DNA from: a bacterium HR19
GTDB lineage: Bacteria; Calescibacteriota; Calescibacteriia; Calescibacteriales; Calescibacteriaceae
NCBI GenBank assembly: GCA_002898315.1
Contig: BEHV01000009.1
Coordinates: 1 to 64,000, forward strand
Length of the DNA: 64,000 nucleotides
Direction: 5' to 3'
Part shown: positions 1 to 64,000 of the stretch, in pieces
Position numbering within the stretch: the stretch's first letter is position 1
How the letters are laid out: every line of letters starts with the position of its first letter
Position numbers and translations under genes: made by a program
Notes under the pieces: model-generated
What the model saw: only the letters and a program-made list of their open reading frames with translations
What the model was told of the DNA's origin: nothing
Database searches by the model: none

Positions 1-1
1 G

Positions 2-88
2 CTCAAAAAAATAAAGTTTTTTATCCTCTGCGCAGACACTCCCGATAAATTCATCAAGAAAACGAAAGAGTATCTGAAAATCAAATGA
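2..88 (+). CDS. C-terminal fragment of an unidentified CDS running in from the left edge (…LKKIKFFILCADTPDKFIKKTKEYLKIK*)
   Basis: Open frame from base 2 to TGA at 86-88; not in the ORF track because it is truncated by the window edge. Confidence 0.45.
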   Translation, partial: LKKIKFFILCADTPDKFIKKTKEYLKIK

Positions 89-92
89 AAAT

Positions 93-1409
93 TCACTTCA
101 TTATCTCTATGAGTTTCTGAACAGATTCTTCAAAAGTTGCCCTTTCGCTTATCTTCTGTGTTATAAAGTTAAAAATATCTTTTGACTTTGATATAGCAAA
201 ATCTAATCTCGGGTCGCCCCCTTTATAAGCTCCAATAGTTATGAGGTCTTCTGCCTGAACATAATCAGATAGAGTTCTGACAAATTTGAAAGCGTATTCC
301 AGATGTTCATCTGAAATTATATCTGGCATAACACGGGAAATAGAGGAAAGAACATCTACCGATGGAAGAACTCTTCTTGTAAAAAGTTGCCTTGAAAGTA
401 TAATGTGCCCATCTACAATAGCTCTTATGTTATCTGATATAGGTTCAGAAGTATCATCTCCTTCAACAAGTATTGTGTAAAAAGCGGTAATAGTTCCCTT
501 TTCAAACGAACCTGCTCTTTCAAGGAGTTTTGGCAGAGTAGAAAAGACCGAGGGAGTATATCCGCGAGCAGTTGGTGGTTCCCCCAGAGCTAATCCTACC
601 TCTCGCATAGCCATAGAAAACCTCGTCACAGAATCCATAATGAGCAAAACATCCATTCCCTGTCTCATAAAGTATTCTGCGTATGTATGAGCTAAAAAAG
701 CAGCTCTTATTCTAAGGAGCGGTGGATTATCTGACGTTGCTACAACAACGACAGATTTTTTCAAACCCTCATCTCCCAATATCTTCTCTATAAATTCCTT
801 TACTTCTCTTCCTCTTTCACCTATGAGAGCAACAACATTCACATCTGCTTTTGTATGTCTTGCCATCATTCCAAGAAGTGTGCTTTTCCCAATTCCAGAA
901 CCTCCAAATATCCCCATTCTTTGCCCTCTTCCCACAGTTAAGATAGCATTTATGACTCTCACGCCAACATCAAGAGGAGTATCTATTATTTTTCTTTTGA
1001 GCGGATTTTCCGGCGTCCCAAAAATTGGCAGTTCATCGTTCAGTTTTATCGGTCCCTTTGAATCAAGAGGTTGACCGAGACCATCTACTATCCTTCCGAG
1101 AAGCTCAAAGCCAACCTTCTGTGTATTTTTTGGGATCATACTTTCTACTTTCATTCCGACCGAAAGACCTGATGTTCCCTCGTATGGTATAACTATGGCT
1201 TTTCCGTCTTTGAAACCAACTACTTCTCCTCCCTTTTTCCCTTCTGGTGTATGTATGACGACATAATCTCCAACGCTTGCATTAGGTAAATAACAGGTCA
1301 CATAAACAGTGAAAATGTTTTCTATTTTTCCGTATATCTTCCCTTCTTTTTTTCCAGCTTCAATTATTTTTGACTCTACCCTTTTTATTATGTTCTCAAT
1401 TCTATCCAT
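93..1409 (-). CDS. fliI: FliI/SctN-family ATPase (flagellar or type III export ATP synthase)
   Basis: Walker A GGSGIGKSTLLGMM, ALIGERGREVKEFIE, Walker B DVLLIMDSVTRFSMAMREVGLALGEPPTARGYTPSVFSTLPKLLERAG, typical of FliI/YscN. Confidence 0.9.
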   Translation of the reverse strand: MDRIENIIKRVESKIIEAGKKEGKIYGKIENIFTVYVTCYLPNASVGDYVVIHTPEGKKGGEVVGFKDGKAIVIPYEGTSGLSVGMKVESMIPKNTQKVGFELLGRIVDGLGQPLDSKGPIKLNDELPIFGTPENPLKRKIIDTPLDVGVRVINAILTVGRGQRMGIFGGSGIGKSTLLGMMARHTKADVNVVALIGERGREVKEFIEKILGDEGLKKSVVVVATSDNPPLLRIRAAFLAHTYAEYFMRQGMDVLLIMDSVTRFSMAMREVGLALGEPPTARGYTPSVFSTLPKLLERAGSFEKGTITAFYTILVEGDDTSEPISDNIRAIVDGHIILSRQLFTRRVLPSVDVLSSISRVMPDIISDEHLEYAFKFVRTLSDYVQAEDLITIGAYKGGDPRLDFAISKSKDIFNFITQKISERATFEESVQKLIEIMK

Positions 1410-1461
1410 ACTTCACTCCGAGCAATTTTTCATCCTAAATAAAAATTTTAAATTATATGTG

Positions 1462-2379
1462 TCAATTGTGTTGAACTTTTATTTTTGATATTATTCTGTG
1501 GAAAGCGCACATATCGCCTGCGGTAGTAGGTTGTCCGCATATACTGCACTTTCCAAGATCTTTCCTTTCCTCCTGTGATAGAAACTTTTTCCTGAATTCC
1601 AGAAATTCTCTGAAAAACCTTATTTTTGAACCCGGCATTTTTTCTTCTATTTGAGCCCAGATGTTTTTCATAAATATTGATGTAGCGTCCTTTGAAAAAG
1701 GACACTCCTCGTGATAAAACTCTATACCCTCAAAAATACAGAAAGCCAAATTTTCTTTTTCTGTGAGAAAAACAAGTGGCTTAACTTTTTTTGAAAATCC
1801 ATCCTCCGCAGGAAGAACAGGGTATTGTCTTTTGAGATATTCCTCATCCCACCTCAGAACATTTGAAAGCAAAGTTGCAACCTCATCATCAAGGTTGTGT
1901 CCCGTCGCAACCACATCAAAACCATATTTTTTCGCAACCTCATTCATTATATGTCTTTTTGTTATCCCACAAACAGAACACGGAGCTCTGTTCCTGTCAA
2001 GAAGCGGAGCAGGAGAACCGTACTTCTGATAAACATTCTCAACTATCAGCTCACTGTCTATCTTTTCAGCAAGATTTTTACAGCACCTCTCAGACATATT
2101 TGAATATCCCTCTTCTCCCTTTTCGTTCTCTATGCCAAGATTTATGTAGAGTCCTGTGACCTTGTAGCCGAGCTTTTTCAGAACATACCACAGAGCTAAA
2201 CTATCTTTCCCACCTGAAACAGCAACAAGAACCTTATCATTACGGGAAAACATCTTGAACCTTCTTATTGTATCTTCAACCACCGATATATATCTTTCTA
2301 TAAAATGCTCTTTGCACAGTGGTAAGTTGTATTGTCTGAGGTTTATTACCGCTTTCTCTTTGCACTTTCTACACAGCAT
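1462..2379 (-). CDS. TtuA/TtcA-family tRNA 2-thiolation protein (PP-loop ATPase with N- and C-terminal zinc fingers)
   Basis: N-terminal CRKCKEKAVINLRQYNLPLCKEHF, PP-loop VAVSGGKDSLALW, PCSVCG and ATGHNLDDEVATLL motifs, C-terminal CSICGQPTTAGDMCAFH. Confidence 0.85.
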   Translation of the reverse strand: MLCRKCKEKAVINLRQYNLPLCKEHFIERYISVVEDTIRRFKMFSRNDKVLVAVSGGKDSLALWYVLKKLGYKVTGLYINLGIENEKGEEGYSNMSERCCKNLAEKIDSELIVENVYQKYGSPAPLLDRNRAPCSVCGITKRHIMNEVAKKYGFDVVATGHNLDDEVATLLSNVLRWDEEYLKRQYPVLPAEDGFSKKVKPLVFLTEKENLAFCIFEGIEFYHEECPFSKDATSIFMKNIWAQIEEKMPGSKIRFFREFLEFRKKFLSQEERKDLGKCSICGQPTTAGDMCAFHRIISKIKVQHN

Positions 2380-2433
2380 AATCTTTAAAATTTATTGATC
2401 TTTGAAGCTAAATTCAAACCTTTCAGAAAATAA

Positions 2434-3600
2434 CTACTGCAAACTAATATCTATCGCCTCACTTTCTGATTCTCTCCCATTTTTATCTATGATATGAAAT
2501 TTCAATTTTATGTTGCCCGGCTGAACCGAATTCCACCAATCTTTCACTACAAAAGTTCCAAAATCAGGGAACTCACTTATAGGGAGAGTAAAAGAAGAAG
2601 GAAAAGAGGAGTGATATATTTCTCCTTGTTTTGTCAGAGTTTGGTTGTTCGCCAAAGTGATTAAAGCATAGCCAGACGTTATACTCTGAGGAGAAAAATA
2701 GTATCCGTATATATAGCACTGAAAAGAGCAAAGAGATTTATATATTGTGGTTCCACTCTGTGGATAAACTATTGATACATAGGTTGCAGATGTGACATAA
2801 ACAGGATATGGCTGATATACAACCTGTGTAGTTGATAGTTCAAACTGAGGGAAAGGAATTGTTATTCCAGATAAAAAGCTTTGTATTACTGCGGTTATTG
2901 ATGATGAACTCTGGACCCCGTTTTTATCTGTTGCATAGACAGAAAGAGCTATTTCTCCATCTTCAAAATCATCTGCGTTTACAACAGAATACCAAAAGTA
3001 AGTCGCAGGAAGGGAAAAATCTCTCTTCTTTTCTCCTCTTTTCAGTTCAAGATTTACACGAGTTATAGGAGATGGATGGAAAGATATACCTATGACTGGA
3101 AATGTTTTACCTACTACTTGACCTTCAAACGGAATTACAAATGCTGAAAAAGATATATCAAATGGTATTTGACCTTTTGAGATTTTATCAAGAAGCTCAA
3201 CGCCTTTTTTCAGAAGGGAGTTATCCAACTTCACAGAAACGCTATCAGAAGAGAAATTTTTCTGGCTGTCATAAGAAAAAACTGATATTTTATATTCTCC
3301 ATCTTCAAACTTTGTGGTATCCCACATATAAAACCATCTTCTGCCTTTTATTTGAGCTTGAAGAAATTTTTCATCTTTTTCGCGTGCAACGACTATCACA
3401 ACAGTTGTTATTTCTGCTGGATGTATTGAAAAACCAGATATAGGGACTACTCCGAACAAATTCGCTCCTTCGTATGGAAAGTTCAAAACCGTATAGCAGT
3501 TTTGACATACCGAACTCTGAGAGTTTTTACCCTTACTGCAACCATAAAATGATACCAAACTCACAAAAAGCAAGCAAAAGAGGAGAAACAAACTTCTCAT
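2434..3600 (-). CDS. Predicted lipoprotein with tandem Ig-like repeats
   Basis: Signal peptide plus lipobox-like LVSFYGCSKG; internally repeated PFEG…PISGFSIHPAEIT…FEDGEYKISVFSYD / PFEG…PVIGISFHPSPIT…FEDGEIALSVYATD. Confidence 0.6.
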   Translation of the reverse strand: MRSLFLLFCLLFVSLVSFYGCSKGKNSQSSVCQNCYTVLNFPYEGANLFGVVPISGFSIHPAEITTVVIVVAREKDEKFLQAQIKGRRWFYMWDTTKFEDGEYKISVFSYDSQKNFSSDSVSVKLDNSLLKKGVELLDKISKGQIPFDISFSAFVIPFEGQVVGKTFPVIGISFHPSPITRVNLELKRGEKKRDFSLPATYFWYSVVNADDFEDGEIALSVYATDKNGVQSSSSITAVIQSFLSGITIPFPQFELSTTQVVYQPYPVYVTSATYVSIVYPQSGTTIYKSLCSFQCYIYGYYFSPQSITSGYALITLANNQTLTKQGEIYHSSFPSSFTLPISEFPDFGTFVVKDWWNSVQPGNIKLKFHIIDKNGRESESEAIDISLQ

Positions 3601-3701
3601 TATGTAAAAATTTAATGTTTGGTCAAAACTTTCGGAAATCTGAAAAATACCTCTGTCTCATTTTTTTTCTCTATATTTCAATTTTTATATAATTGTAAGG
3701 T

Positions 3702-4073
3702 ATGAGGTTTTTCAGAACTTTTATCAGTGCATCTGAGGTGATAATACCATTTGAAGGTGAAGAAAGCAAAAAGAGATTTGAGGTCAGAGCGAAAGAGTTT
3801 TTTGACAACATGCCACCCGATGCTAAAAGAACTTTTGAGCTGCTTCTCTTACTCATTGAATTTTCTACGCTCTTTCCATACTTTAAACCGTTCTCTTCTT
3901 TAAGCTACGAAAAAAGAGAGAAAGTAATCAGGAAATGGTATCACTCAAAAATCATGAGGAAAAGAAATATTATAAGTGCTATCAAAGGATTATGCTCTAT
4001 GATTTATATGAGCATACCGGAAAATATCCCCGAGAAATTAAAAATCGGAGATGAATTATGCTCGGTAGAGTGA
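3702..4073 (+). CDS. Small protein of unknown function, possibly gluconate 2-dehydrogenase subunit 3-like
   Basis: ORF overlapping the ribF start by 16 bp; PPDAKRTFELLLLLIEFSTLFPYF…KVIRKWYHSK pattern. Family assignment weak. Confidence 0.4.
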   Translation: MRFFRTFISASEVIIPFEGEESKKRFEVRAKEFFDNMPPDAKRTFELLLLLIEFSTLFPYFKPFSSLSYEKREKVIRKWYHSKIMRKRNIISAIKGLCSMIYMSIPENIPEKLKIGDELCSVE

Positions 4074-5011
4074 GGACAATATTTTGGTGGGAAATTTCAG
4101 AAAAAGTTGATATAAAAAATCCTGTTTTATGCATAGGTAATTTTGACGGAGTTCATATAGGGCACAGAAAAGTTGTATCTACCGCCAGAGATTTAGCTCA
4201 GAAAATCAAAAAGCCCCTATGTATTATGAGTTTTCTTCCGCACCCAAGATTTATTTTCAGACCAGAAAATTTTTTCATACTCTCGCCCATATCAGAAAAA
4301 ATAAAAGTTTTTGAGGAACTGGGAGCAGATTACTTTCTTATTGTCAATTTTCTGAAAGTGAAGGATTTTGAACCGGAAGAGTTTTGCGAACTTGTTAAAG
4401 AGAAGCTCTCTCCATCAGGAATAGTTGTAGGGAAAGATTTTTCGTTCGGCAAAGATGCAAAAGGTAGAGCAGAAGATATAGAAAAAATTTTCTCAAACGA
4501 AGCAGAAGTTATAATTGTAGAACTTGTAAGAGAAAAAGAATCTGACCAAAAAGAAGAAGAACATAAAGTTTCATCTTCTCTCATAAGAAAGCTGATAATA
4601 GATGGGAAAGTAAAAGAAGTAAAAAAATTTTTAGGGGAGTTTTATTCCGTAAAGGGGTGTGTAGTAAAAGGGGCAATGCGTGGGAAAAGTTTGGGATTCC
4701 CAACAGCAAACATAGCGACGACATTTTTTTTACCACGCGACGGCGTATATGCATGTTTTGTGAGAATTGACTCAAAAACTTTCAAGGGAGTTTGTAATGT
4801 TGGGAATCAACCCACATTTGGCTCAAACCGAAGAACACTTGAAGTATTCATTTTTGATTTCAACCAAAACATATACCTCAAACAAATTGAGGTCTTCTTC
4901 GTTGAAAGAATCAGAGATGTTATGAAATTCTCTTCACCTTCTGAACTCAAAGAGAGAATAAGTAAAGATGTAGATTTAGCTCTTGCTATTTTAAAAGGTG
5001 AGGTCTCTTGA
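4058..5011 (+). CDS. ribF: Bifunctional riboflavin kinase/FAD synthetase
   Basis: CIGNFDGVHIGHRKVV, SSSLIRKLIIDGKV, KGAMRGKSLGFPTANI, DGVYACFVRI motifs. Confidence 0.93.
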   Translation: MLGRVRTIFWWEISEKVDIKNPVLCIGNFDGVHIGHRKVVSTARDLAQKIKKPLCIMSFLPHPRFIFRPENFFILSPISEKIKVFEELGADYFLIVNFLKVKDFEPEEFCELVKEKLSPSGIVVGKDFSFGKDAKGRAEDIEKIFSNEAEVIIVELVREKESDQKEEEHKVSSSLIRKLIIDGKVKEVKKFLGEFYSVKGCVVKGAMRGKSLGFPTANIATTFFLPRDGVYACFVRIDSKTFKGVCNVGNQPTFGSNRRTLEVFIFDFNQNIYLKQIEVFFVERIRDVMKFSSPSELKERISKDVDLALAILKGEVS

Positions 5012-5620
5012 AATAAGCTCTTGCAGACCCGATACTACAAAATCAACAGCAAGCGCAGATATAAAAATGCTCATAAGCCGTGAAACAACGACCGCCCCCG
5101 TCTTACCCATAACTCTGTAAAACCACGACATATTTATAAGTATCAGATAGTTTATGACCGAGACAATCAAGATAGATAAGAAAGCTATCAAACTTCCATA
5201 CTCCTTGACAAGAACAATGCTCAGCGTTATAGCTCCCGGTCCCACAAGAAGAGGAAAAACTATCGGAACTATCCCAGAGCTTTCAGGGTCTATCTTTTCT
5301 TCCTCCCACGACCCCCTGAGAAGAATTCTTATAGATATGATAAAAAGTAAAACTCCTCCCGCAACTTTAAATCCAGATAAAGATATATTGAAAATCCTGA
5401 GGAAACTATCACCTAAAAATGCGAAGAAGAAGAGGAGAAAAAATGACGCAAAAGATGCCCGCGATAACATCTTTCTTCTTTTCTTCTCGCTCATATTTGA
5501 AGAAAGAGAAATGATAATCGGCACATTTCCTATGGAATCAATTATTATAAACAGAGATACCGTTGCTTTAAACAAAGCGAAAAACCATTCACTCCTCGGT
5601 AGAGAAAAAAACGACTCCAC
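4991..5620 (-). CDS. MarC/UPF0056 family membrane protein
   Basis: Multi-span protein with IIDSIGNVPIIISLS and FPLLVGPGAITLSIVL. Confidence 0.85.
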   Translation of the reverse strand: MESFFSLPRSEWFFALFKATVSLFIIIDSIGNVPIIISLSSNMSEKKRRKMLSRASFASFFLLFFFAFLGDSFLRIFNISLSGFKVAGGVLLFIISIRILLRGSWEEEKIDPESSGIVPIVFPLLVGPGAITLSIVLVKEYGSLIAFLSILIVSVINYLILINMSWFYRVMGKTGAVVVSRLMSIFISALAVDFVVSGLQELISRDLTF

Positions 5621-5803
5621 AATAAAGTTTTATTTTGGGTATAAAATTCAAAAAATACGGTTATTTCAAAATTTGTAAATCTCTGTTGTGAATATATTTT
5701 AAAATGAAGATTTCTATGCAGAAGATTTCTTAAACAATTTCGTAAATCCCGCAATAAACGATCTATTAAACTAATCTTTATCTTTGATTTTTAAATTCAA
5801 GAG

Positions 5804-8323
5804 ATGAAAATACGGGAAGAGATAATACAACTCGCCGAATCAAAAATATTCCAAGAAGATATATTAAAAATTTCAGAACTCATAACCCAACTTTATGAAG
5901 ATAAAATAACCGAAATTTACAAGCAAGAGATAGGAGATGTAGATGGTATCTGTCTTTCAGCATTTGGTAGCTTCGGGAGAAAGACCATGGCTCCGTGTTC
6001 AGACATAGATTTTATAATCCTTACCTCATCAACAGAAATATCTGATAAATTCAGCAATAGGATATCTTCGTTTATCGCAAAAGTGTGGGATGTGGTCTCA
6101 AAGGCAGAATTCTCGGTGAGAACTCCTGCTGAAACAATGAAAATAGCCCTTGAAGATGTAAAAGTTCTCTCATATCTTTCAGATATAAGGTTCATAGCCG
6201 GTGATTTAAGGGTCTTCAATCAGCTCATATATATTCTGGAACAAGAAAAGGAGCAACTGAAAATTGACTTCTTCTCAAAAATAGCACAAGATAGAAAAAA
6301 GAGGATTTCAAAATTCAAAGTTATGAGCGAACCAGATTTAAAAAAATCCCCTGGCGGATTAGACGATTTCTTCTTCATAAATTCTCTGAGCAAACTGATA
6401 ACAGATGAGGTCTTTGTATATACCGATGAAATAAAAAGCGATTTCAAAAGAGTTCTTGAAACAAGATTTATACTTCACATATTACAGAAGAGAAATTCAA
6501 ATGTGATACATTCAGGAATAATTGAGGAGATTTTAAATTTCAAAAAGAGAAAAACAGGAAAAGTTTTCAATCCGAGAGATTTTATGACAAAGATAATCTC
6601 CTCAATGCAGAGAATAAAAGTTTATGCAGATATAGCACAAAACTTCGTAAAAAAAAAGATATTTCCTCAACATCCAGAACTCATAACCTCACTCGGTAAA
6701 GATTATATATCAGATGGAGAGTTCATTTATGCAGATATAGAAAGCTTCAAGAAGGAACCATGGAGAATGGTTGAAATTTTCAAACTGGCAAAAGAAAATA
6801 ATTTAGAAATAGCGCCCGAAACCGCATATCAGATGCTGAAAATCAAAAATGTTAACCTCACACACGATCAGAAAGCAAGTGAAATATTCCTTGATATTAT
6901 GACAGATTTAGGTGGTATAGCAAAAACTCTTATGAAGATGAAAGAACTCGGTGTTCTGGAAAAAATAATTCCAGAATTCTCAAAAGTATCAAATCTATAT
7001 CAGCTCTTCCCACCTCATATATATCCCGTTGGAACTCATCTGATAAAGTGCGTTGAGGAAACGGAAAAAATCCTCTCTGGAATCAGACCTCAGTATATAG
7101 AGATACTCCCGGATTTTGCAGAAATAGATAAGAAGATAATTTTTCTTTCCGCATTCCTTCACGACATAGGTAAGGGTTCAAGGCAAGACCACAGCGAAGT
7201 GGGGGAGAAATTAACTGAAAAAATAGCTCAACGACTAGGTATTGTCGGCTACGAGCTTGAAAGATTGAAGTTCATCGTAAAAAATCACCTCTCACTCTCT
7301 CACTTCTCCCAAAGGAGAGATATGCACGATACCTCATCTCTTGAGAAATTTGTATCATCCTTCCCAGATAGGATGACTTTGAACACACTTTACATAATAA
7401 CAATAGCAGATGCCATAGCAACTAATCCATCAAACTGGAACGAATGGAAAGCCCACCTCATTCAAGAAGTTTATTCCAGAGCAGATGAGATGATGAGAAA
7501 AGGTCTTGAATACACCGAAGAAGAAAGAATAGATATACTCATGCTTTCTGATGAACTTAAAAACTTCTTCCCAGCAGAAATAGTTGATAATTTCGTATCA
7601 TCTCTATCTCAAAAGTTCCTTTCTTTCTTCAACTATGATAGATTGTTCAGGTACTCTATGGCTTTCTTAAAAGCTTACACACAACAGAAAGAGTTCATAA
7701 CATACACCAAAAGAGATGAAGGAGTAATAGAAATAGTAGTGATAGGTAAAGATTCTCAGACATTTATTGCTGAGTGTGCTGGAACACTCTTTCTTTCGGG
7801 ATTCAATATTCTCTCGCTTTTCAGTGAAAGCGGAGTTATGGAAATGGCAATAAACATTTTCTGGGTACAACCCCCAGATAAGTCAAAAGCAGAAAAGTTC
7901 AAAAAGATGTTTTACAGAAGAGACCTGAAAGAAATAATCTTGAAGGTTCAAGAAAAAAGAAAAAATTTCGGAATAGAAATGGGATATGATTCCAAAACAA
8001 AAAGATATAGGAGAAAAAAAGAAGATATAGCAATAGTTTTTGATAATAACTTTTCTGAAAACTACACCATAGTTGAAGTTTATTGTTCAGATAGACCGGG
8101 TCTGCTTTTTGATATATCTTGTGCTATTTTGTTTTCGGGATTTGAGATATCTGTTGCAAAAATATCAACAAGAGAGAACAAAGTCGCAGATATATTTTAT
8201 ATAAGAGATAGAGCTAAAATGAAAAAGCTATCCGAAGAACAGTGCGCTAAATTAAAAATTGAGATAGAAAAATCTATCACTCAGGGAGTTCAGCTCCCTC
8301 TTCAGCTACCAGCACATCTTTGA
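5804..8323 (+). CDS. glnD: GlnD-like bifunctional uridylyltransferase (nucleotidyltransferase, HD and ACT domains)
   Basis: GSFGRKTMAPCSDIDFIIL, HD domain FLSAFLHDIGKGSRQDHSEVG, C-terminal ACT-like CSDRPGLLFDISCAI. Confidence 0.88.
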   Translation: MKIREEIIQLAESKIFQEDILKISELITQLYEDKITEIYKQEIGDVDGICLSAFGSFGRKTMAPCSDIDFIILTSSTEISDKFSNRISSFIAKVWDVVSKAEFSVRTPAETMKIALEDVKVLSYLSDIRFIAGDLRVFNQLIYILEQEKEQLKIDFFSKIAQDRKKRISKFKVMSEPDLKKSPGGLDDFFFINSLSKLITDEVFVYTDEIKSDFKRVLETRFILHILQKRNSNVIHSGIIEEILNFKKRKTGKVFNPRDFMTKIISSMQRIKVYADIAQNFVKKKIFPQHPELITSLGKDYISDGEFIYADIESFKKEPWRMVEIFKLAKENNLEIAPETAYQMLKIKNVNLTHDQKASEIFLDIMTDLGGIAKTLMKMKELGVLEKIIPEFSKVSNLYQLFPPHIYPVGTHLIKCVEETEKILSGIRPQYIEILPDFAEIDKKIIFLSAFLHDIGKGSRQDHSEVGEKLTEKIAQRLGIVGYELERLKFIVKNHLSLSHFSQRRDMHDTSSLEKFVSSFPDRMTLNTLYIITIADAIATNPSNWNEWKAHLIQEVYSRADEMMRKGLEYTEEERIDILMLSDELKNFFPAEIVDNFVSSLSQKFLSFFNYDRLFRYSMAFLKAYTQQKEFITYTKRDEGVIEIVVIGKDSQTFIAECAGTLFLSGFNILSLFSESGVMEMAINIFWVQPPDKSKAEKFKKMFYRRDLKEIILKVQEKRKNFGIEMGYDSKTKRYRRKKEDIAIVFDNNFSENYTIVEVYCSDRPGLLFDISCAILFSGFEISVAKISTRENKVADIFYIRDRAKMKKLSEEQCAKLKIEIEKSITQGVQLPLQLPAHL

Positions 8324-9176
8324 ACTCCTCTGGATTCTCTCTCATTTTCTCAAGGTTCTCTCTTATTTGCGAGAAAACTTCATCAAACTCAACAACTACC
8401 GCCCTTTTCCTTTTTATTGGGTTTGCATGCGATACAACCTCTTTGTATATAAATGGATGGGATATGCCGATCTCTTTGAGTTTCTGAACTATCTCTCTGG
8501 CTATTTTGTGGCATTCCAAAATAACACCCGCTCTCTCTTCCCTCTTCGGTTTTGCTTCTCTCAGAGGTAGGTCAAAAGGCCAGTCGGTCTTTTTCAATAT
8601 CGGCTCCCACGAGCTTCCGGAAAATTTTTCATCGTGTTCATAGACCATACCAGTTGTTACAAAGTATATTTCTTCAACAGATTGCATTATCTCATCGTCT
8701 GTCTCGGGCTTATCTGGATACATATCGAGCAGTTCGTTATAAATTCGCAGAGCAACATAAGCTTTCTCTTTTATGTTTGGTTGCTTTTCAATATTCAGGT
8801 TTATCATCAGCGTAGCGTATTCCCAGGGAATTATGACACAAGGTATTTTCCTTATTCCGAGTTCAAGGCAAGCTAAATACCTGTGCTGTCCATCAAGTAT
8901 AATGAATTTGTCTTCATCGGGTTTTTTTGCTACAACAAGCGGAACAACAAATCCAACCGTTGAAATTGATTTAACGAGGTTCTTCACATGTGGTTTTGAC
9001 GGCTTTCTCTGATATACGACTACTTCAAGTTTTTCTACCGATATCTCGGCAATTACTATATCATACTCTTTGTATGGCTCTTTGATAACAAGAACGTTCT
9101 TAAATTTTTCTCTTACCTCTTCTATTAATGAGCTACCCAAACTCTTTTTCTCTTCGGTTTTGAAAAGATCACTCAT
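8277..9176 (-). CDS. ParB/Srx-fold N-terminal domain protein without an adjacent parA
   Basis: VVYQRKPSKPHVKNLVKSISTVGFVVPLVV…ILDGQHRYLACLELGIRKIPCVII; start taken at internal ATG (MSDLFKTEEKK) rather than the ORF-track start at 9242. Confidence 0.75.
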   Translation of the reverse strand: MSDLFKTEEKKSLGSSLIEEVREKFKNVLVIKEPYKEYDIVIAEISVEKLEVVVYQRKPSKPHVKNLVKSISTVGFVVPLVVAKKPDEDKFIILDGQHRYLACLELGIRKIPCVIIPWEYATLMINLNIEKQPNIKEKAYVALRIYNELLDMYPDKPETDDEIMQSVEEIYFVTTGMVYEHDEKFSGSSWEPILKKTDWPFDLPLREAKPKREERAGVILECHKIAREIVQKLKEIGISHPFIYKEVVSHANPIKRKRAVVVEFDEVFSQIRENLEKMRENPEEFKDVLVAEEGAELPE

Positions 9177-9288
9177 AATTTGTAAATTAATCCCGTTTGT
9201 TAAATTTTTGTATTTTATTAAAATCCTATGTTTTAAACTCAACTTGAATAAACAATTTTTCTTTATTTTCTGTTTTAAGATTATTTTT

Positions 9289-10668
9289 GTGTGTGGAATA
9301 ATTGGGGTCTTCGGGACTGATGATTCGCTTAAAAATACTATTTTAGGACTTCACGCACTTCAACACAGGGGACAGGAAGGAATAGGTGTCGCCTGGACAG
9401 ACGGACAAAAGATATACTGCGAGAAAAGGTTAGGATATGTCTCCGAATTTGCTAAAACATTCAAATTAACACAAAGTCCCATATCTGTTGGACACCTCAG
9501 GTACTCCACAACAGGAAAATCAGAAAAGAACAATCTTCAACCAATAGTCGTAAATGGTATTGACCTCAAAATTGCAATATGTCATAACGGCAACCTGACA
9601 AACTTTTTTAGTTTAAGAAAGTCGCTTGAAGAAGAAGGAGCTGTATTCACGAGTGAAATGGATACAGAAGTCATAGCTCACCTTATAATGAAAGCAAAAG
9701 GAGATATAATATCGCGATTGAAATTCGCGCTCTCAAAAGTAAAAGGCGCGTTTTCACTCATCATAATGACTCCCTCTGCACTTATCGCAGTAAGAGATAG
9801 CTTAGGTTTCAGACCTCTCTGCCTCGGAAGATTAAAGAACGCATACGTTGTCGCTTCCGAAACATGCGCGCTTGATATAATAGGCGCAGAATTCATAAGA
9901 GAAATAGAACAAGGAGAGATCCTCCTCATCTCAAAAGAAGGAATAAAATCAGAAATGCTTGAAAAACCAAAAATAAAAAGAGAATGCATCTTTGAACTGA
10001 TTTACTTCGCAAGACCTGATTCTCATATCTTCTCCCGCGATGTGTGGCTTGTGAGAAAAGAATTAGGAAAAATGCTCGCAATAGAACAACCCGCAGACGC
10101 AGATATAGTCATACCTGTTCCTGACTCAGGACTTTTCGCAGCAATAGGATACTCAGAACAATCGGGAATCCCCTTTTCGTATGGACTCGTAAGAAGCCAC
10201 TACATAGGTAGAACATTCATAGAACCATCATCACAGGAAAGAGCTTCTGATGTCAGAATAAAACTCAACCCTATAAAAAGCGTCATAAAAGGGAAAAGAA
10301 TAGTTCTTATTGACGATTCAATAGTGAGAGGAACGACATCAAGAAAAATAGTGAAAATGCTCAAAGAAGCGGGAGCAAAAGAAATTCACATGAGAATTTC
10401 ATCTCCACCTATAAAATTTCCGTGCTACTATGGTATAGATACACCATCAAAAGGAGAACTAATAGCTTCATCACATTCTGTTGAGCAGATCAAAAACTTT
10501 ATAGGTTGTGATTCTCTGGGATACCTGAGCGTAGAAGGTATGTTAAAGGTGGTCGGAGATTTTTATGAAAATGGGGGATTTTGCACCGCTTGCTTCACCG
10601 GAAACTATCCGATACCGCCAGAAGACGCAGAATTTATATCACAACTACGACTTTTCAGAGATTATTAA
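9289..10668 (+). CDS. purF: Amidophosphoribosyltransferase
   Basis: GTG start at 9289 directly precedes the catalytic Ntn Cys (V/M-CGIIGVFG…LGLHALQHRGQEG); PRPP motif VLIDDSIVRGTTSRKIV. The ORF-track N-terminal extension is judged spurious. Confidence 0.93.
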   Translation: MCGIIGVFGTDDSLKNTILGLHALQHRGQEGIGVAWTDGQKIYCEKRLGYVSEFAKTFKLTQSPISVGHLRYSTTGKSEKNNLQPIVVNGIDLKIAICHNGNLTNFFSLRKSLEEEGAVFTSEMDTEVIAHLIMKAKGDIISRLKFALSKVKGAFSLIIMTPSALIAVRDSLGFRPLCLGRLKNAYVVASETCALDIIGAEFIREIEQGEILLISKEGIKSEMLEKPKIKRECIFELIYFARPDSHIFSRDVWLVRKELGKMLAIEQPADADIVIPVPDSGLFAAIGYSEQSGIPFSYGLVRSHYIGRTFIEPSSQERASDVRIKLNPIKSVIKGKRIVLIDDSIVRGTTSRKIVKMLKEAGAKEIHMRISSPPIKFPCYYGIDTPSKGELIASSHSVEQIKNFIGCDSLGYLSVEGMLKVVGDFYENGGFCTACFTGNYPIPPEDAEFISQLRLFRDY

Positions 10669-10680
10669 AAATTTTCAGAC

Positions 10681-10923
10681 CTAACTTCCTTCGTCTTTTT
10701 TTTGCCCGGGCTGGTTTTTCAACTGTGAAACCATAGATTCATCTAAACGAGATTCTGCAACCTTCTGCTTTATCTTCTCAAGAAGCTCCTCCCTGACTAT
10801 ACTTATATCTTTTGGCGCCTCAATACCTATCTTGACACTTCTCCCCTCAATCTCTATGACCTTGACTATTATTTTATCTCCTATTATCAAACTCTGACCC
10901 TCTTTCCTTTTCAGAACAAGCAT
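10681..10923 (-). CDS. csrA: Carbon storage regulator CsrA
   Basis: MLVLKRKEGQSLIIGDKIIVKVIEIEGRSVKIGIEAPKDISIVREEL; start at 10923. Confidence 0.95.
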   Translation of the reverse strand: MLVLKRKEGQSLIIGDKIIVKVIEIEGRSVKIGIEAPKDISIVREELLEKIKQKVAESRLDESMVSQLKNQPGQKKDEGS

Positions 10924-11060
10924 ACAAAAAACAACAAAAATAAATTTAAAAATTCCCCGCAAAAAATTGCTCTTTACAAGTTATACGCAAAATCATACAC
11001 AAAAATCAAGTAAATCAAATTTCTCTATTCATCACATCAGATTAATTACAATAAATTCTT

Positions 11061-13262
11061 ATGATATTTTTAAAAGCGATATTTATATTGTTTTTTTATT
11101 CTCTTGAAACTTATGAGGTAAATCCAAAGATAATTTTTGACCCGCTCTTTATAATGCAAACCTTAAAAGGAGAAAAAAAGAAAGTATGGATCACAAAGAA
11201 AATTAACAGCAACTTCCCAAAAATAGGAAATCTAACCTTTGCTCCTCAATTCCCCTTACTTATCTTGGAAGAAAAAGAAATAGAAGATAATTTATTGCAG
11301 TGCATAAAAAAAGAAATAAAAAACCCCCAAAATTGTTTCAAATATACAAAAGATGATGAAGATATAGTATACATAAGATTCCCGAGAAAATTGAGACCAC
11401 TTACCGAGGAATTTTCTACACCACAGGATATAAAAAGATTATTCACAAAAATCAAAGAATCGTCCTCTGAAATAGGAGCAAAAGAAGCCAGAGATGTTTT
11501 CAGAGTAAGCGGGAAGGGTGTCGCAATCGGAATAATTGACACAGGAATAAGATGGAACTCCGACTTTATCACATACAAAATACGAGATTCCATAACTCGT
11601 GATTTCGGAAGTAGCAAGAATTTCTCAAAAATAGCTCTTATATGGGATCAGGAAAACGAAAATTATGAAAACGGATTCACTTATCCCTCAGGTTTTACAT
11701 ACGGATTAGAATGCAAGTTTCCCTCACGAAGAGATTCTTTCTTCGGTAAAAATGAATGTCCTCATACAGATAAAGAAGGTCACGGCTCGCACATAACAGG
11801 AATAATGGCTATGGAGGAAGAAAATAGTGGAGAAATAGGGGTATCTCCTTCTGCTCTGTTTATTTTTGTCGCAAGCAGTATGTATGAACCAGATGTCATA
11901 GAAGCAGTAAAATATATCTTTTCCAGGGCAGATGAATTTAAGCTTCCTGCTGTTATAAACATAAGTTTGGGCGGGCACTTCGGACCGCACGACGGAACCA
12001 GCTTATTTGAGATGGAACTGAAAAAATTTTTAGGAAAAGGGAAAATAATAGTCGCCGCAGCGGGAAACGAAGCAAATAAAAATATCCATATCGGAGGAAA
12101 ATTCTCCGGAACTGTGTCAGCTGTCGTAGATGTGAGAGGTGATTGCGAGGTTCAGTTCTGGTTCCCATTAGATTCCGGAATATCTCTGAAAGTTGATTTC
12201 TTCGGAAACTCATCAGAAGTCAAAAAAGGTGAGAGAAAAATCCTGGTAGATTCTCATCCAAAGATAGCAATCGTTGACTTCGGAGGAGGTGCCGACTTCC
12301 CATTCCAGTATCTAGGATACTCTTTCTCTAACTCAAAGGAAGGCGCTGTGTTCGCATCGTCAGAAATTTTTGGACATCAAGCAGTAATATGGCTCAACAT
12401 ACCCGGACAAAAAAGAATAGATGGCTGGATATCCTCAGACCCTTCAAACTGCTCTTTCCTAAATCAAGGTGATATAAAACCTACACCAGAGGGAACAATT
12501 TCTGTCCCAGGAACAAGTCAAGATATAATAGCAGTAGGTTCTTACGATATATCTTCTGAAAAAGGAAATCTTTCAAGGTTCTCTTCGTGGGGGTTTGAGG
12601 AAAGCGAATTTATAAAACCCAATATAGTTGCTCCCGGAGAGATAATCTACTCTTTATGTCCCAACGATGATAGCGCTTTGTGTGGGGGGCGAGGGACATC
12701 GCAATCTACCCCCCATGTCTCCGGTGCGGTCGCTCTTGCTCTTGAAAGAAATCCATCTCTCACCCCATCTGAAATAATTCAAGCCCTGTGCAGTGGCGCT
12801 AAAAAAGATGATTTCACCGGCTATCAGGCAAATAACAAATGGGGATGCGGGAAACTTTACATCCCATCATTCCTCAGCAGTATAACTCCGCAATCAAAAC
12901 CACAAAGACAAAAAGATATAAACTACGAAACCTTATACGAAAAGATAGGTGGAAAAAAATACGCGGTTTTATCTATAAATTCTCAAACACCGTTCAGGGT
13001 TATATCAGCAGGAAACCAATACTATGATATGGGATGGAGCACAAAACACGAGCTCTACTTTGATTCTTTCCCGCAAAACGTTGAGATTGAATTTGCAGAT
13101 GGAGAGATAAAGAAACTAAACATACAAACAGGTGGAATAGATGTTGGCACATGCGGATGCTTTGTCTCTGGAAAAAATGCTCTTTTCCCTTTCCTGATTC
13201 AAATCCTTCTCATCTTCATAGCAACGAGAATCATCATGATTCTTTTTGAGAGACGAACTTAA
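11061..13262 (+). CDS. Subtilase (S8 family serine protease) with signal peptide and C-terminal TM anchor
   Basis: Catalytic triad context: GIIDTGIRWN, HGSHITGIMA, GTSQSTPHVSGAVALAL; C-terminal FLIQILLIFIATRIIMILFERR. Confidence 0.88.
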   Translation: MIFLKAIFILFFYSLETYEVNPKIIFDPLFIMQTLKGEKKKVWITKKINSNFPKIGNLTFAPQFPLLILEEKEIEDNLLQCIKKEIKNPQNCFKYTKDDEDIVYIRFPRKLRPLTEEFSTPQDIKRLFTKIKESSSEIGAKEARDVFRVSGKGVAIGIIDTGIRWNSDFITYKIRDSITRDFGSSKNFSKIALIWDQENENYENGFTYPSGFTYGLECKFPSRRDSFFGKNECPHTDKEGHGSHITGIMAMEEENSGEIGVSPSALFIFVASSMYEPDVIEAVKYIFSRADEFKLPAVINISLGGHFGPHDGTSLFEMELKKFLGKGKIIVAAAGNEANKNIHIGGKFSGTVSAVVDVRGDCEVQFWFPLDSGISLKVDFFGNSSEVKKGERKILVDSHPKIAIVDFGGGADFPFQYLGYSFSNSKEGAVFASSEIFGHQAVIWLNIPGQKRIDGWISSDPSNCSFLNQGDIKPTPEGTISVPGTSQDIIAVGSYDISSEKGNLSRFSSWGFEESEFIKPNIVAPGEIIYSLCPNDDSALCGGRGTSQSTPHVSGAVALALERNPSLTPSEIIQALCSGAKKDDFTGYQANNKWGCGKLYIPSFLSSITPQSKPQRQKDINYETLYEKIGGKKYAVLSINSQTPFRVISAGNQYYDMGWSTKHELYFDSFPQNVEIEFADGEIKKLNIQTGGIDVGTCGCFVSGKNALFPFLIQILLIFIATRIIMILFERRT

Positions 13263-13749
13263 ATTCGCTAAATCCAACCTGTCCAGCGGTATACATTACC
13301 TTTTTGATTATTGAAAAGGGTATTTCTTTGTGAGCTACCAAATTCACCTCCCCCTTGAACTCAACATTTGGATTATACATCTGGATTTCCTGAATTCTAT
13401 CGTATCTTTTTTTAAGTTCTTCGTAAAGTGAAGGTATGAGGAGCTGGTTAGGAGCTACTCCCTCTATCTGCCCGTTGATTATTCTCGCAACAACTTTTCT
13501 TTCAACCATTATTTCATCCCTTGTTACTATAACATTGACATATTCTTTTAAACTTTTGTCTGTTGAAGATACGGGTAAAGAAAGTTTAGGCGAAATTGTT
13601 ATGTTAGCTTCTGTTGAGGCAGAATAGCTTTTGAGCAGGAATATAATTATTATGACAAACATATCTATGAGATTGACAACATTTAGACCTCCACCTTCTC
13701 CCATTTCAGCAGGGTTGAACTCTCCTCCGCCTCTTCTTCTCAAAGCCAT
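13234..13749 (-). CDS. ExbD/TolR-family biopolymer transport protein
   Basis: Cytoplasmic N-terminus then NVVNLIDMFVIIIIFLL single TM, ExbD-like periplasmic domain. Confidence 0.75.
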   Translation of the reverse strand: MALRRRGGGEFNPAEMGEGGGLNVVNLIDMFVIIIIFLLKSYSASTEANITISPKLSLPVSSTDKSLKEYVNVIVTRDEIMVERKVVARIINGQIEGVAPNQLLIPSLYEELKKRYDRIQEIQMYNPNVEFKGEVNLVAHKEIPFSIIKKVMYTAGQVGFSEFKFVSQKES

Positions 13750-13865
13750 TTTTATTTTACCTCCCTTTGAATAATAAATTTAGTAAGAAAGTTTATCAAA
13801 GTCAAGAAGAAAAAAAGTTTATCTGGAAGATTTTTGTTCAGGATTTTTTGTCAGCGGAGGAACCT

Positions 13866-14801
13866 TCAAGTTTTTTTCTTGAACCAATCTATGGTTTTTT
13901 TCAATCCGTCTTTAAAAGGCGTTTTCGGTTCCCAGTTCAGAATTCTTTTTATCTTTGATATATCTGGTTTTCTTCTTTTTGGGTCATCTTGCAGAGGCGG
14001 TTCAAATACTATTTCAGATTTTGAGCCAATAATCTCTTTTATTATATTTGCTACTTCAAGTACGGTAAATTCTTGCGGGTTTCCCACATTGAACACTTCC
14101 CCCGCTAAACCATCTTGAATTGACATCTTGAATATTGCTTCAACGAGGTCTTTTACATAGCAAAAGCTTCTTGTCTGTTTCCCGTCTCCGTATATCCTTA
14201 TCGGCTGATTCCTGAGGGCAGATGATATAAAAGAAGGAATGATTCTTCCATCATCCTCTCTCATTCTCTCACCATAGGTATTGAATATTCTTGCGATTCT
14301 CACATCAACTTTATGTTCTCTGAAATAAGCCATAGATAGGGCTTCGGCAAACCTTTTCGCTTCATCATAAACCCCTCGTGGTCCAACAGGATTGACATTT
14401 CCCCAATATGTTTCAGTTTGAGGATGCACAAGTGGGTCTCCATACACCTCGGAAGTTGAAGCCAAAACATATCTTGCTTTCTTTTCCTTTGCGAGTCCAA
14501 GAGTGTTCAGAGTTCCAATAGAACCAACCTTCATCGTGTGTATAGGGTTTTTGAAATAATCTTTGGGCGATGCGGGAGAAGCAAAATGCAAAATAACATC
14601 TATCTTGCCACTAACATATATAAAGTTCGTCACATCATACTTTATGAAACGGAAATTCGGATTTTCAATAAGGTTAGAGATATTCTCTGGTGAGCCAGTG
14701 ATGAAGTTATCCATTCCTATAACATAAAAATCCTCTTCAAGAAATTTTTCCGCAAGATGGGAACCTATGAACCCCGCTACTCCCGTTATAAGCACTCTCA
14801 T
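13866..14801 (-). CDS. NAD-dependent epimerase/dehydratase, UDP-glucuronate decarboxylase-like
   Basis: [58 protein letters not shown]. Confidence 0.85.
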
Positions 14802-14901
14802 CAGCCCAATCTCCGAAACCGATGGAAAATCCTCTACGTTTTAATTTAATTAGAACATAAACTCCTTTGAAAAAAAGACATCTTTATCAAGCAAAATTTT
14901 T

Positions 14902-16458
14902 TCAGTATTTGAAGTTTTTTATAAGTTGTATGATTGTCTGGTATGTTTCTCTGAGCTCGTTCATTCTCTGAAGGATTGAGTTGAGGAGACCCTTAGATTG
15001 TTCAAGCATATCAGACACAGAGGTTATACTTCTTGAAATCTCCATCGCAGCTCTTTCCTGCTGGGTAAAAGCGGTTGAGATTGAATTTATCTGGTCTTTT
15101 ATCTTTACAAAATCCTGAGACATTCTCTGGAGCAAGGAAGCACTTTGAGATGCTTTTTTAGATTTTTCTTCAACAATTGATGAGCTTTCCCTTATTTCTT
15201 TTGTAGCTTTTTCCATATCTTCACCGAACCTTGAAACTATCTGGGTTATTTCTTTTGCTATCTGTGATGTTCTTCCTGCAAGTTTTCTCACTTCTTCTGC
15301 AACAACCGCAAAGCCCTTTCCGTGCTCTCCTGCTCTTGCCGCTTCTATTGAGGCGTTCAAAGATAAAAGGTTGGTCTGATCTGTAATATCCATTATAGAA
15401 GACACAAAATCTTTTATTTTCTTCTGATTTTCCGCAATACCTTTTATGACATCTGAAATTCTGTTCATTCTCTGGAAGACCTCCTCAATCCCTCCGAGAG
15501 CCAACATAATTTCTTTACTACCTTCTAAAAATTTCTTTCCAGAATCATCTGTAAAATGTGCTATCACATTAAGGTTATTGACCGCTTCTTGAATTGAAGA
15601 TGAGAACTCCTCAGCTGCGGTTGATATCCTTGCTATCTCATTTATCTGAACAGATATATTCTTGTGAAATTCCTCCACCAGTTTCAGGTTTTCATCTACG
15701 AAAATTTTCAACCTGTCTATAACGCTCATCACTTCGGCTATTATTTGTCTCAGCTTATCTAAAAAAAGATTGAAATTTCTTGATAGCTCTCCTATTTCAT
15801 CGTTTGATTCAACATGAATTCTTTTTGTAAGGTTGCTCGCTCCCTTCGCAATCTCGCCCAAACTCCCAGAAACCCTCTTTATATGCTCAGATATCCTGAC
15901 AGAATACAAAAATCCTATAATTGATATGAAAATCATAGATAGAACAACTGCAAGAACAATAGATAAATTCTGAAATCTTATTATCTTCCCTATCGCATCA
16001 GAGTAATTGGTTTTTAACCTCTCATATCCATCTTTTATTTTGACAAAGTTATCAGATACAGAAGATAAATCCTCTGGTTTCAGCTCCGGCTGATTACTGA
16101 TTTTCTCTATATTTTGTCTGAGGTTTTTTACGCTTTCATCTAATCCGTCAAGTTTCACACCCATGCTCTTGATTTTCCCTATGCTTGTTTCTAACTCTTC
16201 AAAAAGCGGGATAGCATCTTACAATTTCTGAGGGGCAGAAAACTTCACAGCGGTATCTATTGCTTTACCAACTTCTGAAATGTTGCTTCCGACCAGAATA
16301 ACCTCACCGTAGTTCGTAGCCATTTTAGATATTCTTTGACCACTCAAAAATACGAAAAGCCCAGAAGCAAAAAAGAAAATAGAACCAAGAACAAAACCCA
16401 AAATAATCTTTGCCCTGACACTCAAATTTAAATCAAAAGGAATAAAATCTGCCTTCAT
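14902..16458 (-). pseudogene. Methyl-accepting chemotaxis protein interrupted by one in-frame TAA (at 16219-16221)
   Basis: N-terminal TM fragment (16219-16458) and HAMP/signalling fragment (14902-16164) lie in the same reading frame; MCP hairpin [38 protein letters not shown]. Confidence 0.8.
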
Positions 16459-16588
16459 ATAAGAGAATTTAAGAATTTTGTTGAATTTTTGTTCTGAAAT
16501 TTTTCATCTATGCCAGATTTCAGTAATTAAACAAAAAATATCATCAAACAGCCTGAGAACATTAAAATCTATATTTTGTTTTGCAGAA

Positions 16589-19468
16589 ATGATAGAAAAA
16601 ATACTCGCAAAAATAATAGGGACAAAAAACGAAAGAGAGATAAAAAGAATAAAAAATAAGTACCTTTCAAAGATAAACTCATTAGAGGAAGAACTTGATA
16701 AACTCACAAACAAAGAACTGAGAAAGCTTGCACTTGAATATAAAGAGTTTGTAAGAAATGGAGAGAAAAACACAGAAGAAATTCTGCCAGAATACTTCGC
16801 AATTGTGAGAGAAGTGTCAAAAAGAGTCCTCGGAAAAAGACACTTTGATGTCCAGATAATAGGTGGAGTTGTCCTTTATGAAGGTAAAATAGCAGAGATG
16901 AAGACAGGAGAAGGGAAGACACTCGTCGCAACACTACCTCTCTCACTCATAGCACTTGAAGGAAGAGGATGCCATCTTGTCACAGTAAACGATTACCTTG
17001 CAAGAAGAGACGCTATGTGGATGGGTCCTATATACAAGTTTTTGGGACTTGAAGTAGGAGTTATAAACCAGCTTGAAGTATCTTATAAAGTTGAGTGGCA
17101 GTTTCCGGAACTTGCTGAAAAAGCAATAGAAGAGAACATAAGAGCTTGGCCAGAAGGAAATATAATCAACGACCCGCTTCCATCAGAAAAAATAAATATG
17201 GAAGCTATAAGCGCATTCCAAACGACTCTTGTGCCCGCATCAAGAAAAGAAGCATACCTTTGCGATATAACTTATGGAACTAATAATGAGTTTGCCTTTG
17301 ATTACCTCAGAGACAATATGAAATTTTCAATAGATGAGATAGTCCAGAGAGAACTATACTATGCGATTGTTGATGAAGTTGATTCAATTTTAATAGACGA
17401 AGCAAGAACACCCCTTATAATATCTGGACCAGCCGAAGAAGATGTATCTTTATACTATGAAATAGATAAAGTGGCAAGGGCTTTGAAAAAGAATGATGAT
17501 TTTGATGTTGATGAAAAAACGAGGCAGGTTCTACTGAAAGAAAAAGGAATATCAAAAGCAGAAAAACTTCTTGGTATTCATAACTTGTATGATCCGGTGA
17601 ACATTGAGATTTTGCATCACCTCATTCAAGCTCTTCGGGCTCATCACCTTTTTCACAGAGATGTAGATTATGTTGTCAAAGATGGCAAAGTGATAATAGT
17701 TGATGAATTCACAGGAAGGTTAATGCCGGGAAGGAGATGGTCAGATGGGCTACATCAAGCAATAGAAGCAAAAGAAGGATTGAAAATAGAAGCAGAAACA
17801 CAAACCCTCGCTTCAATTTCTTTCCAGAACTATTTCAGAATGTATAAAAAGCTCGCCGGAATGACAGGAACCGCGGAAACAGAAGCTCTTGAATTCAAAG
17901 AAATATATAACTTAGATGTTGTAGTTATTCCAACACATAAACCGATGATAAGAGTAGATTACGACGATGTTGTCTATCTCACACAAGAAGAAAAATTTGA
18001 AGCTGTTGTCAATGAGATAGAAGAAAATTGGAAAAAGGGGAGACCTGTTCTTGTCGGAACCACATCAATAGAAAAAAACGAAAAGCTATCGGAGATGTTG
18101 AAGAGGAGAAGGATTCCCCATCAGGTTCTTAATGCAAAAAATCACGAGAGGGAAGCTTACATAATCGCACAGGCGGGAAGGTTAGGAGCAGTAACAGTAG
18201 CAACAAACATGGCAGGTCGCGGAGTAGATATAATTTTAGGTGGAAACCCTGAGATGCTTGCAAGACAGGAGGTAGGATTTGACGCTCCCCCAGAAGAATA
18301 TGAAAAGGCACTCAAAAAATATGAGGAAATATGCAGAAAAGAAAGGGAAAAAGTCATTCAACTCGGCGGACTTCATGTTATAGGAACAGAAAGACACGAA
18401 TCAAGAAGAATTGACAACCAGCTCAGAGGAAGGTCGGGAAGACAGGGAGACCCCGGTTCATCAAGATTTTATGTCTCACTTGAAGATGACCTTATGAGAA
18501 TATTCGGCTCGGAAAGAATAGCTCCCCTGATGCAAAGGTTCGGAATGAAAAGAGGAGAGCCGATTCAACATAGATGGGTGACAAAAGCAATTGAGAACGC
18601 TCAGAAAAAAGTAGAAGCGTACAACTTTGAACTCAGAAAACATCTCCTTGAATACGATAATGTGATGAACAAACAGAGAGAAATAGTATACTCTCTGAGA
18701 AGAAGAATTCTTGCGGGAGATAATCTTGAAGAGATAATCTTTACGATGATCGGAGATGTTATATCTTTGCTCGTTGAAAAATATTTCCCGAAAAAAGGAG
18801 AGGTAGATATAGATGGTTTCAAGAAGGAATTTGAAAGCATCTTCGGTTTTCCACCCGAAATAGATTATGATGAGATTGAGATTTTAAAAGAAAGTTTAAT
18901 TGAAATTGCAACATCTAAATACAAGGAGAAGATGTCAGAGTTAGATGTTGAGATCTCATCTAAAATTGAGCAGTTCATTTTACTTTTCACTCTTGATTCA
19001 CTGTGGAGAAGGCATCTTTATGCGATGGATCAGTTGAGGGAAGCCGTGAGCATGAGAGGATACGGATACCTTGACCCTCTTGTTGAGTACAAAAAAGAAG
19101 GGTTTTTCCTCTTTGTTGATATGATGAACAACTTCAAAAAATCTGCTCTATCAAAGCTGTTTACATTCAGGTTAGAGCGTGAAAAAGAGGAAGAGGAGAG
19201 GGAACTTGAGAGAATGTGGGAGTTCATGGCAGAAAGATATTCAAGAAATATAAGGGTTCGCGCTCAGCATGACGGGAGAACAAATCAGCAAAGTTTTCAA
19301 AGATATAATCAGGGAATAGCAAGTAGCGGTCCCGGTTTAGCGCAGGTCCAGGGAACAGCAGTAGGTAGTCCATATCAGTCAATATCTGCAAAGAAAATTG
19401 GGAGAAACGACCCGTGTCCCTGTGGTTCAGGCAAAAAATACAAAAAATGCTGTGGTAGGAACGAGTAA
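16589..19468 (+). CDS. secA: Preprotein translocase subunit SecA
   Basis: [49 protein letters not shown]-terminal [17 protein letters not shown]; start at internal ATG 16589. Confidence 0.96.
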
Positions 19469-19628
19469 ATTGACATCTCTTTTCAAAATCTGAAGAGTTT
19501 CTGCGGAGCTGTGGACTTGAACATTAATCCAAAACAGGAAAAAGATAGAGTTTTATTTTTCCTACCTTTTCTCTTGAACGAGTAAGCAGGGAAAGAGACT
19601 TTGAAAGGATTTGCGTGAGCCGTCAAAA

Positions 19629-19704
19629 TGGCTCCCCGGGCAGGACTCGAACCTGCAACCCTGTGCTTAACAGGCACACGCTCTGCCAATTGAGCTACCG
19701 GGGA
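19629..19704 (-). tRNA. tRNA-Asn (anticodon GTT), CCA encoded
   Basis: TCCCCGGTAGCTCAATTGGCAGAGCGTGTGCCTGTTAAGCACAGGGTTGCAGGTTCGAGTCCTGCCCGGGGAGCCA folds as a standard cloverleaf. Confidence 0.95.
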
Positions 19705-19836
19705 GTGTGAAAACCAATAAAAAATTATAAACAAAAAATCAAGAAAAAACAATTTTTAAAAAAAACAACTCCCACCCCCATACAAAACTCCACAAAAAAC
19801 CAAAACTAAAAAATCACCATTATCTTTTTACCAACA

Positions 19837-20268
19837 ATGATAAGAATCAAAGTCAAAAAAATTCTTGAAGATGCAAAAATACCTGCATATTCAACAAGCG
19901 GTTCAGCGGGACTTGACCTCTTCTCATCAGAAGAAACCGAAATACCCCCAAAAAGCTGGAAACTCATAAGAACAGGAATATCTGTTGAAATCCCACCGGG
20001 ATACGAAGGTCAGGTCAGACCAAGGTCGGGACTCGCACTCAAAGGTATTACCGTCCTCAACACCCCAGGAACCATTGACTCAGATTATAGAGGAGAAGTA
20101 AAAGTCATACTCATAAATCTATCAGATCAAACATTCAAAGTGGAAAAAGGAATGAAAATAGCACAACTTGTAATCTCAAAATACGAAAAAGTTGATGTTG
20201 AAATTTCAGACGAACTTTCACAAACAGAAAGAGGAGAAGGTGGATTCGGAAGTACAGGACTATTCTGA
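19837..20268 (+). CDS. dut: dUTP diphosphatase
   Basis: [50 protein letters not shown] motifs. Confidence 0.95.
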
Positions 20269-20307
20269 ACTTAACCATCTATACCCCAAAACCAATAACT
20301 ATCACCA

Positions 20308-21660
20308 TCAAAAACTCAAATAATCATCAACTTTCCTTAAAAAAGCAAGTAAAGGTTCATATCTGTAAACCCTACTTTCAGTCATACCTGAACCATAAAT
20401 TTCAGGTTTTCTCTCAGTATCAATCAAATTCATCTTCTCTTTCTTCAGCTCATCGCTCTGAATATAACCTTTTTCATCCATCTTCATTATGAGTTTTCTA
20501 ACCTCTTCATCTATGAACGAACGCCCATATATCCTCTCACAGAATCTCAAGAATTTGAAAACTTTAAAAGGATTGAACCACTCAAAAAACTTCTTCCGAA
20601 AAAGCTCAACGTCTTTTAACTTCAACTTTTCTAATCTCTCATACTGAACCTGAAACTTCGGATTCTCCCTCAGAAAATCAAAAAATATATCAGGTGGATT
20701 TTCTATATTCTGAATTATTTCCTCTAAGGCCTCAAAAGAACTAAAATTCCACACTTTTTCAATCCTATCTCTGTTTCCCGAAACAAAAAGATGTATCTCT
20801 TTACCTGTACCGAACGGAGTTCTCAAAGATGGTTCGGCTTTCGGGAAAACATAAACTCCCGGCACCTCAACCACATCTGAAAACAGCATAACTTTCTGCA
20901 AAAAATAGAAATCTTCCCCGGCTTTTCGCACACTCATTCCCATGCTCACAACATAAACCAAAGCTCTGAAAGCAAAAAGAGAACCAATAGGATAGAAAGC
21001 ATTCTTATACCCGCAAACTCTCAGAGAATTTTTCCAATACCTCAAAAATAGTTCCCAAACTATTCCTGCTTCCTTTACATCTTCTCTTTCGGAAAACCTG
21101 TGAGCAAAAGACATTATTCCAAAATCAGCTTCCCTTAAATCAACAAAATCAAGAGCAGAAAAATAGTTTTTTGAAACTGTTGAATCCGAATCAAGAGAAA
21201 ATATAAACTTCCGATGTAAAAGCTCATAAAGTTCGTCTTTTCTTTTGCACTTTTTGGAAATTGAGCATATCGCTTCATCCATAAGAACTCTTCTTGCAAA
21301 ACCCACTCCTGCAACATTTTTTGGAACGGACCTTATATGCCTTACCTCAACCATCAGATTATCTCGTTCATATCTTTTGGATACACGCAAAAGCTCTTCA
21401 AAAATTTTTCTGTTTTCCTCTTTTATATTTTCACACGCATCTTCTGATTCATTCAGTAAAACCGCCACAACCACATTTTTGCCAAATGTATCACACTCCG
21501 AAACAGATTCAAGAGTTGAAAAAATCTCACGATCAGCCATAACAGGAATAGCGACAAAAATATCAAAGTCCCTTTCAATCCCCAAACATATATGCCGGGA
21601 GATTATCTCCGATACATTCTTTTCAAGTTTTTCCCGACTGGTAGTAAATCTTCTATGCAT
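20308..21660 (-). CDS. Putative GT-A-type glycosyltransferase-like protein
   Basis: FDIFVAIPVM… FIFSLDSDSTV (DxD-like) … GEDFYFLQK pattern; weak family-level call. Confidence 0.45.
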   Translation of the reverse strand: MHRRFTTSREKLEKNVSEIISRHICLGIERDFDIFVAIPVMADREIFSTLESVSECDTFGKNVVVAVLLNESEDACENIKEENRKIFEELLRVSKRYERDNLMVEVRHIRSVPKNVAGVGFARRVLMDEAICSISKKCKRKDELYELLHRKFIFSLDSDSTVSKNYFSALDFVDLREADFGIMSFAHRFSEREDVKEAGIVWELFLRYWKNSLRVCGYKNAFYPIGSLFAFRALVYVVSMGMSVRKAGEDFYFLQKVMLFSDVVEVPGVYVFPKAEPSLRTPFGTGKEIHLFVSGNRDRIEKVWNFSSFEALEEIIQNIENPPDIFFDFLRENPKFQVQYERLEKLKLKDVELFRKKFFEWFNPFKVFKFLRFCERIYGRSFIDEEVRKLIMKMDEKGYIQSDELKKEKMNLIDTERKPEIYGSGMTESRVYRYEPLLAFLRKVDDYLSF

Positions 21661-21668
21661 AATGTTTT

Positions 21669-24167
21669 TTATTGTTCGGCAAGTTTTTTAAGCTCCGAAA
21701 GTATATTCAAAGCTTCAACGGGAGTGAGCGAGTTTATATCTATTTTTTTCAACTCCTGTCTTATCGGGTCAGATTTATATGTTGAAGCAGAGAAAAGAGA
21801 AATCTGCAAAGGTATTCCTGAAATCTTTTTTATAACATCTCCTATTTTTCCCTGTTCAAGAGCAATAAGAATTTTTTCAGCTTTTTGTATTATTTCATCT
21901 GGTATTCCGGCGAGGCGAGCGACATCTATTCCCCAAGATTTTCCGGCAGGACCTCTTTTTATCTTTCTCACAAAAACCAAATTTCCACCTATTCTTTCAG
22001 CAGAAAAATGCATATTTTTTATACCTTTGAGGTTCAGTTCAAGAAAAGAAAGCTCGTGAAAATGAGTTGCGAAAAGACATCTTACCTTTCTTTTATTTAT
22101 AAATTCAGCAGTAGCCCAGGCAATAGATATACCATCAAAAGTTGATGTTCCCCTGCCGACCTCATCAAGAAAAACGAGCGACTTTTCTGTCATACTTTTG
22201 AGTATCTGAGATAATTCCTCCATCTCAACAAAAAAAGTGCTCCTCCCTCTTGCTATATCATCCGACGCACCGGTTCTGAAAAATATCTTGTCTGCTATGC
22301 CTATTTTAGCTTCTTTTGCTGGAACAAAACTACCAACCTGAGCAAGAAGAGTTATAAGAGCACATTGCTTTAGAAAAACTGATTTCCCCGCCATGTTTGG
22401 ACCGGTTATAATCCACATAAAATCATTTTCATCAAGTTCAACTGAGTTTGGAATAAACTTCTCGTCTTTGAGCATAAGTTCTAAGGAAGGATGTCTTCCC
22501 TCTTTTATGTAGAGAACCTTTTCATCTGTAATTTGCGGTTTGACCCAGTCATATTTAAAAGCGGTCTGAGCAAAAGAAAATATGACATCTAACAGAGCTA
22601 TTGCTCTTGAAGCTTGGAGCAAATCAACACAAAATCTCTGCAGGTCTTCTATAAGCTGATTATAAATCTCCTGATTGAGAGCTTTTTCTCTTTCAGAAGC
22701 AGAGGAGATTTCAACCGCAATTCTTTCAAGTTCTTCTGTGGTAAACCTTTCAGCGTTTGCGAGCGTCTGCTTCCTCTTGAAATAACCCGGAACTTTCCCA
22801 AGATGAACCTTTGAAACCTCTATGTAGTATCCGAAAACCTGATTATATCCTATCTTCAAAGGGATACCAGTTCTTGCTCTTTCTCTTTCTTCATACTCTA
22901 TGAGAATTTTCTCGGAATTCTCTTTTATCTCTCTTACTCTGTCAAGCTCTTGTGATATACCTTTTTTTATCGCTCCATCTTGTGCTTTGAGCGGCGGTGG
23001 TTCAACTATATACCTTTCCACAATATCTACAAACTCCCAGAGGTCTGGAATATCATCGGATAACTTTCTTATCAGTTTTGATGAGAATTCGCTGAGTTTA
23101 TCTTTCGTAGCCATTGTTTTTTTTGCTGATTCTTTCAGAGAAACAAGTTCTTTCGGATTAATTATTTTTCTCATCAATCTTATCGCTAATCTCTCCATAT
23201 CTGCAATTCCTTCAAGGTCAATCTCTTCATACGCTTTTTTTGAAATCACCTCTTCAACCGCGTCAAGTCTTTCTCTTATCTTTTCTATATCTGCAAGAGG
23301 AGAACTTATGATGTTTCTGAGCTTCCGCTTACCCATAGGTGTCTTTGTGCTGTCTAATACCCAAAGCAAACTTCCTTTCTTTCCCTCATAGGTTTTGAAA
23401 ACATCAAGGTTATCAAGAGTTCTTGAGTCAATCTGGACAGCCCACGAATCGTCTTCAATTTCTGGTTTCTCAATCCTTATCTCTATATCTTTTATGTTCT
23501 CCCTTATATATTTTATGAGAGAGGCAAAAGGAACTTTCAGGACATCTGTGATAGAATCAAAGTTTTCAGCCAAAATTTCTCGCACTTCGGAATCATTTGG
23601 AAAGTCAATCTTCGTGAATTTATACTCCGGGAAAATATTCACATCACTTAGTATCTCTCTTGGAGAAATTTTTCTTATGAGTTCGCTTAACTCAAAATCA
23701 TCTCTTGCTATTTTAGCTTTCACCTCACCGGTCGTTATATCTGCCCAGATTACAATACGCCCCCTTATAACCGCAATAAAATTGTTCTCATCTGGGGAGA
23801 CAAAACTCAACTCGGTCACAAGTCCCGGAGTTATAACTCTCACAACACCCCTTTTGACTATGCCCTTTGCTTTTGATGGGTCTTCAAGTTGCTCACATAT
23901 CGCAACTTTAAAACCTTCTTTGACGAGACGAGAAATATAAGATTCCGCTGCGTGATGCGGAAACCCAGCCATAGGAATTGAACCATCTTTTGATGTCAAA
24001 ACAATGTCAAGAGTTCGCGAAGCAATTACAGCATCTTCAAAAAAGAGTTCGTAAAAATCTCCTATCCTGAAAAGCAAAAGACAATCGGGATACTCCGATT
24101 TTATCTGAAGGTATTGCCTCATAGCAGGAGTCAATCTCTCAAAACCTTCTTTCCCTCCCCTATCCAT
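21669..24167 (-). CDS. mutS: DNA mismatch repair protein MutS
   Basis: TPAMRQYLQIKSEYPDCLLLFRIGDFYELF, GPNMAGKSVFLKQCALITLLAQVGSFVPA, DEVGRGTSTFDGISIAWA; start probably 24167. Confidence 0.95.
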   Translation of the reverse strand: MDRGGKEGFERLTPAMRQYLQIKSEYPDCLLLFRIGDFYELFFEDAVIASRTLDIVLTSKDGSIPMAGFPHHAAESYISRLVKEGFKVAICEQLEDPSKAKGIVKRGVVRVITPGLVTELSFVSPDENNFIAVIRGRIVIWADITTGEVKAKIARDDFELSELIRKISPREILSDVNIFPEYKFTKIDFPNDSEVREILAENFDSITDVLKVPFASLIKYIRENIKDIEIRIEKPEIEDDSWAVQIDSRTLDNLDVFKTYEGKKGSLLWVLDSTKTPMGKRKLRNIISSPLADIEKIRERLDAVEEVISKKAYEEIDLEGIADMERLAIRLMRKIINPKELVSLKESAKKTMATKDKLSEFSSKLIRKLSDDIPDLWEFVDIVERYIVEPPPLKAQDGAIKKGISQELDRVREIKENSEKILIEYEERERARTGIPLKIGYNQVFGYYIEVSKVHLGKVPGYFKRKQTLANAERFTTEELERIAVEISSASEREKALNQEIYNQLIEDLQRFCVDLLQASRAIALLDVIFSFAQTAFKYDWVKPQITDEKVLYIKEGRHPSLELMLKDEKFIPNSVELDENDFMWIITGPNMAGKSVFLKQCALITLLAQVGSFVPAKEAKIGIADKIFFRTGASDDIARGRSTFFVEMEELSQILKSMTEKSLVFLDEVGRGTSTFDGISIAWATAEFINKRKVRCLFATHFHELSFLELNLKGIKNMHFSAERIGGNLVFVRKIKRGPAGKSWGIDVARLAGIPDEIIQKAEKILIALEQGKIGDVIKKISGIPLQISLFSASTYKSDPIRQELKKIDINSLTPVEALNILSELKKLAEQ

Positions 24168-24232
24168 AAAACACAAATAATTTATTCGTTTTTTCATTCT
24201 TAGGAAATTTTGAAATTTATATTTTCTCAAAT

Positions 24233-24973
24233 ATGAGTGAGCTTGAAAGAGAAATGAAACTTCTGGAGTCAATTCTCTCTCCTTACTTCAAAATAACAAA
24301 AAAAGGAGCGGATTACCTTGTAGCTGAAAAAGATGGTGAAAAACAATTCTGGACTGCGAAGATAAACTTCCCAACCCCGGCTTCTGTTGAGATTCTCGCA
24401 GGAGAAGTAATATCAATAAAACCCAAGAGCGTTTTTGTTGTCTCACAGTTTGAAGATTGGCAGACCGCATTAACCGACTCCCTCAAAGAAAAAGGATTTT
24501 CATGCGAAGTCCAGAGAATATCACCCATAGATATAGGAGCCATGACCGCAGGGTTTCTTCCTTTCTCTGAACACATAGGAGTCGCAGTGAATAACCTTGA
24601 AGAAGCGGAGAAGAAATTTGAAGAAGTCCTTGGCGTAAAACCTTCGGGAAGACACAGAGTAGAAACAGAAGGTCTAACTGCCTCCTTTATCTGGGTTGGC
24701 TCAACAAGAATAGAGCTTTTAGAACCTTTTTCCAGCGACTCCGCAGTAAAATCATTCCTTGAAAAAAAAGGAGAAGGAATACACCACATAGCAGTACAAG
24801 TTGATGAATTTGACAGAAAATTAGAAGAACTGAAAAACAAAGGTTATAGAATAATTGGACCAAGAGTAGGAGCGACAGGGAAGAGAGTTTTCTTCATACA
24901 TCCAAAAGATTTCCTTGGCATACTCCTTGAAATAGTTGAAAAAGGTTATAGAGAAAGAGCTTTTGAAGAATAA
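24233..24973 (+). CDS. Methylmalonyl-CoA epimerase-like VOC domain with a ~115-aa N-terminal extension domain
   Basis: HIGVAVNNLEEAEKKFEEVLGVKP…VGSTRIELLEP…GEGIHHIAVQVDEF…FIHPKDFLGILLEIVE; N-terminal domain unlike standard epimerases. Confidence 0.75.
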   Translation: MSELEREMKLLESILSPYFKITKKGADYLVAEKDGEKQFWTAKINFPTPASVEILAGEVISIKPKSVFVVSQFEDWQTALTDSLKEKGFSCEVQRISPIDIGAMTAGFLPFSEHIGVAVNNLEEAEKKFEEVLGVKPSGRHRVETEGLTASFIWVGSTRIELLEPFSSDSAVKSFLEKKGEGIHHIAVQVDEFDRKLEELKNKGYRIIGPRVGATGKRVFFIHPKDFLGILLEIVEKGYRERAFEE

Positions 24974-25002
24974 GAGTTTCCTTTGTGGATTATGTTTTGA
25001 CT

Positions 25003-26733
25003 TTATTCGTTCTTATTGAGGTATTTTTCAACTTCTTCTCTCACCCTTTCGGCTTCTACCTCTTTTTTCTCTTTGGTCAACCTGTTGATTATTTCTACTT
25101 TTCCCTTATCTTTCAGTAGCTTTCCTACGACGATTTTTATCGGCGCTCCCCAGAGGTCGCAATCTGCAAATTTTTCTCCGGGACTTATATCATCTCTATC
25201 ATCAAGAAGCGATATATCTTTTAGTTCAGAGTAAATTTTGAATGTGGTCTCCGCTATAAGCTCATCTCTGATATTGACCGGTATTATATGAACCTTGAAA
25301 GGAGCAATCTCTGGGGGAAACGCAACCCCTTTTTCGTCTCCAAACTTCTCAACAATAGATGCGAGAACTCTTGAAACACCTATACCATAGCACCCCATAA
25401 CAACATATTTTTTCGTCTTGTCTTTATCTGTATATGTCAGCTCCATAGGTTCAGAGTATTTTGTCCCAAGATAAAAAACATGCCCGAGTTCAAGACCCTT
25501 TTTTTCTCTCAACTTTCCTACTCTGCATTTTGGGCATATATCACCTTCCTCCGCAAGAGAAATATCTGCAATCTCCTTTACAGGAAAATCTCTTATGGGA
25601 ACAACATTTATGTAGTGGTAGTCGTCTTCGTCAGCTCCTGCAACTCCATCTTTGCAGTAAAGAACAGTTCTATCAACGATAATCCTTCCCCTGTATCTTA
25701 AAGGTCCGATAAAACCTTTGCCTGCACCAAATATGCTTCTTACGTCGCTCTCATCTGCGAGTTCAAAATTTTCACCTATGTATTGGGTGAGTTTATCTTC
25801 TGAAATCTGTCTGTCTCCCCTGACAAGGCAAAGGGCATAATTCCCGCTTTGAGTTTTTATGAAAAACGATTTTATTATTTTTGAAGTCGGGATATTCAAA
25901 AACTTCGCAAGCTCTTCCACTGTGGTCGTCGCAGGAGTATGAACTTTCTTTTTAGGAGCTTCTGACTGATTCTGCGCTTCTTTTATGAGTTCTCCCATGA
26001 GTTTATCAACATCTACAAAAAAACTTGATATTTCTTTTTTTGATATGAAGTTGCATTTTTCACACTCCATTATTCTGTCTTCGCCATAATCTGTAAGGAA
26101 TATGAATTCATGTGAGAATTTTCCCCCAATAGCACCCACCGCCGCTTCAACGGGAATAACATCAAGGTTCAACCTCTCAAAAATCCTCTCGTATGCTTTA
26201 TAAAACTTCCAGTATGTATTTTCTGCTTCTTCTTCATTTCTGTCAAATGAGTATGCGTCTTTCATTATGAACTCTCTTGCTCTTATAATCCCAAAGCGCG
26301 GTCTCGCTTCATCTCGGAACTTCGGACCAATCTGGAACAAAGAAAAAGGTAAATCCCTCCATGAATTCACAAAAAATCTCACAAGGTCTGTGATAATTTC
26401 TTCATGAGTCGGAGCAAGACAGAACTCTCTTTCATTCCTGTCTTTGAACCTTATGAGTTCTTTGCCATAAACATCCCATCTTCCTGTCTCCTTCCAGAGT
26501 TCAGATGGGGTCATAACAGGGAGTCGGACCTCATAGCAGTTTATTTTTGCCATCTCCTCCCTTATCACATCTTCTATTTTTTTCAGGACTTTAAAACCGA
26601 GTGGTGAGAAATCATAAATTCCTGATGCTACTTTTTTTATGTATCCACCTTTTGTAAGAATAAAATGGCTTTTTGATTCCGCATCTTTCGGCGGTTCTTT
26701 CAGCGAAAAAATAAAAAACTCCGAAACTTTCAT
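25003..26733 (-). CDS. proS: Prolyl-tRNA synthetase with YbaK-like editing insertion
   Basis: GIYDFSPLGFKVLKKIE, FCLAPTHEEIITDLVR, FRDEARPRFGIIRAREFIMKDAYSFD, VMGCYGIGVSRVLAS. Confidence 0.95.
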   Translation of the reverse strand: MKVSEFFIFSLKEPPKDAESKSHFILTKGGYIKKVASGIYDFSPLGFKVLKKIEDVIREEMAKINCYEVRLPVMTPSELWKETGRWDVYGKELIRFKDRNEREFCLAPTHEEIITDLVRFFVNSWRDLPFSLFQIGPKFRDEARPRFGIIRAREFIMKDAYSFDRNEEEAENTYWKFYKAYERIFERLNLDVIPVEAAVGAIGGKFSHEFIFLTDYGEDRIMECEKCNFISKKEISSFFVDVDKLMGELIKEAQNQSEAPKKKVHTPATTTVEELAKFLNIPTSKIIKSFFIKTQSGNYALCLVRGDRQISEDKLTQYIGENFELADESDVRSIFGAGKGFIGPLRYRGRIIVDRTVLYCKDGVAGADEDDYHYINVVPIRDFPVKEIADISLAEEGDICPKCRVGKLREKKGLELGHVFYLGTKYSEPMELTYTDKDKTKKYVVMGCYGIGVSRVLASIVEKFGDEKGVAFPPEIAPFKVHIIPVNIRDELIAETTFKIYSELKDISLLDDRDDISPGEKFADCDLWGAPIKIVVGKLLKDKGKVEIINRLTKEKKEVEAERVREEVEKYLNKNE

Positions 26734-26801
26734 CGTAATAATATGTAAGACATCACACTAACCCGTGTTTATTTTTGAATTGTTTTTACTGATTTCACTT
26801 G

Positions 26802-26935
26802 CCTATTTTTATTTCCCTCAGCTTTTTGGGTTCTTCTACGGTCATCACTTCTCCCGAAACCTTGAATAGAATCAACCCTTTTCTTTTTGCGTATTTTTCC
26901 AATCCTTCTCCAAAGGTCATCCCAGCTATAGCTCC
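26802..26935. repeat. Left copy of an exact 134-bp direct repeat (truncated duplicate of the 3' end of the DUF3782-like gene)
   Basis: Identical base for base to 27846-27979 on direct reading. Confidence 0.95.
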
Positions 26936-27083
26936 ACCTTTCTCTCCTTCTTCTTTTTCTTCTTCTTAAAGAAGTTGTACCAAAATTTTTCCCGCGAAGA
27001 TGCTAAAAACCCTCTACAACCGCCATAGAAAAAAAATTTTATCTTGTGGAAATCTCACAATCTGTTTTTAAATTTAAAGAAGA

Positions 27084-27290
27084 ATGGAAATAAAGGGCAC
27101 AACAAAAGTAAAAGATTTAACAGTTGAAGAACTCAAAACTTTGATATTAGAAATAGTCAAAGAAAGTATTGAAGACATAATTGAAGATATTTTGGCACTT
27201 TCAAGTGAAGAATATCTGCGCTCAATTGAAGAAGCAAGAAAAGATTATAAAGAGGGAAGAATAAAACGAATTGAGGAAATAGATGTATAA
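27084..27290 (+). CDS. RelB-like antitoxin (putative)
   Basis: Small acidic protein overlapping by 8 bp the start of a RelE/ParE-like ORF. Confidence 0.65.
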   Translation: MEIKGTTKVKDLTVEELKTLILEIVKESIEDIIEDILALSSEEYLRSIEEARKDYKEGRIKRIEEIDV

Positions 27291-27531
27291 AATAATTTTT
27301 ACTCAGAGAGCTCTGAAAGATTGGGAAAAACTTAGTAGAGAAAATCAAAACAGAATTGCTAAAAAACTTAAAGAATATGCCGAAGAACCTCTTAAATATG
27401 CAAGGAAGTTAATAAACCCAAAAATAGGAACATACAGATTCAGAATAGGTGATTACAGAGTCATATTTGATGTTAATGGAGAAAATATAGTAATTTTGAG
27501 AATCGGCCATAGAAAAGAAATTTATAAATGA
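27283..27531 (+). CDS. RelE/ParE-family toxin
   Basis: MYKIIFTQRALKDWEKLSRENQNRIAKKLKEYAEEPLKYARKLINPKIGTYRFRIGDYRVIFDVNGENIVILRIGHRKEIY is a textbook RelE pattern. Confidence 0.9.
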   Translation: MYKIIFTQRALKDWEKLSRENQNRIAKKLKEYAEEPLKYARKLINPKIGTYRFRIGDYRVIFDVNGENIVILRIGHRKEIYK

Positions 27532-27610
27532 CCAAATCTCATAGATAATTTTACCTATTCAAGTTCGTCAAAACAAAAATTATGTGGTTTGTGATTGTTC
27601 TGCTTCTTCT

Positions 27611-27629
27611 GAGGGCTATGCCCTCTTTT
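27611..27629 (+). terminator. Hairpin GAGGGC-TAT-GCCCTC followed by TTTT, candidate terminator of the TA operon
   Basis: Perfect 6-bp stem and T-run 80 bp after the toxin stop. Confidence 0.55.
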
Positions 27630-27631
27630 CC

Positions 27632-27738
27632 TTATGCTTTTTTGAATTCCCGCACCACCTGACCGAGTTCCCTCGCAAGTTCAGGAATTTTTTTGCACCA
27701 AATAAAAGAGCAATTATAAGAAATCCAAATCCTGCCAT
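27632..27738 (-). pseudogene. TatA/E-like protein with a 1-nt frameshift in an A7 run
   Basis: Restoring one A gives MAGFGFLIIALLFGAKKIPELARELGQVVREFKKA*; SD-like AGGAAG upstream of ATG. Confidence 0.75.
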
Positions 27739-27826
27739 CTTTTTTTCACTTCCTATGAAAAATTTAACAAGCAGAAAATATTTTTCCCGAGTTCGCACAC
27801 ACAAGGAATTTTACTTACGATTGATT

Positions 27827-28488
27827 TTACTTACCTCGGCGCATACCTATTTTTATTTCCCTCAGCTTTTTGGGTTCTTCTACGGTCATCACTTCTCCCG
27901 AAACCTTGAATAGAATCAACCCTTTTCTTTTTGCGTATTTTTCCAATCCTTCTCCAAAGGTCATCCCAGCTATAGCTCCCCACAAAGTATAACCCTTGGA
28001 ATCCTCTCCCATAAAAAAATCAAAGTTTCTCATGTCTTCAAGAAGGTCATCTACATCTCGGGACCCCGCATGAGTTTTCGCAGATACAAGAAGAACTACT
28101 TTTTTGTCCTGCGACACAACAAGAGTATCATATTCCGCATTTTTCCCATTCTTTGAGACATTCAGGCGGCGGTGAACACTGATTTCTGAAAGCCCTTTTT
28201 CCCTCATGAATTCTTCAGCAGATGGTGAGACCATACCCTCCACAAATCTGCCCCAGCTATCTGTGAGTTTATTCACCTTCTCATCGGTTTTTCTCAGTTG
28301 CTCGTCTGTTTTTCTCAATTGTTCGTCTGTTTTTTCAATTGTTCATCTGTTTTTTTCTGCGCTTCTTTGAGTTCTCTTATCTGCTCAGTTGTTTCCTTCT
28401 GAAATTCCCTGAGTTCTCTTATTTCAACGGCGATTTTTTCCACTAACCTCTCAACCCTTGATAACCTGTCGTTTTTCTTTGAGGGCAT
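27827..28488 (-). pseudogene. DUF3782-like (PD-(D/E)XK fold) coiled-coil protein, frameshifted inside heptad repeats at ~28330-28336
   Basis: ATG at 28488 gives MPSKKNDRLSRVERLVEKIAVEIRELREFQKETTEQIRELKEAQKKTDEQLKK…; one repeat unit is 20 instead of 21 nt, then the frame continues as RKTDEQLRKTDEKVNKL…. Confidence 0.8.
27846..27979. repeat. Right copy of the exact 134-bp direct repeat
   Basis: Identical to 26802-26935. Confidence 0.95.
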
Positions 28489-28673
28489 ATATTTATTTTA
28501 TTCTGATTTGATTTGAATTTCAAATCAATTGAAAATAGTAGCTTTCTCGGCTTTTTTCCTTTCAAAATCTTTTTGTGAAAATTTTGACACCATTACACTG
28601 AAAATCTTCGGTCTGCAAAACTGCAAAACAAAAAAACCTCTCCTCAAATATTTATGCTATTTTGAAAGATATA

Positions 28674-28859
28674 ATGGAAAAACTCTACAAAATAAGCGTT
28701 TTCCTCCATATCCTTGGATTCGCCTTCTGGGTAGGTGGAATGATGTTTATTTCATTTATCATACGACCCGCAATACAAAAAATGGAAAGTTATCCCGCTA
28801 TCCTTGAAAAAATCGCAACATATTTCAGCAAAACAACATGGTTTTTTATAGTTGATTGA
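28674..28859 (+). pseudogene. Truncated paralogue of the DUF2269/CopD-like membrane protein at 30159
   Basis: MEKLYKISVFLHILGFAFWVGGMMFISF…YPAILEKIATYFSKTTWFFI aligns with residues 1-~60 of the 30159 ORF, then homology stops abruptly. Confidence 0.8.
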
Positions 28860-29079
28860 TCGACTTTTGATTTATTTACCGAATTGTTTTGACACAACTA
28901 TTTCAAGAGATGGTGTAATACAGCAGGAAGAAAAGGTGGTAAAGGTGTTATAAAGGACGGGACCAAATCAAAAACAATATAAGCATCTTATCTTTAAAAT
29001 CCTTAATGTATCACTTTATTAGATTAACACGAAATCAAAATAACATGACATAAGCAGCAGTTGAAAGTTGGTAAATTAA

Positions 29080-30109
29080 CTATAAGATTTTTTCCAAAAT
29101 TAAAGTCCAGCTGTTTTTATTATGATGCCTCAGTGCAATACACCTTTGTTTGCTTTCATTTATCCATTTTTCCAATTCTTGTCGGGATAAGAAATGTGTT
29201 ATTGGCGCATTCATCTGATCATAAACAATATTTTGTATCTCTTTAAACGGGAATTTAGAAATATAATCCAAGTAATCTTTGTAAAAGACCTTAACTGGCA
29301 TCCTTGAAATAAGGTAAACTAAAATAGAGGGCGGGAGCGGGAAAGACATATAATAAAGTATCTCAGGTTTTATTTTTGAAAGTATTTTCTTCCTCAGAGG
29401 TTCAAAATATTTTATAATCCAATCATTCCCCTCTTGCGCGTATATCCAAATTATTAATATTCCTCTTTTAAATAGAACCGAAGTTAATGATTTGAACCCT
29501 TCATAAGGGGAAGGTAAATGATGTATTACCCCTATTGAATACACAATATGAAAACATTTCTTAAAGGGTAAAGAGCTAATGTCACCTTGAACTATGTGAA
29601 CATTTTCTAAATGTTCCGTATTCATATAAGCTACCTCTACAGAATCACTAATATCTAACCCTATTACTTCTTTTGCGCCAAATTTTTGAACTTGGATAAG
29701 ATGTCTCCCTTTACCACATCCTGCATCAAGAACTACTTTATCTTTGAAATTTTCTGGTTTGAAGGGATATATCCATTTCTAAAAATTGCTTCTCATATAA
29801 TTCAAAGATATGTTTGTGTAACTTCCATTCCACCCCGAACCTCATCGCAATTTTTCTTTTTTCGTTTGATAGATTTTCTCGATCCAAAATTCGCGGTATT
29901 CCTCTATAAATAGGATAAACTGCTTGGCAATTCTCACAAACTAAACTACCTTCAATTATCTTTTCTTTGTCCCTTTTCTTTGAATATAACTGAAAAACTG
30001 ATTTACACTTTGGACAAGAAAGGAACTTAAGGAGCCTTGGTCTCATAATTAGAAAATATTTTTGTAAGTAAAATGTCTTAATAACTTGCAGGAAAATTGA
30101 AACCGGCAT
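29080..30109 (-). pseudogene. Trm112-like zinc-binding N-terminus fused to class I SAM methyltransferase, split by a 1-nt frameshift at ~29776-29778
   Basis: CPKCKSVF…CENCQAVYPIYRGIPRIL; across the gap the other frame reads PFKPENFKDKVVLDAGCGKGRHLIQVQKFGAKEVIGLDISDSVEVAYMN joining the downstream ORF. Confidence 0.85.
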
Positions 30110-30158
30110 TTCTTACTTTTTTCTACTTCTTAAATTAAGTTTCAAAAATTAAACAGAT

Positions 30159-30638
30159 ATGGAAAAGGTGTACAAAATATCCGTTCTCCTACATATATTG
30201 GGATTTTCATTGTGGTATGGGGGAATGTTGTTTATCTCCCTGATTTTGCTCCCGTTTATAAAAACAAAAAGCGATTACCCCGATATACTTGAGAAAATAG
30301 CAAAAAGGTATAGCAACATAACATGGTTTTTTATTTTTCCTTTAATGCTCGTCACAGGTTTTATAAATGCTTACGCGAGAACCGGAACGATAAACCCACT
30401 CCTCTGGTCCGAATACACAAACGGCAAATACATAGTTTTAAAGCTCCATCTTTTCTTTCTTATCATCATACTAAGCGCTATACATGATTTCTGGTTAGGA
30501 CCAAAAGCGGTAAAACTCATGCGGGAAGGAAAAAAAGAAAACATGAGGAAAATTTCAGGTATAATAGGAAGAATAAATTTTATCCTCGCTACACTGATGC
30601 TCATATTCGGAATATCAACAGTGCGAGGATGCTTATGA
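30159..30638 (+). CDS. DUF2269/CopD-like integral membrane protein
   Basis: Multi-span ORF with HILGFSLWYGGMLF and KLHLFFLIIILSAIHDFWLG. Confidence 0.65.
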   Translation: MEKVYKISVLLHILGFSLWYGGMLFISLILLPFIKTKSDYPDILEKIAKRYSNITWFFIFPLMLVTGFINAYARTGTINPLLWSEYTNGKYIVLKLHLFFLIIILSAIHDFWLGPKAVKLMREGKKENMRKISGIIGRINFILATLMLIFGISTVRGCL

Positions 30639-30690
30639 AAAATTACAAAAAATAAAAATAAAAATTAAATATGAAACGGGAGGGAGAAAA

Positions 30691-31605
30691 ATGAAGAAAA
30701 ATAAAGACAGCAAAAAAAATGAATTTGAAGGCAACTGGGTAGCACTTATAACACCATTCAAAGATGGAAAAGTAGATGAAAAATCATTCAAAAAGCTTAT
30801 AGATTTTGTGATTGAAAAAGGATGCGACGGAATAGTGCCGTGCGGGACAACAGGAGAAGCAGCTACACTTGACTACGACGAACATATAAGAGTCATAGAA
30901 CTCGCTCTTGAATTTGCAGACCGCAGAGTAAAAGTTATGGCGGGAACCGGCTCAAACTCTACAAAAGAAGCAATAGAACTCACAAAAGAAGCAGAAAAAA
31001 GAGGAGCTGATGCTGTCCTCCTTATCGCTCCATACTACAACAGACCTACTCAAAAAGGACTTTACGAACACTTCAAAAAAATAGCGGAAGAATGTCAAAT
31101 CCCGCAATTTCTCTATAATATCCCCACGAGAACCGCCGTAAATATTGAAGCAGAAACAACTTTAAAACTCGCTCACGAGTGCAAAAACATAAAAGGAATA
31201 AAAGAAGCTTCTGGGAACATCAAACAAATTTCAGAAATAATAAAAGGAGCCCCCGACGGATTCTGCGTCCTATCAGGAGATGATATAATGACACTACCCA
31301 TAATGGCAATCGGAGGAAAAGGTGTCATCTCCTCCACAGCAAACATAGTCCCAAAAGAAATGACTGAACTTGTGAAAAACTGCCTTGAAGGGAACTTCCA
31401 AAAAGCAAGAGAAATTCATCTTTACCTGCTCGAACTCTTCAATAACCTCTTCATTGAAACCAACCCCATACCCGTAAAAACAGCTCTATATCTTATGGGA
31501 ATAATAGAAAGCCCAGAACTTCGCCTCCCGCTATCTCCGCTATCAGAAAAGAACTTACCTATACTCAAAGATACCCTGAGAAAATATAAACTTATTCCGG
31601 AATAA
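30691..31605 (+). CDS. dapA: 4-hydroxy-tetrahydrodipicolinate synthase
   Basis: ALITPFKDGKVDE, CGTTGEAATLDYDEH, YYNRPTQKGLYEHF, YNIPTRTAVNI, GIKEASG. Confidence 0.95.
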   Translation: MKKNKDSKKNEFEGNWVALITPFKDGKVDEKSFKKLIDFVIEKGCDGIVPCGTTGEAATLDYDEHIRVIELALEFADRRVKVMAGTGSNSTKEAIELTKEAEKRGADAVLLIAPYYNRPTQKGLYEHFKKIAEECQIPQFLYNIPTRTAVNIEAETTLKLAHECKNIKGIKEASGNIKQISEIIKGAPDGFCVLSGDDIMTLPIMAIGGKGVISSTANIVPKEMTELVKNCLEGNFQKAREIHLYLLELFNNLFIETNPIPVKTALYLMGIIESPELRLPLSPLSEKNLPILKDTLRKYKLIPE

Positions 31606-31621
31606 AAAGTAAAAATAAATC

Positions 31622-32551
31622 ATGCAAGAGCCAATCCTGACCGTAAAAAATCTCTCCGTATCTTTTTCAGATAAAAAAGTCGTTGATTCTGTCAGCTTTT
31701 CAATCCACCGGAAAGAAGTGCTTGGAATCGTCGGAGAATCAGGCTCAGGAAAAACCATGACCGCCCTATCTATATTACGACTCACTCCGCCTAACTCAAA
31801 AGTAGAAGGAGAGATAATCTTTGAAGGCAGAGACATTCTGAAAATCCCGGAAAAAGAAATAGATAAAATAAGAGGTAAGAAAATCTCGCTGATCTTACAA
31901 AATCCGCATTCAGCTTTTAATCCCGTCCTCAAAGTCGGCTATCAGGTAATAGAACCGCTCATTATTCACAACCGAACTCCAAAAAGTGAAGCTAAAAAAA
32001 TGGCTGTAAATGTCTTTAGGTCTGTGGGAATACCTGAACCAGAAATCAGGTTTAACTCATATCCTCACGAACTATCGGGAGGAATGAAACAGAGAGCAGT
32101 TATATCTATTTCAATTCTTTCAGGTGCAGAACTCATAATCGCAGATGAACCAACAACAGCTCTTGACCCAACAATACAATCACAAATACTCAAAATCCTC
32201 AGAAATTTGGTTGATTCAAAATCTATATCAATGATTTTCATCTCTCACGATATATCTGTGGTTGCATGGATTTCAGATAAAATCGCGGTCATGTATGGGG
32301 GATGGATAGTAGAGATGGGAGAAACATATGAAGTTCTTCATAATCCACTTCACCCATACACAAAAGCCCTCATCGCGTCTATTCCTCATCAGGGAGAGAA
32401 GGCAAAACCAATTCCCGGTTCTCCTCTTGATATACACTGGAAAGGTTGCAGGTTCGCAAAAAGATGTCCTCTCGCACAAAGTATATGCTTTGAGCAAACT
32501 CCACAAGATAAATACATCAACAGAAGAAAAGTAAAATGTTTCCTCGTCTGA
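31622..32551 (+). CDS. Oligopeptide/dipeptide-type ABC transporter ATP-binding protein
   Basis: GESGSGKTMTALSIL, LSGGMKQRAVISISIL, ADEPTTALDPTIQSQIL, C-terminal CRFAKRCPLAQSICFEQTP. Confidence 0.92.
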   Translation: MQEPILTVKNLSVSFSDKKVVDSVSFSIHRKEVLGIVGESGSGKTMTALSILRLTPPNSKVEGEIIFEGRDILKIPEKEIDKIRGKKISLILQNPHSAFNPVLKVGYQVIEPLIIHNRTPKSEAKKMAVNVFRSVGIPEPEIRFNSYPHELSGGMKQRAVISISILSGAELIIADEPTTALDPTIQSQILKILRNLVDSKSISMIFISHDISVVAWISDKIAVMYGGWIVEMGETYEVLHNPLHPYTKALIASIPHQGEKAKPIPGSPLDIHWKGCRFAKRCPLAQSICFEQTPQDKYINRRKVKCFLV

Positions 32552-32574
32552 AAAAAATCAGTTTGAATTCGCAA

Positions 32575-33537
32575 TTATGAGATTGAGATAAAGACAAGCG
32601 GGAATGTTATAGTGATCTCGCTTCCAGTAGCAGGAAACTGCCATCTCTTTATCATTCTGAGGACGCACGAGACCATCTCCTGATCATCTATCGTTGATTC
32701 CTTCACCGACACGCTTGAGACCTTACCTTCACCATCTATAACTATCTCAACAACTATTTTCCCTTGAAGGTTCGGATTTCTCATCTGGGCTTTCTGGAAA
32801 CAATACTTCAAAGATACCTGATTCTTCAAAGCTATTTTCCTCACTGTCTCCTCATCAAGCTGACCGCCTGAAATTTCTGGCTCTTCTGCGGTTATTTTTG
32901 ATTGAACCGCCGCAACTTTTTTCTCCTCAAGCTTTACCTCTTTACCACCTCTTGCCGCAAGCGCGCCTATATCTGCTTCCCTTTTCTGTATCCCACCCCC
33001 ACCAAGTTCAAGAGGTTTTAGTTCTTCTCCCTTTTCCGCCACTTTCACTCCACTTATACCACTCAGTATCTCATCTAAATTCTGAACAGCTCCTCCACCA
33101 AGAAGTTCAGATAGCGGGCTTCCCTCTCCCTCACCCTTCGCTGTAAGAAGAGCTAATACCCCAACCTGTCTTACCTTCTCTCTTATTATCTCTTTCTTCT
33201 GCTCTTTCGTTAGTGTTGATGATTCCTGCTTTTTCTCCCCAGCAACCTCTTTTTTCTCCTCTTTCTTCTCAACTTTCTTCTGTTCCACTTTCTCTTCTGT
33301 TTTTTTCTCTTCAACGAGTTTTGGAACAACAATTTTCGCAAACCTTTCGGGTAATTTCTCTATCTCCACAACATCGTCTCTTATCTCTACCTGTATTCTT
33401 GATGAGTAAAGAACAAATCCCACCCAGAAAAGCAAAAACAAAAGAACAATAGGAAAGAACCTTTTCCTTTCTTCCTTTCCTTCCTCCTGAGGGACAAATA
33501 CTTCGGCTAATTCTCTCAAAGCGCTTTGACCTTCCAT
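32575..33537 (-). CDS. TonB/AgmX-like envelope protein (N-terminal TM, charged linker, AgmX/PglI-type C-terminal domain)
   Basis: LKNQVSLKYCFQKAQMRNPNLQGKIVVEIVIDGEGKVSSVSVKESTIDD…VLRMIKRWQFP. Confidence 0.75.
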   Translation of the reverse strand: MEGQSALRELAEVFVPQEEGKEERKRFFPIVLLFLLFWVGFVLYSSRIQVEIRDDVVEIEKLPERFAKIVVPKLVEEKKTEEKVEQKKVEKKEEKKEVAGEKKQESSTLTKEQKKEIIREKVRQVGVLALLTAKGEGEGSPLSELLGGGAVQNLDEILSGISGVKVAEKGEELKPLELGGGGIQKREADIGALAARGGKEVKLEEKKVAAVQSKITAEEPEISGGQLDEETVRKIALKNQVSLKYCFQKAQMRNPNLQGKIVVEIVIDGEGKVSSVSVKESTIDDQEMVSCVLRMIKRWQFPATGSEITITFPLVFISIS

Positions 33538-33667
33538 AATTTCTAATTTTAATACTCCTTGCCTAAAATTTGTATTTTATCTGCTCTTTTTCTATAAGAT
33601 TAATTTTTTATTCAACCAGAATTTAAATTTACCTTATTTTATCTTTCTTTCTTTTTTTAACTTCTTT

Positions 33668-34243
33668 ATGGAGTTTTTAGAGAAGATTGGAATATTCGGA
33701 GGGACATTTGACCCACCACACATAGGTCACCTTGTTATGGCGAGAAGAGCCGTTGAACAACTTGAACTCAAAAAAATTTTCTTCGTCCCCGCAAACATTC
33801 CTCCACACAAAAACTTACCCGTAGCGTCAGCAGAACATAGATTAAACATGATACGATTGGCAGTCATACCGCACAAAGATTTTGAAGTATCTACATGCGA
33901 AATAGAAAGAGGAGGCATCTCATACACAATAGATACAATAAGATTTTTTTTAGATAATGTCTGGGCAAAGGAGTTCTACCTCTTGATAGGAGAGGATTCA
34001 GCAAGAAACTTTTCATCATGGAAAGAAAGCGAAGAGATAAAAAAACTTGTCAAAATATGCTGGTTCCCAAGAATATGCGAAGATAAAAACCCTATACCAT
34101 CTGAATTTATAAAAATAGACGCAGAAATACTTGACATATCTTCATCTAAAATAAGAAAACTTATAAAAGAAGGAAAGTCAGTAAAGTATCTTGTCCCAGA
34201 ACCCGTCCTTGAATATATAAAAATAAACAAGCTGTATATTTAG
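33668..34243 (+). CDS. nadD: Nicotinate-nucleotide adenylyltransferase
   Basis: IGIFGGTFDPPHIGHLVMA…VPANIPPHK…ISSSKIRKLIKEGKSVKYLVPEPVLEYI. Confidence 0.95.
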   Translation: MEFLEKIGIFGGTFDPPHIGHLVMARRAVEQLELKKIFFVPANIPPHKNLPVASAEHRLNMIRLAVIPHKDFEVSTCEIERGGISYTIDTIRFFLDNVWAKEFYLLIGEDSARNFSSWKESEEIKKLVKICWFPRICEDKNPIPSEFIKIDAEILDISSSKIRKLIKEGKSVKYLVPEPVLEYIKINKLYI

Positions 34244-34262
34244 AGAAAATTGGAGAGAAATT

Positions 34263-34868
34263 TTATTCTTTCCCGACTTCAAACCTTGCAAACCTTCTTA
34301 CTACTATGTTCTCACCGAACTTAGATATCATAAGTTTTATCTGATCTTCAACTTTGCTTTTCCCATCTCGCACCCATATCTGCTCATAAAGGCAGTTCTC
34401 CTCAAAAAACTTTTCAAGCTTACCTTTTGCTATCTTCTCTGCTACATGGTCTGGCTTACCCTCTGCTTTGCTCTGCTCAAAATAAATCTGGAATTCCTTC
34501 TGGACTATCTCTTCGGGGACATCTTCTCTTTTAACCCAACGCGGAGCCATAGCGGCAATCTGCATAGCAATCTCGTGGACAAATCTCTTGAACTCCTCAT
34601 TTCTTGCAACAAAGTCGGTCTCACAGTTTACCTCAACAAGAACCCCTATCCTACCACCTATATGTATGTAAGCATCTACTATTCCTTCCTTTGCTTCACG
34701 AGAAAGTCTCTTTTCAGCCCTTGCTATGCCCTTTTTCCTGAGTATCTCAACCGCCTTCTCTAAATCTCCATTTGCTTCTACAAGCGCCTTCCTGCACTCT
34801 GAAAAACCCGCACCGGTCATCTCTTTCAGTTCCTTCACCTTCTCCATCAAGTTGTCCTTCTGATCCAT
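34263..34868 (-). CDS. tsf: Elongation factor Ts
   Basis: [56 protein letters not shown]. Confidence 0.94.
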
Positions 34869-34894
34869 TTTCACCCTTCCTCCCTTCTCAAAAA

Positions 34895-35389
34895 CTAATC
34901 TTGCTTTTCCGCCCTCTGTTTCAGAATGTAAATCAAAGATGATGGATACCATAAAAGAGAAGATATAAGTCTATATAATGTGCCGACGAGAGTTCCAACC
35001 ACCAAAGCCCTTACCTCTGATAAATCTGGCATCTTCTTGAACGAAACTGTTTCCCCTGCGGAGAAAAACTTACCAGCAACCAGAGAACCCTTTATCTTAC
35101 CCTCATCTATAAGCTTTAATAAAACCTTGACCGATTTTATAGGGTCATCTTTGACAGCTATTATACCTGTTGGATCCTCAAATTTGATCCCAAAAATCAT
35201 TTTTATAAAAACATTTTTCGTCACCTTCGTTTCATTTCCTATCTCCTTCATACTATCTCTCAGCTGAACCATCTTCGGAACATCAAGCCCATTGAAATTG
35301 AAGAATATAAAAGATTCATACCTATCTTTCAGCGATTTTACCTCATCAAATTTTTTCTTTTTCCAATCCTTGTTCTTCTTACCTATCAT
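34895..35389 (-). CDS. rplJ: Ribosomal protein L10 (uL10) family
   Basis: [36 protein letters not shown]…[46 protein letters not shown]. Confidence 0.8.
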
Positions 35390-35481
35390 AGCAGTTAATT
35401 TTCAATTATTTAATTGCCTTTGGAAAGATTAAGATTTTTCCTGTATTTTTTGAATTTTTACCGATTTTTGAGTATTTGTAT

Positions 35482-36960
35482 TCAAACCTCAACAGCCCAC
35501 TTTTCTAATCCATATTTCGGCTGAACCCTCACATTAATGTTCAACTTCTTTATGTAATCATCTATTATTTTGAAGCTTTCAGGAGAAACCCTTACTACCC
35601 TACCCTGAAGTTTTGAAAGTTTCACAAGATTTTCATGAATTTTGAGTATATCAGAGTGAATAAAACCATTCCCGCATGTTGGACACCTTGACATAAGTTG
35701 CTTTCTCAGAGAGTATCCTGTTTTTTTTCTTGAAATCTCAAGAAGCCCCAATCTTGTCAGACCAAAAACTCTGGTTTTCTCCCTATCTTTCTCAACAAGC
35801 TTTTTCACCTCACGCAAAAGATTTGCTTTCAACTGCCTGCTCTTCATATCTATAAAATCAACAATTATTATCCCTCCCAGCTTCCTTAACCTTATCTGCC
35901 TCATTATCTCATAAGCGGCAAGAAGATTCGCCTGATAAGCAGTTATATCAAGATTTTCTGTCCCCGTAAATGAAGCGGTATTTACATCAATTGCTGTAAA
36001 AGCTTCTGTCTCATTAAATATAAGTTTTATTCCACCCTCTATCTCTATCTCATCTTTGAGAGCATTTTGGAACTCTCTCTCTATACCATACTCATGAAAA
36101 ACGAAAGGAGATGGAGATAGTTCAAAGCTTACATTTTCCAGAGTATGAGAGAAGAACTCACTGACCAAATCTTTCGCCATCTTCAGCTTTTCTTCCGAAT
36201 TGGATACAACTTTCTTGAGATTTGAAGAAGCAAGGTCTCTTATTGTTCTGCGAACTATATCTGAATCAGACCACAGGAGAACCGGCGGGGGATTATTTTT
36301 TGCCTTCTCCTTTAACTCACGATAAACTTTAAGCAACCTCTCAAAATCTTCCCTTATAAGCTCTTCTGGGACACCCTGCGCCTCAGTTCTCGCAACTATG
36401 CCAACCTCTTCATCTTTAACGCTTTCAAGAAGCTTTGTTATCAACCTTCTCAACCTGTTCTTCTCATAATTTGACCTTATCTTCTTTGAAATACCCACCT
36501 TCTTTTCCATAGTAAATACAAGATACTTACCCGGCAAAGTTGGATTATCTGAAACCTTAGCTCCTTTCCCATCTATACTTTCTTTTTTTATCTGGACTAT
36601 AATCTCCTCACCGGATTTATACTTTTCAATTTTTGAGCGAGAAGGAACGAAAAGGTATGCATTTTTTTCTGCCCCTATGTTTATGAATACAGCCTGCATA
36701 GATGGGACAACATCTTCTATTCTACCCTTATATATGTTTCCACTTGAAAAGTCATCACTTCTGCCATTCTTCAATTGCAGGAAAATATCTTGAACTTTCC
36801 CATCCTCTACTACTGCAATCCTTGTCCAATAAGGAAGGTCTTCAATGAATATCTCTTGACCTAACTTCTTTTCCTGCTCAATTAGTTCCCTCTTTATCTC
36901 CTCCTGAACTTCCTTAGGTAATTGTCTCTCCTTGGAATAAAATTTTTCATCTTCTGCCAT
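35482..36960 (-). CDS. rng: Ribonuclease E/G family protein
   Basis: NIYKGRIEDVVPSMQAVFINIGAEKNAYLFV, GIVARTEAQGV, GGIIIVDFIDM, C-terminal RCPTCGNGF. Confidence 0.92.
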   Translation of the reverse strand: MAEDEKFYSKERQLPKEVQEEIKRELIEQEKKLGQEIFIEDLPYWTRIAVVEDGKVQDIFLQLKNGRSDDFSSGNIYKGRIEDVVPSMQAVFINIGAEKNAYLFVPSRSKIEKYKSGEEIIVQIKKESIDGKGAKVSDNPTLPGKYLVFTMEKKVGISKKIRSNYEKNRLRRLITKLLESVKDEEVGIVARTEAQGVPEELIREDFERLLKVYRELKEKAKNNPPPVLLWSDSDIVRRTIRDLASSNLKKVVSNSEEKLKMAKDLVSEFFSHTLENVSFELSPSPFVFHEYGIEREFQNALKDEIEIEGGIKLIFNETEAFTAIDVNTASFTGTENLDITAYQANLLAAYEIMRQIRLRKLGGIIIVDFIDMKSRQLKANLLREVKKLVEKDREKTRVFGLTRLGLLEISRKKTGYSLRKQLMSRCPTCGNGFIHSDILKIHENLVKLSKLQGRVVRVSPESFKIIDDYIKKLNINVRVQPKYGLEKWAVEV

Positions 36961-37097
36961 TTTTCAAACACCTCTCTTTCGCAAAACATTTTTTTATAAA
37001 TACTGAAATAATTTATTAATGTCAATGCTCTTTCCATTACCACAAAACTATTTTAAAAATCAACTTTAATATTTGTCTATTAAATTTAAGAGATGTT

Positions 37098-38417
37098 TTA
37101 GGTATGGAAGGAAAATTCACAATTTTTCGCGTTGCAAACTTTTCCAAGATGAGACATTACTTCTTCTTTAAAACTGCTAACTATTTTTTTAGCAGGAAGA
37201 GAACCAGCATCAACATGAGCACAAATTGCAGACCCCGGAATAGAAGATGAGACATCAAGCAAAGTCATAACATCTTTTTCTGTCCCCCTTCCATTTTCTA
37301 TCTTTTCAAAAAGATACTCTATAAATCTTGTTCCCTCTCTGCAAGTTGTACATTGACCGCACGATTCCTCTGCGTAAAAGTGAGCCATATTCCATCCAAC
37401 CCTCACAATACAGTCATGCTCACAAATAACAACACACGAAGCAGTTCCCAAAAAAGAGCCAAAAGATGCAATTGATTCAAAATCAAGAGTCGCTTCCTCT
37501 AATTCATCGGGAGTGAGAGGAGGAGCAGAAGTTCCCCCGGGGATCACCGCTTTTATTTTACCACCACAAGATGTTCCTCCTGCAAGCTCTATAAGTTTTT
37601 TCAAAGGGAATCCCATAGGAAGCTCATAAAGTCCAGGTTTTTTCACTTTCCCAGAAACGCAGAAGAGTTTTGGACCTGTGCTTTTTTCTCTGCCTATGCT
37701 CTTGAACCAATCTGCTCCCTTATTTATTATGAAAGGAACGCATGCGAGCGTCTCAACATTATTCACACACGTCGGATAACCCATATAACCTTTTTGAGCA
37801 GGATAAGGAGGTCTCGGACGTGGTTGTCCTCTCTTACCTTCCAGCGAGTTCAAAAGCCCCGTCTCTTCTCCGACTATATACGCACCCGCCCCCTGCATAA
37901 CTTTTATATCAAAACTCACACCAAACCTGCTCTTCACATACTCAACCCCCTCCTGAACAGCTTTTTTGAGAATAAAAGCTTCCTCCCAATATTCTCCTCT
38001 TATATATACCAAAATCTCACGAGTGCCAATCGCATAAGCAGATATCATCATCCCTTCTACAAGAAGATGTGGCACAAAAGTTATTATGTATCTATCTTTG
38101 AAAGTTGCTGGCTCACCCTCATCGGCGTTGCAGACCAAAAATTTTCTCTCCGCATCCTTCGGCATAAAACTCCACTTCACTCCCGTCGGAAAACCTGCCC
38201 CACCTCTCCCCCTCAAACCAGACCTCTTGACCTCTTCTATAACTTCATCTGGTCCCATAGAAAGAACCTTCTCCAAAGCTCTATATCCTCCCTCTTCCAA
38301 GTATGATTTCAAAGACGGATCATTTTTCAGAAAAAGTGGAGCAAACACACCTTCAAACCCATCTACTTTCCAGACCCTTATCCTCCCCAAAGATGAACTC
38401 TGGTTTATCTCCACCAT
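37098..38417 (-). CDS. nuoF: NADH dehydrogenase-like subunit F (FMN/NADH-binding, NuoF)
   Basis: GLRGRGGAGFPTGVKWSFMP, CNADEGEPATFKDRYI, YMGYPTCVNNVETLA, ESCGQCTTCREGTRF. Confidence 0.93.
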   Translation of the reverse strand: MVEINQSSSLGRIRVWKVDGFEGVFAPLFLKNDPSLKSYLEEGGYRALEKVLSMGPDEVIEEVKRSGLRGRGGAGFPTGVKWSFMPKDAERKFLVCNADEGEPATFKDRYIITFVPHLLVEGMMISAYAIGTREILVYIRGEYWEEAFILKKAVQEGVEYVKSRFGVSFDIKVMQGAGAYIVGEETGLLNSLEGKRGQPRPRPPYPAQKGYMGYPTCVNNVETLACVPFIINKGADWFKSIGREKSTGPKLFCVSGKVKKPGLYELPMGFPLKKLIELAGGTSCGGKIKAVIPGGTSAPPLTPDELEEATLDFESIASFGSFLGTASCVVICEHDCIVRVGWNMAHFYAEESCGQCTTCREGTRFIEYLFEKIENGRGTEKDVMTLLDVSSSIPGSAICAHVDAGSLPAKKIVSSFKEEVMSHLGKVCNAKNCEFSFHT

Positions 38418-38463
38418 ATCAAAACAAAAATGACTCTAAACTCTCTATTTTTGCAGAATAAAT

Positions 38464-38757
38464 TTACTCTAAATAATGGTTGAGAAAATTCACAAAGAGT
38501 TTAGATGCTTTCTGGAAGAAAGGATTTTCACCCGCAGATTCCTTCAAAACACTCTCAACCTTCGGAATATCAGCCCGTGTTATAAACCTCAATTTGTTAT
38601 CATTCAGAACTCTCCTCACAAAAGCTAAAATCTGCTCTCTCACTTTTGCATTTCCTCTCACACCCTCTTTCTGCTTCATATACTTTTCAAAGTATTTCCA
38701 AGATAACTTCCAGTCAAATAAAAACGCCTTACTCTTTGATTCAATGTTCACAACCAT
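38464..38757 (-). CDS. Hypothetical protein
   Basis: 97-aa ORF filling the gap between nuoF and the MidA-like gene on the same strand. Confidence 0.5.
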   Translation of the reverse strand: MVVNIESKSKAFLFDWKLSWKYFEKYMKQKEGVRGNAKVREQILAFVRRVLNDNKLRFITRADIPKVESVLKESAGENPFFQKASKLFVNFLNHYLE

Positions 38758-38815
38758 ATCTCAACCTACCCCTCCATCAGAAAAAATCAAAGAAAAAAAT
38801 CTTTTTCTTTTTTCT

Positions 38816-39844
38816 TCACCTTTCCAAATTTTCAATTTTTTCCAGAGTTATGACAGAAAAATTCCCCCAACCTTTCAATATATCCATAAGCGACAGCACA
38901 TTTGCTATTTTATTGTGTGATTCAAGAAACCTTTCAAAATCTTCCTTGAAGTTCTCTATATTTGAAATCACAAATCGTGAGAGCTTTTGAACCTCTGCCT
39001 TCAATCCCTTCTCCTCTGCTATTTTTTTTATTATATCAAAATCAATAAAAAAAGAAATATCTTTTTTCCCGAAAGAACTTTCCACCTTCTCCCAAGCTTT
39101 TTTAAGGTCATAAAACTCAAGTTTTTCGGTTGAAAAAAACCAGTGAAGGTTTACCGAACCATATCTTAACCTCTCAAAAAAACTGGTATATCCGTAATCT
39201 GAGAACACAGCTATATCACCCACACGCAGGAGAAAATCAATCACACTTTCAAAATCAGGGGAAACCTCAAAGAAAAAAGCTTCGCCCTGACCAAGAATTT
39301 CTCCAATTATCTCGGAATAATATCTTTTGAGAAAAACCTCAGTCCTCGGGCTCAAATCAGAGAAAAAAAACTTCTCTCCGTCAGAGTACAACTCCTCTAT
39401 CTTTGAATTACAAACCCTTATAACAGAAAAGGGAAGAGAATCAAAAAATTCGTTCCCTATAACTATCAGCAGAGAATCTTCATTCCTTTCACTGTCAAAT
39501 TCTATCTCATCAAAATCTCTATATATTTTTATATCTTGATTTTTGAACTTTTGAGATAGTTTTTCTCTTCTTTTCTGACTTCTCTCTACCGCTATGAGTT
39601 TTGCTATATCTAAATCAAAAGTCAAAGATAATTTTTTTATTTTTTGAAGGAGTTCTCCATCTCCCGCACCGAGTTCAATCAAATTCACCTTCTTCCTTCC
39701 GCTTGTCTTTGCTTTTATAAAGCATACCAGTGAAAAAGAAAATACATCTGATACTTTTGGAAGAGTCAGAAAATGCTCATCAGGATTTTGAGTCTCGTAA
39801 AATTTATCTATCCACTCCAAAGATAACTCGTAAAAGCTTTTCAT
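38816..39844 (-). CDS. MidA/NDUFAF7-family SAM-dependent methyltransferase
   Basis: NLIELGAGDGELLQKI…VERSQKRREKL…IVIGNEFFDSLPFSVIRV characteristic of COG1565. Confidence 0.75.
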   Translation of the reverse strand: MKSFYELSLEWIDKFYETQNPDEHFLTLPKVSDVFSFSLVCFIKAKTSGRKKVNLIELGAGDGELLQKIKKLSLTFDLDIAKLIAVERSQKRREKLSQKFKNQDIKIYRDFDEIEFDSERNEDSLLIVIGNEFFDSLPFSVIRVCNSKIEELYSDGEKFFFSDLSPRTEVFLKRYYSEIIGEILGQGEAFFFEVSPDFESVIDFLLRVGDIAVFSDYGYTSFFERLRYGSVNLHWFFSTEKLEFYDLKKAWEKVESSFGKKDISFFIDFDIIKKIAEEKGLKAEVQKLSRFVISNIENFKEDFERFLESHNKIANVLSLMDILKGWGNFSVITLEKIENLER

Positions 39845-40620
39845 ATCTTAAAAAAACAGGCAGAAGATAATTTATTTATTACCCAAGAAAGCTCTATCTT
39901 TTTTGCGTTGTATATACTCCTTAACGACATCTCAACTCCTTTATATTTCGGGATTTTTCTTATAAAACCAAGCTCACTTACCTTTGACTCAAGCTCTTCA
40001 AAGTTCTTCACATCTTTCAAATTTTCAGCTATGGACTTTATCTTCATCTTAAAATCAAGATAGTTTTCTGGCTTTCTCTTCAAGAAGAAAAAAACGATAT
40101 TTTTCGGCGGTCTTTTTGGTACTCTTTCAGGTAGAAAAATATTCCAAGTTCTTTTACTCTTTAGCACTATTGGTTTCGGGAAAGGAATAATCCCACAACG
40201 ACCCAAAAACAAAGTATCTTCTGTTATGAAATCAAACCCAGCATCACACATCAGTTTCGCAGAAGTAGATTTCCCATAACCACTTTTACCCAAAAATACA
40301 AAAGAAAAATTTCTGCTACAAACACATGATGCGTGAAAAATAGCGAAATCTTCCTCAAAAGAAGAAATTATGCAATCTGTAAATTTTTCAATCGCCTTCC
40401 AGAAATCAGTTCTGCTCTTCACAGATATAGCGAAAACCTTTTTATTCCTTGCAGAAATTCTGTTCTGCTTGACTCCAAAATGCTTGAAAAAAACTCGCAA
40501 CTTCTCAAAGACCTCCTCCCCCTTCCCAGAAAAATTAAAAATGAAAAGCAAGCCATAGTACTCCACAAAAAAACTCTTTCCTCTCGAAAAATTATCTCTC
40601 AAATTCATCTGAAAAATCAA
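39841..40620 (-). CDS. HPr kinase-related P-loop protein
   Basis: FVFLGKSGYGKSTSAKLMCDAGFDFITEDTLFL…PFPKPIVLKSKRTW. Confidence 0.65.
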   Translation of the reverse strand: MIFQMNLRDNFSRGKSFFVEYYGLLFIFNFSGKGEEVFEKLRVFFKHFGVKQNRISARNKKVFAISVKSRTDFWKAIEKFTDCIISSFEEDFAIFHASCVCSRNFSFVFLGKSGYGKSTSAKLMCDAGFDFITEDTLFLGRCGIIPFPKPIVLKSKRTWNIFLPERVPKRPPKNIVFFFLKRKPENYLDFKMKIKSIAENLKDVKNFEELESKVSELGFIRKIPKYKGVEMSLRSIYNAKKIELSWVINKLSSACFFKI

Positions 40621-40699
40621 TCTCTGTCAAACATATAACATTTTGATGGAAAATCTCAAAAAGATTTTTATAATTAAAAGATAGGAGGTCGTCAAGGTT

Positions 40700-42031
40700 A
40701 TGAAAAAGGTAATTTTACCGTTTTTTTTATCTATTTCTTTCATTTTTTTTGGATACAGAGGATACGCCGAACCCCTTGACTTTTACTGCTCCGGTCCCAT
40801 ATCTCGTATGATGGGATGCGCAGGAATAGCCGGAAAAGGTGGATACGAAAGTGCTTTCTTAAACCCCGCTCTAATATCAGAAAGAAAGTCCCTCGGAATT
40901 GGCTATCTATTTGCTTCACAAAAACCTGAAATCACCCTCAGAGACCAAAAACTTGAAAAAATAGGTAATCCCCTTGAAAATATATCTGACCTGAATATAG
41001 GTCTATCCTTCTCATTAGCAGATATACCATTTTTGAAAAAAGAAAAAATTTTTGAACATATAGGCGTTGGACTCGCAGGAGTTCTCCCAACATCACCGCA
41101 GTTGATAAGAGTCGGGAATGTTATGACAAAAACACCATCTACTTTACTCTATGGGAACAGAAATACGAGATTTTCAATATTTGCTGGACTATCTGGGAAT
41201 ATACCAATAGGAGAAAACTTTAAAATCTTTATTGGTGGTTCAACTTTTCTTCTTGCAGACCTCCCAATACTGCTTTCCGCTAATCTCTCCCCTGATAAAG
41301 ATTTTGTCGTTGTTGATGGTGCCCTTGAAGGAAGACCGGGATTTCAAGGTGGAATAGCTCTCACTTATTCTTCGGAATCTTTCTATGTTAAAGCGGGTGG
41401 GACAGCCAGAAGTTCAATATACATAAACATTCCAGCAGTTGTAGATGCGTATTTGATCGGTGAAAAGGCACTATCTCTATCAGCATCACTATTTGACTCA
41501 TTTATTCCCTCGCTTTTCGGTGCAGGCATAGGAGGAGGATACACAACTGAAAAACTCGGTCTTCACATTGCTCTTGATTTTTTGAGATACAACTTCTCAA
41601 AATTTAAACTTTCTCTGCTGAGCGTTGATAAAGTAGAGCCAACAGAAGTTGCAAATCTTTTAAAACCACTCCTGCCCAAAACAGAGGTTTCACTGCAAGA
41701 CATAAATGTAATAAGGTTAGGTGTAATGGAAGAACTGAACAACCTTATAGGTAAAACAGATGTTATTCTCGGTCAGGGTTTCTCTCTCTTTCCTTCCCCT
41801 CTCAAAAATCAACAGGGAACTGCTCTCGTAGATGCTGATAGAACAATCTTATCTGCTGGAGCGGGACTCCGAGGTCCATCTCCAATACTGTTTCAAGGAG
41901 ACATAGAATTTATAATATCAGGACAACTTCACATGCTGAAAAAAACGGAGTTTGATTTTCCTGGAATCGGAAAAAGTTCCATCTCTGGAAACCTGCCGGT
42001 TATATCTGCAATACTGAATATATACTGGTGA
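40700..42031 (+). CDS. Predicted outer-membrane beta-barrel protein
   Basis: Signal peptide; AFLNPALISERKSLGIGYLFASQKPEI; alternating beta-strand pattern to C-terminus. Confidence 0.55.
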   Translation: MKKVILPFFLSISFIFFGYRGYAEPLDFYCSGPISRMMGCAGIAGKGGYESAFLNPALISERKSLGIGYLFASQKPEITLRDQKLEKIGNPLENISDLNIGLSFSLADIPFLKKEKIFEHIGVGLAGVLPTSPQLIRVGNVMTKTPSTLLYGNRNTRFSIFAGLSGNIPIGENFKIFIGGSTFLLADLPILLSANLSPDKDFVVVDGALEGRPGFQGGIALTYSSESFYVKAGGTARSSIYINIPAVVDAYLIGEKALSLSASLFDSFIPSLFGAGIGGGYTTEKLGLHIALDFLRYNFSKFKLSLLSVDKVEPTEVANLLKPLLPKTEVSLQDINVIRLGVMEELNNLIGKTDVILGQGFSLFPSPLKNQQGTALVDADRTILSAGAGLRGPSPILFQGDIEFIISGQLHMLKKTEFDFPGIGKSSISGNLPVISAILNIYW

Positions 42032-42117
42032 AGGTTCGACTAAAATTTTACAATTTTCGGATGCAGAATAAAACATAAGCTACCCAAACACATTTTCCAA
42101 AAAAGTGCTAAATTCTA

Positions 42118-42861
42118 TCAGAACAGGTTGAGATGTATGTGCAAGTTTATCTTGAAAATCCAAAAATTTGGATTATCAGCTTCAAAAAGAATACCTCCTT
42201 GTAAAGCGAAGTTTTTTATGGAGGGAAAAACGGAGAAACCAAAAAATGCGCTTTCTGTTCTCAGAAACTCAGTGAGTATCACGAGGTCTGGCTGATCATA
42301 TTCCGCGAGATAAGGTCTTATTCCGAATGCCAGTCCAAATGGTATTTCCAATTTTTGAAAAGAGTGAGGGAGTTCGCCTGAAAAAAACGAAAAAAGATAA
42401 AATCTCCTGCCTTCGCTTGCGAAGGAAATTCCTCCTCTGGATCCTTTAGAAGATACAGCAAAATTAAGCGATAAGCTTTCCTGCAATCCAAAACCATCAA
42501 ATCTGAAAAACCTTATTCTTGTTCCCAAAATGGGATTTATCTCTGAGTTCCCTGCATTTAGGTTGGCTCTAACTGAAATGTTCGGAGTTATTCCGTAGAT
42601 TGTTTCAAGTTCAAATGAATTATTTTTGAGAAATTCAAATCCATTTTCTTTTTTCATTTTTTCGTGTTCCCAGCTGAATTCAAGCATGAGCCCTCCTTTC
42701 CACATTGTCCTCGCTCCTTCAACAAAAAGTGGCTCATGGCAAAGAGCATCTCCTGAAAATAAATAAGAACAAGCAAAAAAGCTCAGGAGTAAAATATAAG
42801 TTCCCCTCAAACACCTTAATGGGAGTTTCATCATTCTATTTGTTTTATTTGCTTTCATCAT
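42118..42861 (-). CDS. Predicted outer-membrane beta-barrel protein, last gene of the mer-type operon
   Basis: Signal peptide, CHEPLFVEGARTMWKGGLMLEFSWEHEK, beta-strand alternation ending in …NLHIHLNLF; start overlaps upstream HMA stop by 4 bp. Confidence 0.6.
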   Translation of the reverse strand: MMKANKTNRMMKLPLRCLRGTYILLLSFFACSYLFSGDALCHEPLFVEGARTMWKGGLMLEFSWEHEKMKKENGFEFLKNNSFELETIYGITPNISVRANLNAGNSEINPILGTRIRFFRFDGFGLQESLSLNFAVSSKGSRGGISFASEGRRFYLFSFFSGELPHSFQKLEIPFGLAFGIRPYLAEYDQPDLVILTEFLRTESAFFGFSVFPSIKNFALQGGILFEADNPNFWIFKINLHIHLNLF

Positions 42862-43187
42862 TTCTCATCTTTTTCGTTTTCTTCTACTTCTATTAGCTTT
42901 CTCAAACTGAAGCCAGAGTCCTCTACTATTTTTTTCAGGTCATTTGAATCAATATCATTTGAAGCTTCAACAATAACTTTTCCTTCGCTCAAGATTATCT
43001 TTACATTTTTTATTCCTTCTTTTCTTTTAAGTTTTGATTCAAGACCAAAAGAACAGAGCGGGCAGGAAAGTCCATCAACTTGAAGGATAATTTTTTTTGC
43101 AAAAACATTCTCGGCTTGAAAAAGCATAAAGAAAAAGCATAAAAAAATAAAGAGAAGGAAAGAAAAATGTGCAACTGGACGCACCAT
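42858..43187 (-). CDS. Periplasmic heavy-metal-associated (HMA/MerP-like) protein
   Basis: Signal peptide then ILQVDGLSCPLCSFGLESKLKRKEGIKNVKI. Confidence 0.8.
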   Translation of the reverse strand: MVRPVAHFSFLLFIFLCFFFMLFQAENVFAKKIILQVDGLSCPLCSFGLESKLKRKEGIKNVKIILSEGKVIVEASNDIDSNDLKKIVEDSGFSLRKLIEVEENEKDEK

Positions 43188-43205
43188 CCATTTTTTCCCT
43201 CCCTT

Positions 43206-44681
43206 CTATACACAACATGAAAGCTTTGAAACATCTTTTATAAACGAAAGAGCACATAGTTTCACAGCTTCGGAAAGTGACGGGAAAACAGGGAGTGTTT
43301 CAAGAACATCGTAAATAGTCATCTTACTTTTAACAATCACCATAGCGTAAGAGATAATCTCCCCTGCATTTGGGGCAAGGATGTGAACGCCAAGGATTTG
43401 CTTTGTATCAGGATGAACAACAAGTTTTACCGCACCTTCTACGCTATCGTTTATTATTGCTCTTGGTACATTGGAAAGTTCCAGCACTCTGCATGAGCAT
43501 CTCCCCAACCGTTTCATAAGCTCCGCTTCCGTAAGTCCTACACCAGCAAGTTCTGGGTCTGTAAAGATTGTATAAGGCACAGAACTGTAATCAATTGATT
43601 TCTTTGACCCTGTTAAAGCGTTCTCAGCAGCAATACTTCCTTCTTTTCCAGCGGTCGTCTCAAGCCGTAGGGGTTGATTGATACAATCTCCCGCAGCATA
43701 AATATTTTTGTTTGATGTCTCAAGGTATTCATTAACTACGATTGCCTTCCTCTCATCAATCTCTACACCTGCTCTTTCAAGCCCAAGCCCATCTGTATTC
43801 GGTACTTTCCCGGCAGCAACAAGAATTTCATCACCGGAGATATTATATTTTTCCCCATCAATCAAATAGGTGAGCACCTTCTTTCCTGATTCCTTCTTTG
43901 CGCTGAGCACCTTCGCATTTGTCTTGATTACTATTCCTTCTTTTTCAAGGATTTTTTGAAGTCGGATAACAATTTCTCTCTCGCCCGGCCCGAAGATTGT
44001 GGGCTGAAATTCAAGAATGGTAACCCTTGTCCCAAAGCGTGAAAATAGCTGACCAAACTCAAGCCCCATCGGTCCCGCACCAACAATCATCAGTTCTCGC
44101 GGACGATTTTTCAAACTCAATGCTTCAATATGTGTTATGAAGCCGGTTTCCTTCAAACCTTCAATCGGTGGAATTCCTGTCTTTGAGCCCACAGCCAGAA
44201 CAAATTTTTCTGCAATATATGTTTCACCATTAACCCTTATCTCCCTTTCCGATAGAAACTCCGCTTTTCCTTCAATAAATTGTACATTCTTCAAATTCTT
44301 GAGAACATTTATATACTTTTCTTCTCTCATTCTTCTCACAAGCTCAATCTCGTCTGTTATAACTTTTGAAAAATCAAAACTCTCAAGCGATATTTTGATA
44401 CCATTGATGCTATTGCTTTTGACAACGTGTAGGATTTGAGCAAGATGGATTAATCTTTTGGATGGGACACATCCTACATTAACGCATGTTCCACCGATTG
44501 GTAAGCCGGAATTAACCATAAGTGCTTTTGCGCCGAGTTCATTTGCCTTAATTACCGCAGCAAAGCCCGCAGCTCCCCCACCTATAACTATCAAATCAAA
44601 CCCTTTTTTCATAGCAAAACCTCCTGATACTAATTGAAAAACTTGCCATCGTTCCACACCTGAAAAATACACAACTTTCAA
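43206..44681 (-). CDS. merA: Mercuric reductase
   Basis: GGTCVNVGCVPSKRLIH redox motif, pyridine nucleotide-disulfide oxidoreductase fold, C-terminal vicinal cysteines LSCCV diagnostic of MerA; no N-terminal HMA domain. Confidence 0.88.
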   Translation of the reverse strand: MKVVYFSGVERWQVFQLVSGGFAMKKGFDLIVIGGGAAGFAAVIKANELGAKALMVNSGLPIGGTCVNVGCVPSKRLIHLAQILHVVKSNSINGIKISLESFDFSKVITDEIELVRRMREEKYINVLKNLKNVQFIEGKAEFLSEREIRVNGETYIAEKFVLAVGSKTGIPPIEGLKETGFITHIEALSLKNRPRELMIVGAGPMGLEFGQLFSRFGTRVTILEFQPTIFGPGEREIVIRLQKILEKEGIVIKTNAKVLSAKKESGKKVLTYLIDGEKYNISGDEILVAAGKVPNTDGLGLERAGVEIDERKAIVVNEYLETSNKNIYAAGDCINQPLRLETTAGKEGSIAAENALTGSKKSIDYSSVPYTIFTDPELAGVGLTEAELMKRLGRCSCRVLELSNVPRAIINDSVEGAVKLVVHPDTKQILGVHILAPNAGEIISYAMVIVKSKMTIYDVLETLPVFPSLSEAVKLCALSFIKDVSKLSCCV

Positions 44682-44686
44682 ACTTT

Positions 44687-45340
44687 TTAATCTACGATTT
44701 TCGCTCTGTATCCAGCATCTTCAATAGCACTTATAAATTGCGAAATAGATTTTTCATCTCCTAAAATTTTTATTATGAGAACCTTATTTTTGAAGTCGGG
44801 AAGAAGTTCATACCCTGCTTCTCCGACTTTTTTCTCAATTGACCTTTTTACTGCCTGAAAGCACATCGCACAATCCATACCTTCAACATAAACTTTATAC
44901 TCCTTATAGCGAGCTCTTATGTTTTGGTTTGACTTGCTTTCACTTACCTCTGCTTTTCCTCCTCTCAAAGAAATTGGAAATATAACATGATTGTATATGA
45001 TAAGTGATAAGACAAGGACTGTCGCAAACCATAAAACGGCATTTGATATTTTTTTGGTTTTCGTGTCAGATGGAACAGCACAGCAATCATCTTCTTTTTT
45101 CTTTTTGTTCCTGAAATTAATTATATGAGCATAAGTCAGAAGCGATAGAGATAAAATACCTAAAATGGTATCAAAGTGAGGGATTTTTCTAAGAGGAGCG
45201 AGGAATCCCAATGAAGCAGATGATACACCTAAAAGAGCAGTAAAAAGCGGAAGACCACAGCATATACCTATACCGAAAACAGCCAGTATAGAAGCGACTA
45301 TTCCCGTTTTATTATTTTTTGTACTAACCATATTGCTCAC
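44687..45340 (-). CDS. MerT-like mercury transporter with fused C-terminal HMA (MerP-like) domain
   Basis: GIGICCGLPLFTALLG TM Cys pair, DDCCAVP loop Cys pair, C-terminal VYVEGMDCAMCFQAVKRSIEK. Confidence 0.82.
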   Translation of the reverse strand: MSNMVSTKNNKTGIVASILAVFGIGICCGLPLFTALLGVSSASLGFLAPLRKIPHFDTILGILSLSLLTYAHIINFRNKKKKEDDCCAVPSDTKTKKISNAVLWFATVLVLSLIIYNHVIFPISLRGGKAEVSESKSNQNIRARYKEYKVYVEGMDCAMCFQAVKRSIEKKVGEAGYELLPDFKNKVLIIKILGDEKSISQFISAIEDAGYRAKIVD

Positions 45341-45403
45341 CTCTTTTTTTTGCTACAACTGCTTTGCTTTTCAATAAGGTTTGCGTTGTTTCACCAAGAG
45401 TTC

Positions 45404-45613
45404 TCAGCTTTTGCTGTTTTTTCCGCAACAACCGCCATGTGCATCTTTCATCATCTCTATCATCTCAATTCCGCAACACTTTGGTGGCGGTTCGCTTGAT
45501 CTTGCTTCTTTTTTCATACCACAGCTCGGGCATATATATTTTCTTGTTTCTTCCTCGGTCTTTCTTTCTTTGGTGCCGACACTTTGTTTTTGTTTTTCCG
45601 GCTCTCTGCTCAT
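45404..45613 (-). CDS. Small cysteine-rich putative metal-binding protein, first gene of the mer-type operon
   Basis: KYICPSCGMKKEARSSEPPPKCCGIEMIEMMKDAHGGCCGKNSKS; strong SD AAAGGAGGTGA upstream. Confidence 0.7.
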   Translation of the reverse strand: MSREPEKQKQSVGTKERKTEEETRKYICPSCGMKKEARSSEPPPKCCGIEMIEMMKDAHGGCCGKNSKS

Positions 45614-45667
45614 TTTTGCTCACCTCCTTTCTTTTTCTTAACTATACATAAACTTAATTATGCCAGA

Positions 45668-45689
45668 ACTTTATACTCGGGTATAATGT
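45668..45689. promoter_or_regulatory. Candidate MerR operator dyad ACTTTATAC-TCGG-GTATAATGT
   Basis: 9-4-9 inverted repeat (8/9 matched) in the divergent merR/mer intergenic region. Confidence 0.6.
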
Positions 45690-45741
45690 TTTACTTTTGG
45701 AAAAATAGAATGCTTTTTTTCAGTACATAATTTATTTTCTG

Positions 45742-46179
45742 ATGCGTATAGCAAAAGGCAACACGAAAGGGGAAAATGAACTCTTTGTAAGCGATATTTC
45801 AAGAATCTGCAAAATAAATAAGCAGACAATTTACTACTATGAGAGGTTGGGTCTGATAAAACCAAAAAGAAGAACTCCATCTGGTTATAGGGTTTTTTCT
45901 CCTGAAACCTGCGAAAGGATAGAATTTATCAAAAAAGCACAGAAACTGAAAATCAGGTTAAGCGAAATAAGGCAAATACTTAAAGTTGTTGATTCCGGGA
46001 AAAAGCCATGCAGACATGTTTTAGATTTGATAGATGTCAAAATTCAAAGAGCTCAAAAAATCCTCAAAGACATTCAAGATTACATAAGCGAGCTGAAAAA
46101 ATTAAAAAGAAAATGGAAAAAAATGGATATTTCTCGTTGCAGACGAAAATACTGCTCAATAATTGAAGAAATAAAATAG
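45742..46179 (+). CDS. merR: MerR-family transcriptional regulator
   Basis: VSDISRICKINKQTIYYYERLGLIKPKRRTPSGYRVFSPE; Cys in KKPCRHV and SRCRRKYCS; divergent from mer genes. Confidence 0.85.
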   Translation: MRIAKGNTKGENELFVSDISRICKINKQTIYYYERLGLIKPKRRTPSGYRVFSPETCERIEFIKKAQKLKIRLSEIRQILKVVDSGKKPCRHVLDLIDVKIQRAQKILKDIQDYISELKKLKRKWKKMDISRCRRKYCSIIEEIK

Positions 46180-46278
46180 AAATACCCAACTTAGATTCTA
46201 ATGAGCTTGACTCCGCTACCCAAGATTATATAGAAGAATCTCCCATTAAATTCAAAGTAAAAACCTCTCAGATTTCCC

Positions 46279-47427
46279 TCACCATAAATCCCATATCAAC
46301 TTATCTTCTCTTGCAGAATAGCGCAGAAATATATCATCTCCCAATCTCTTCAACTCACATAAAGTCAAATTCACCTCTTGCCCGAACAAAAATGAATCAG
46401 GAAAATCAAAACCTTTCCCGCCACCAAATATTTTGGGAGCTACAAAAACCCATAGCTCATCAAATGCTCTCTCTTTTATAAACCGCCATAGCGTCCCCGG
46501 TCCGCCTTCAACAAGAAGCGATAAACCCCCGTTTTCATACACAAAATTTAAAATGTCATGCGGAGATGTTCTGCTGAGCGATAAAAAAGATACATTCCTA
46601 ACTTCACCAGAAGAAAGAAACTCGCTTATCTTCCGAAGTTCCTTTTGAGAACCATTGAAAATAAATACGACATTATTTCCACCTAATATGTTGAGATTCG
46701 CAAAAGAAGATGGTATCCCCAAAACAATTTTCACAGGAGCAGGAAACTCCCCTCCTATGAGCTTTTTTACTCTCAAAATAACTCTATCTTTGTATCTTCT
46801 TGCATCAAGGTGAGGGTTATCTACCTCCACTGTTTTTTTTCCTACAAGAATGAAATTCACTTTTGCCCTGAGCTTATGCGTGATAAGAAGAGATTTTTCA
46901 GATGAGATATATTTTGACCTTCCTTCTCTATCCGCAAGCTTCCCATCAATTGATTGAGCATACTTCAAAATAACATAAGGTCTCCTCTCCTTCAAAAATG
47001 TGAGGAAAGGCAGAAGAATTCTTTTTCCTTCATCTTCCAGAACTCCACCTATAACCTCTGCACCTTCTATCTCATACTTTCCTTTTATATTAGGGTCATA
47101 AACAGAGAAAAAAACCCTTTTTATGCCATATTTTTGAATTATATGAGTGCAAGGGGGAGTTCTTCCGTAGAAATTGCACGGCTGAAGGGAGACAAAAATT
47201 TCTGCACCTTTTGTGTCAAAACCTTTTTTTACAGCAGATTCTATCGCAGAAACTTCCGCATGAGGGAATCCAGCTCCCTTGTGAAAACCCTCACCTATAA
47301 CCTTGTTTTCTTTTACCAATATTGCTCCTACGGGAGGATTTGGAGCGGTTTTTGTCCCCATATTTTTTGCAAGTTCAAATGTCTTCTTCATAAAAAACTC
47401 AATCCTTCCTCTTTCAAGGTCTCCCAT
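46279..47427 (-). CDS. ribD: Bifunctional riboflavin deaminase/reductase
   Basis: TAPNPPVGAILVKENKVIGEGFHKGAGFPHAEVSAI, LQPCNFYGRTPPCTHII, YAQSIDGKLAD. Start could be internal Met at 47391. Confidence 0.9.
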   Translation of the reverse strand: MGDLERGRIEFFMKKTFELAKNMGTKTAPNPPVGAILVKENKVIGEGFHKGAGFPHAEVSAIESAVKKGFDTKGAEIFVSLQPCNFYGRTPPCTHIIQKYGIKRVFFSVYDPNIKGKYEIEGAEVIGGVLEDEGKRILLPFLTFLKERRPYVILKYAQSIDGKLADREGRSKYISSEKSLLITHKLRAKVNFILVGKKTVEVDNPHLDARRYKDRVILRVKKLIGGEFPAPVKIVLGIPSSFANLNILGGNNVVFIFNGSQKELRKISEFLSSGEVRNVSFLSLSRTSPHDILNFVYENGGLSLLVEGGPGTLWRFIKERAFDELWVFVAPKIFGGGKGFDFPDSFLFGQEVNLTLCELKRLGDDIFLRYSAREDKLIWDLW

Positions 47428-47496
47428 ACCTTAAAAAATGTATCTAAATTTTTGCTTCCGAGCGAATTTCAGAGAACCAAATTAAATTTTATTCTA

Positions 47497-48135
47497 ATGA
47501 GTGAGAACGGAAAACCCAATGGAGAAAAAAAAGAAGAGATTCTGAAACTATATGAGTCGGGAAAGAAAAAAATTCATCAGATAGAATCAAAGCAGGAAAA
47601 GTTTCTCAAACTCATAAGTGAAATAAATAAAGAAAGAGAGATTCTGAAAGCCAAGCAATCTACCTTTTCCAGAATTTCAAAAATACTTCTTCTCCTTTTT
47701 GTTGTAGGGATAGGAATAATCATAATGTATCTTCCTGAAAAAAACATAGTAGGGAAAAATATTTTTGATTTCGGTCCTCCTCCCGACCTTTATATTGATA
47801 TGGAAAAATTCACGGTTATCAATTTCTTTGCATCCTGGTGCGACCCATGCAGAGAAGAAGCGCCAGAACTCGTAAAATTTTATCAAAATTCTTCATCAGC
47901 AACAGTAGTGGGAGTAGCAGTAGATGATTCAAAAGACAATGTTCAAAAATTCATAAGAGAATACGGAATAAATTTCCCTGTTATCTTTGACAACCACACC
48001 TTTTCAAAAAAACTTGGAATTTCAGGTCTCCCAACAACAATAATTGTCAGCCCAGATTACAAAATAAAAAAAGTTATTTTCGGACCTGTGACACAGCAAA
48101 CCCTTGAAAGATTTATTTCAAACCTTAAAAAATAA
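47497..48135 (+). CDS. Membrane-anchored TlpA/thioredoxin-like protein
   Basis: Coiled coil, TM, then VINFFASWCDPCREEAPELVKFY; ORF-track start at 46954 overlaps ribD and is rejected. Confidence 0.85.
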   Translation: MSENGKPNGEKKEEILKLYESGKKKIHQIESKQEKFLKLISEINKEREILKAKQSTFSRISKILLLLFVVGIGIIIMYLPEKNIVGKNIFDFGPPPDLYIDMEKFTVINFFASWCDPCREEAPELVKFYQNSSSATVVGVAVDDSKDNVQKFIREYGINFPVIFDNHTFSKKLGISGLPTTIIVSPDYKIKKVIFGPVTQQTLERFISNLKK

Positions 48136-48369
48136 AATTCCAAAAAATCGCTGATTTAAAAAATATGTCAATTCGCACTTTCTGCCTCTGAAAATTTATA
48201 TTTTTTATAAAAAGCCGTAAGAGAAGGAGGAGAATAAGCCTTCTTTTGGGAAGAGAAACCAAAAAACGGAGAGTTCAATACGTATGACCCTATATCAGAA
48301 GATGGGGAAAATACAACCTATAAAAACCCATCAAGCGCAAGAAAGAAAATAATAAAAAGAGCAGTACTC

Positions 48370-48909
48370 GTGCTGAACAGAAATTACATACCCTGCTATA
48401 TAACAAACCTCCGACACGCCTTCTCTCTCCTTTTCAGAGAATCAGCTCTCGTGCTTGATAATGACTTCAAAACATTTACAATATGGGAATGGATAAATAT
48501 TGAACCCAAAGATGGAGATGATTACATCTCAACAGTCAGCAGAAGAATAAAAATTCCAAAGATAGTCGTTGCAAAAACAGATGTGGAAACAAGGATAAGC
48601 AGACCAAAGGTGTCAAGAATAGGTGTGTTCATAAGAGATGGATTTACCTGCCAGTACTGCGGGAAAAGATTTTCATATAAAAACCTCACAATAGACCACG
48701 TTATACCGCGATCCAGAGGTGGCAAAACAGAATGGCTGAATGTCGTGACAAGCTGCATCTCCTGCAACATAAAAAAAGGAGATAGAACCCCAGAAGAAGC
48801 AAAAATAGAACTCATAAAAGAACCTCGCTCGCCCATGATAACAATACTCAATATAAAAGATATTGAGCTGAAATTCTATCCCGAATGGGAACCATACATC
48901 CTGAGGTGA
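48370..48909 (+). CDS. HNH endonuclease family protein (5' end uncertain)
   Basis: GFTCQYCGKRFSYKNLTIDHVIPRSRGGKTEWLNVVTSCISCNIKKGDRTPEEA; coding-like frame extends upstream to 48238. Confidence 0.85.
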   Translation: MLNRNYIPCYITNLRHAFSLLFRESALVLDNDFKTFTIWEWINIEPKDGDDYISTVSRRIKIPKIVVAKTDVETRISRPKVSRIGVFIRDGFTCQYCGKRFSYKNLTIDHVIPRSRGGKTEWLNVVTSCISCNIKKGDRTPEEAKIELIKEPRSPMITILNIKDIELKFYPEWEPYILR

Positions 48910-48931
48910 AACCCATCTTCATCTGATAAAA

Positions 48932-50176
48932 TCACCCATAAGATTCCATCAATCTTTTTATATTTCTCATCGCTTGTTTTATTCTCTGGTCATTTTCAAC
49001 AAGAGCTAATCTCACATAACCTTCTCCCGACTGTCCAAACGCAACCCCCGGAGCAACCGCAACCTCGGCTTTTTCAAGAAGAAATTCAGAAAACTTCACC
49101 GAACCCATGCTTGCAAACTTTTCAGGTATTTTCGCCCAAATGAACATGCTTCCGCGCGGAGTTTCAAAATCCCAACCAATTTTTTTCAGGTATGAAGCGA
49201 CAACATCTCTCCTTTTCCGGTATATCTCTGCTGTTTTTTTAGGATAATCTCCCGCCTCACGGAGAGCAACTATTGCTGCTATCTGCACCGGCTGAAAAAC
49301 TCCATACTCCGTCCAACTTTTTATCTTATAAAGAGCCGAAATCAAGGTAGGATTACCAAGAGCAAAACCGACTCTGAACCCAGCCATAGAAAAACCTTTT
49401 GACATTGAATAAAACTCAATCGCTATTTTCTTTGCGTCTTTGACCTCAAAAATAGATGGTGCCTTATATCCATCAAAAACTATATCAGCATAAGCAAAAT
49501 CGTGAATCAGCCATATACCCTCCGATAAGCAGAAATCTACAACCTTTTTCAGGAAGTCCAGCTCAACACACCTTGAAGTTGGATTGTTCGGGAAAGATAT
49601 AACGATCGCCTTCGGTCTTGGATATGTTGTTTTTACAACCTTTTCCAGACCCTCAAAAAAATGACCGTTTAACATTGAAAATGTCCTGACATCTGCTCCT
49701 GCAATCATCGGAGCATAAAGATGAAGGGGATAAGCTGGTTCAGGAACGACAACCGCATCTCCATTAGATAAAATCGCAAGCATCAGCTGGAAAAAGCCCA
49801 TCTTTGTACCATTCACAACAAGCACTTCGCTCTCCGGATCAAGCTCAACTCCCCAGAGCAATTTATACCTTTTAGCTATCTCTTCCCTGAGCTTTTTCAA
49901 CCCTTGAACTACTGAATACCTGTGATTTTTCGGGTCCTCAACCGCCTCTTTCACCTTCCTCACAACTTCCTCGGGAGCAGGAACATTTGGATTGCCCATC
50001 CCAAGGTCTATAACATCAAATCCCCTCTTGCGCATTTCCTGTTTTTTCTGATTTATGACCGCAAGAGCATATGGCGGAAGCCTTTTCAATCTCGGAAAAC
50101 TATCAAAAACGAAAAATTCGTTTTCAAACATTTCAGCAGTATCTGATTTTAATAATTTCGCTTTCAGATGTTGCAT
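48932..50176 (-). CDS. Class I/II aminotransferase (AlaC/AspC-like)
   Basis: VIDLGMGNPNVPAPEEVV, IVISFPNNPTSRCV, SMSKGFSMAGFRVGFALGN. Confidence 0.9.
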   Translation of the reverse strand: MQHLKAKLLKSDTAEMFENEFFVFDSFPRLKRLPPYALAVINQKKQEMRKRGFDVIDLGMGNPNVPAPEEVVRKVKEAVEDPKNHRYSVVQGLKKLREEIAKRYKLLWGVELDPESEVLVVNGTKMGFFQLMLAILSNGDAVVVPEPAYPLHLYAPMIAGADVRTFSMLNGHFFEGLEKVVKTTYPRPKAIVISFPNNPTSRCVELDFLKKVVDFCLSEGIWLIHDFAYADIVFDGYKAPSIFEVKDAKKIAIEFYSMSKGFSMAGFRVGFALGNPTLISALYKIKSWTEYGVFQPVQIAAIVALREAGDYPKKTAEIYRKRRDVVASYLKKIGWDFETPRGSMFIWAKIPEKFASMGSVKFSEFLLEKAEVAVAPGVAFGQSGEGYVRLALVENDQRIKQAMRNIKRLMESYG

Positions 50177-50233
50177 TTTTTGATTTTCGTTGAAGTTTCA
50201 CTATTCCGCAACAAACTTGTATAATTTGATATT

Positions 50234-51022
50234 ATGGAGTGTATAAACGTTAAAACAAAAAACATAGTTTTTGTTCTATTGACGCCACTTCTTTCTATAA
50301 CTCTTTTCAACTGTTATACAATTTCACGCATCAACTCAAAAGTAGACACAATTGAAGCACGCCAGATAAAAAACGAAGAGTATATTGAAAGTATGAGAAA
50401 AGATCTGGAGTATATAAAGAAAAATCTCGCCAACTTGGATTCAAGAATATCATCTATTGAAGAGAGATTAGCTCGCCAGCAAGGAACATCAAAAGATATT
50501 GAAAAGCTAACAGCAGATATACAAAAACTTGAAAAGAGAATAAGCTTCCTTGAATCAAAAATAGAAATTATTGAAGCGAGAAACAGCAGTGGAAAAACTT
50601 CCTCTGTTATCAAGAAAGAGACAATTTCAGCCAAAGATGCACAAGACAAAATATCAAACGCAAAAGAACTGATAATCAACGGTAAAACAGACGAGGCGAT
50701 AAAAATTCTGACAGACCTCATTTCATCTGGTTATGATTCCGAAGAGTTGAGATTCACACTTGGAGAAGCTTTTTTCAGAAATGGAGATTACAAATCTGCA
50801 ATAAAAGAGTGGCTCTCTGTAATAGAAAAAGAAGGGAAACTAAAAGATGGGACTGAAATTTTCCCGCGAACATATCTTCGTCTTGCACAGGCATTTATGA
50901 GGATAGGAGATAACAAAAATGCAGAAGTTATGCTCAAAGCCATTCTCATCAAGTATCCAAACAGCCCAGAATCAAAAACAGCAAAAGGACTTCTTGATAA
51001 TATGGGACAGCAGAAAAGATAA
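50234..51022 (+). CDS. CpoB/YbgF-like protein: coiled coil plus TPR repeats
   Basis: N-terminal hydrophobic segment with Cys, long coiled coil, TPR-like SGYDSEELRFTLGEAFFRNGDYKSAIKEWLSVI…LAQAFMRIGDNKNAEVMLKAI. Confidence 0.65.
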   Translation: MECINVKTKNIVFVLLTPLLSITLFNCYTISRINSKVDTIEARQIKNEEYIESMRKDLEYIKKNLANLDSRISSIEERLARQQGTSKDIEKLTADIQKLEKRISFLESKIEIIEARNSSGKTSSVIKKETISAKDAQDKISNAKELIINGKTDEAIKILTDLISSGYDSEELRFTLGEAFFRNGDYKSAIKEWLSVIEKEGKLKDGTEIFPRTYLRLAQAFMRIGDNKNAEVMLKAILIKYPNSPESKTAKGLLDNMGQQKR

Positions 51023-51032
51023 AATCAAAAAC

Positions 51033-51980
51033 TCAACTGTGCTTTTTTATGAGCTCGTCTACTTCTTTTTGAAGCTTTTGAACGACTTCGGCAGACCTTT
51101 TCAGTGCCTGCACCTCATCATCTTTGAGCTTGAACTCCAAAATTTTTTCCACCCCATTTTTTCCAAGAACAACAGGAACACCAACAAAAACACCATTTAT
51201 ACCATATTCCCCCTCACATAGCACACAGCACGGAAGAACTCTCTTTCTATCAAAAACAACTGATTCTATCATTTCAAGAACAGCAGCAGAAGGAGCATAG
51301 TAAGCAGAACCTGTTTTGAGAAGAGAAACTATCTCAGCTCCCGCATTTCTTGTCCTTTCTATTATTTGCTGAAGTTTTTCCTTTGGCAAAAGATTCTCAA
51401 CAGGAACACCACCAACATGAGTGTAGCTCAAAACAGGCACCATAGTGTCTCCGTGACTTCCAAGAACAAAAGCAGTTATATCTTTTGGAGAAACTTTGAG
51501 CTCCATAGAGAGAAAAGCTCTGAACCTTGCGGTATCAAGAACTCCTGCCATTCCCATAATTCTGTTTTTTGCAAACCCCGTTATCTTATAAGCTGTATAT
51601 GTCATCGCATCAAGAGGATTTGAAACAACTATGACTATTGAATCTGGACAGAACTTTTTTATTTTCTCTGAAACATCTTTGACTATCTTGAAATTCACCT
51701 CAAGAAGTTCTTCCCTTGACATTCCCGGTTTTCTCGGAACACCTGATGTTATGACAACTATTTGAGAATCTTTTGCGATGTCCCATGAGTCGCCTCCCTG
51801 TATGTTTATATCGTAGTCCATTATGGGAGCGCTTTGAGCTATATCAAGAGCTTTACCTTTCGCAAGGTCTCCAACTATATCTATGAGGGCAATATCGGCG
51901 AAGTTTTTTTCTGCGAGACGCTGAGCAAGAGTTCCTCCAACCATTCCCGCACCAACTACGGTTATCTTCATCTTCGGCAT
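51033..51980 (-). CDS. mdh: Malate dehydrogenase
   Basis: ITVVGAGMVGGTLAQRLAEK, VITSGVPRKPGMSREELLEVN, GMAGVLDTARFRAFLS, LGSHGDTMVPV. Confidence 0.93.
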   Translation of the reverse strand: MPKMKITVVGAGMVGGTLAQRLAEKNFADIALIDIVGDLAKGKALDIAQSAPIMDYDINIQGGDSWDIAKDSQIVVITSGVPRKPGMSREELLEVNFKIVKDVSEKIKKFCPDSIVIVVSNPLDAMTYTAYKITGFAKNRIMGMAGVLDTARFRAFLSMELKVSPKDITAFVLGSHGDTMVPVLSYTHVGGVPVENLLPKEKLQQIIERTRNAGAEIVSLLKTGSAYYAPSAAVLEMIESVVFDRKRVLPCCVLCEGEYGINGVFVGVPVVLGKNGVEKILEFKLKDDEVQALKRSAEVVQKLQKEVDELIKKHS

Positions 51981-52200
51981 AACTTTTCCTCCTCCTTTGA
52001 GTTTATTTCATAACTTTATTTTTTCAGTTCGCCACATTTTTATTGAAACTTCAAGAAGATTGAGAGAAAAAATTTTTGTTTTTCGTATTTTGCTGCAGAG
52101 AATTATTATTTTGTTTTGTGTTATTTTAGCGGAAGCCCTCCTTGAAATAGGAGGGCGGAAGCAGAAAATTTTTTCTGAAAGAGAAAATTTTTTCAAAAAA

Positions 52201-52229
52201 TTGTCTTTCTAAAAAGTCGTGATTAAAAT
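52201..52229 (+). promoter_or_regulatory. Candidate rRNA operon promoter (TTGTCT-17-TAAAAT)
   Basis: -35/-10-like hexamers with 17-bp spacing upstream of 16S. Confidence 0.45.
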
Positions 52230-52396
52230 ATAAAACGCTCTTTCAGATAGCCAGAAGAGCTCCCGAGAGGGAGCTTGGAAGGTTGGGAGAAGAGGAAGCG
52301 GTCAGAAAAGAGGTTTTGAAAAAAGACACTGAGGGTGAAGGTCTTGCGGCAAAATCATTTCAGAAAGATTTAACCTCTTTGGCAGATTTGATTTAT

Positions 52397-53952
<1,556 letters not shown>

Positions 53953-53993
53953 TTTCTCCTTTTTCAAAAACCTTCACCCTCAAAGATACAAAA

Positions 53994-54067
53994 GGGCCCA
54001 TAGCTCAGTCGGCAAGAGCGTACCCCTGATAAGGGTAAGGTCTCCGGTTCGAGTCCGGATGGGCCCA
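53994..54067 (+). tRNA. tRNA-Ile (anticodon GAT), CCA not encoded
   Basis: GGGCCCATAGCTCAGTCGGCAAGAGCGTACCCCTGATAAGGGTAAGGTCTCCGGTTCGAGTCCGGATGGGCCCA cloverleaf. Confidence 0.95.
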
Positions 54068-54078
54068 CCGAGATTTTT

Positions 54079-54150
54079 GGGGACGTAGCTCAGCGGGAGA
54101 GCGCCCGGTTTGCACCCGGGAGGGCACGGGTTCAAATCCCGTCGTCTCCA
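54079..54150 (+). tRNA. tRNA-Ala (anticodon TGC), CCA not encoded
   Basis: GGGGACGTAGCTCAGCGGGAGAGCGCCCGGTTTGCACCCGGGAGGGCACGGGTTCAAATCCCGTCGTCTCCA cloverleaf. Confidence 0.95.
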
Positions 54151-54202
54151 CACCTCTTTTCTGACCGGGGAGAAATTTTGAAATTTGGGAGATAGAGGTT
54201 TT

Positions 54203-57113
<2,911 letters not shown>

Positions 57114-57154
57114 ACCTCTATCTCCCAATATTTTGCTTCACTCTTCTCCCAAAT

Positions 57155-58237
57155 CTATCTCAAACCTCTTCCTCCCCAAATCAAATCTCTTATCCTCTTC
57201 ACCTCGGGTTGATCAAAAGGATTTATACCCATAATCTTCCCAGCAACTGCTATCGCTATCTGAAACTGAAATATGAGAGAAAAAATCTCACCCTTGCTTC
57301 TTATCTCAAGCTCAAGAACAGGAATTCTTTCAGAAAACGCCCTCAAAGTCGCTTCCTTCTCCCTCATCAGGTCTCTCTCTGCACCAGACCGAAAAATAAA
57401 AACCGCACACTTACCTTTTGGATTCGCAAGAATAAGCTGAGCCACAGAATGCTGAAAATGCGGACCCAAAAGAGCAACAGGAGTTAACCCTTTACCATCC
57501 TTACCCAAACTCTCTGCTATAAGCTGACAAAAATTCTCAGAAAGTTTCACCAAATCCTTTGAATAAAAACACAAAAATATCTCCTGCTTATCTTGATTTT
57601 CAATAATAAATCTCGCAAGCTTGAAATGCAAACTCTCCTTATCAAAAATCCTCCTTCTCACATTATCTAAATTACTTTTCATAATTTTCAAAATGTTCCT
57701 GTACCTCATCAGAATAGGATAAAGTATAAAAAATGTTGAAAACCTGCCTGAAAGATTGGGCGGAAAATCTATTAATTCTCCTCGGTTCCTTATAACTAAA
57801 TTTGAAATTGGTGAATCCTTATTTGCGGTAATTCCTAAAAAACTCACCGCTTTTTTCCTTTTTGCAATCTTTTCCGCAGTTTTTGATAAAATCAGTGTCT
57901 CAAATGTTTCACCCGATTTTGAAACTATATATAAAGTCGGTCTCTTGCTCTTTTTCATTAATTCGCAAAGCTCTTTCTTTTCCTCCGGCGACTCAAAAAA
58001 CTTTATCCCAAGTCCAAAAATTTCAGATATGGCTTTTGGTCCAGATGAAGAGCCACCAATCCCTATCCAGAAAATCTCATCACTAATCATCAAGTTCCTA
58101 AACAAATCTTTTTTACCTTTCAAATAAGATTCTATAACTTTATCCTGAATAAGAAATATCCACTCGGAACTCTCCTTTATACCCTCTGCCTCTTCAAGAA
58201 CTTTCTCAATCTCACCCATTATTCCCGATGAACTCAT
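57155..58237 (-). CDS. pgi: Glucose-6-phosphate isomerase (compact form, ~360 aa)
   Basis: WIGIGGSSSGPKAISEIF, IVSKSGETFETL, C-terminal GINPFDQPEVKRIRDLIW. Confidence 0.85.
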   Translation of the reverse strand: MSSSGIMGEIEKVLEEAEGIKESSEWIFLIQDKVIESYLKGKKDLFRNLMISDEIFWIGIGGSSSGPKAISEIFGLGIKFFESPEEKKELCELMKKSKRPTLYIVSKSGETFETLILSKTAEKIAKRKKAVSFLGITANKDSPISNLVIRNRGELIDFPPNLSGRFSTFFILYPILMRYRNILKIMKSNLDNVRRRIFDKESLHFKLARFIIENQDKQEIFLCFYSKDLVKLSENFCQLIAESLGKDGKGLTPVALLGPHFQHSVAQLILANPKGKCAVFIFRSGAERDLMREKEATLRAFSERIPVLELEIRSKGEIFSLIFQFQIAIAVAGKIMGINPFDQPEVKRIRDLIWGGRGLR

Positions 58238-58295
58238 CTATTACTTACCTCGTTCTTGCTTAAATTTTATCAAACTGAAATCGCTTTTTTGTCTA

Positions 58296-59060
58296 TCAAA
58301 AATTTGGAATATTTATAACCTTTGGTTCAGAGTAAAAAGAAGACCTCCCATCTTCAAGTTCATACCACACCCTCCAAAAATAAGACCTTGAAAATCTCGG
58401 AAGAGTAAGAGATTGCGGGAAAAACTTGTTATCTTCAATCTCGGAGAAAAACACTGGTTTTAAAAAATTTTCATCAATCGCTATTTCCAAAAAGTACTTC
58501 TTGGCTTTATCTATTTTCTCCCAAAGAAATAGCGGTATAAAGACCTCTGCATTATCTCGCGGGAAAATTATTTTGACTTCTCTTGGTAAAACATAAATCT
58601 CTCTTGTCTCCGCAGAGTATCCCTGACCTTTTTTTATTTTGAACTCGTGAAACTTCGCCTCACCATCAATAACCTCAAAAAAAAGTTTACCGTTTGCATT
58701 TATTCTTAACTCTCCGTCTGAAAAAACCAATTCTCTGAAAAAGAAATTGCATTCTTGTGCTTTCAACACAACTACTCCTGAAACAGATTCAAGAAAAATT
58801 CTTATCTCCTTACCACGCCTGAACGCATCACCAATTTTGACATAACTTTTCGGATAAAGTTTTATCAAACAAACTCTCTTATAAAACGGAAAGTTAATCA
58901 AAACAATCTTTGAACCCGAGAAAAATTCTTTTTTCTCAACATCTGAAAACTCATAAGCAAAATCAGATGAAAAAAACAGATTAGGTCTAACCTCCTTTTT
59001 ACATTGAAGCGATAATAAAGAAAGTAAAGGCATAAACCAGAAAACCAAATTACCTCTCAT
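58296..59060 (-). CDS. Predicted lipoprotein, FecR-like
   Basis: Lipobox-like LLSLQCKKE; beta-rich FecR-like body; C-terminal Fn3-like FLWEKIDKAKKYFLEIAIDENF…YFWRVWYELEDGRSSFYSEPKVI. Confidence 0.5.
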   Translation of the reverse strand: MRGNLVFWFMPLLSLLSLQCKKEVRPNLFFSSDFAYEFSDVEKKEFFSGSKIVLINFPFYKRVCLIKLYPKSYVKIGDAFRRGKEIRIFLESVSGVVVLKAQECNFFFRELVFSDGELRINANGKLFFEVIDGEAKFHEFKIKKGQGYSAETREIYVLPREVKIIFPRDNAEVFIPLFLWEKIDKAKKYFLEIAIDENFLKPVFFSEIEDNKFFPQSLTLPRFSRSYFWRVWYELEDGRSSFYSEPKVINIPNF

Positions 59061-59067
59061 AAAATCA

Positions 59068-62000
59068 TCACTCCATTATAATTTTTATTTCAACTCTCCT
59101 GTTCTTCGGACTTCCTTTGCGAGATATATCAACAGGGAAGTTTGCTCCAAAGCCGATTACTTTTACAGGAAAAATAAGCCCTTTGTTAAAAAGAAATTTC
59201 CTCACCTCATCTGCACGTCTATAAGAAAGCTCCATATTCCATTCATAACCACCCGTGTCATCTGTATGACCCTCTATTCTTATATCCTTTATCTTACCGA
59301 TATTTGATTTTACAAAAGATAGAACTTTTTCAATTTTCAGATACGCATCCTTTGGTAATGTATATGAATTGATCTGGAAATTATCTATAACCTGCTTGAA
59401 AATCACTCCTTCTCGGTCAATATAAACCTCAAGAGCACGAACCTTCGCAATCTCCTCAAGATTTATATCTCCCTCATATCCCTCACTAACACCGAAATTC
59501 TTTCCTTCAAATTTCTCCTCCCTTTTCCATTCCTTACTTCTTGCTTTCTCTATGACTTTTTCTTCTTGGATTATCTCCGATTTAGATTTCATCACCTCTC
59601 CGCCTTTCACAGTTTTCTCTCCCTCAAATTTTTCCTGACCAGATTGTATATCTGGCTCGGTTTGAAGATTCTCCTTATTGCTCAACGATAATTCTCTTTC
59701 CTTCATAATCACTCCATACCACAGAACTTTTCCATAAGAAACATTTAGAGGATAAAAAGTATCTCCGACCTCTAACTCGTATCTTTCATATCCCTTTGCG
59801 GTAAGGTAATGTGTATCAAAGGAGAAAGATTTTTCTCCAAACTTTATTTTAATTTCTTTTTCTGCTGGCACACCATTTTCATCTGTTGAAAATACCACGA
59901 TTTGCGGGAGTGATCTATGCAAAACAATTTTGACATCTTTCATCTCTTCTGTTATCCATACTCTACCCATAGCGAAACCTTGGCATAATGCTATAACTTG
60001 CCATGTTCCATAAGGTAAATCTAAAACACACTGCCCATCTTTTACACTATATGTTTTGAAAAGTTTATCAACCTGAACAATACAGTCAGATATTCTACTT
60101 CCAAACTCATCTTCTAAAATCAAATTCACCTTAAAATATCTTATGTTTTCTATTTGGTATGAAGGGAGAATATTGAATCTTGCTGAAACGGAAAATCTGA
60201 AATCAGGAACTCCTAAACTTTCGCCAAATCCTTTTCCTGCTCCAAACAGAACTGAAAAATCTTCAAAGTCCAAAAATATTCCTCCTCCAAGTTCAGCTCC
60301 TAAACGAAAATAAGAAAAATCAAAAGGCAAAAAAGAATTTAACTCAAGGACAGGAAAAATGTACTTGGTCAAGCTGTATCTCAAACCAAAAGAAAATAAA
60401 GATATAAATGATACATCTTTTCCTGCATAAATAAATCCAAAATTGGTATGAAAGTTCTTCAAAGATAGGATGAAAATTCCAGAAGCTGAAAAAGGTCGGC
60501 TCCCAAAAAACTTCCCCTTATCTCCTGTTGGAAAAGATAAAAATGAATCAAAAGAGAAAGAAAAATTTTCCCTTTCAAATATATTTGCTCTTCCCCCAAA
60601 ATATATATCTCCTAATGAAAAATTGACAGAATTTTTTGAACTCAAAAAAGAAAAAGGCAAAGATAAGTAAAGATTGATTTTAGGAAAAAGCGAATACACA
60701 GCTCCAAAAAATAAAGGAAGAGCGTAATTTATGATTTTTTCCCTTGAAACCTCTTCATCACCCTTCAAAACCGCTCTATATAATGGAGAAGATACATAAA
60801 AAGAAGAAAAATATATACGATATGAATTCTGCGGGAGAAAAGACGATGTCCTCACAAAATTGAACTCATCATACGAAGGCGTAAAAAAATGAAAGTTCAA
60901 AGCCCAAGAGTAAGAAAACAGAAATGTCAAAAATAAAAGAGAAAAGATTAGCAGAGAGAAAAATTTTCTCAAAACCCTGACAGAAAGAAATATTGCAAAG
61001 AAAATAAAGTAAGTGATTAAAAATTGAGTTGTATCAAACAAATGGCATCCACCCCCCCTCCATATTTCCCTTGGTTTCTTAACATAAAACCTTATTGGAA
61101 CAGAAAGCTCTGGATTTGAAGGATCATCAGATATAAAGACAATCTCATCAATTATCTCTCCTTCAAGAGAATTCGTAGAAGATATAAGTATCTCAAGGGG
61201 AATAGATTGCCCCGGCTGAATATCAACAGAAGAAAAAGATAACTTTATAATATCACTTTTACCTCTTGTGAAAATTGAATATATCTGTAAAGGAACAAGT
61301 CCGGTATTCTCCAAAGGAAAAACCAACTTCTTTTTCTCATCACTCCATAGTTCTCCTGCATCAATTTCATATCTTGCCAGACGGAGATAAGGATAGCCAC
61401 CCTTACCCGAAACAGAAACAAAAAACCTTCTCATCTCAAATTGAGATAATCTTGAACTATTCGGAAAAAGGAAATCAAACTCAAAATTTGAAACAAAATC
61501 TGTTGCGGAATCCGGTGAAAAAATTACGGGTATGCTGACGCTATCGTTATAGTTCAGAGTCAAAGGTAGTGAGAAAGTTAATGAAAAACTAAAATACCTC
61601 TGCTCCTCAAGAGATTTCACTCCACTTAAAATAAAAGGGAAATAACCAGAATTAGCAACAAATATATACGACTTTTTCTCTTTTCCAACCCTTGTGTATC
61701 CTAAATCTAAATTTTTTGGGAGAACAAGTTTAGGAAAGTATGCTCTGCCGAAAATTTGAAGTTCATACCGTGGTTCATCAGGAGCAGAAGAAACAATAAC
61801 AAGCTTATCTTCAAAATCCCCCTCTTTATCGGGACGAAAGTAGAGATTAAACGAGAAACTTTCATCAGGTTCAAGAAATATAGGAAACAGAACATCGTCT
61901 ATGAAAAAATAAGGAGAACTTGTAGTTATACTCTTTATGATCAGCTTTTCGCCCCCCAAATTCTTTACTTCAACCTTAACAGAAGACGATTCCGACGGGA

Positions 62001-63060
62001 ATATGTATCCGAAATCAACAAATCTTGGTTGAACAGAAATCGTAGGGAAAGGGTTCTCAGTCCCTCTTCCCTTTAACCTCACAGCAAAAGTTCCCGCATT
62101 TGAGTAAAAAACAGAGAAAGAATCAAAGTAATCTGCGGAAACAGGATAAAAATAAACTGGCAGAAAAATTTTTTTTGACGGTAAAACCGAAACAGGAGAA
62201 GAAATCTGAACAGAAAAGCTTTGACTATATACTTTGGCTGATGTTATAACAAGTTCATAATCTCCATCGTTCTCTATCTCAATCAGAGAATTTTTTACTC
62301 CCCCAACCCTCACCACTCCAAAATCTATCTCTTCACTGTATCTCGGTATGGGGAAGGCACCCTCTCCCGAAAAGTAGAAACTGGCAGAGATAGGAAATGA
62401 GAAGATTTCAAAATCAGCTTTTAACCTTCCCGAAAAAACCTTACCTCTTCCTGCAAGCTCATACGGGATACGGAATTTAAGAACACATCTTGTAGTATCA
62501 CGCGGACTGATATAAGTTAATTCACATGAAAAAGATATAAACTCAAAGTCACCTTCAAAACCGTAGTTCTTGAAAAACGCGGGTGAGAAAAACGAGCGAT
62601 TGTAAAAACTCAAACTCAATTCAAGATTTCCTCCCATAAGAACTTTCCCCAAATATGAAGAAGATGGTTCAGAAAAAACCGAACTTTGAGGGTCTATTCC
62701 TTCACCTTGCACAAAAAATTTATCTCCAGAAGTAGAAGAGATAGATGCAAAATAAACCGTTTGCTGAGATGGGTAGAATAAGACGGAGATAGGATCAGAA
62801 GACACAAATGTGGTTTCAAGGGTATATGTGGATGAGAAAGAGAAAGCTTGTTCAGGTTGAGAAAGAAAAATCTGAAAACCCGTATTAGAAAATTTTAACT
62901 TGCATTCGTATTGTGTATTTAAAGGTACAGAACCACAGAAAAAATTTGTGTAAGAAAAAGCCAGATGGAATTGGGCAAAACACCCATAAATCGCAAAACT
63001 TATTTTAGCAAAAAAACGGAATATTTTAAGCATAGTAGAACTCATATTAAATTTAGTCAT
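59068..63060 (-). CDS. Giant multidomain envelope protein: N-terminal ASH/HYDIN-like (choice-of-anchor D) repeats, TM, beta-barrel-like region, C-terminal OmpA peptidoglycan-binding domain
   Basis: Repeated IDFGVVRVGGVKNSLIEIENDGDYELVITS / VDFGYIFPSESSSVKVEVKNLGGEKLIIKSI / LDLGYTRVGKEKKSYIFVANSGYFPFILSGV; C-terminal IRIEGHTDDTGGYEWNMELSYRRADEVRKFL…NRRVEIKI. Confidence 0.8.
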   Translation of the reverse strand: MTKFNMSSTMLKIFRFFAKISFAIYGCFAQFHLAFSYTNFFCGSVPLNTQYECKLKFSNTGFQIFLSQPEQAFSFSSTYTLETTFVSSDPISVLFYPSQQTVYFASISSTSGDKFFVQGEGIDPQSSVFSEPSSSYLGKVLMGGNLELSLSFYNRSFFSPAFFKNYGFEGDFEFISFSCELTYISPRDTTRCVLKFRIPYELAGRGKVFSGRLKADFEIFSFPISASFYFSGEGAFPIPRYSEEIDFGVVRVGGVKNSLIEIENDGDYELVITSAKVYSQSFSVQISSPVSVLPSKKIFLPVYFYPVSADYFDSFSVFYSNAGTFAVRLKGRGTENPFPTISVQPRFVDFGYIFPSESSSVKVEVKNLGGEKLIIKSITTSSPYFFIDDVLFPIFLEPDESFSFNLYFRPDKEGDFEDKLVIVSSAPDEPRYELQIFGRAYFPKLVLPKNLDLGYTRVGKEKKSYIFVANSGYFPFILSGVKSLEEQRYFSFSLTFSLPLTLNYNDSVSIPVIFSPDSATDFVSNFEFDFLFPNSSRLSQFEMRRFFVSVSGKGGYPYLRLARYEIDAGELWSDEKKKLVFPLENTGLVPLQIYSIFTRGKSDIIKLSFSSVDIQPGQSIPLEILISSTNSLEGEIIDEIVFISDDPSNPELSVPIRFYVKKPREIWRGGGCHLFDTTQFLITYFIFFAIFLSVRVLRKFFSLLIFSLLFLTFLFSYSWALNFHFFTPSYDEFNFVRTSSFLPQNSYRIYFSSFYVSSPLYRAVLKGDEEVSREKIINYALPLFFGAVYSLFPKINLYLSLPFSFLSSKNSVNFSLGDIYFGGRANIFERENFSFSFDSFLSFPTGDKGKFFGSRPFSASGIFILSLKNFHTNFGFIYAGKDVSFISLFSFGLRYSLTKYIFPVLELNSFLPFDFSYFRLGAELGGGIFLDFEDFSVLFGAGKGFGESLGVPDFRFSVSARFNILPSYQIENIRYFKVNLILEDEFGSRISDCIVQVDKLFKTYSVKDGQCVLDLPYGTWQVIALCQGFAMGRVWITEEMKDVKIVLHRSLPQIVVFSTDENGVPAEKEIKIKFGEKSFSFDTHYLTAKGYERYELEVGDTFYPLNVSYGKVLWYGVIMKERELSLSNKENLQTEPDIQSGQEKFEGEKTVKGGEVMKSKSEIIQEEKVIEKARSKEWKREEKFEGKNFGVSEGYEGDINLEEIAKVRALEVYIDREGVIFKQVIDNFQINSYTLPKDAYLKIEKVLSFVKSNIGKIKDIRIEGHTDDTGGYEWNMELSYRRADEVRKFLFNKGLIFPVKVIGFGANFPVDISRKGSPKNRRVEIKIIME

Positions 63061-63066
63061 TGCGGT

Positions 63067-63741
63067 ATGAAAACTTTTCGCCCACTTATATTTTTTTTCT
63101 TATTTCTCAGTGCGGTTGGAAGTTATCTTGCAATATTTATAGCTCCCCCTGATAAACTGCAAGGAGATGCCCAAAGAATAATGTATATTCATGTTCCGAG
63201 CGCTTGGATTGGACCATCATTCATCATAATATCTGCTATCGCATCAGTAATATATATAACCAAAAAGAGAAACTGGGCTGACTATTTCGCGTGGTCATTT
63301 GCAAAAGTAGGAGCAGTATTTACATTCATCGCATTAGCCACTGGCTCAATCTGGGGAAGACCCATCTGGGGCGTGTGGTGGGTATGGGAAGCAAGGTTGA
63401 CGACAACCCTCATCCTCTTTCTCATATACATAGCATATATACTGAGCGGAATTGAAAAAAGCACAAGGGAGAAAACAAAAAGATTGAGAGCAACTATATC
63501 TATAATAGGAGCTGCAAATGTTCCCTTGATATGGTTTTCAGTAAAAATATGGAGGACATTACATCAGGAATTTTCTATAATAAGGAAAGGAGGACCTTCA
63601 ATCTCTCCTGAAATGCTAAAAGTTCTTCTTTTCAACATCTCGGTAATATTTATATCTGCTGTACTCCTTGCAGTATATGATGCTGTAAAGAATTACTCTA
63701 AAAACCTCTCGCAAGCTCATCAACAAATGAAACAACTTTAG
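63067..63741 (+). CDS. ccmC: Cytochrome c biogenesis / heme exporter protein CcmC
   Basis: DAQRIMYIHVPSAWIG, TGSIWGRPIWGVWWVWEARLTTTLILFLIYIAYI; start at ATG 63067. Confidence 0.88.
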   Translation: MKTFRPLIFFFLFLSAVGSYLAIFIAPPDKLQGDAQRIMYIHVPSAWIGPSFIIISAIASVIYITKKRNWADYFAWSFAKVGAVFTFIALATGSIWGRPIWGVWWVWEARLTTTLILFLIYIAYILSGIEKSTREKTKRLRATISIIGAANVPLIWFSVKIWRTLHQEFSIIRKGGPSISPEMLKVLLFNISVIFISAVLLAVYDAVKNYSKNLSQAHQQMKQL

Positions 63742-64000
63742 AAAATGTCAAGATAAATTCAAAACTCTCATTTGAAGTTGATATGTAATCTCTCAAAGAT
63801 TGGAGCGACTCTCTGAAATTTCCTCTCGCAAAGTTTATCTCCCCTATTCTTCTCATAGCTGGCCACATGAAAGGATCACTTTCAAGAGACATAGAAAGAC
63901 GGCTCAACTCATTATCGGAAAAATCTCTGTAAAATTGTGAAGCAGTAAAAATCTTTACCGCATCTAATCTTTTAGCAGATTTGCCCGGCAGGAGAATGCT
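63698..64000 (-). CDS. C-terminal part of a TPR-like protein running off the right edge
   Basis: Reading frame stays open from 64000 through 63698: …RLDAVKIFTASQFYRDFSDNELSRLSMSLESDPFMWPAMRRIGEINFARGNFRESLQSLRDYI…. Confidence 0.6.
   Translation of the reverse strand, partial: SILLPGKSAKRLDAVKIFTASQFYRDFSDNELSRLSMSLESDPFMWPAMRRIGEINFARGNFRESLQSLRDYISTSNESFEFILTFSKVVSFVDELARGF

Follow-up and report, generated by a model that had tools for sequence, protein, structure and literature searches.

In the bacterium HR19, a mercury-resistance operon ends in genes for a secreted HMA protein and a predicted outer-membrane-type beta-barrel, and this HMA–barrel pair looks like a conserved, undescribed cell-surface metal-handling module attached to the operon. 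The operon lies on the minus strand of the stretch of DNA that was analyzed, 64,000 nucleotides in length and hereafter termed the window. We put at roughly one in two the probability that the two proteins carry a thiophilic metal, in this operon Hg(II), through the outer membrane in the direction of MerT and MerA; both the direction of transport and the identity of the metal are what we infer. In the standard picture, Hg(II) diffuses into the periplasm, and mer-encoded handling begins with MerP. A dedicated outer-membrane partner, if real, would turn the initial step of mercury capture into one that is genetically encoded and testable.

Between 45613 and 42118 on the minus strand, the operon encodes, in order, a Cys-rich 69-aa protein, a MerT–HMA fusion, MerA, the secreted HMA protein and the beta-barrel protein. 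All six open reading frames (ORFs) claimed by an earlier, sequence-only reading were located at the positions it gave, including a merR gene that it had rightly described as divergent. Intergenic gaps measure 63 bp between the Cys-rich gene and that of MerT, 74 bp between MerT and MerA and 18 bp between MerA and the HMA gene, while the HMA and barrel genes share 4 bp (42858–42861). Shine-Dalgarno-like sequences precede the Cys-rich gene, MerA and the HMA gene. The first gene (45404..45613, minus strand) was called as an ORF with GGAGGTGAG before its ATG; its zinc-ribbon-like product, with the motifs CPSCGM, KCC and GGCC, matched no Pfam or NCBIfam family over cut-off and had no tblastn match in plasmids. 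Scans for promoter and terminator consensus sequences gave no excess over shuffles, and an Rfam search returned no match. Among five genomes of the host's own phylum, the operon is present only in that of HR19.

The mercury-related core of the operon is formed by MerA and MerT. MerA (43206..44612, minus strand) is a 468-aa mercuric reductase with the motif GGTCVNVGC and a C-terminal CC, and it scores 528.4 bits against TIGR02053, above the curated cut-off of 454.45. Its start is most likely at 44612, within a TTG-initiated ORF that extends to 44681. The closest relatives found are from Peregrinibacteria (58–60% identity). By inspection, no barrel gene lies beside the nearest merA relatives, which are those of Peregrinibacteria and of Thermococcus and Manganitrophus plasmids; a hypothetical protein adjoining the Manganitrophus merA was considered as a barrel candidate and dropped as a repeat protein. 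The sequence-only reading had counted two separate HMA modules in the operon, correctly, and neither is the usual N-terminal HMA of MerA, which this MerA lacks. One is the C-terminal domain of MerT (217 aa; 44687..45340, minus strand), which carries GMDCAMC in addition to a CC in TM1 and a second CC in a loop. MerT scores 46.3 bits against PF02411 (cut-off, 32.9), in keeping with an inner-membrane Hg transporter, and 57.5 bits against the NCBIfam model MerTP_fusion, under its cut-off of 180.

The divergent regulator (45742..46179, plus strand) belongs to the MerR family (MerR_1, 56.6 bits, 2.7e-15), with Cys at positions 90, 133 and 138, a spacing that we take to be unlike that of Hg-MerR. It scores 80.9 bits against TIGR02051, for which the cut-off is 150.85, with nearly equal scores for ZntR and CadR, and it falls below the cut-off of every metal-specific NCBIfam model. 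An inverted repeat between merR and the operon (45667..45690; AACTTTATAC-4-GTATAATGTT, with 10-bp arms that are 90% complementary and a 4-nt spacer) is, judged from its sequence, a candidate MerR-type operator.

The second HMA module is the secreted HMA protein (109 aa, VDGLSCPLCSFGLESKL; 42858..43187, minus strand), which scores 30 bits against PF00403, over cut-off. The curated MerP model gives it 21.3 bits (cut-off, 92.55), so by that model it is not MerP, and CopZ models outscore the MerP model. This ranking, together with the regulator's score below the Hg-MerR cut-off, would fit a module for copper or thiophilic metals in general that is a mere passenger downstream of merA and plays no role in mercury resistance. 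Most copies of the HMA–barrel pair are indeed located outside mer operons, several of them beside CsoR-type repressors. We nevertheless judge the passenger reading unlikely: the pair falls within an apparent mer transcription unit both in the window and at a Bacteroidota locus, L055, at different positions, and in the window the gaps are short and merA immediately precedes the pair.

The last gene (42118..42861, minus strand) encodes a 247-aa protein with a signal peptide followed by HEPLF and with a C-terminal Phe. Its assignment as an outer-membrane-type barrel is supported by structure prediction: aligned with 28 HMA-linked barrels, themselves only 10–22% identical to the query, it is modeled by AlphaFold2 as 12 strands (pLDDT, 91.7; pTM, 0.82), whereas prediction from its single sequence was unusable (pLDDT, 31.8). 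A hydropathy count gives no internal TM helices, and together these results bear out what the sequence-only reading had guessed about the fold. Pointers to the outer membrane in the protein itself are the signal-peptide-like N-terminus and the C-terminal Phe. Beyond the predicted signal peptide, the protein has no Cys and few His. Searched alone, it matched no Pfam family up to E=1 and no PDB sequence, and it was matched neither in plasmids (tblastn) nor in viral contigs (scan).

Membership of the barrel in a wider family is apparent from profiles. Against 66 ORFs of the window, a profile of HMA-linked barrels found the barrel at E=4e-6, with the runner-up at 0.13; the profile that reaches it is built from the combined HMA-linked set, whereas a Bacteroidota-only profile does not. 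Likewise, hhalign aligned the barrel with the group profile at a probability of 89.9%, which places it in the HMA-linked group by profile; the AlphaFold2 model lends this placement independent support. Its partner fits the group as well, being a same-strand HMA of the barrel-linked subtype whose gene overlaps that of the barrel. In a tree, the window HMA lies inside the barrel-linked clade of Bacteroidota and Acidobacteriota HMAs (bootstrap 95, SH-aLRT 87).

That the terminal gene encodes an ordinary small porin or a barrel with a structural role, placed after the HMA gene by chance, is very improbable. Small 12-stranded barrels are common, comparison of this one with individual relatives yields weak similarity (E of about 0.01 to 0.03 at best), and the opposite strand carries another barrel-like gene a short way downstream (40700–42031). 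However, that gene, tried as a second member of the group, had no match to the HMA-linked barrel profile, which among the window ORFs matches only 42118..42861. Moreover, at least three further phyla, namely Bacteroidota, Acidobacteriota and a third phylum, have adjacent HMA and barrel genes, and in two Acidobacteriota genomes (L213 and L216) the HMA and barrel sequences are continuous in a single frame when TGA is decoded as Sec. HMA and barrel genes adjoin each other in all seven barrel-bearing genomes of the third phylum (58 genomes), at 14 of 14 examined Acidobacteriota loci with matches of about 99 bits or more, and for six of seven strong matches in Bacteroidota. Weaker Acidobacteriota HMA matches (41–45 bits) were set aside as a separate subgroup that pairs with TlpA-like thioredoxins. 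Since the pair recurs in this way, genuine coupling of the barrel to the HMA gene is well supported.

Copies of the pair elsewhere are accompanied by CsoR-type repressors, small thioredoxins and NHL proteins. Many of the barrel-linked Acidobacteriota HMAs have an in-frame TGA at the CxxC cysteines and are thus selenocysteine candidates, and selB was found in nine of ten genomes with Sec-type copies versus two of ten with Cys-type copies. Both observations point to a very soft metal. Pairs outside mer operons and candidate Sec ligands in one phylum provide natural variants for probing metal and direction.

The link to mercury resistance itself is looser. The same five-gene order, which the sequence-only reading had proposed to look for in other genomes, was searched for and not found; the closest arrangement is that of L055, merR-barrel-HMA-MerT-HMA-MerA. 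Thus, of the coupling proposed for the barrel, the part that concerns the HMA protein holds, whereas the part that concerns merA does not: of the 42 merA loci sampled, two have the barrel, in one intact case and one broken case. This rarity marks the pair as an add-on module rather than a part of mer itself, and it implies that Hg is not the sole, and perhaps not the usual, substrate of the barrel. The position of the pair after merA in the window and before merT in L055 suggests that mer operons recruited it twice.

On the reading that we prefer, a mercury-resistance operon would have gained a two-gene trans-envelope module. MerR would induce the entire operon upon exposure to a thiophilic metal, with Hg(II) the likeliest, and the metal ion, or a small metal–thiol complex, would cross the outer membrane through the barrel or dock there. 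The HMA protein would capture the metal through its CxxC at the periplasmic mouth, which could also shield other periplasmic thiols from Hg(II), and pass it to the MerT–HMA fusion; MerT would then move it inwards, and MerA would reduce Hg(II) to Hg(0). The net result would be a MerP-MerT-MerA relay with an outer-membrane first step.

The reverse direction, export or sequestration, is somewhat unlikely; here the HMA protein would bind Hg(II), Cu(I) or Ag(I) in the periplasm and bring it to the barrel, where it would be let out or kept at the surface, apart from the inward MerT–MerA route. The pair occurs mostly without merA, which implies a useful role without a cytoplasmic reductase, and efflux has been proposed for PcoB/CopB, the barrel of copper operons (PMC12509749). 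However, no energized pump or RND component lies alongside the pair, and in the window the pair forms the tail of an uptake-and-reduce operon. Additionally, the third phylum (five loci) and Acidobacteriota encode weakly MerT-like inner-membrane proteins 3ʹ of the pair, and known relatives of these proteins work inwards. More broadly, we tentatively propose a widespread, undescribed envelope system that moves soft metals, mercury or others like it, across the outer membrane. In this system, a secreted HMA protein, with Cys or Sec as ligands, would serve a 12-stranded outer-membrane barrel as its dedicated partner in the periplasm, sometimes within one polypeptide, and mer operons would have recruited the system at least twice.

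The open literature that was searched yielded no description of the HMA–barrel module. Selenoprotein tables (PMC13188914, PMC9312934) list the UxxU protein with no mention of a barrel partner. The barrel-linked Acidobacteriota HMAs share with that protein (NF041115) UxxU in place of CxxC, whereas the window HMA is a Cys form with CPLC and scores 25 bits against a cut-off of 95. Of the 28 aligned HMA-linked barrels, six match the barrel family PF13557 (Phenol_MetA_deg), and the window barrel itself is under threshold. Foldseek likened the barrel model to KdgM/NanC porins, FapF and the copper channel PcoB. The best structural agreement at similar length is with the 12-stranded KdgM/NanC porins (TM, 0.55–0.65; identity, 6–10%), which are sugar-acid porins without a metal link, unlike the HMA-paired window barrel. 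The profile of HMA-linked barrels matches FapF weakly (E=0.0014); FapF exports amyloid subunits and is not paired with an HMA protein.

Like PcoB/CopB, the window barrel is a dedicated, here predicted, outer-membrane barrel within a heavy-metal operon, and it shares the 12-stranded fold of PcoB (7pge; Foldseek E 2.9e-4, TM 0.44/0.46). However, it has no CopB Pfam match, lacks the disordered His/Met-rich N-terminus and is partnered by an HMA protein rather than by a multicopper oxidase. PcoB has been argued to act in import (PMC9210255) as well as in efflux, so direction is not given by the fold. The mer gene list of a review (PMC3466566) contains no outer-membrane barrel, in agreement with the sequence-only reading that classical mer operons have no dedicated outer-membrane protein. 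Compared with merR-merT-merP-merA, the operon described here has in common a divergent MerR-family regulator, MerT, an HMA and a MerA over the TIGR02053 cut-off; it differs in that an HMA is fused to MerT, the curated model does not class the separate HMA as MerP and a barrel is added.

The mercury-type operon of the HR19 window runs on the minus strand from 45613 to 42118, and the open reading frames found there match the gene order described in the sequence-only reading. It is led by a Cys-rich, zinc-ribbon-like protein of 69 aa (45404-45613, minus strand), which had no relatives in the plasmids searched. This leader is followed by MerT-HMA (217 aa, MerT over the Pfam cut-off), MerA (468 aa, over the NCBIfam equivalog cut-off and without an N-terminal HMA), a secreted HMA protein (42858..43187; 109 aa, over the Pfam cut-off) and, last, a barrel protein (42118..42861; 247 aa). 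Intergenic distances, in gene order, are 63, 74, 18 and -4 bp, and the genes are presumably co-transcribed. The divergent merR (45742-46179) is separated from the operon by a stretch containing the dyad AACTTTATAC-4-GTATAATGTT. Because the GC3 of the five operon genes (0.26-0.40) spans around the window mean of 0.33, there is no compositional sign of recent transfer; neither MerA nor the barrel is present in four other genomes of the same phylum. The operon's convergent neighbour (40700-42031, plus strand) encodes a secreted, possibly barrel-like protein of 443 aa with no family match, and profile comparison shows no relationship to the HMA-linked barrels.

By sequence alone, the window barrel had no match in Pfam, NCBIfam or PDB sequences, and as a single sequence it folded poorly. 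Supplied with 28 aligned barrels (the window barrel among them), AlphaFold2 predicted 12 strands with a pLDDT of 91.7 and a pTM of 0.82, from a distant alignment with 10-22% identity to the window barrel. Foldseek matched this model to NanC, KdgM, VhGalP, FapF and PcoB, the profile of the aligned family weakly matched FapF in PDB (E 0.0014), and 6 of the 28 members matched PF13557. The earlier assignment of the terminal gene as a barrel therefore stands, distant as the alignment is.

The proposed conservation of the barrel with merA found no such support. The merA sample over cut-off comprised 42 loci (29 Bacteroidota and 13 Acidobacteriota); two with no MerA ORF at first gene calling (L039, L042) had their genomes rechecked on larger pieces (L182, L185). 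A barrel was present in only 2/42, intact in G030 and broken in G114, which marks the HMA-barrel pair as an add-on of mer. In genome G501, the contig that carries merA also holds merR, a CC-containing membrane protein, a barrel and a UxxU HMA, at a distance of about 7 kb from it. The closest MerA proteins found were from Peregrinibacteria (L010, L011, L012; 58-60% identity), where no further mer-like gene matched beside merA. On a Thermococcus peptonophilus plasmid (L023, 5998-7397), merA is annotated as two overlapping CDS, probably reflecting a frameshift or sequencing error, and adjoins HMA and YHS genes.

The pair recurs in other phyla. In G030, the single barrel case seen in the Bacteroidota sample of merA loci, the barrel lies within an operon of merR, barrel, HMA (VDGLSCPFC), MerT-HMA and MerA, all on the same strand. 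With this barrel as query, 396 Bacteroidota genomes yielded seven strong carriers, six of which have a stand-alone HMA with VDGL(S/G)CPFCAY directly adjoining the barrel. In the remaining carrier, G114, in-frame stops interrupt the barrel gene (6777-7118 and 7121-7483 of L127), which lies beside a MerT-HMA fusion, downstream of and near merA. An HMA profile (A1) was run on 247 Acidobacteriota genomes and on 58 genomes of a third phylum, entered via a record titled uncultured proteobacterium; nearly all of its best matches adjoin a barrel gene. NHL-repeat or NHL-like secreted proteins repeatedly lie 3ʹ of the pair (L057, L058, L059, L105, L110).

The association also holds from barrel to HMA. 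Profile A2, built from the window barrel and six relatives, identified carriers in seven of the 58 third-phylum genomes, and all seven are loci also reached with the HMA profile. In Acidobacteriota, a wider barrel profile (A3) gave a same-strand adjacent HMA in 14/14 fetched loci with matches of at least about 99 bits, some of them profile seeds. With seeds left out, the 12 loci L207-L218 (scores of about 70 bits and above) divide into eight in which an HMA gene adjoins the barrel, two in which a single frame encodes both and two with neither arrangement; below about 51 bits an HMA is mostly absent (adjoining in 3/10). Such a drop at low scores is the pattern that a family boundary should produce.

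Profiles of single barrel groups did not match the window barrel convincingly. Of the 66 window ORFs, the profile of all HMA-linked barrels ranked it first, with E 4e-6 against 0.13 for the runner-up, and hhalign of that profile against the window barrel gave a probability of 89.9%. In a coarse tree (85 HMA domains, 67 columns), the window HMA lies within a clade whose seven barrel-linked HMAs come from Bacteroidota and Acidobacteriota (support 95/87); the HMAs belonging to MerT, to MerA and to mer operons with no barrel fall elsewhere.

Some barrel-linked Acidobacteriota HMAs carry in-frame TGA at the CxxC cysteine positions, five at both (L204, GLAUPLU; L208, L209, L210, L211), with TGA at the first position alone in three more (UxxC; L212, L215, L217). 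These UxxU and UxxC proteins are candidate selenoproteins with an outer-membrane partner. SelB is over cut-off in 9/10 such Sec-type genomes, counting both CGNU-form ones (G641, G603), versus 2/10 Cys-type genomes, which include G000 and G030 (Fisher p 0.0055). In the CGNU-form loci (L213, L216), reading TGA as Sec places HMA, linker and barrel in a single frame, a possible natural fusion. UxxU HMA proteins are listed selenoproteins (NF041115; PMC13188914), and that paper mentions no barrel partner for NF041115.

No description of the HMA-barrel pair was found in the open full-text literature that the searches covered. The best reading is that the barrel would serve as an outer-membrane metal entry or docking site and that the HMA protein, probably in physical contact with it, would act as a periplasmic metal carrier supplying MerT and MerA. 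Movement may also run in the opposite direction, the pair releasing metal from the periplasm. For copper, the literature argues both directions for PcoB, which is placed in import by PMC9210255 and in efflux by PMC12509749.
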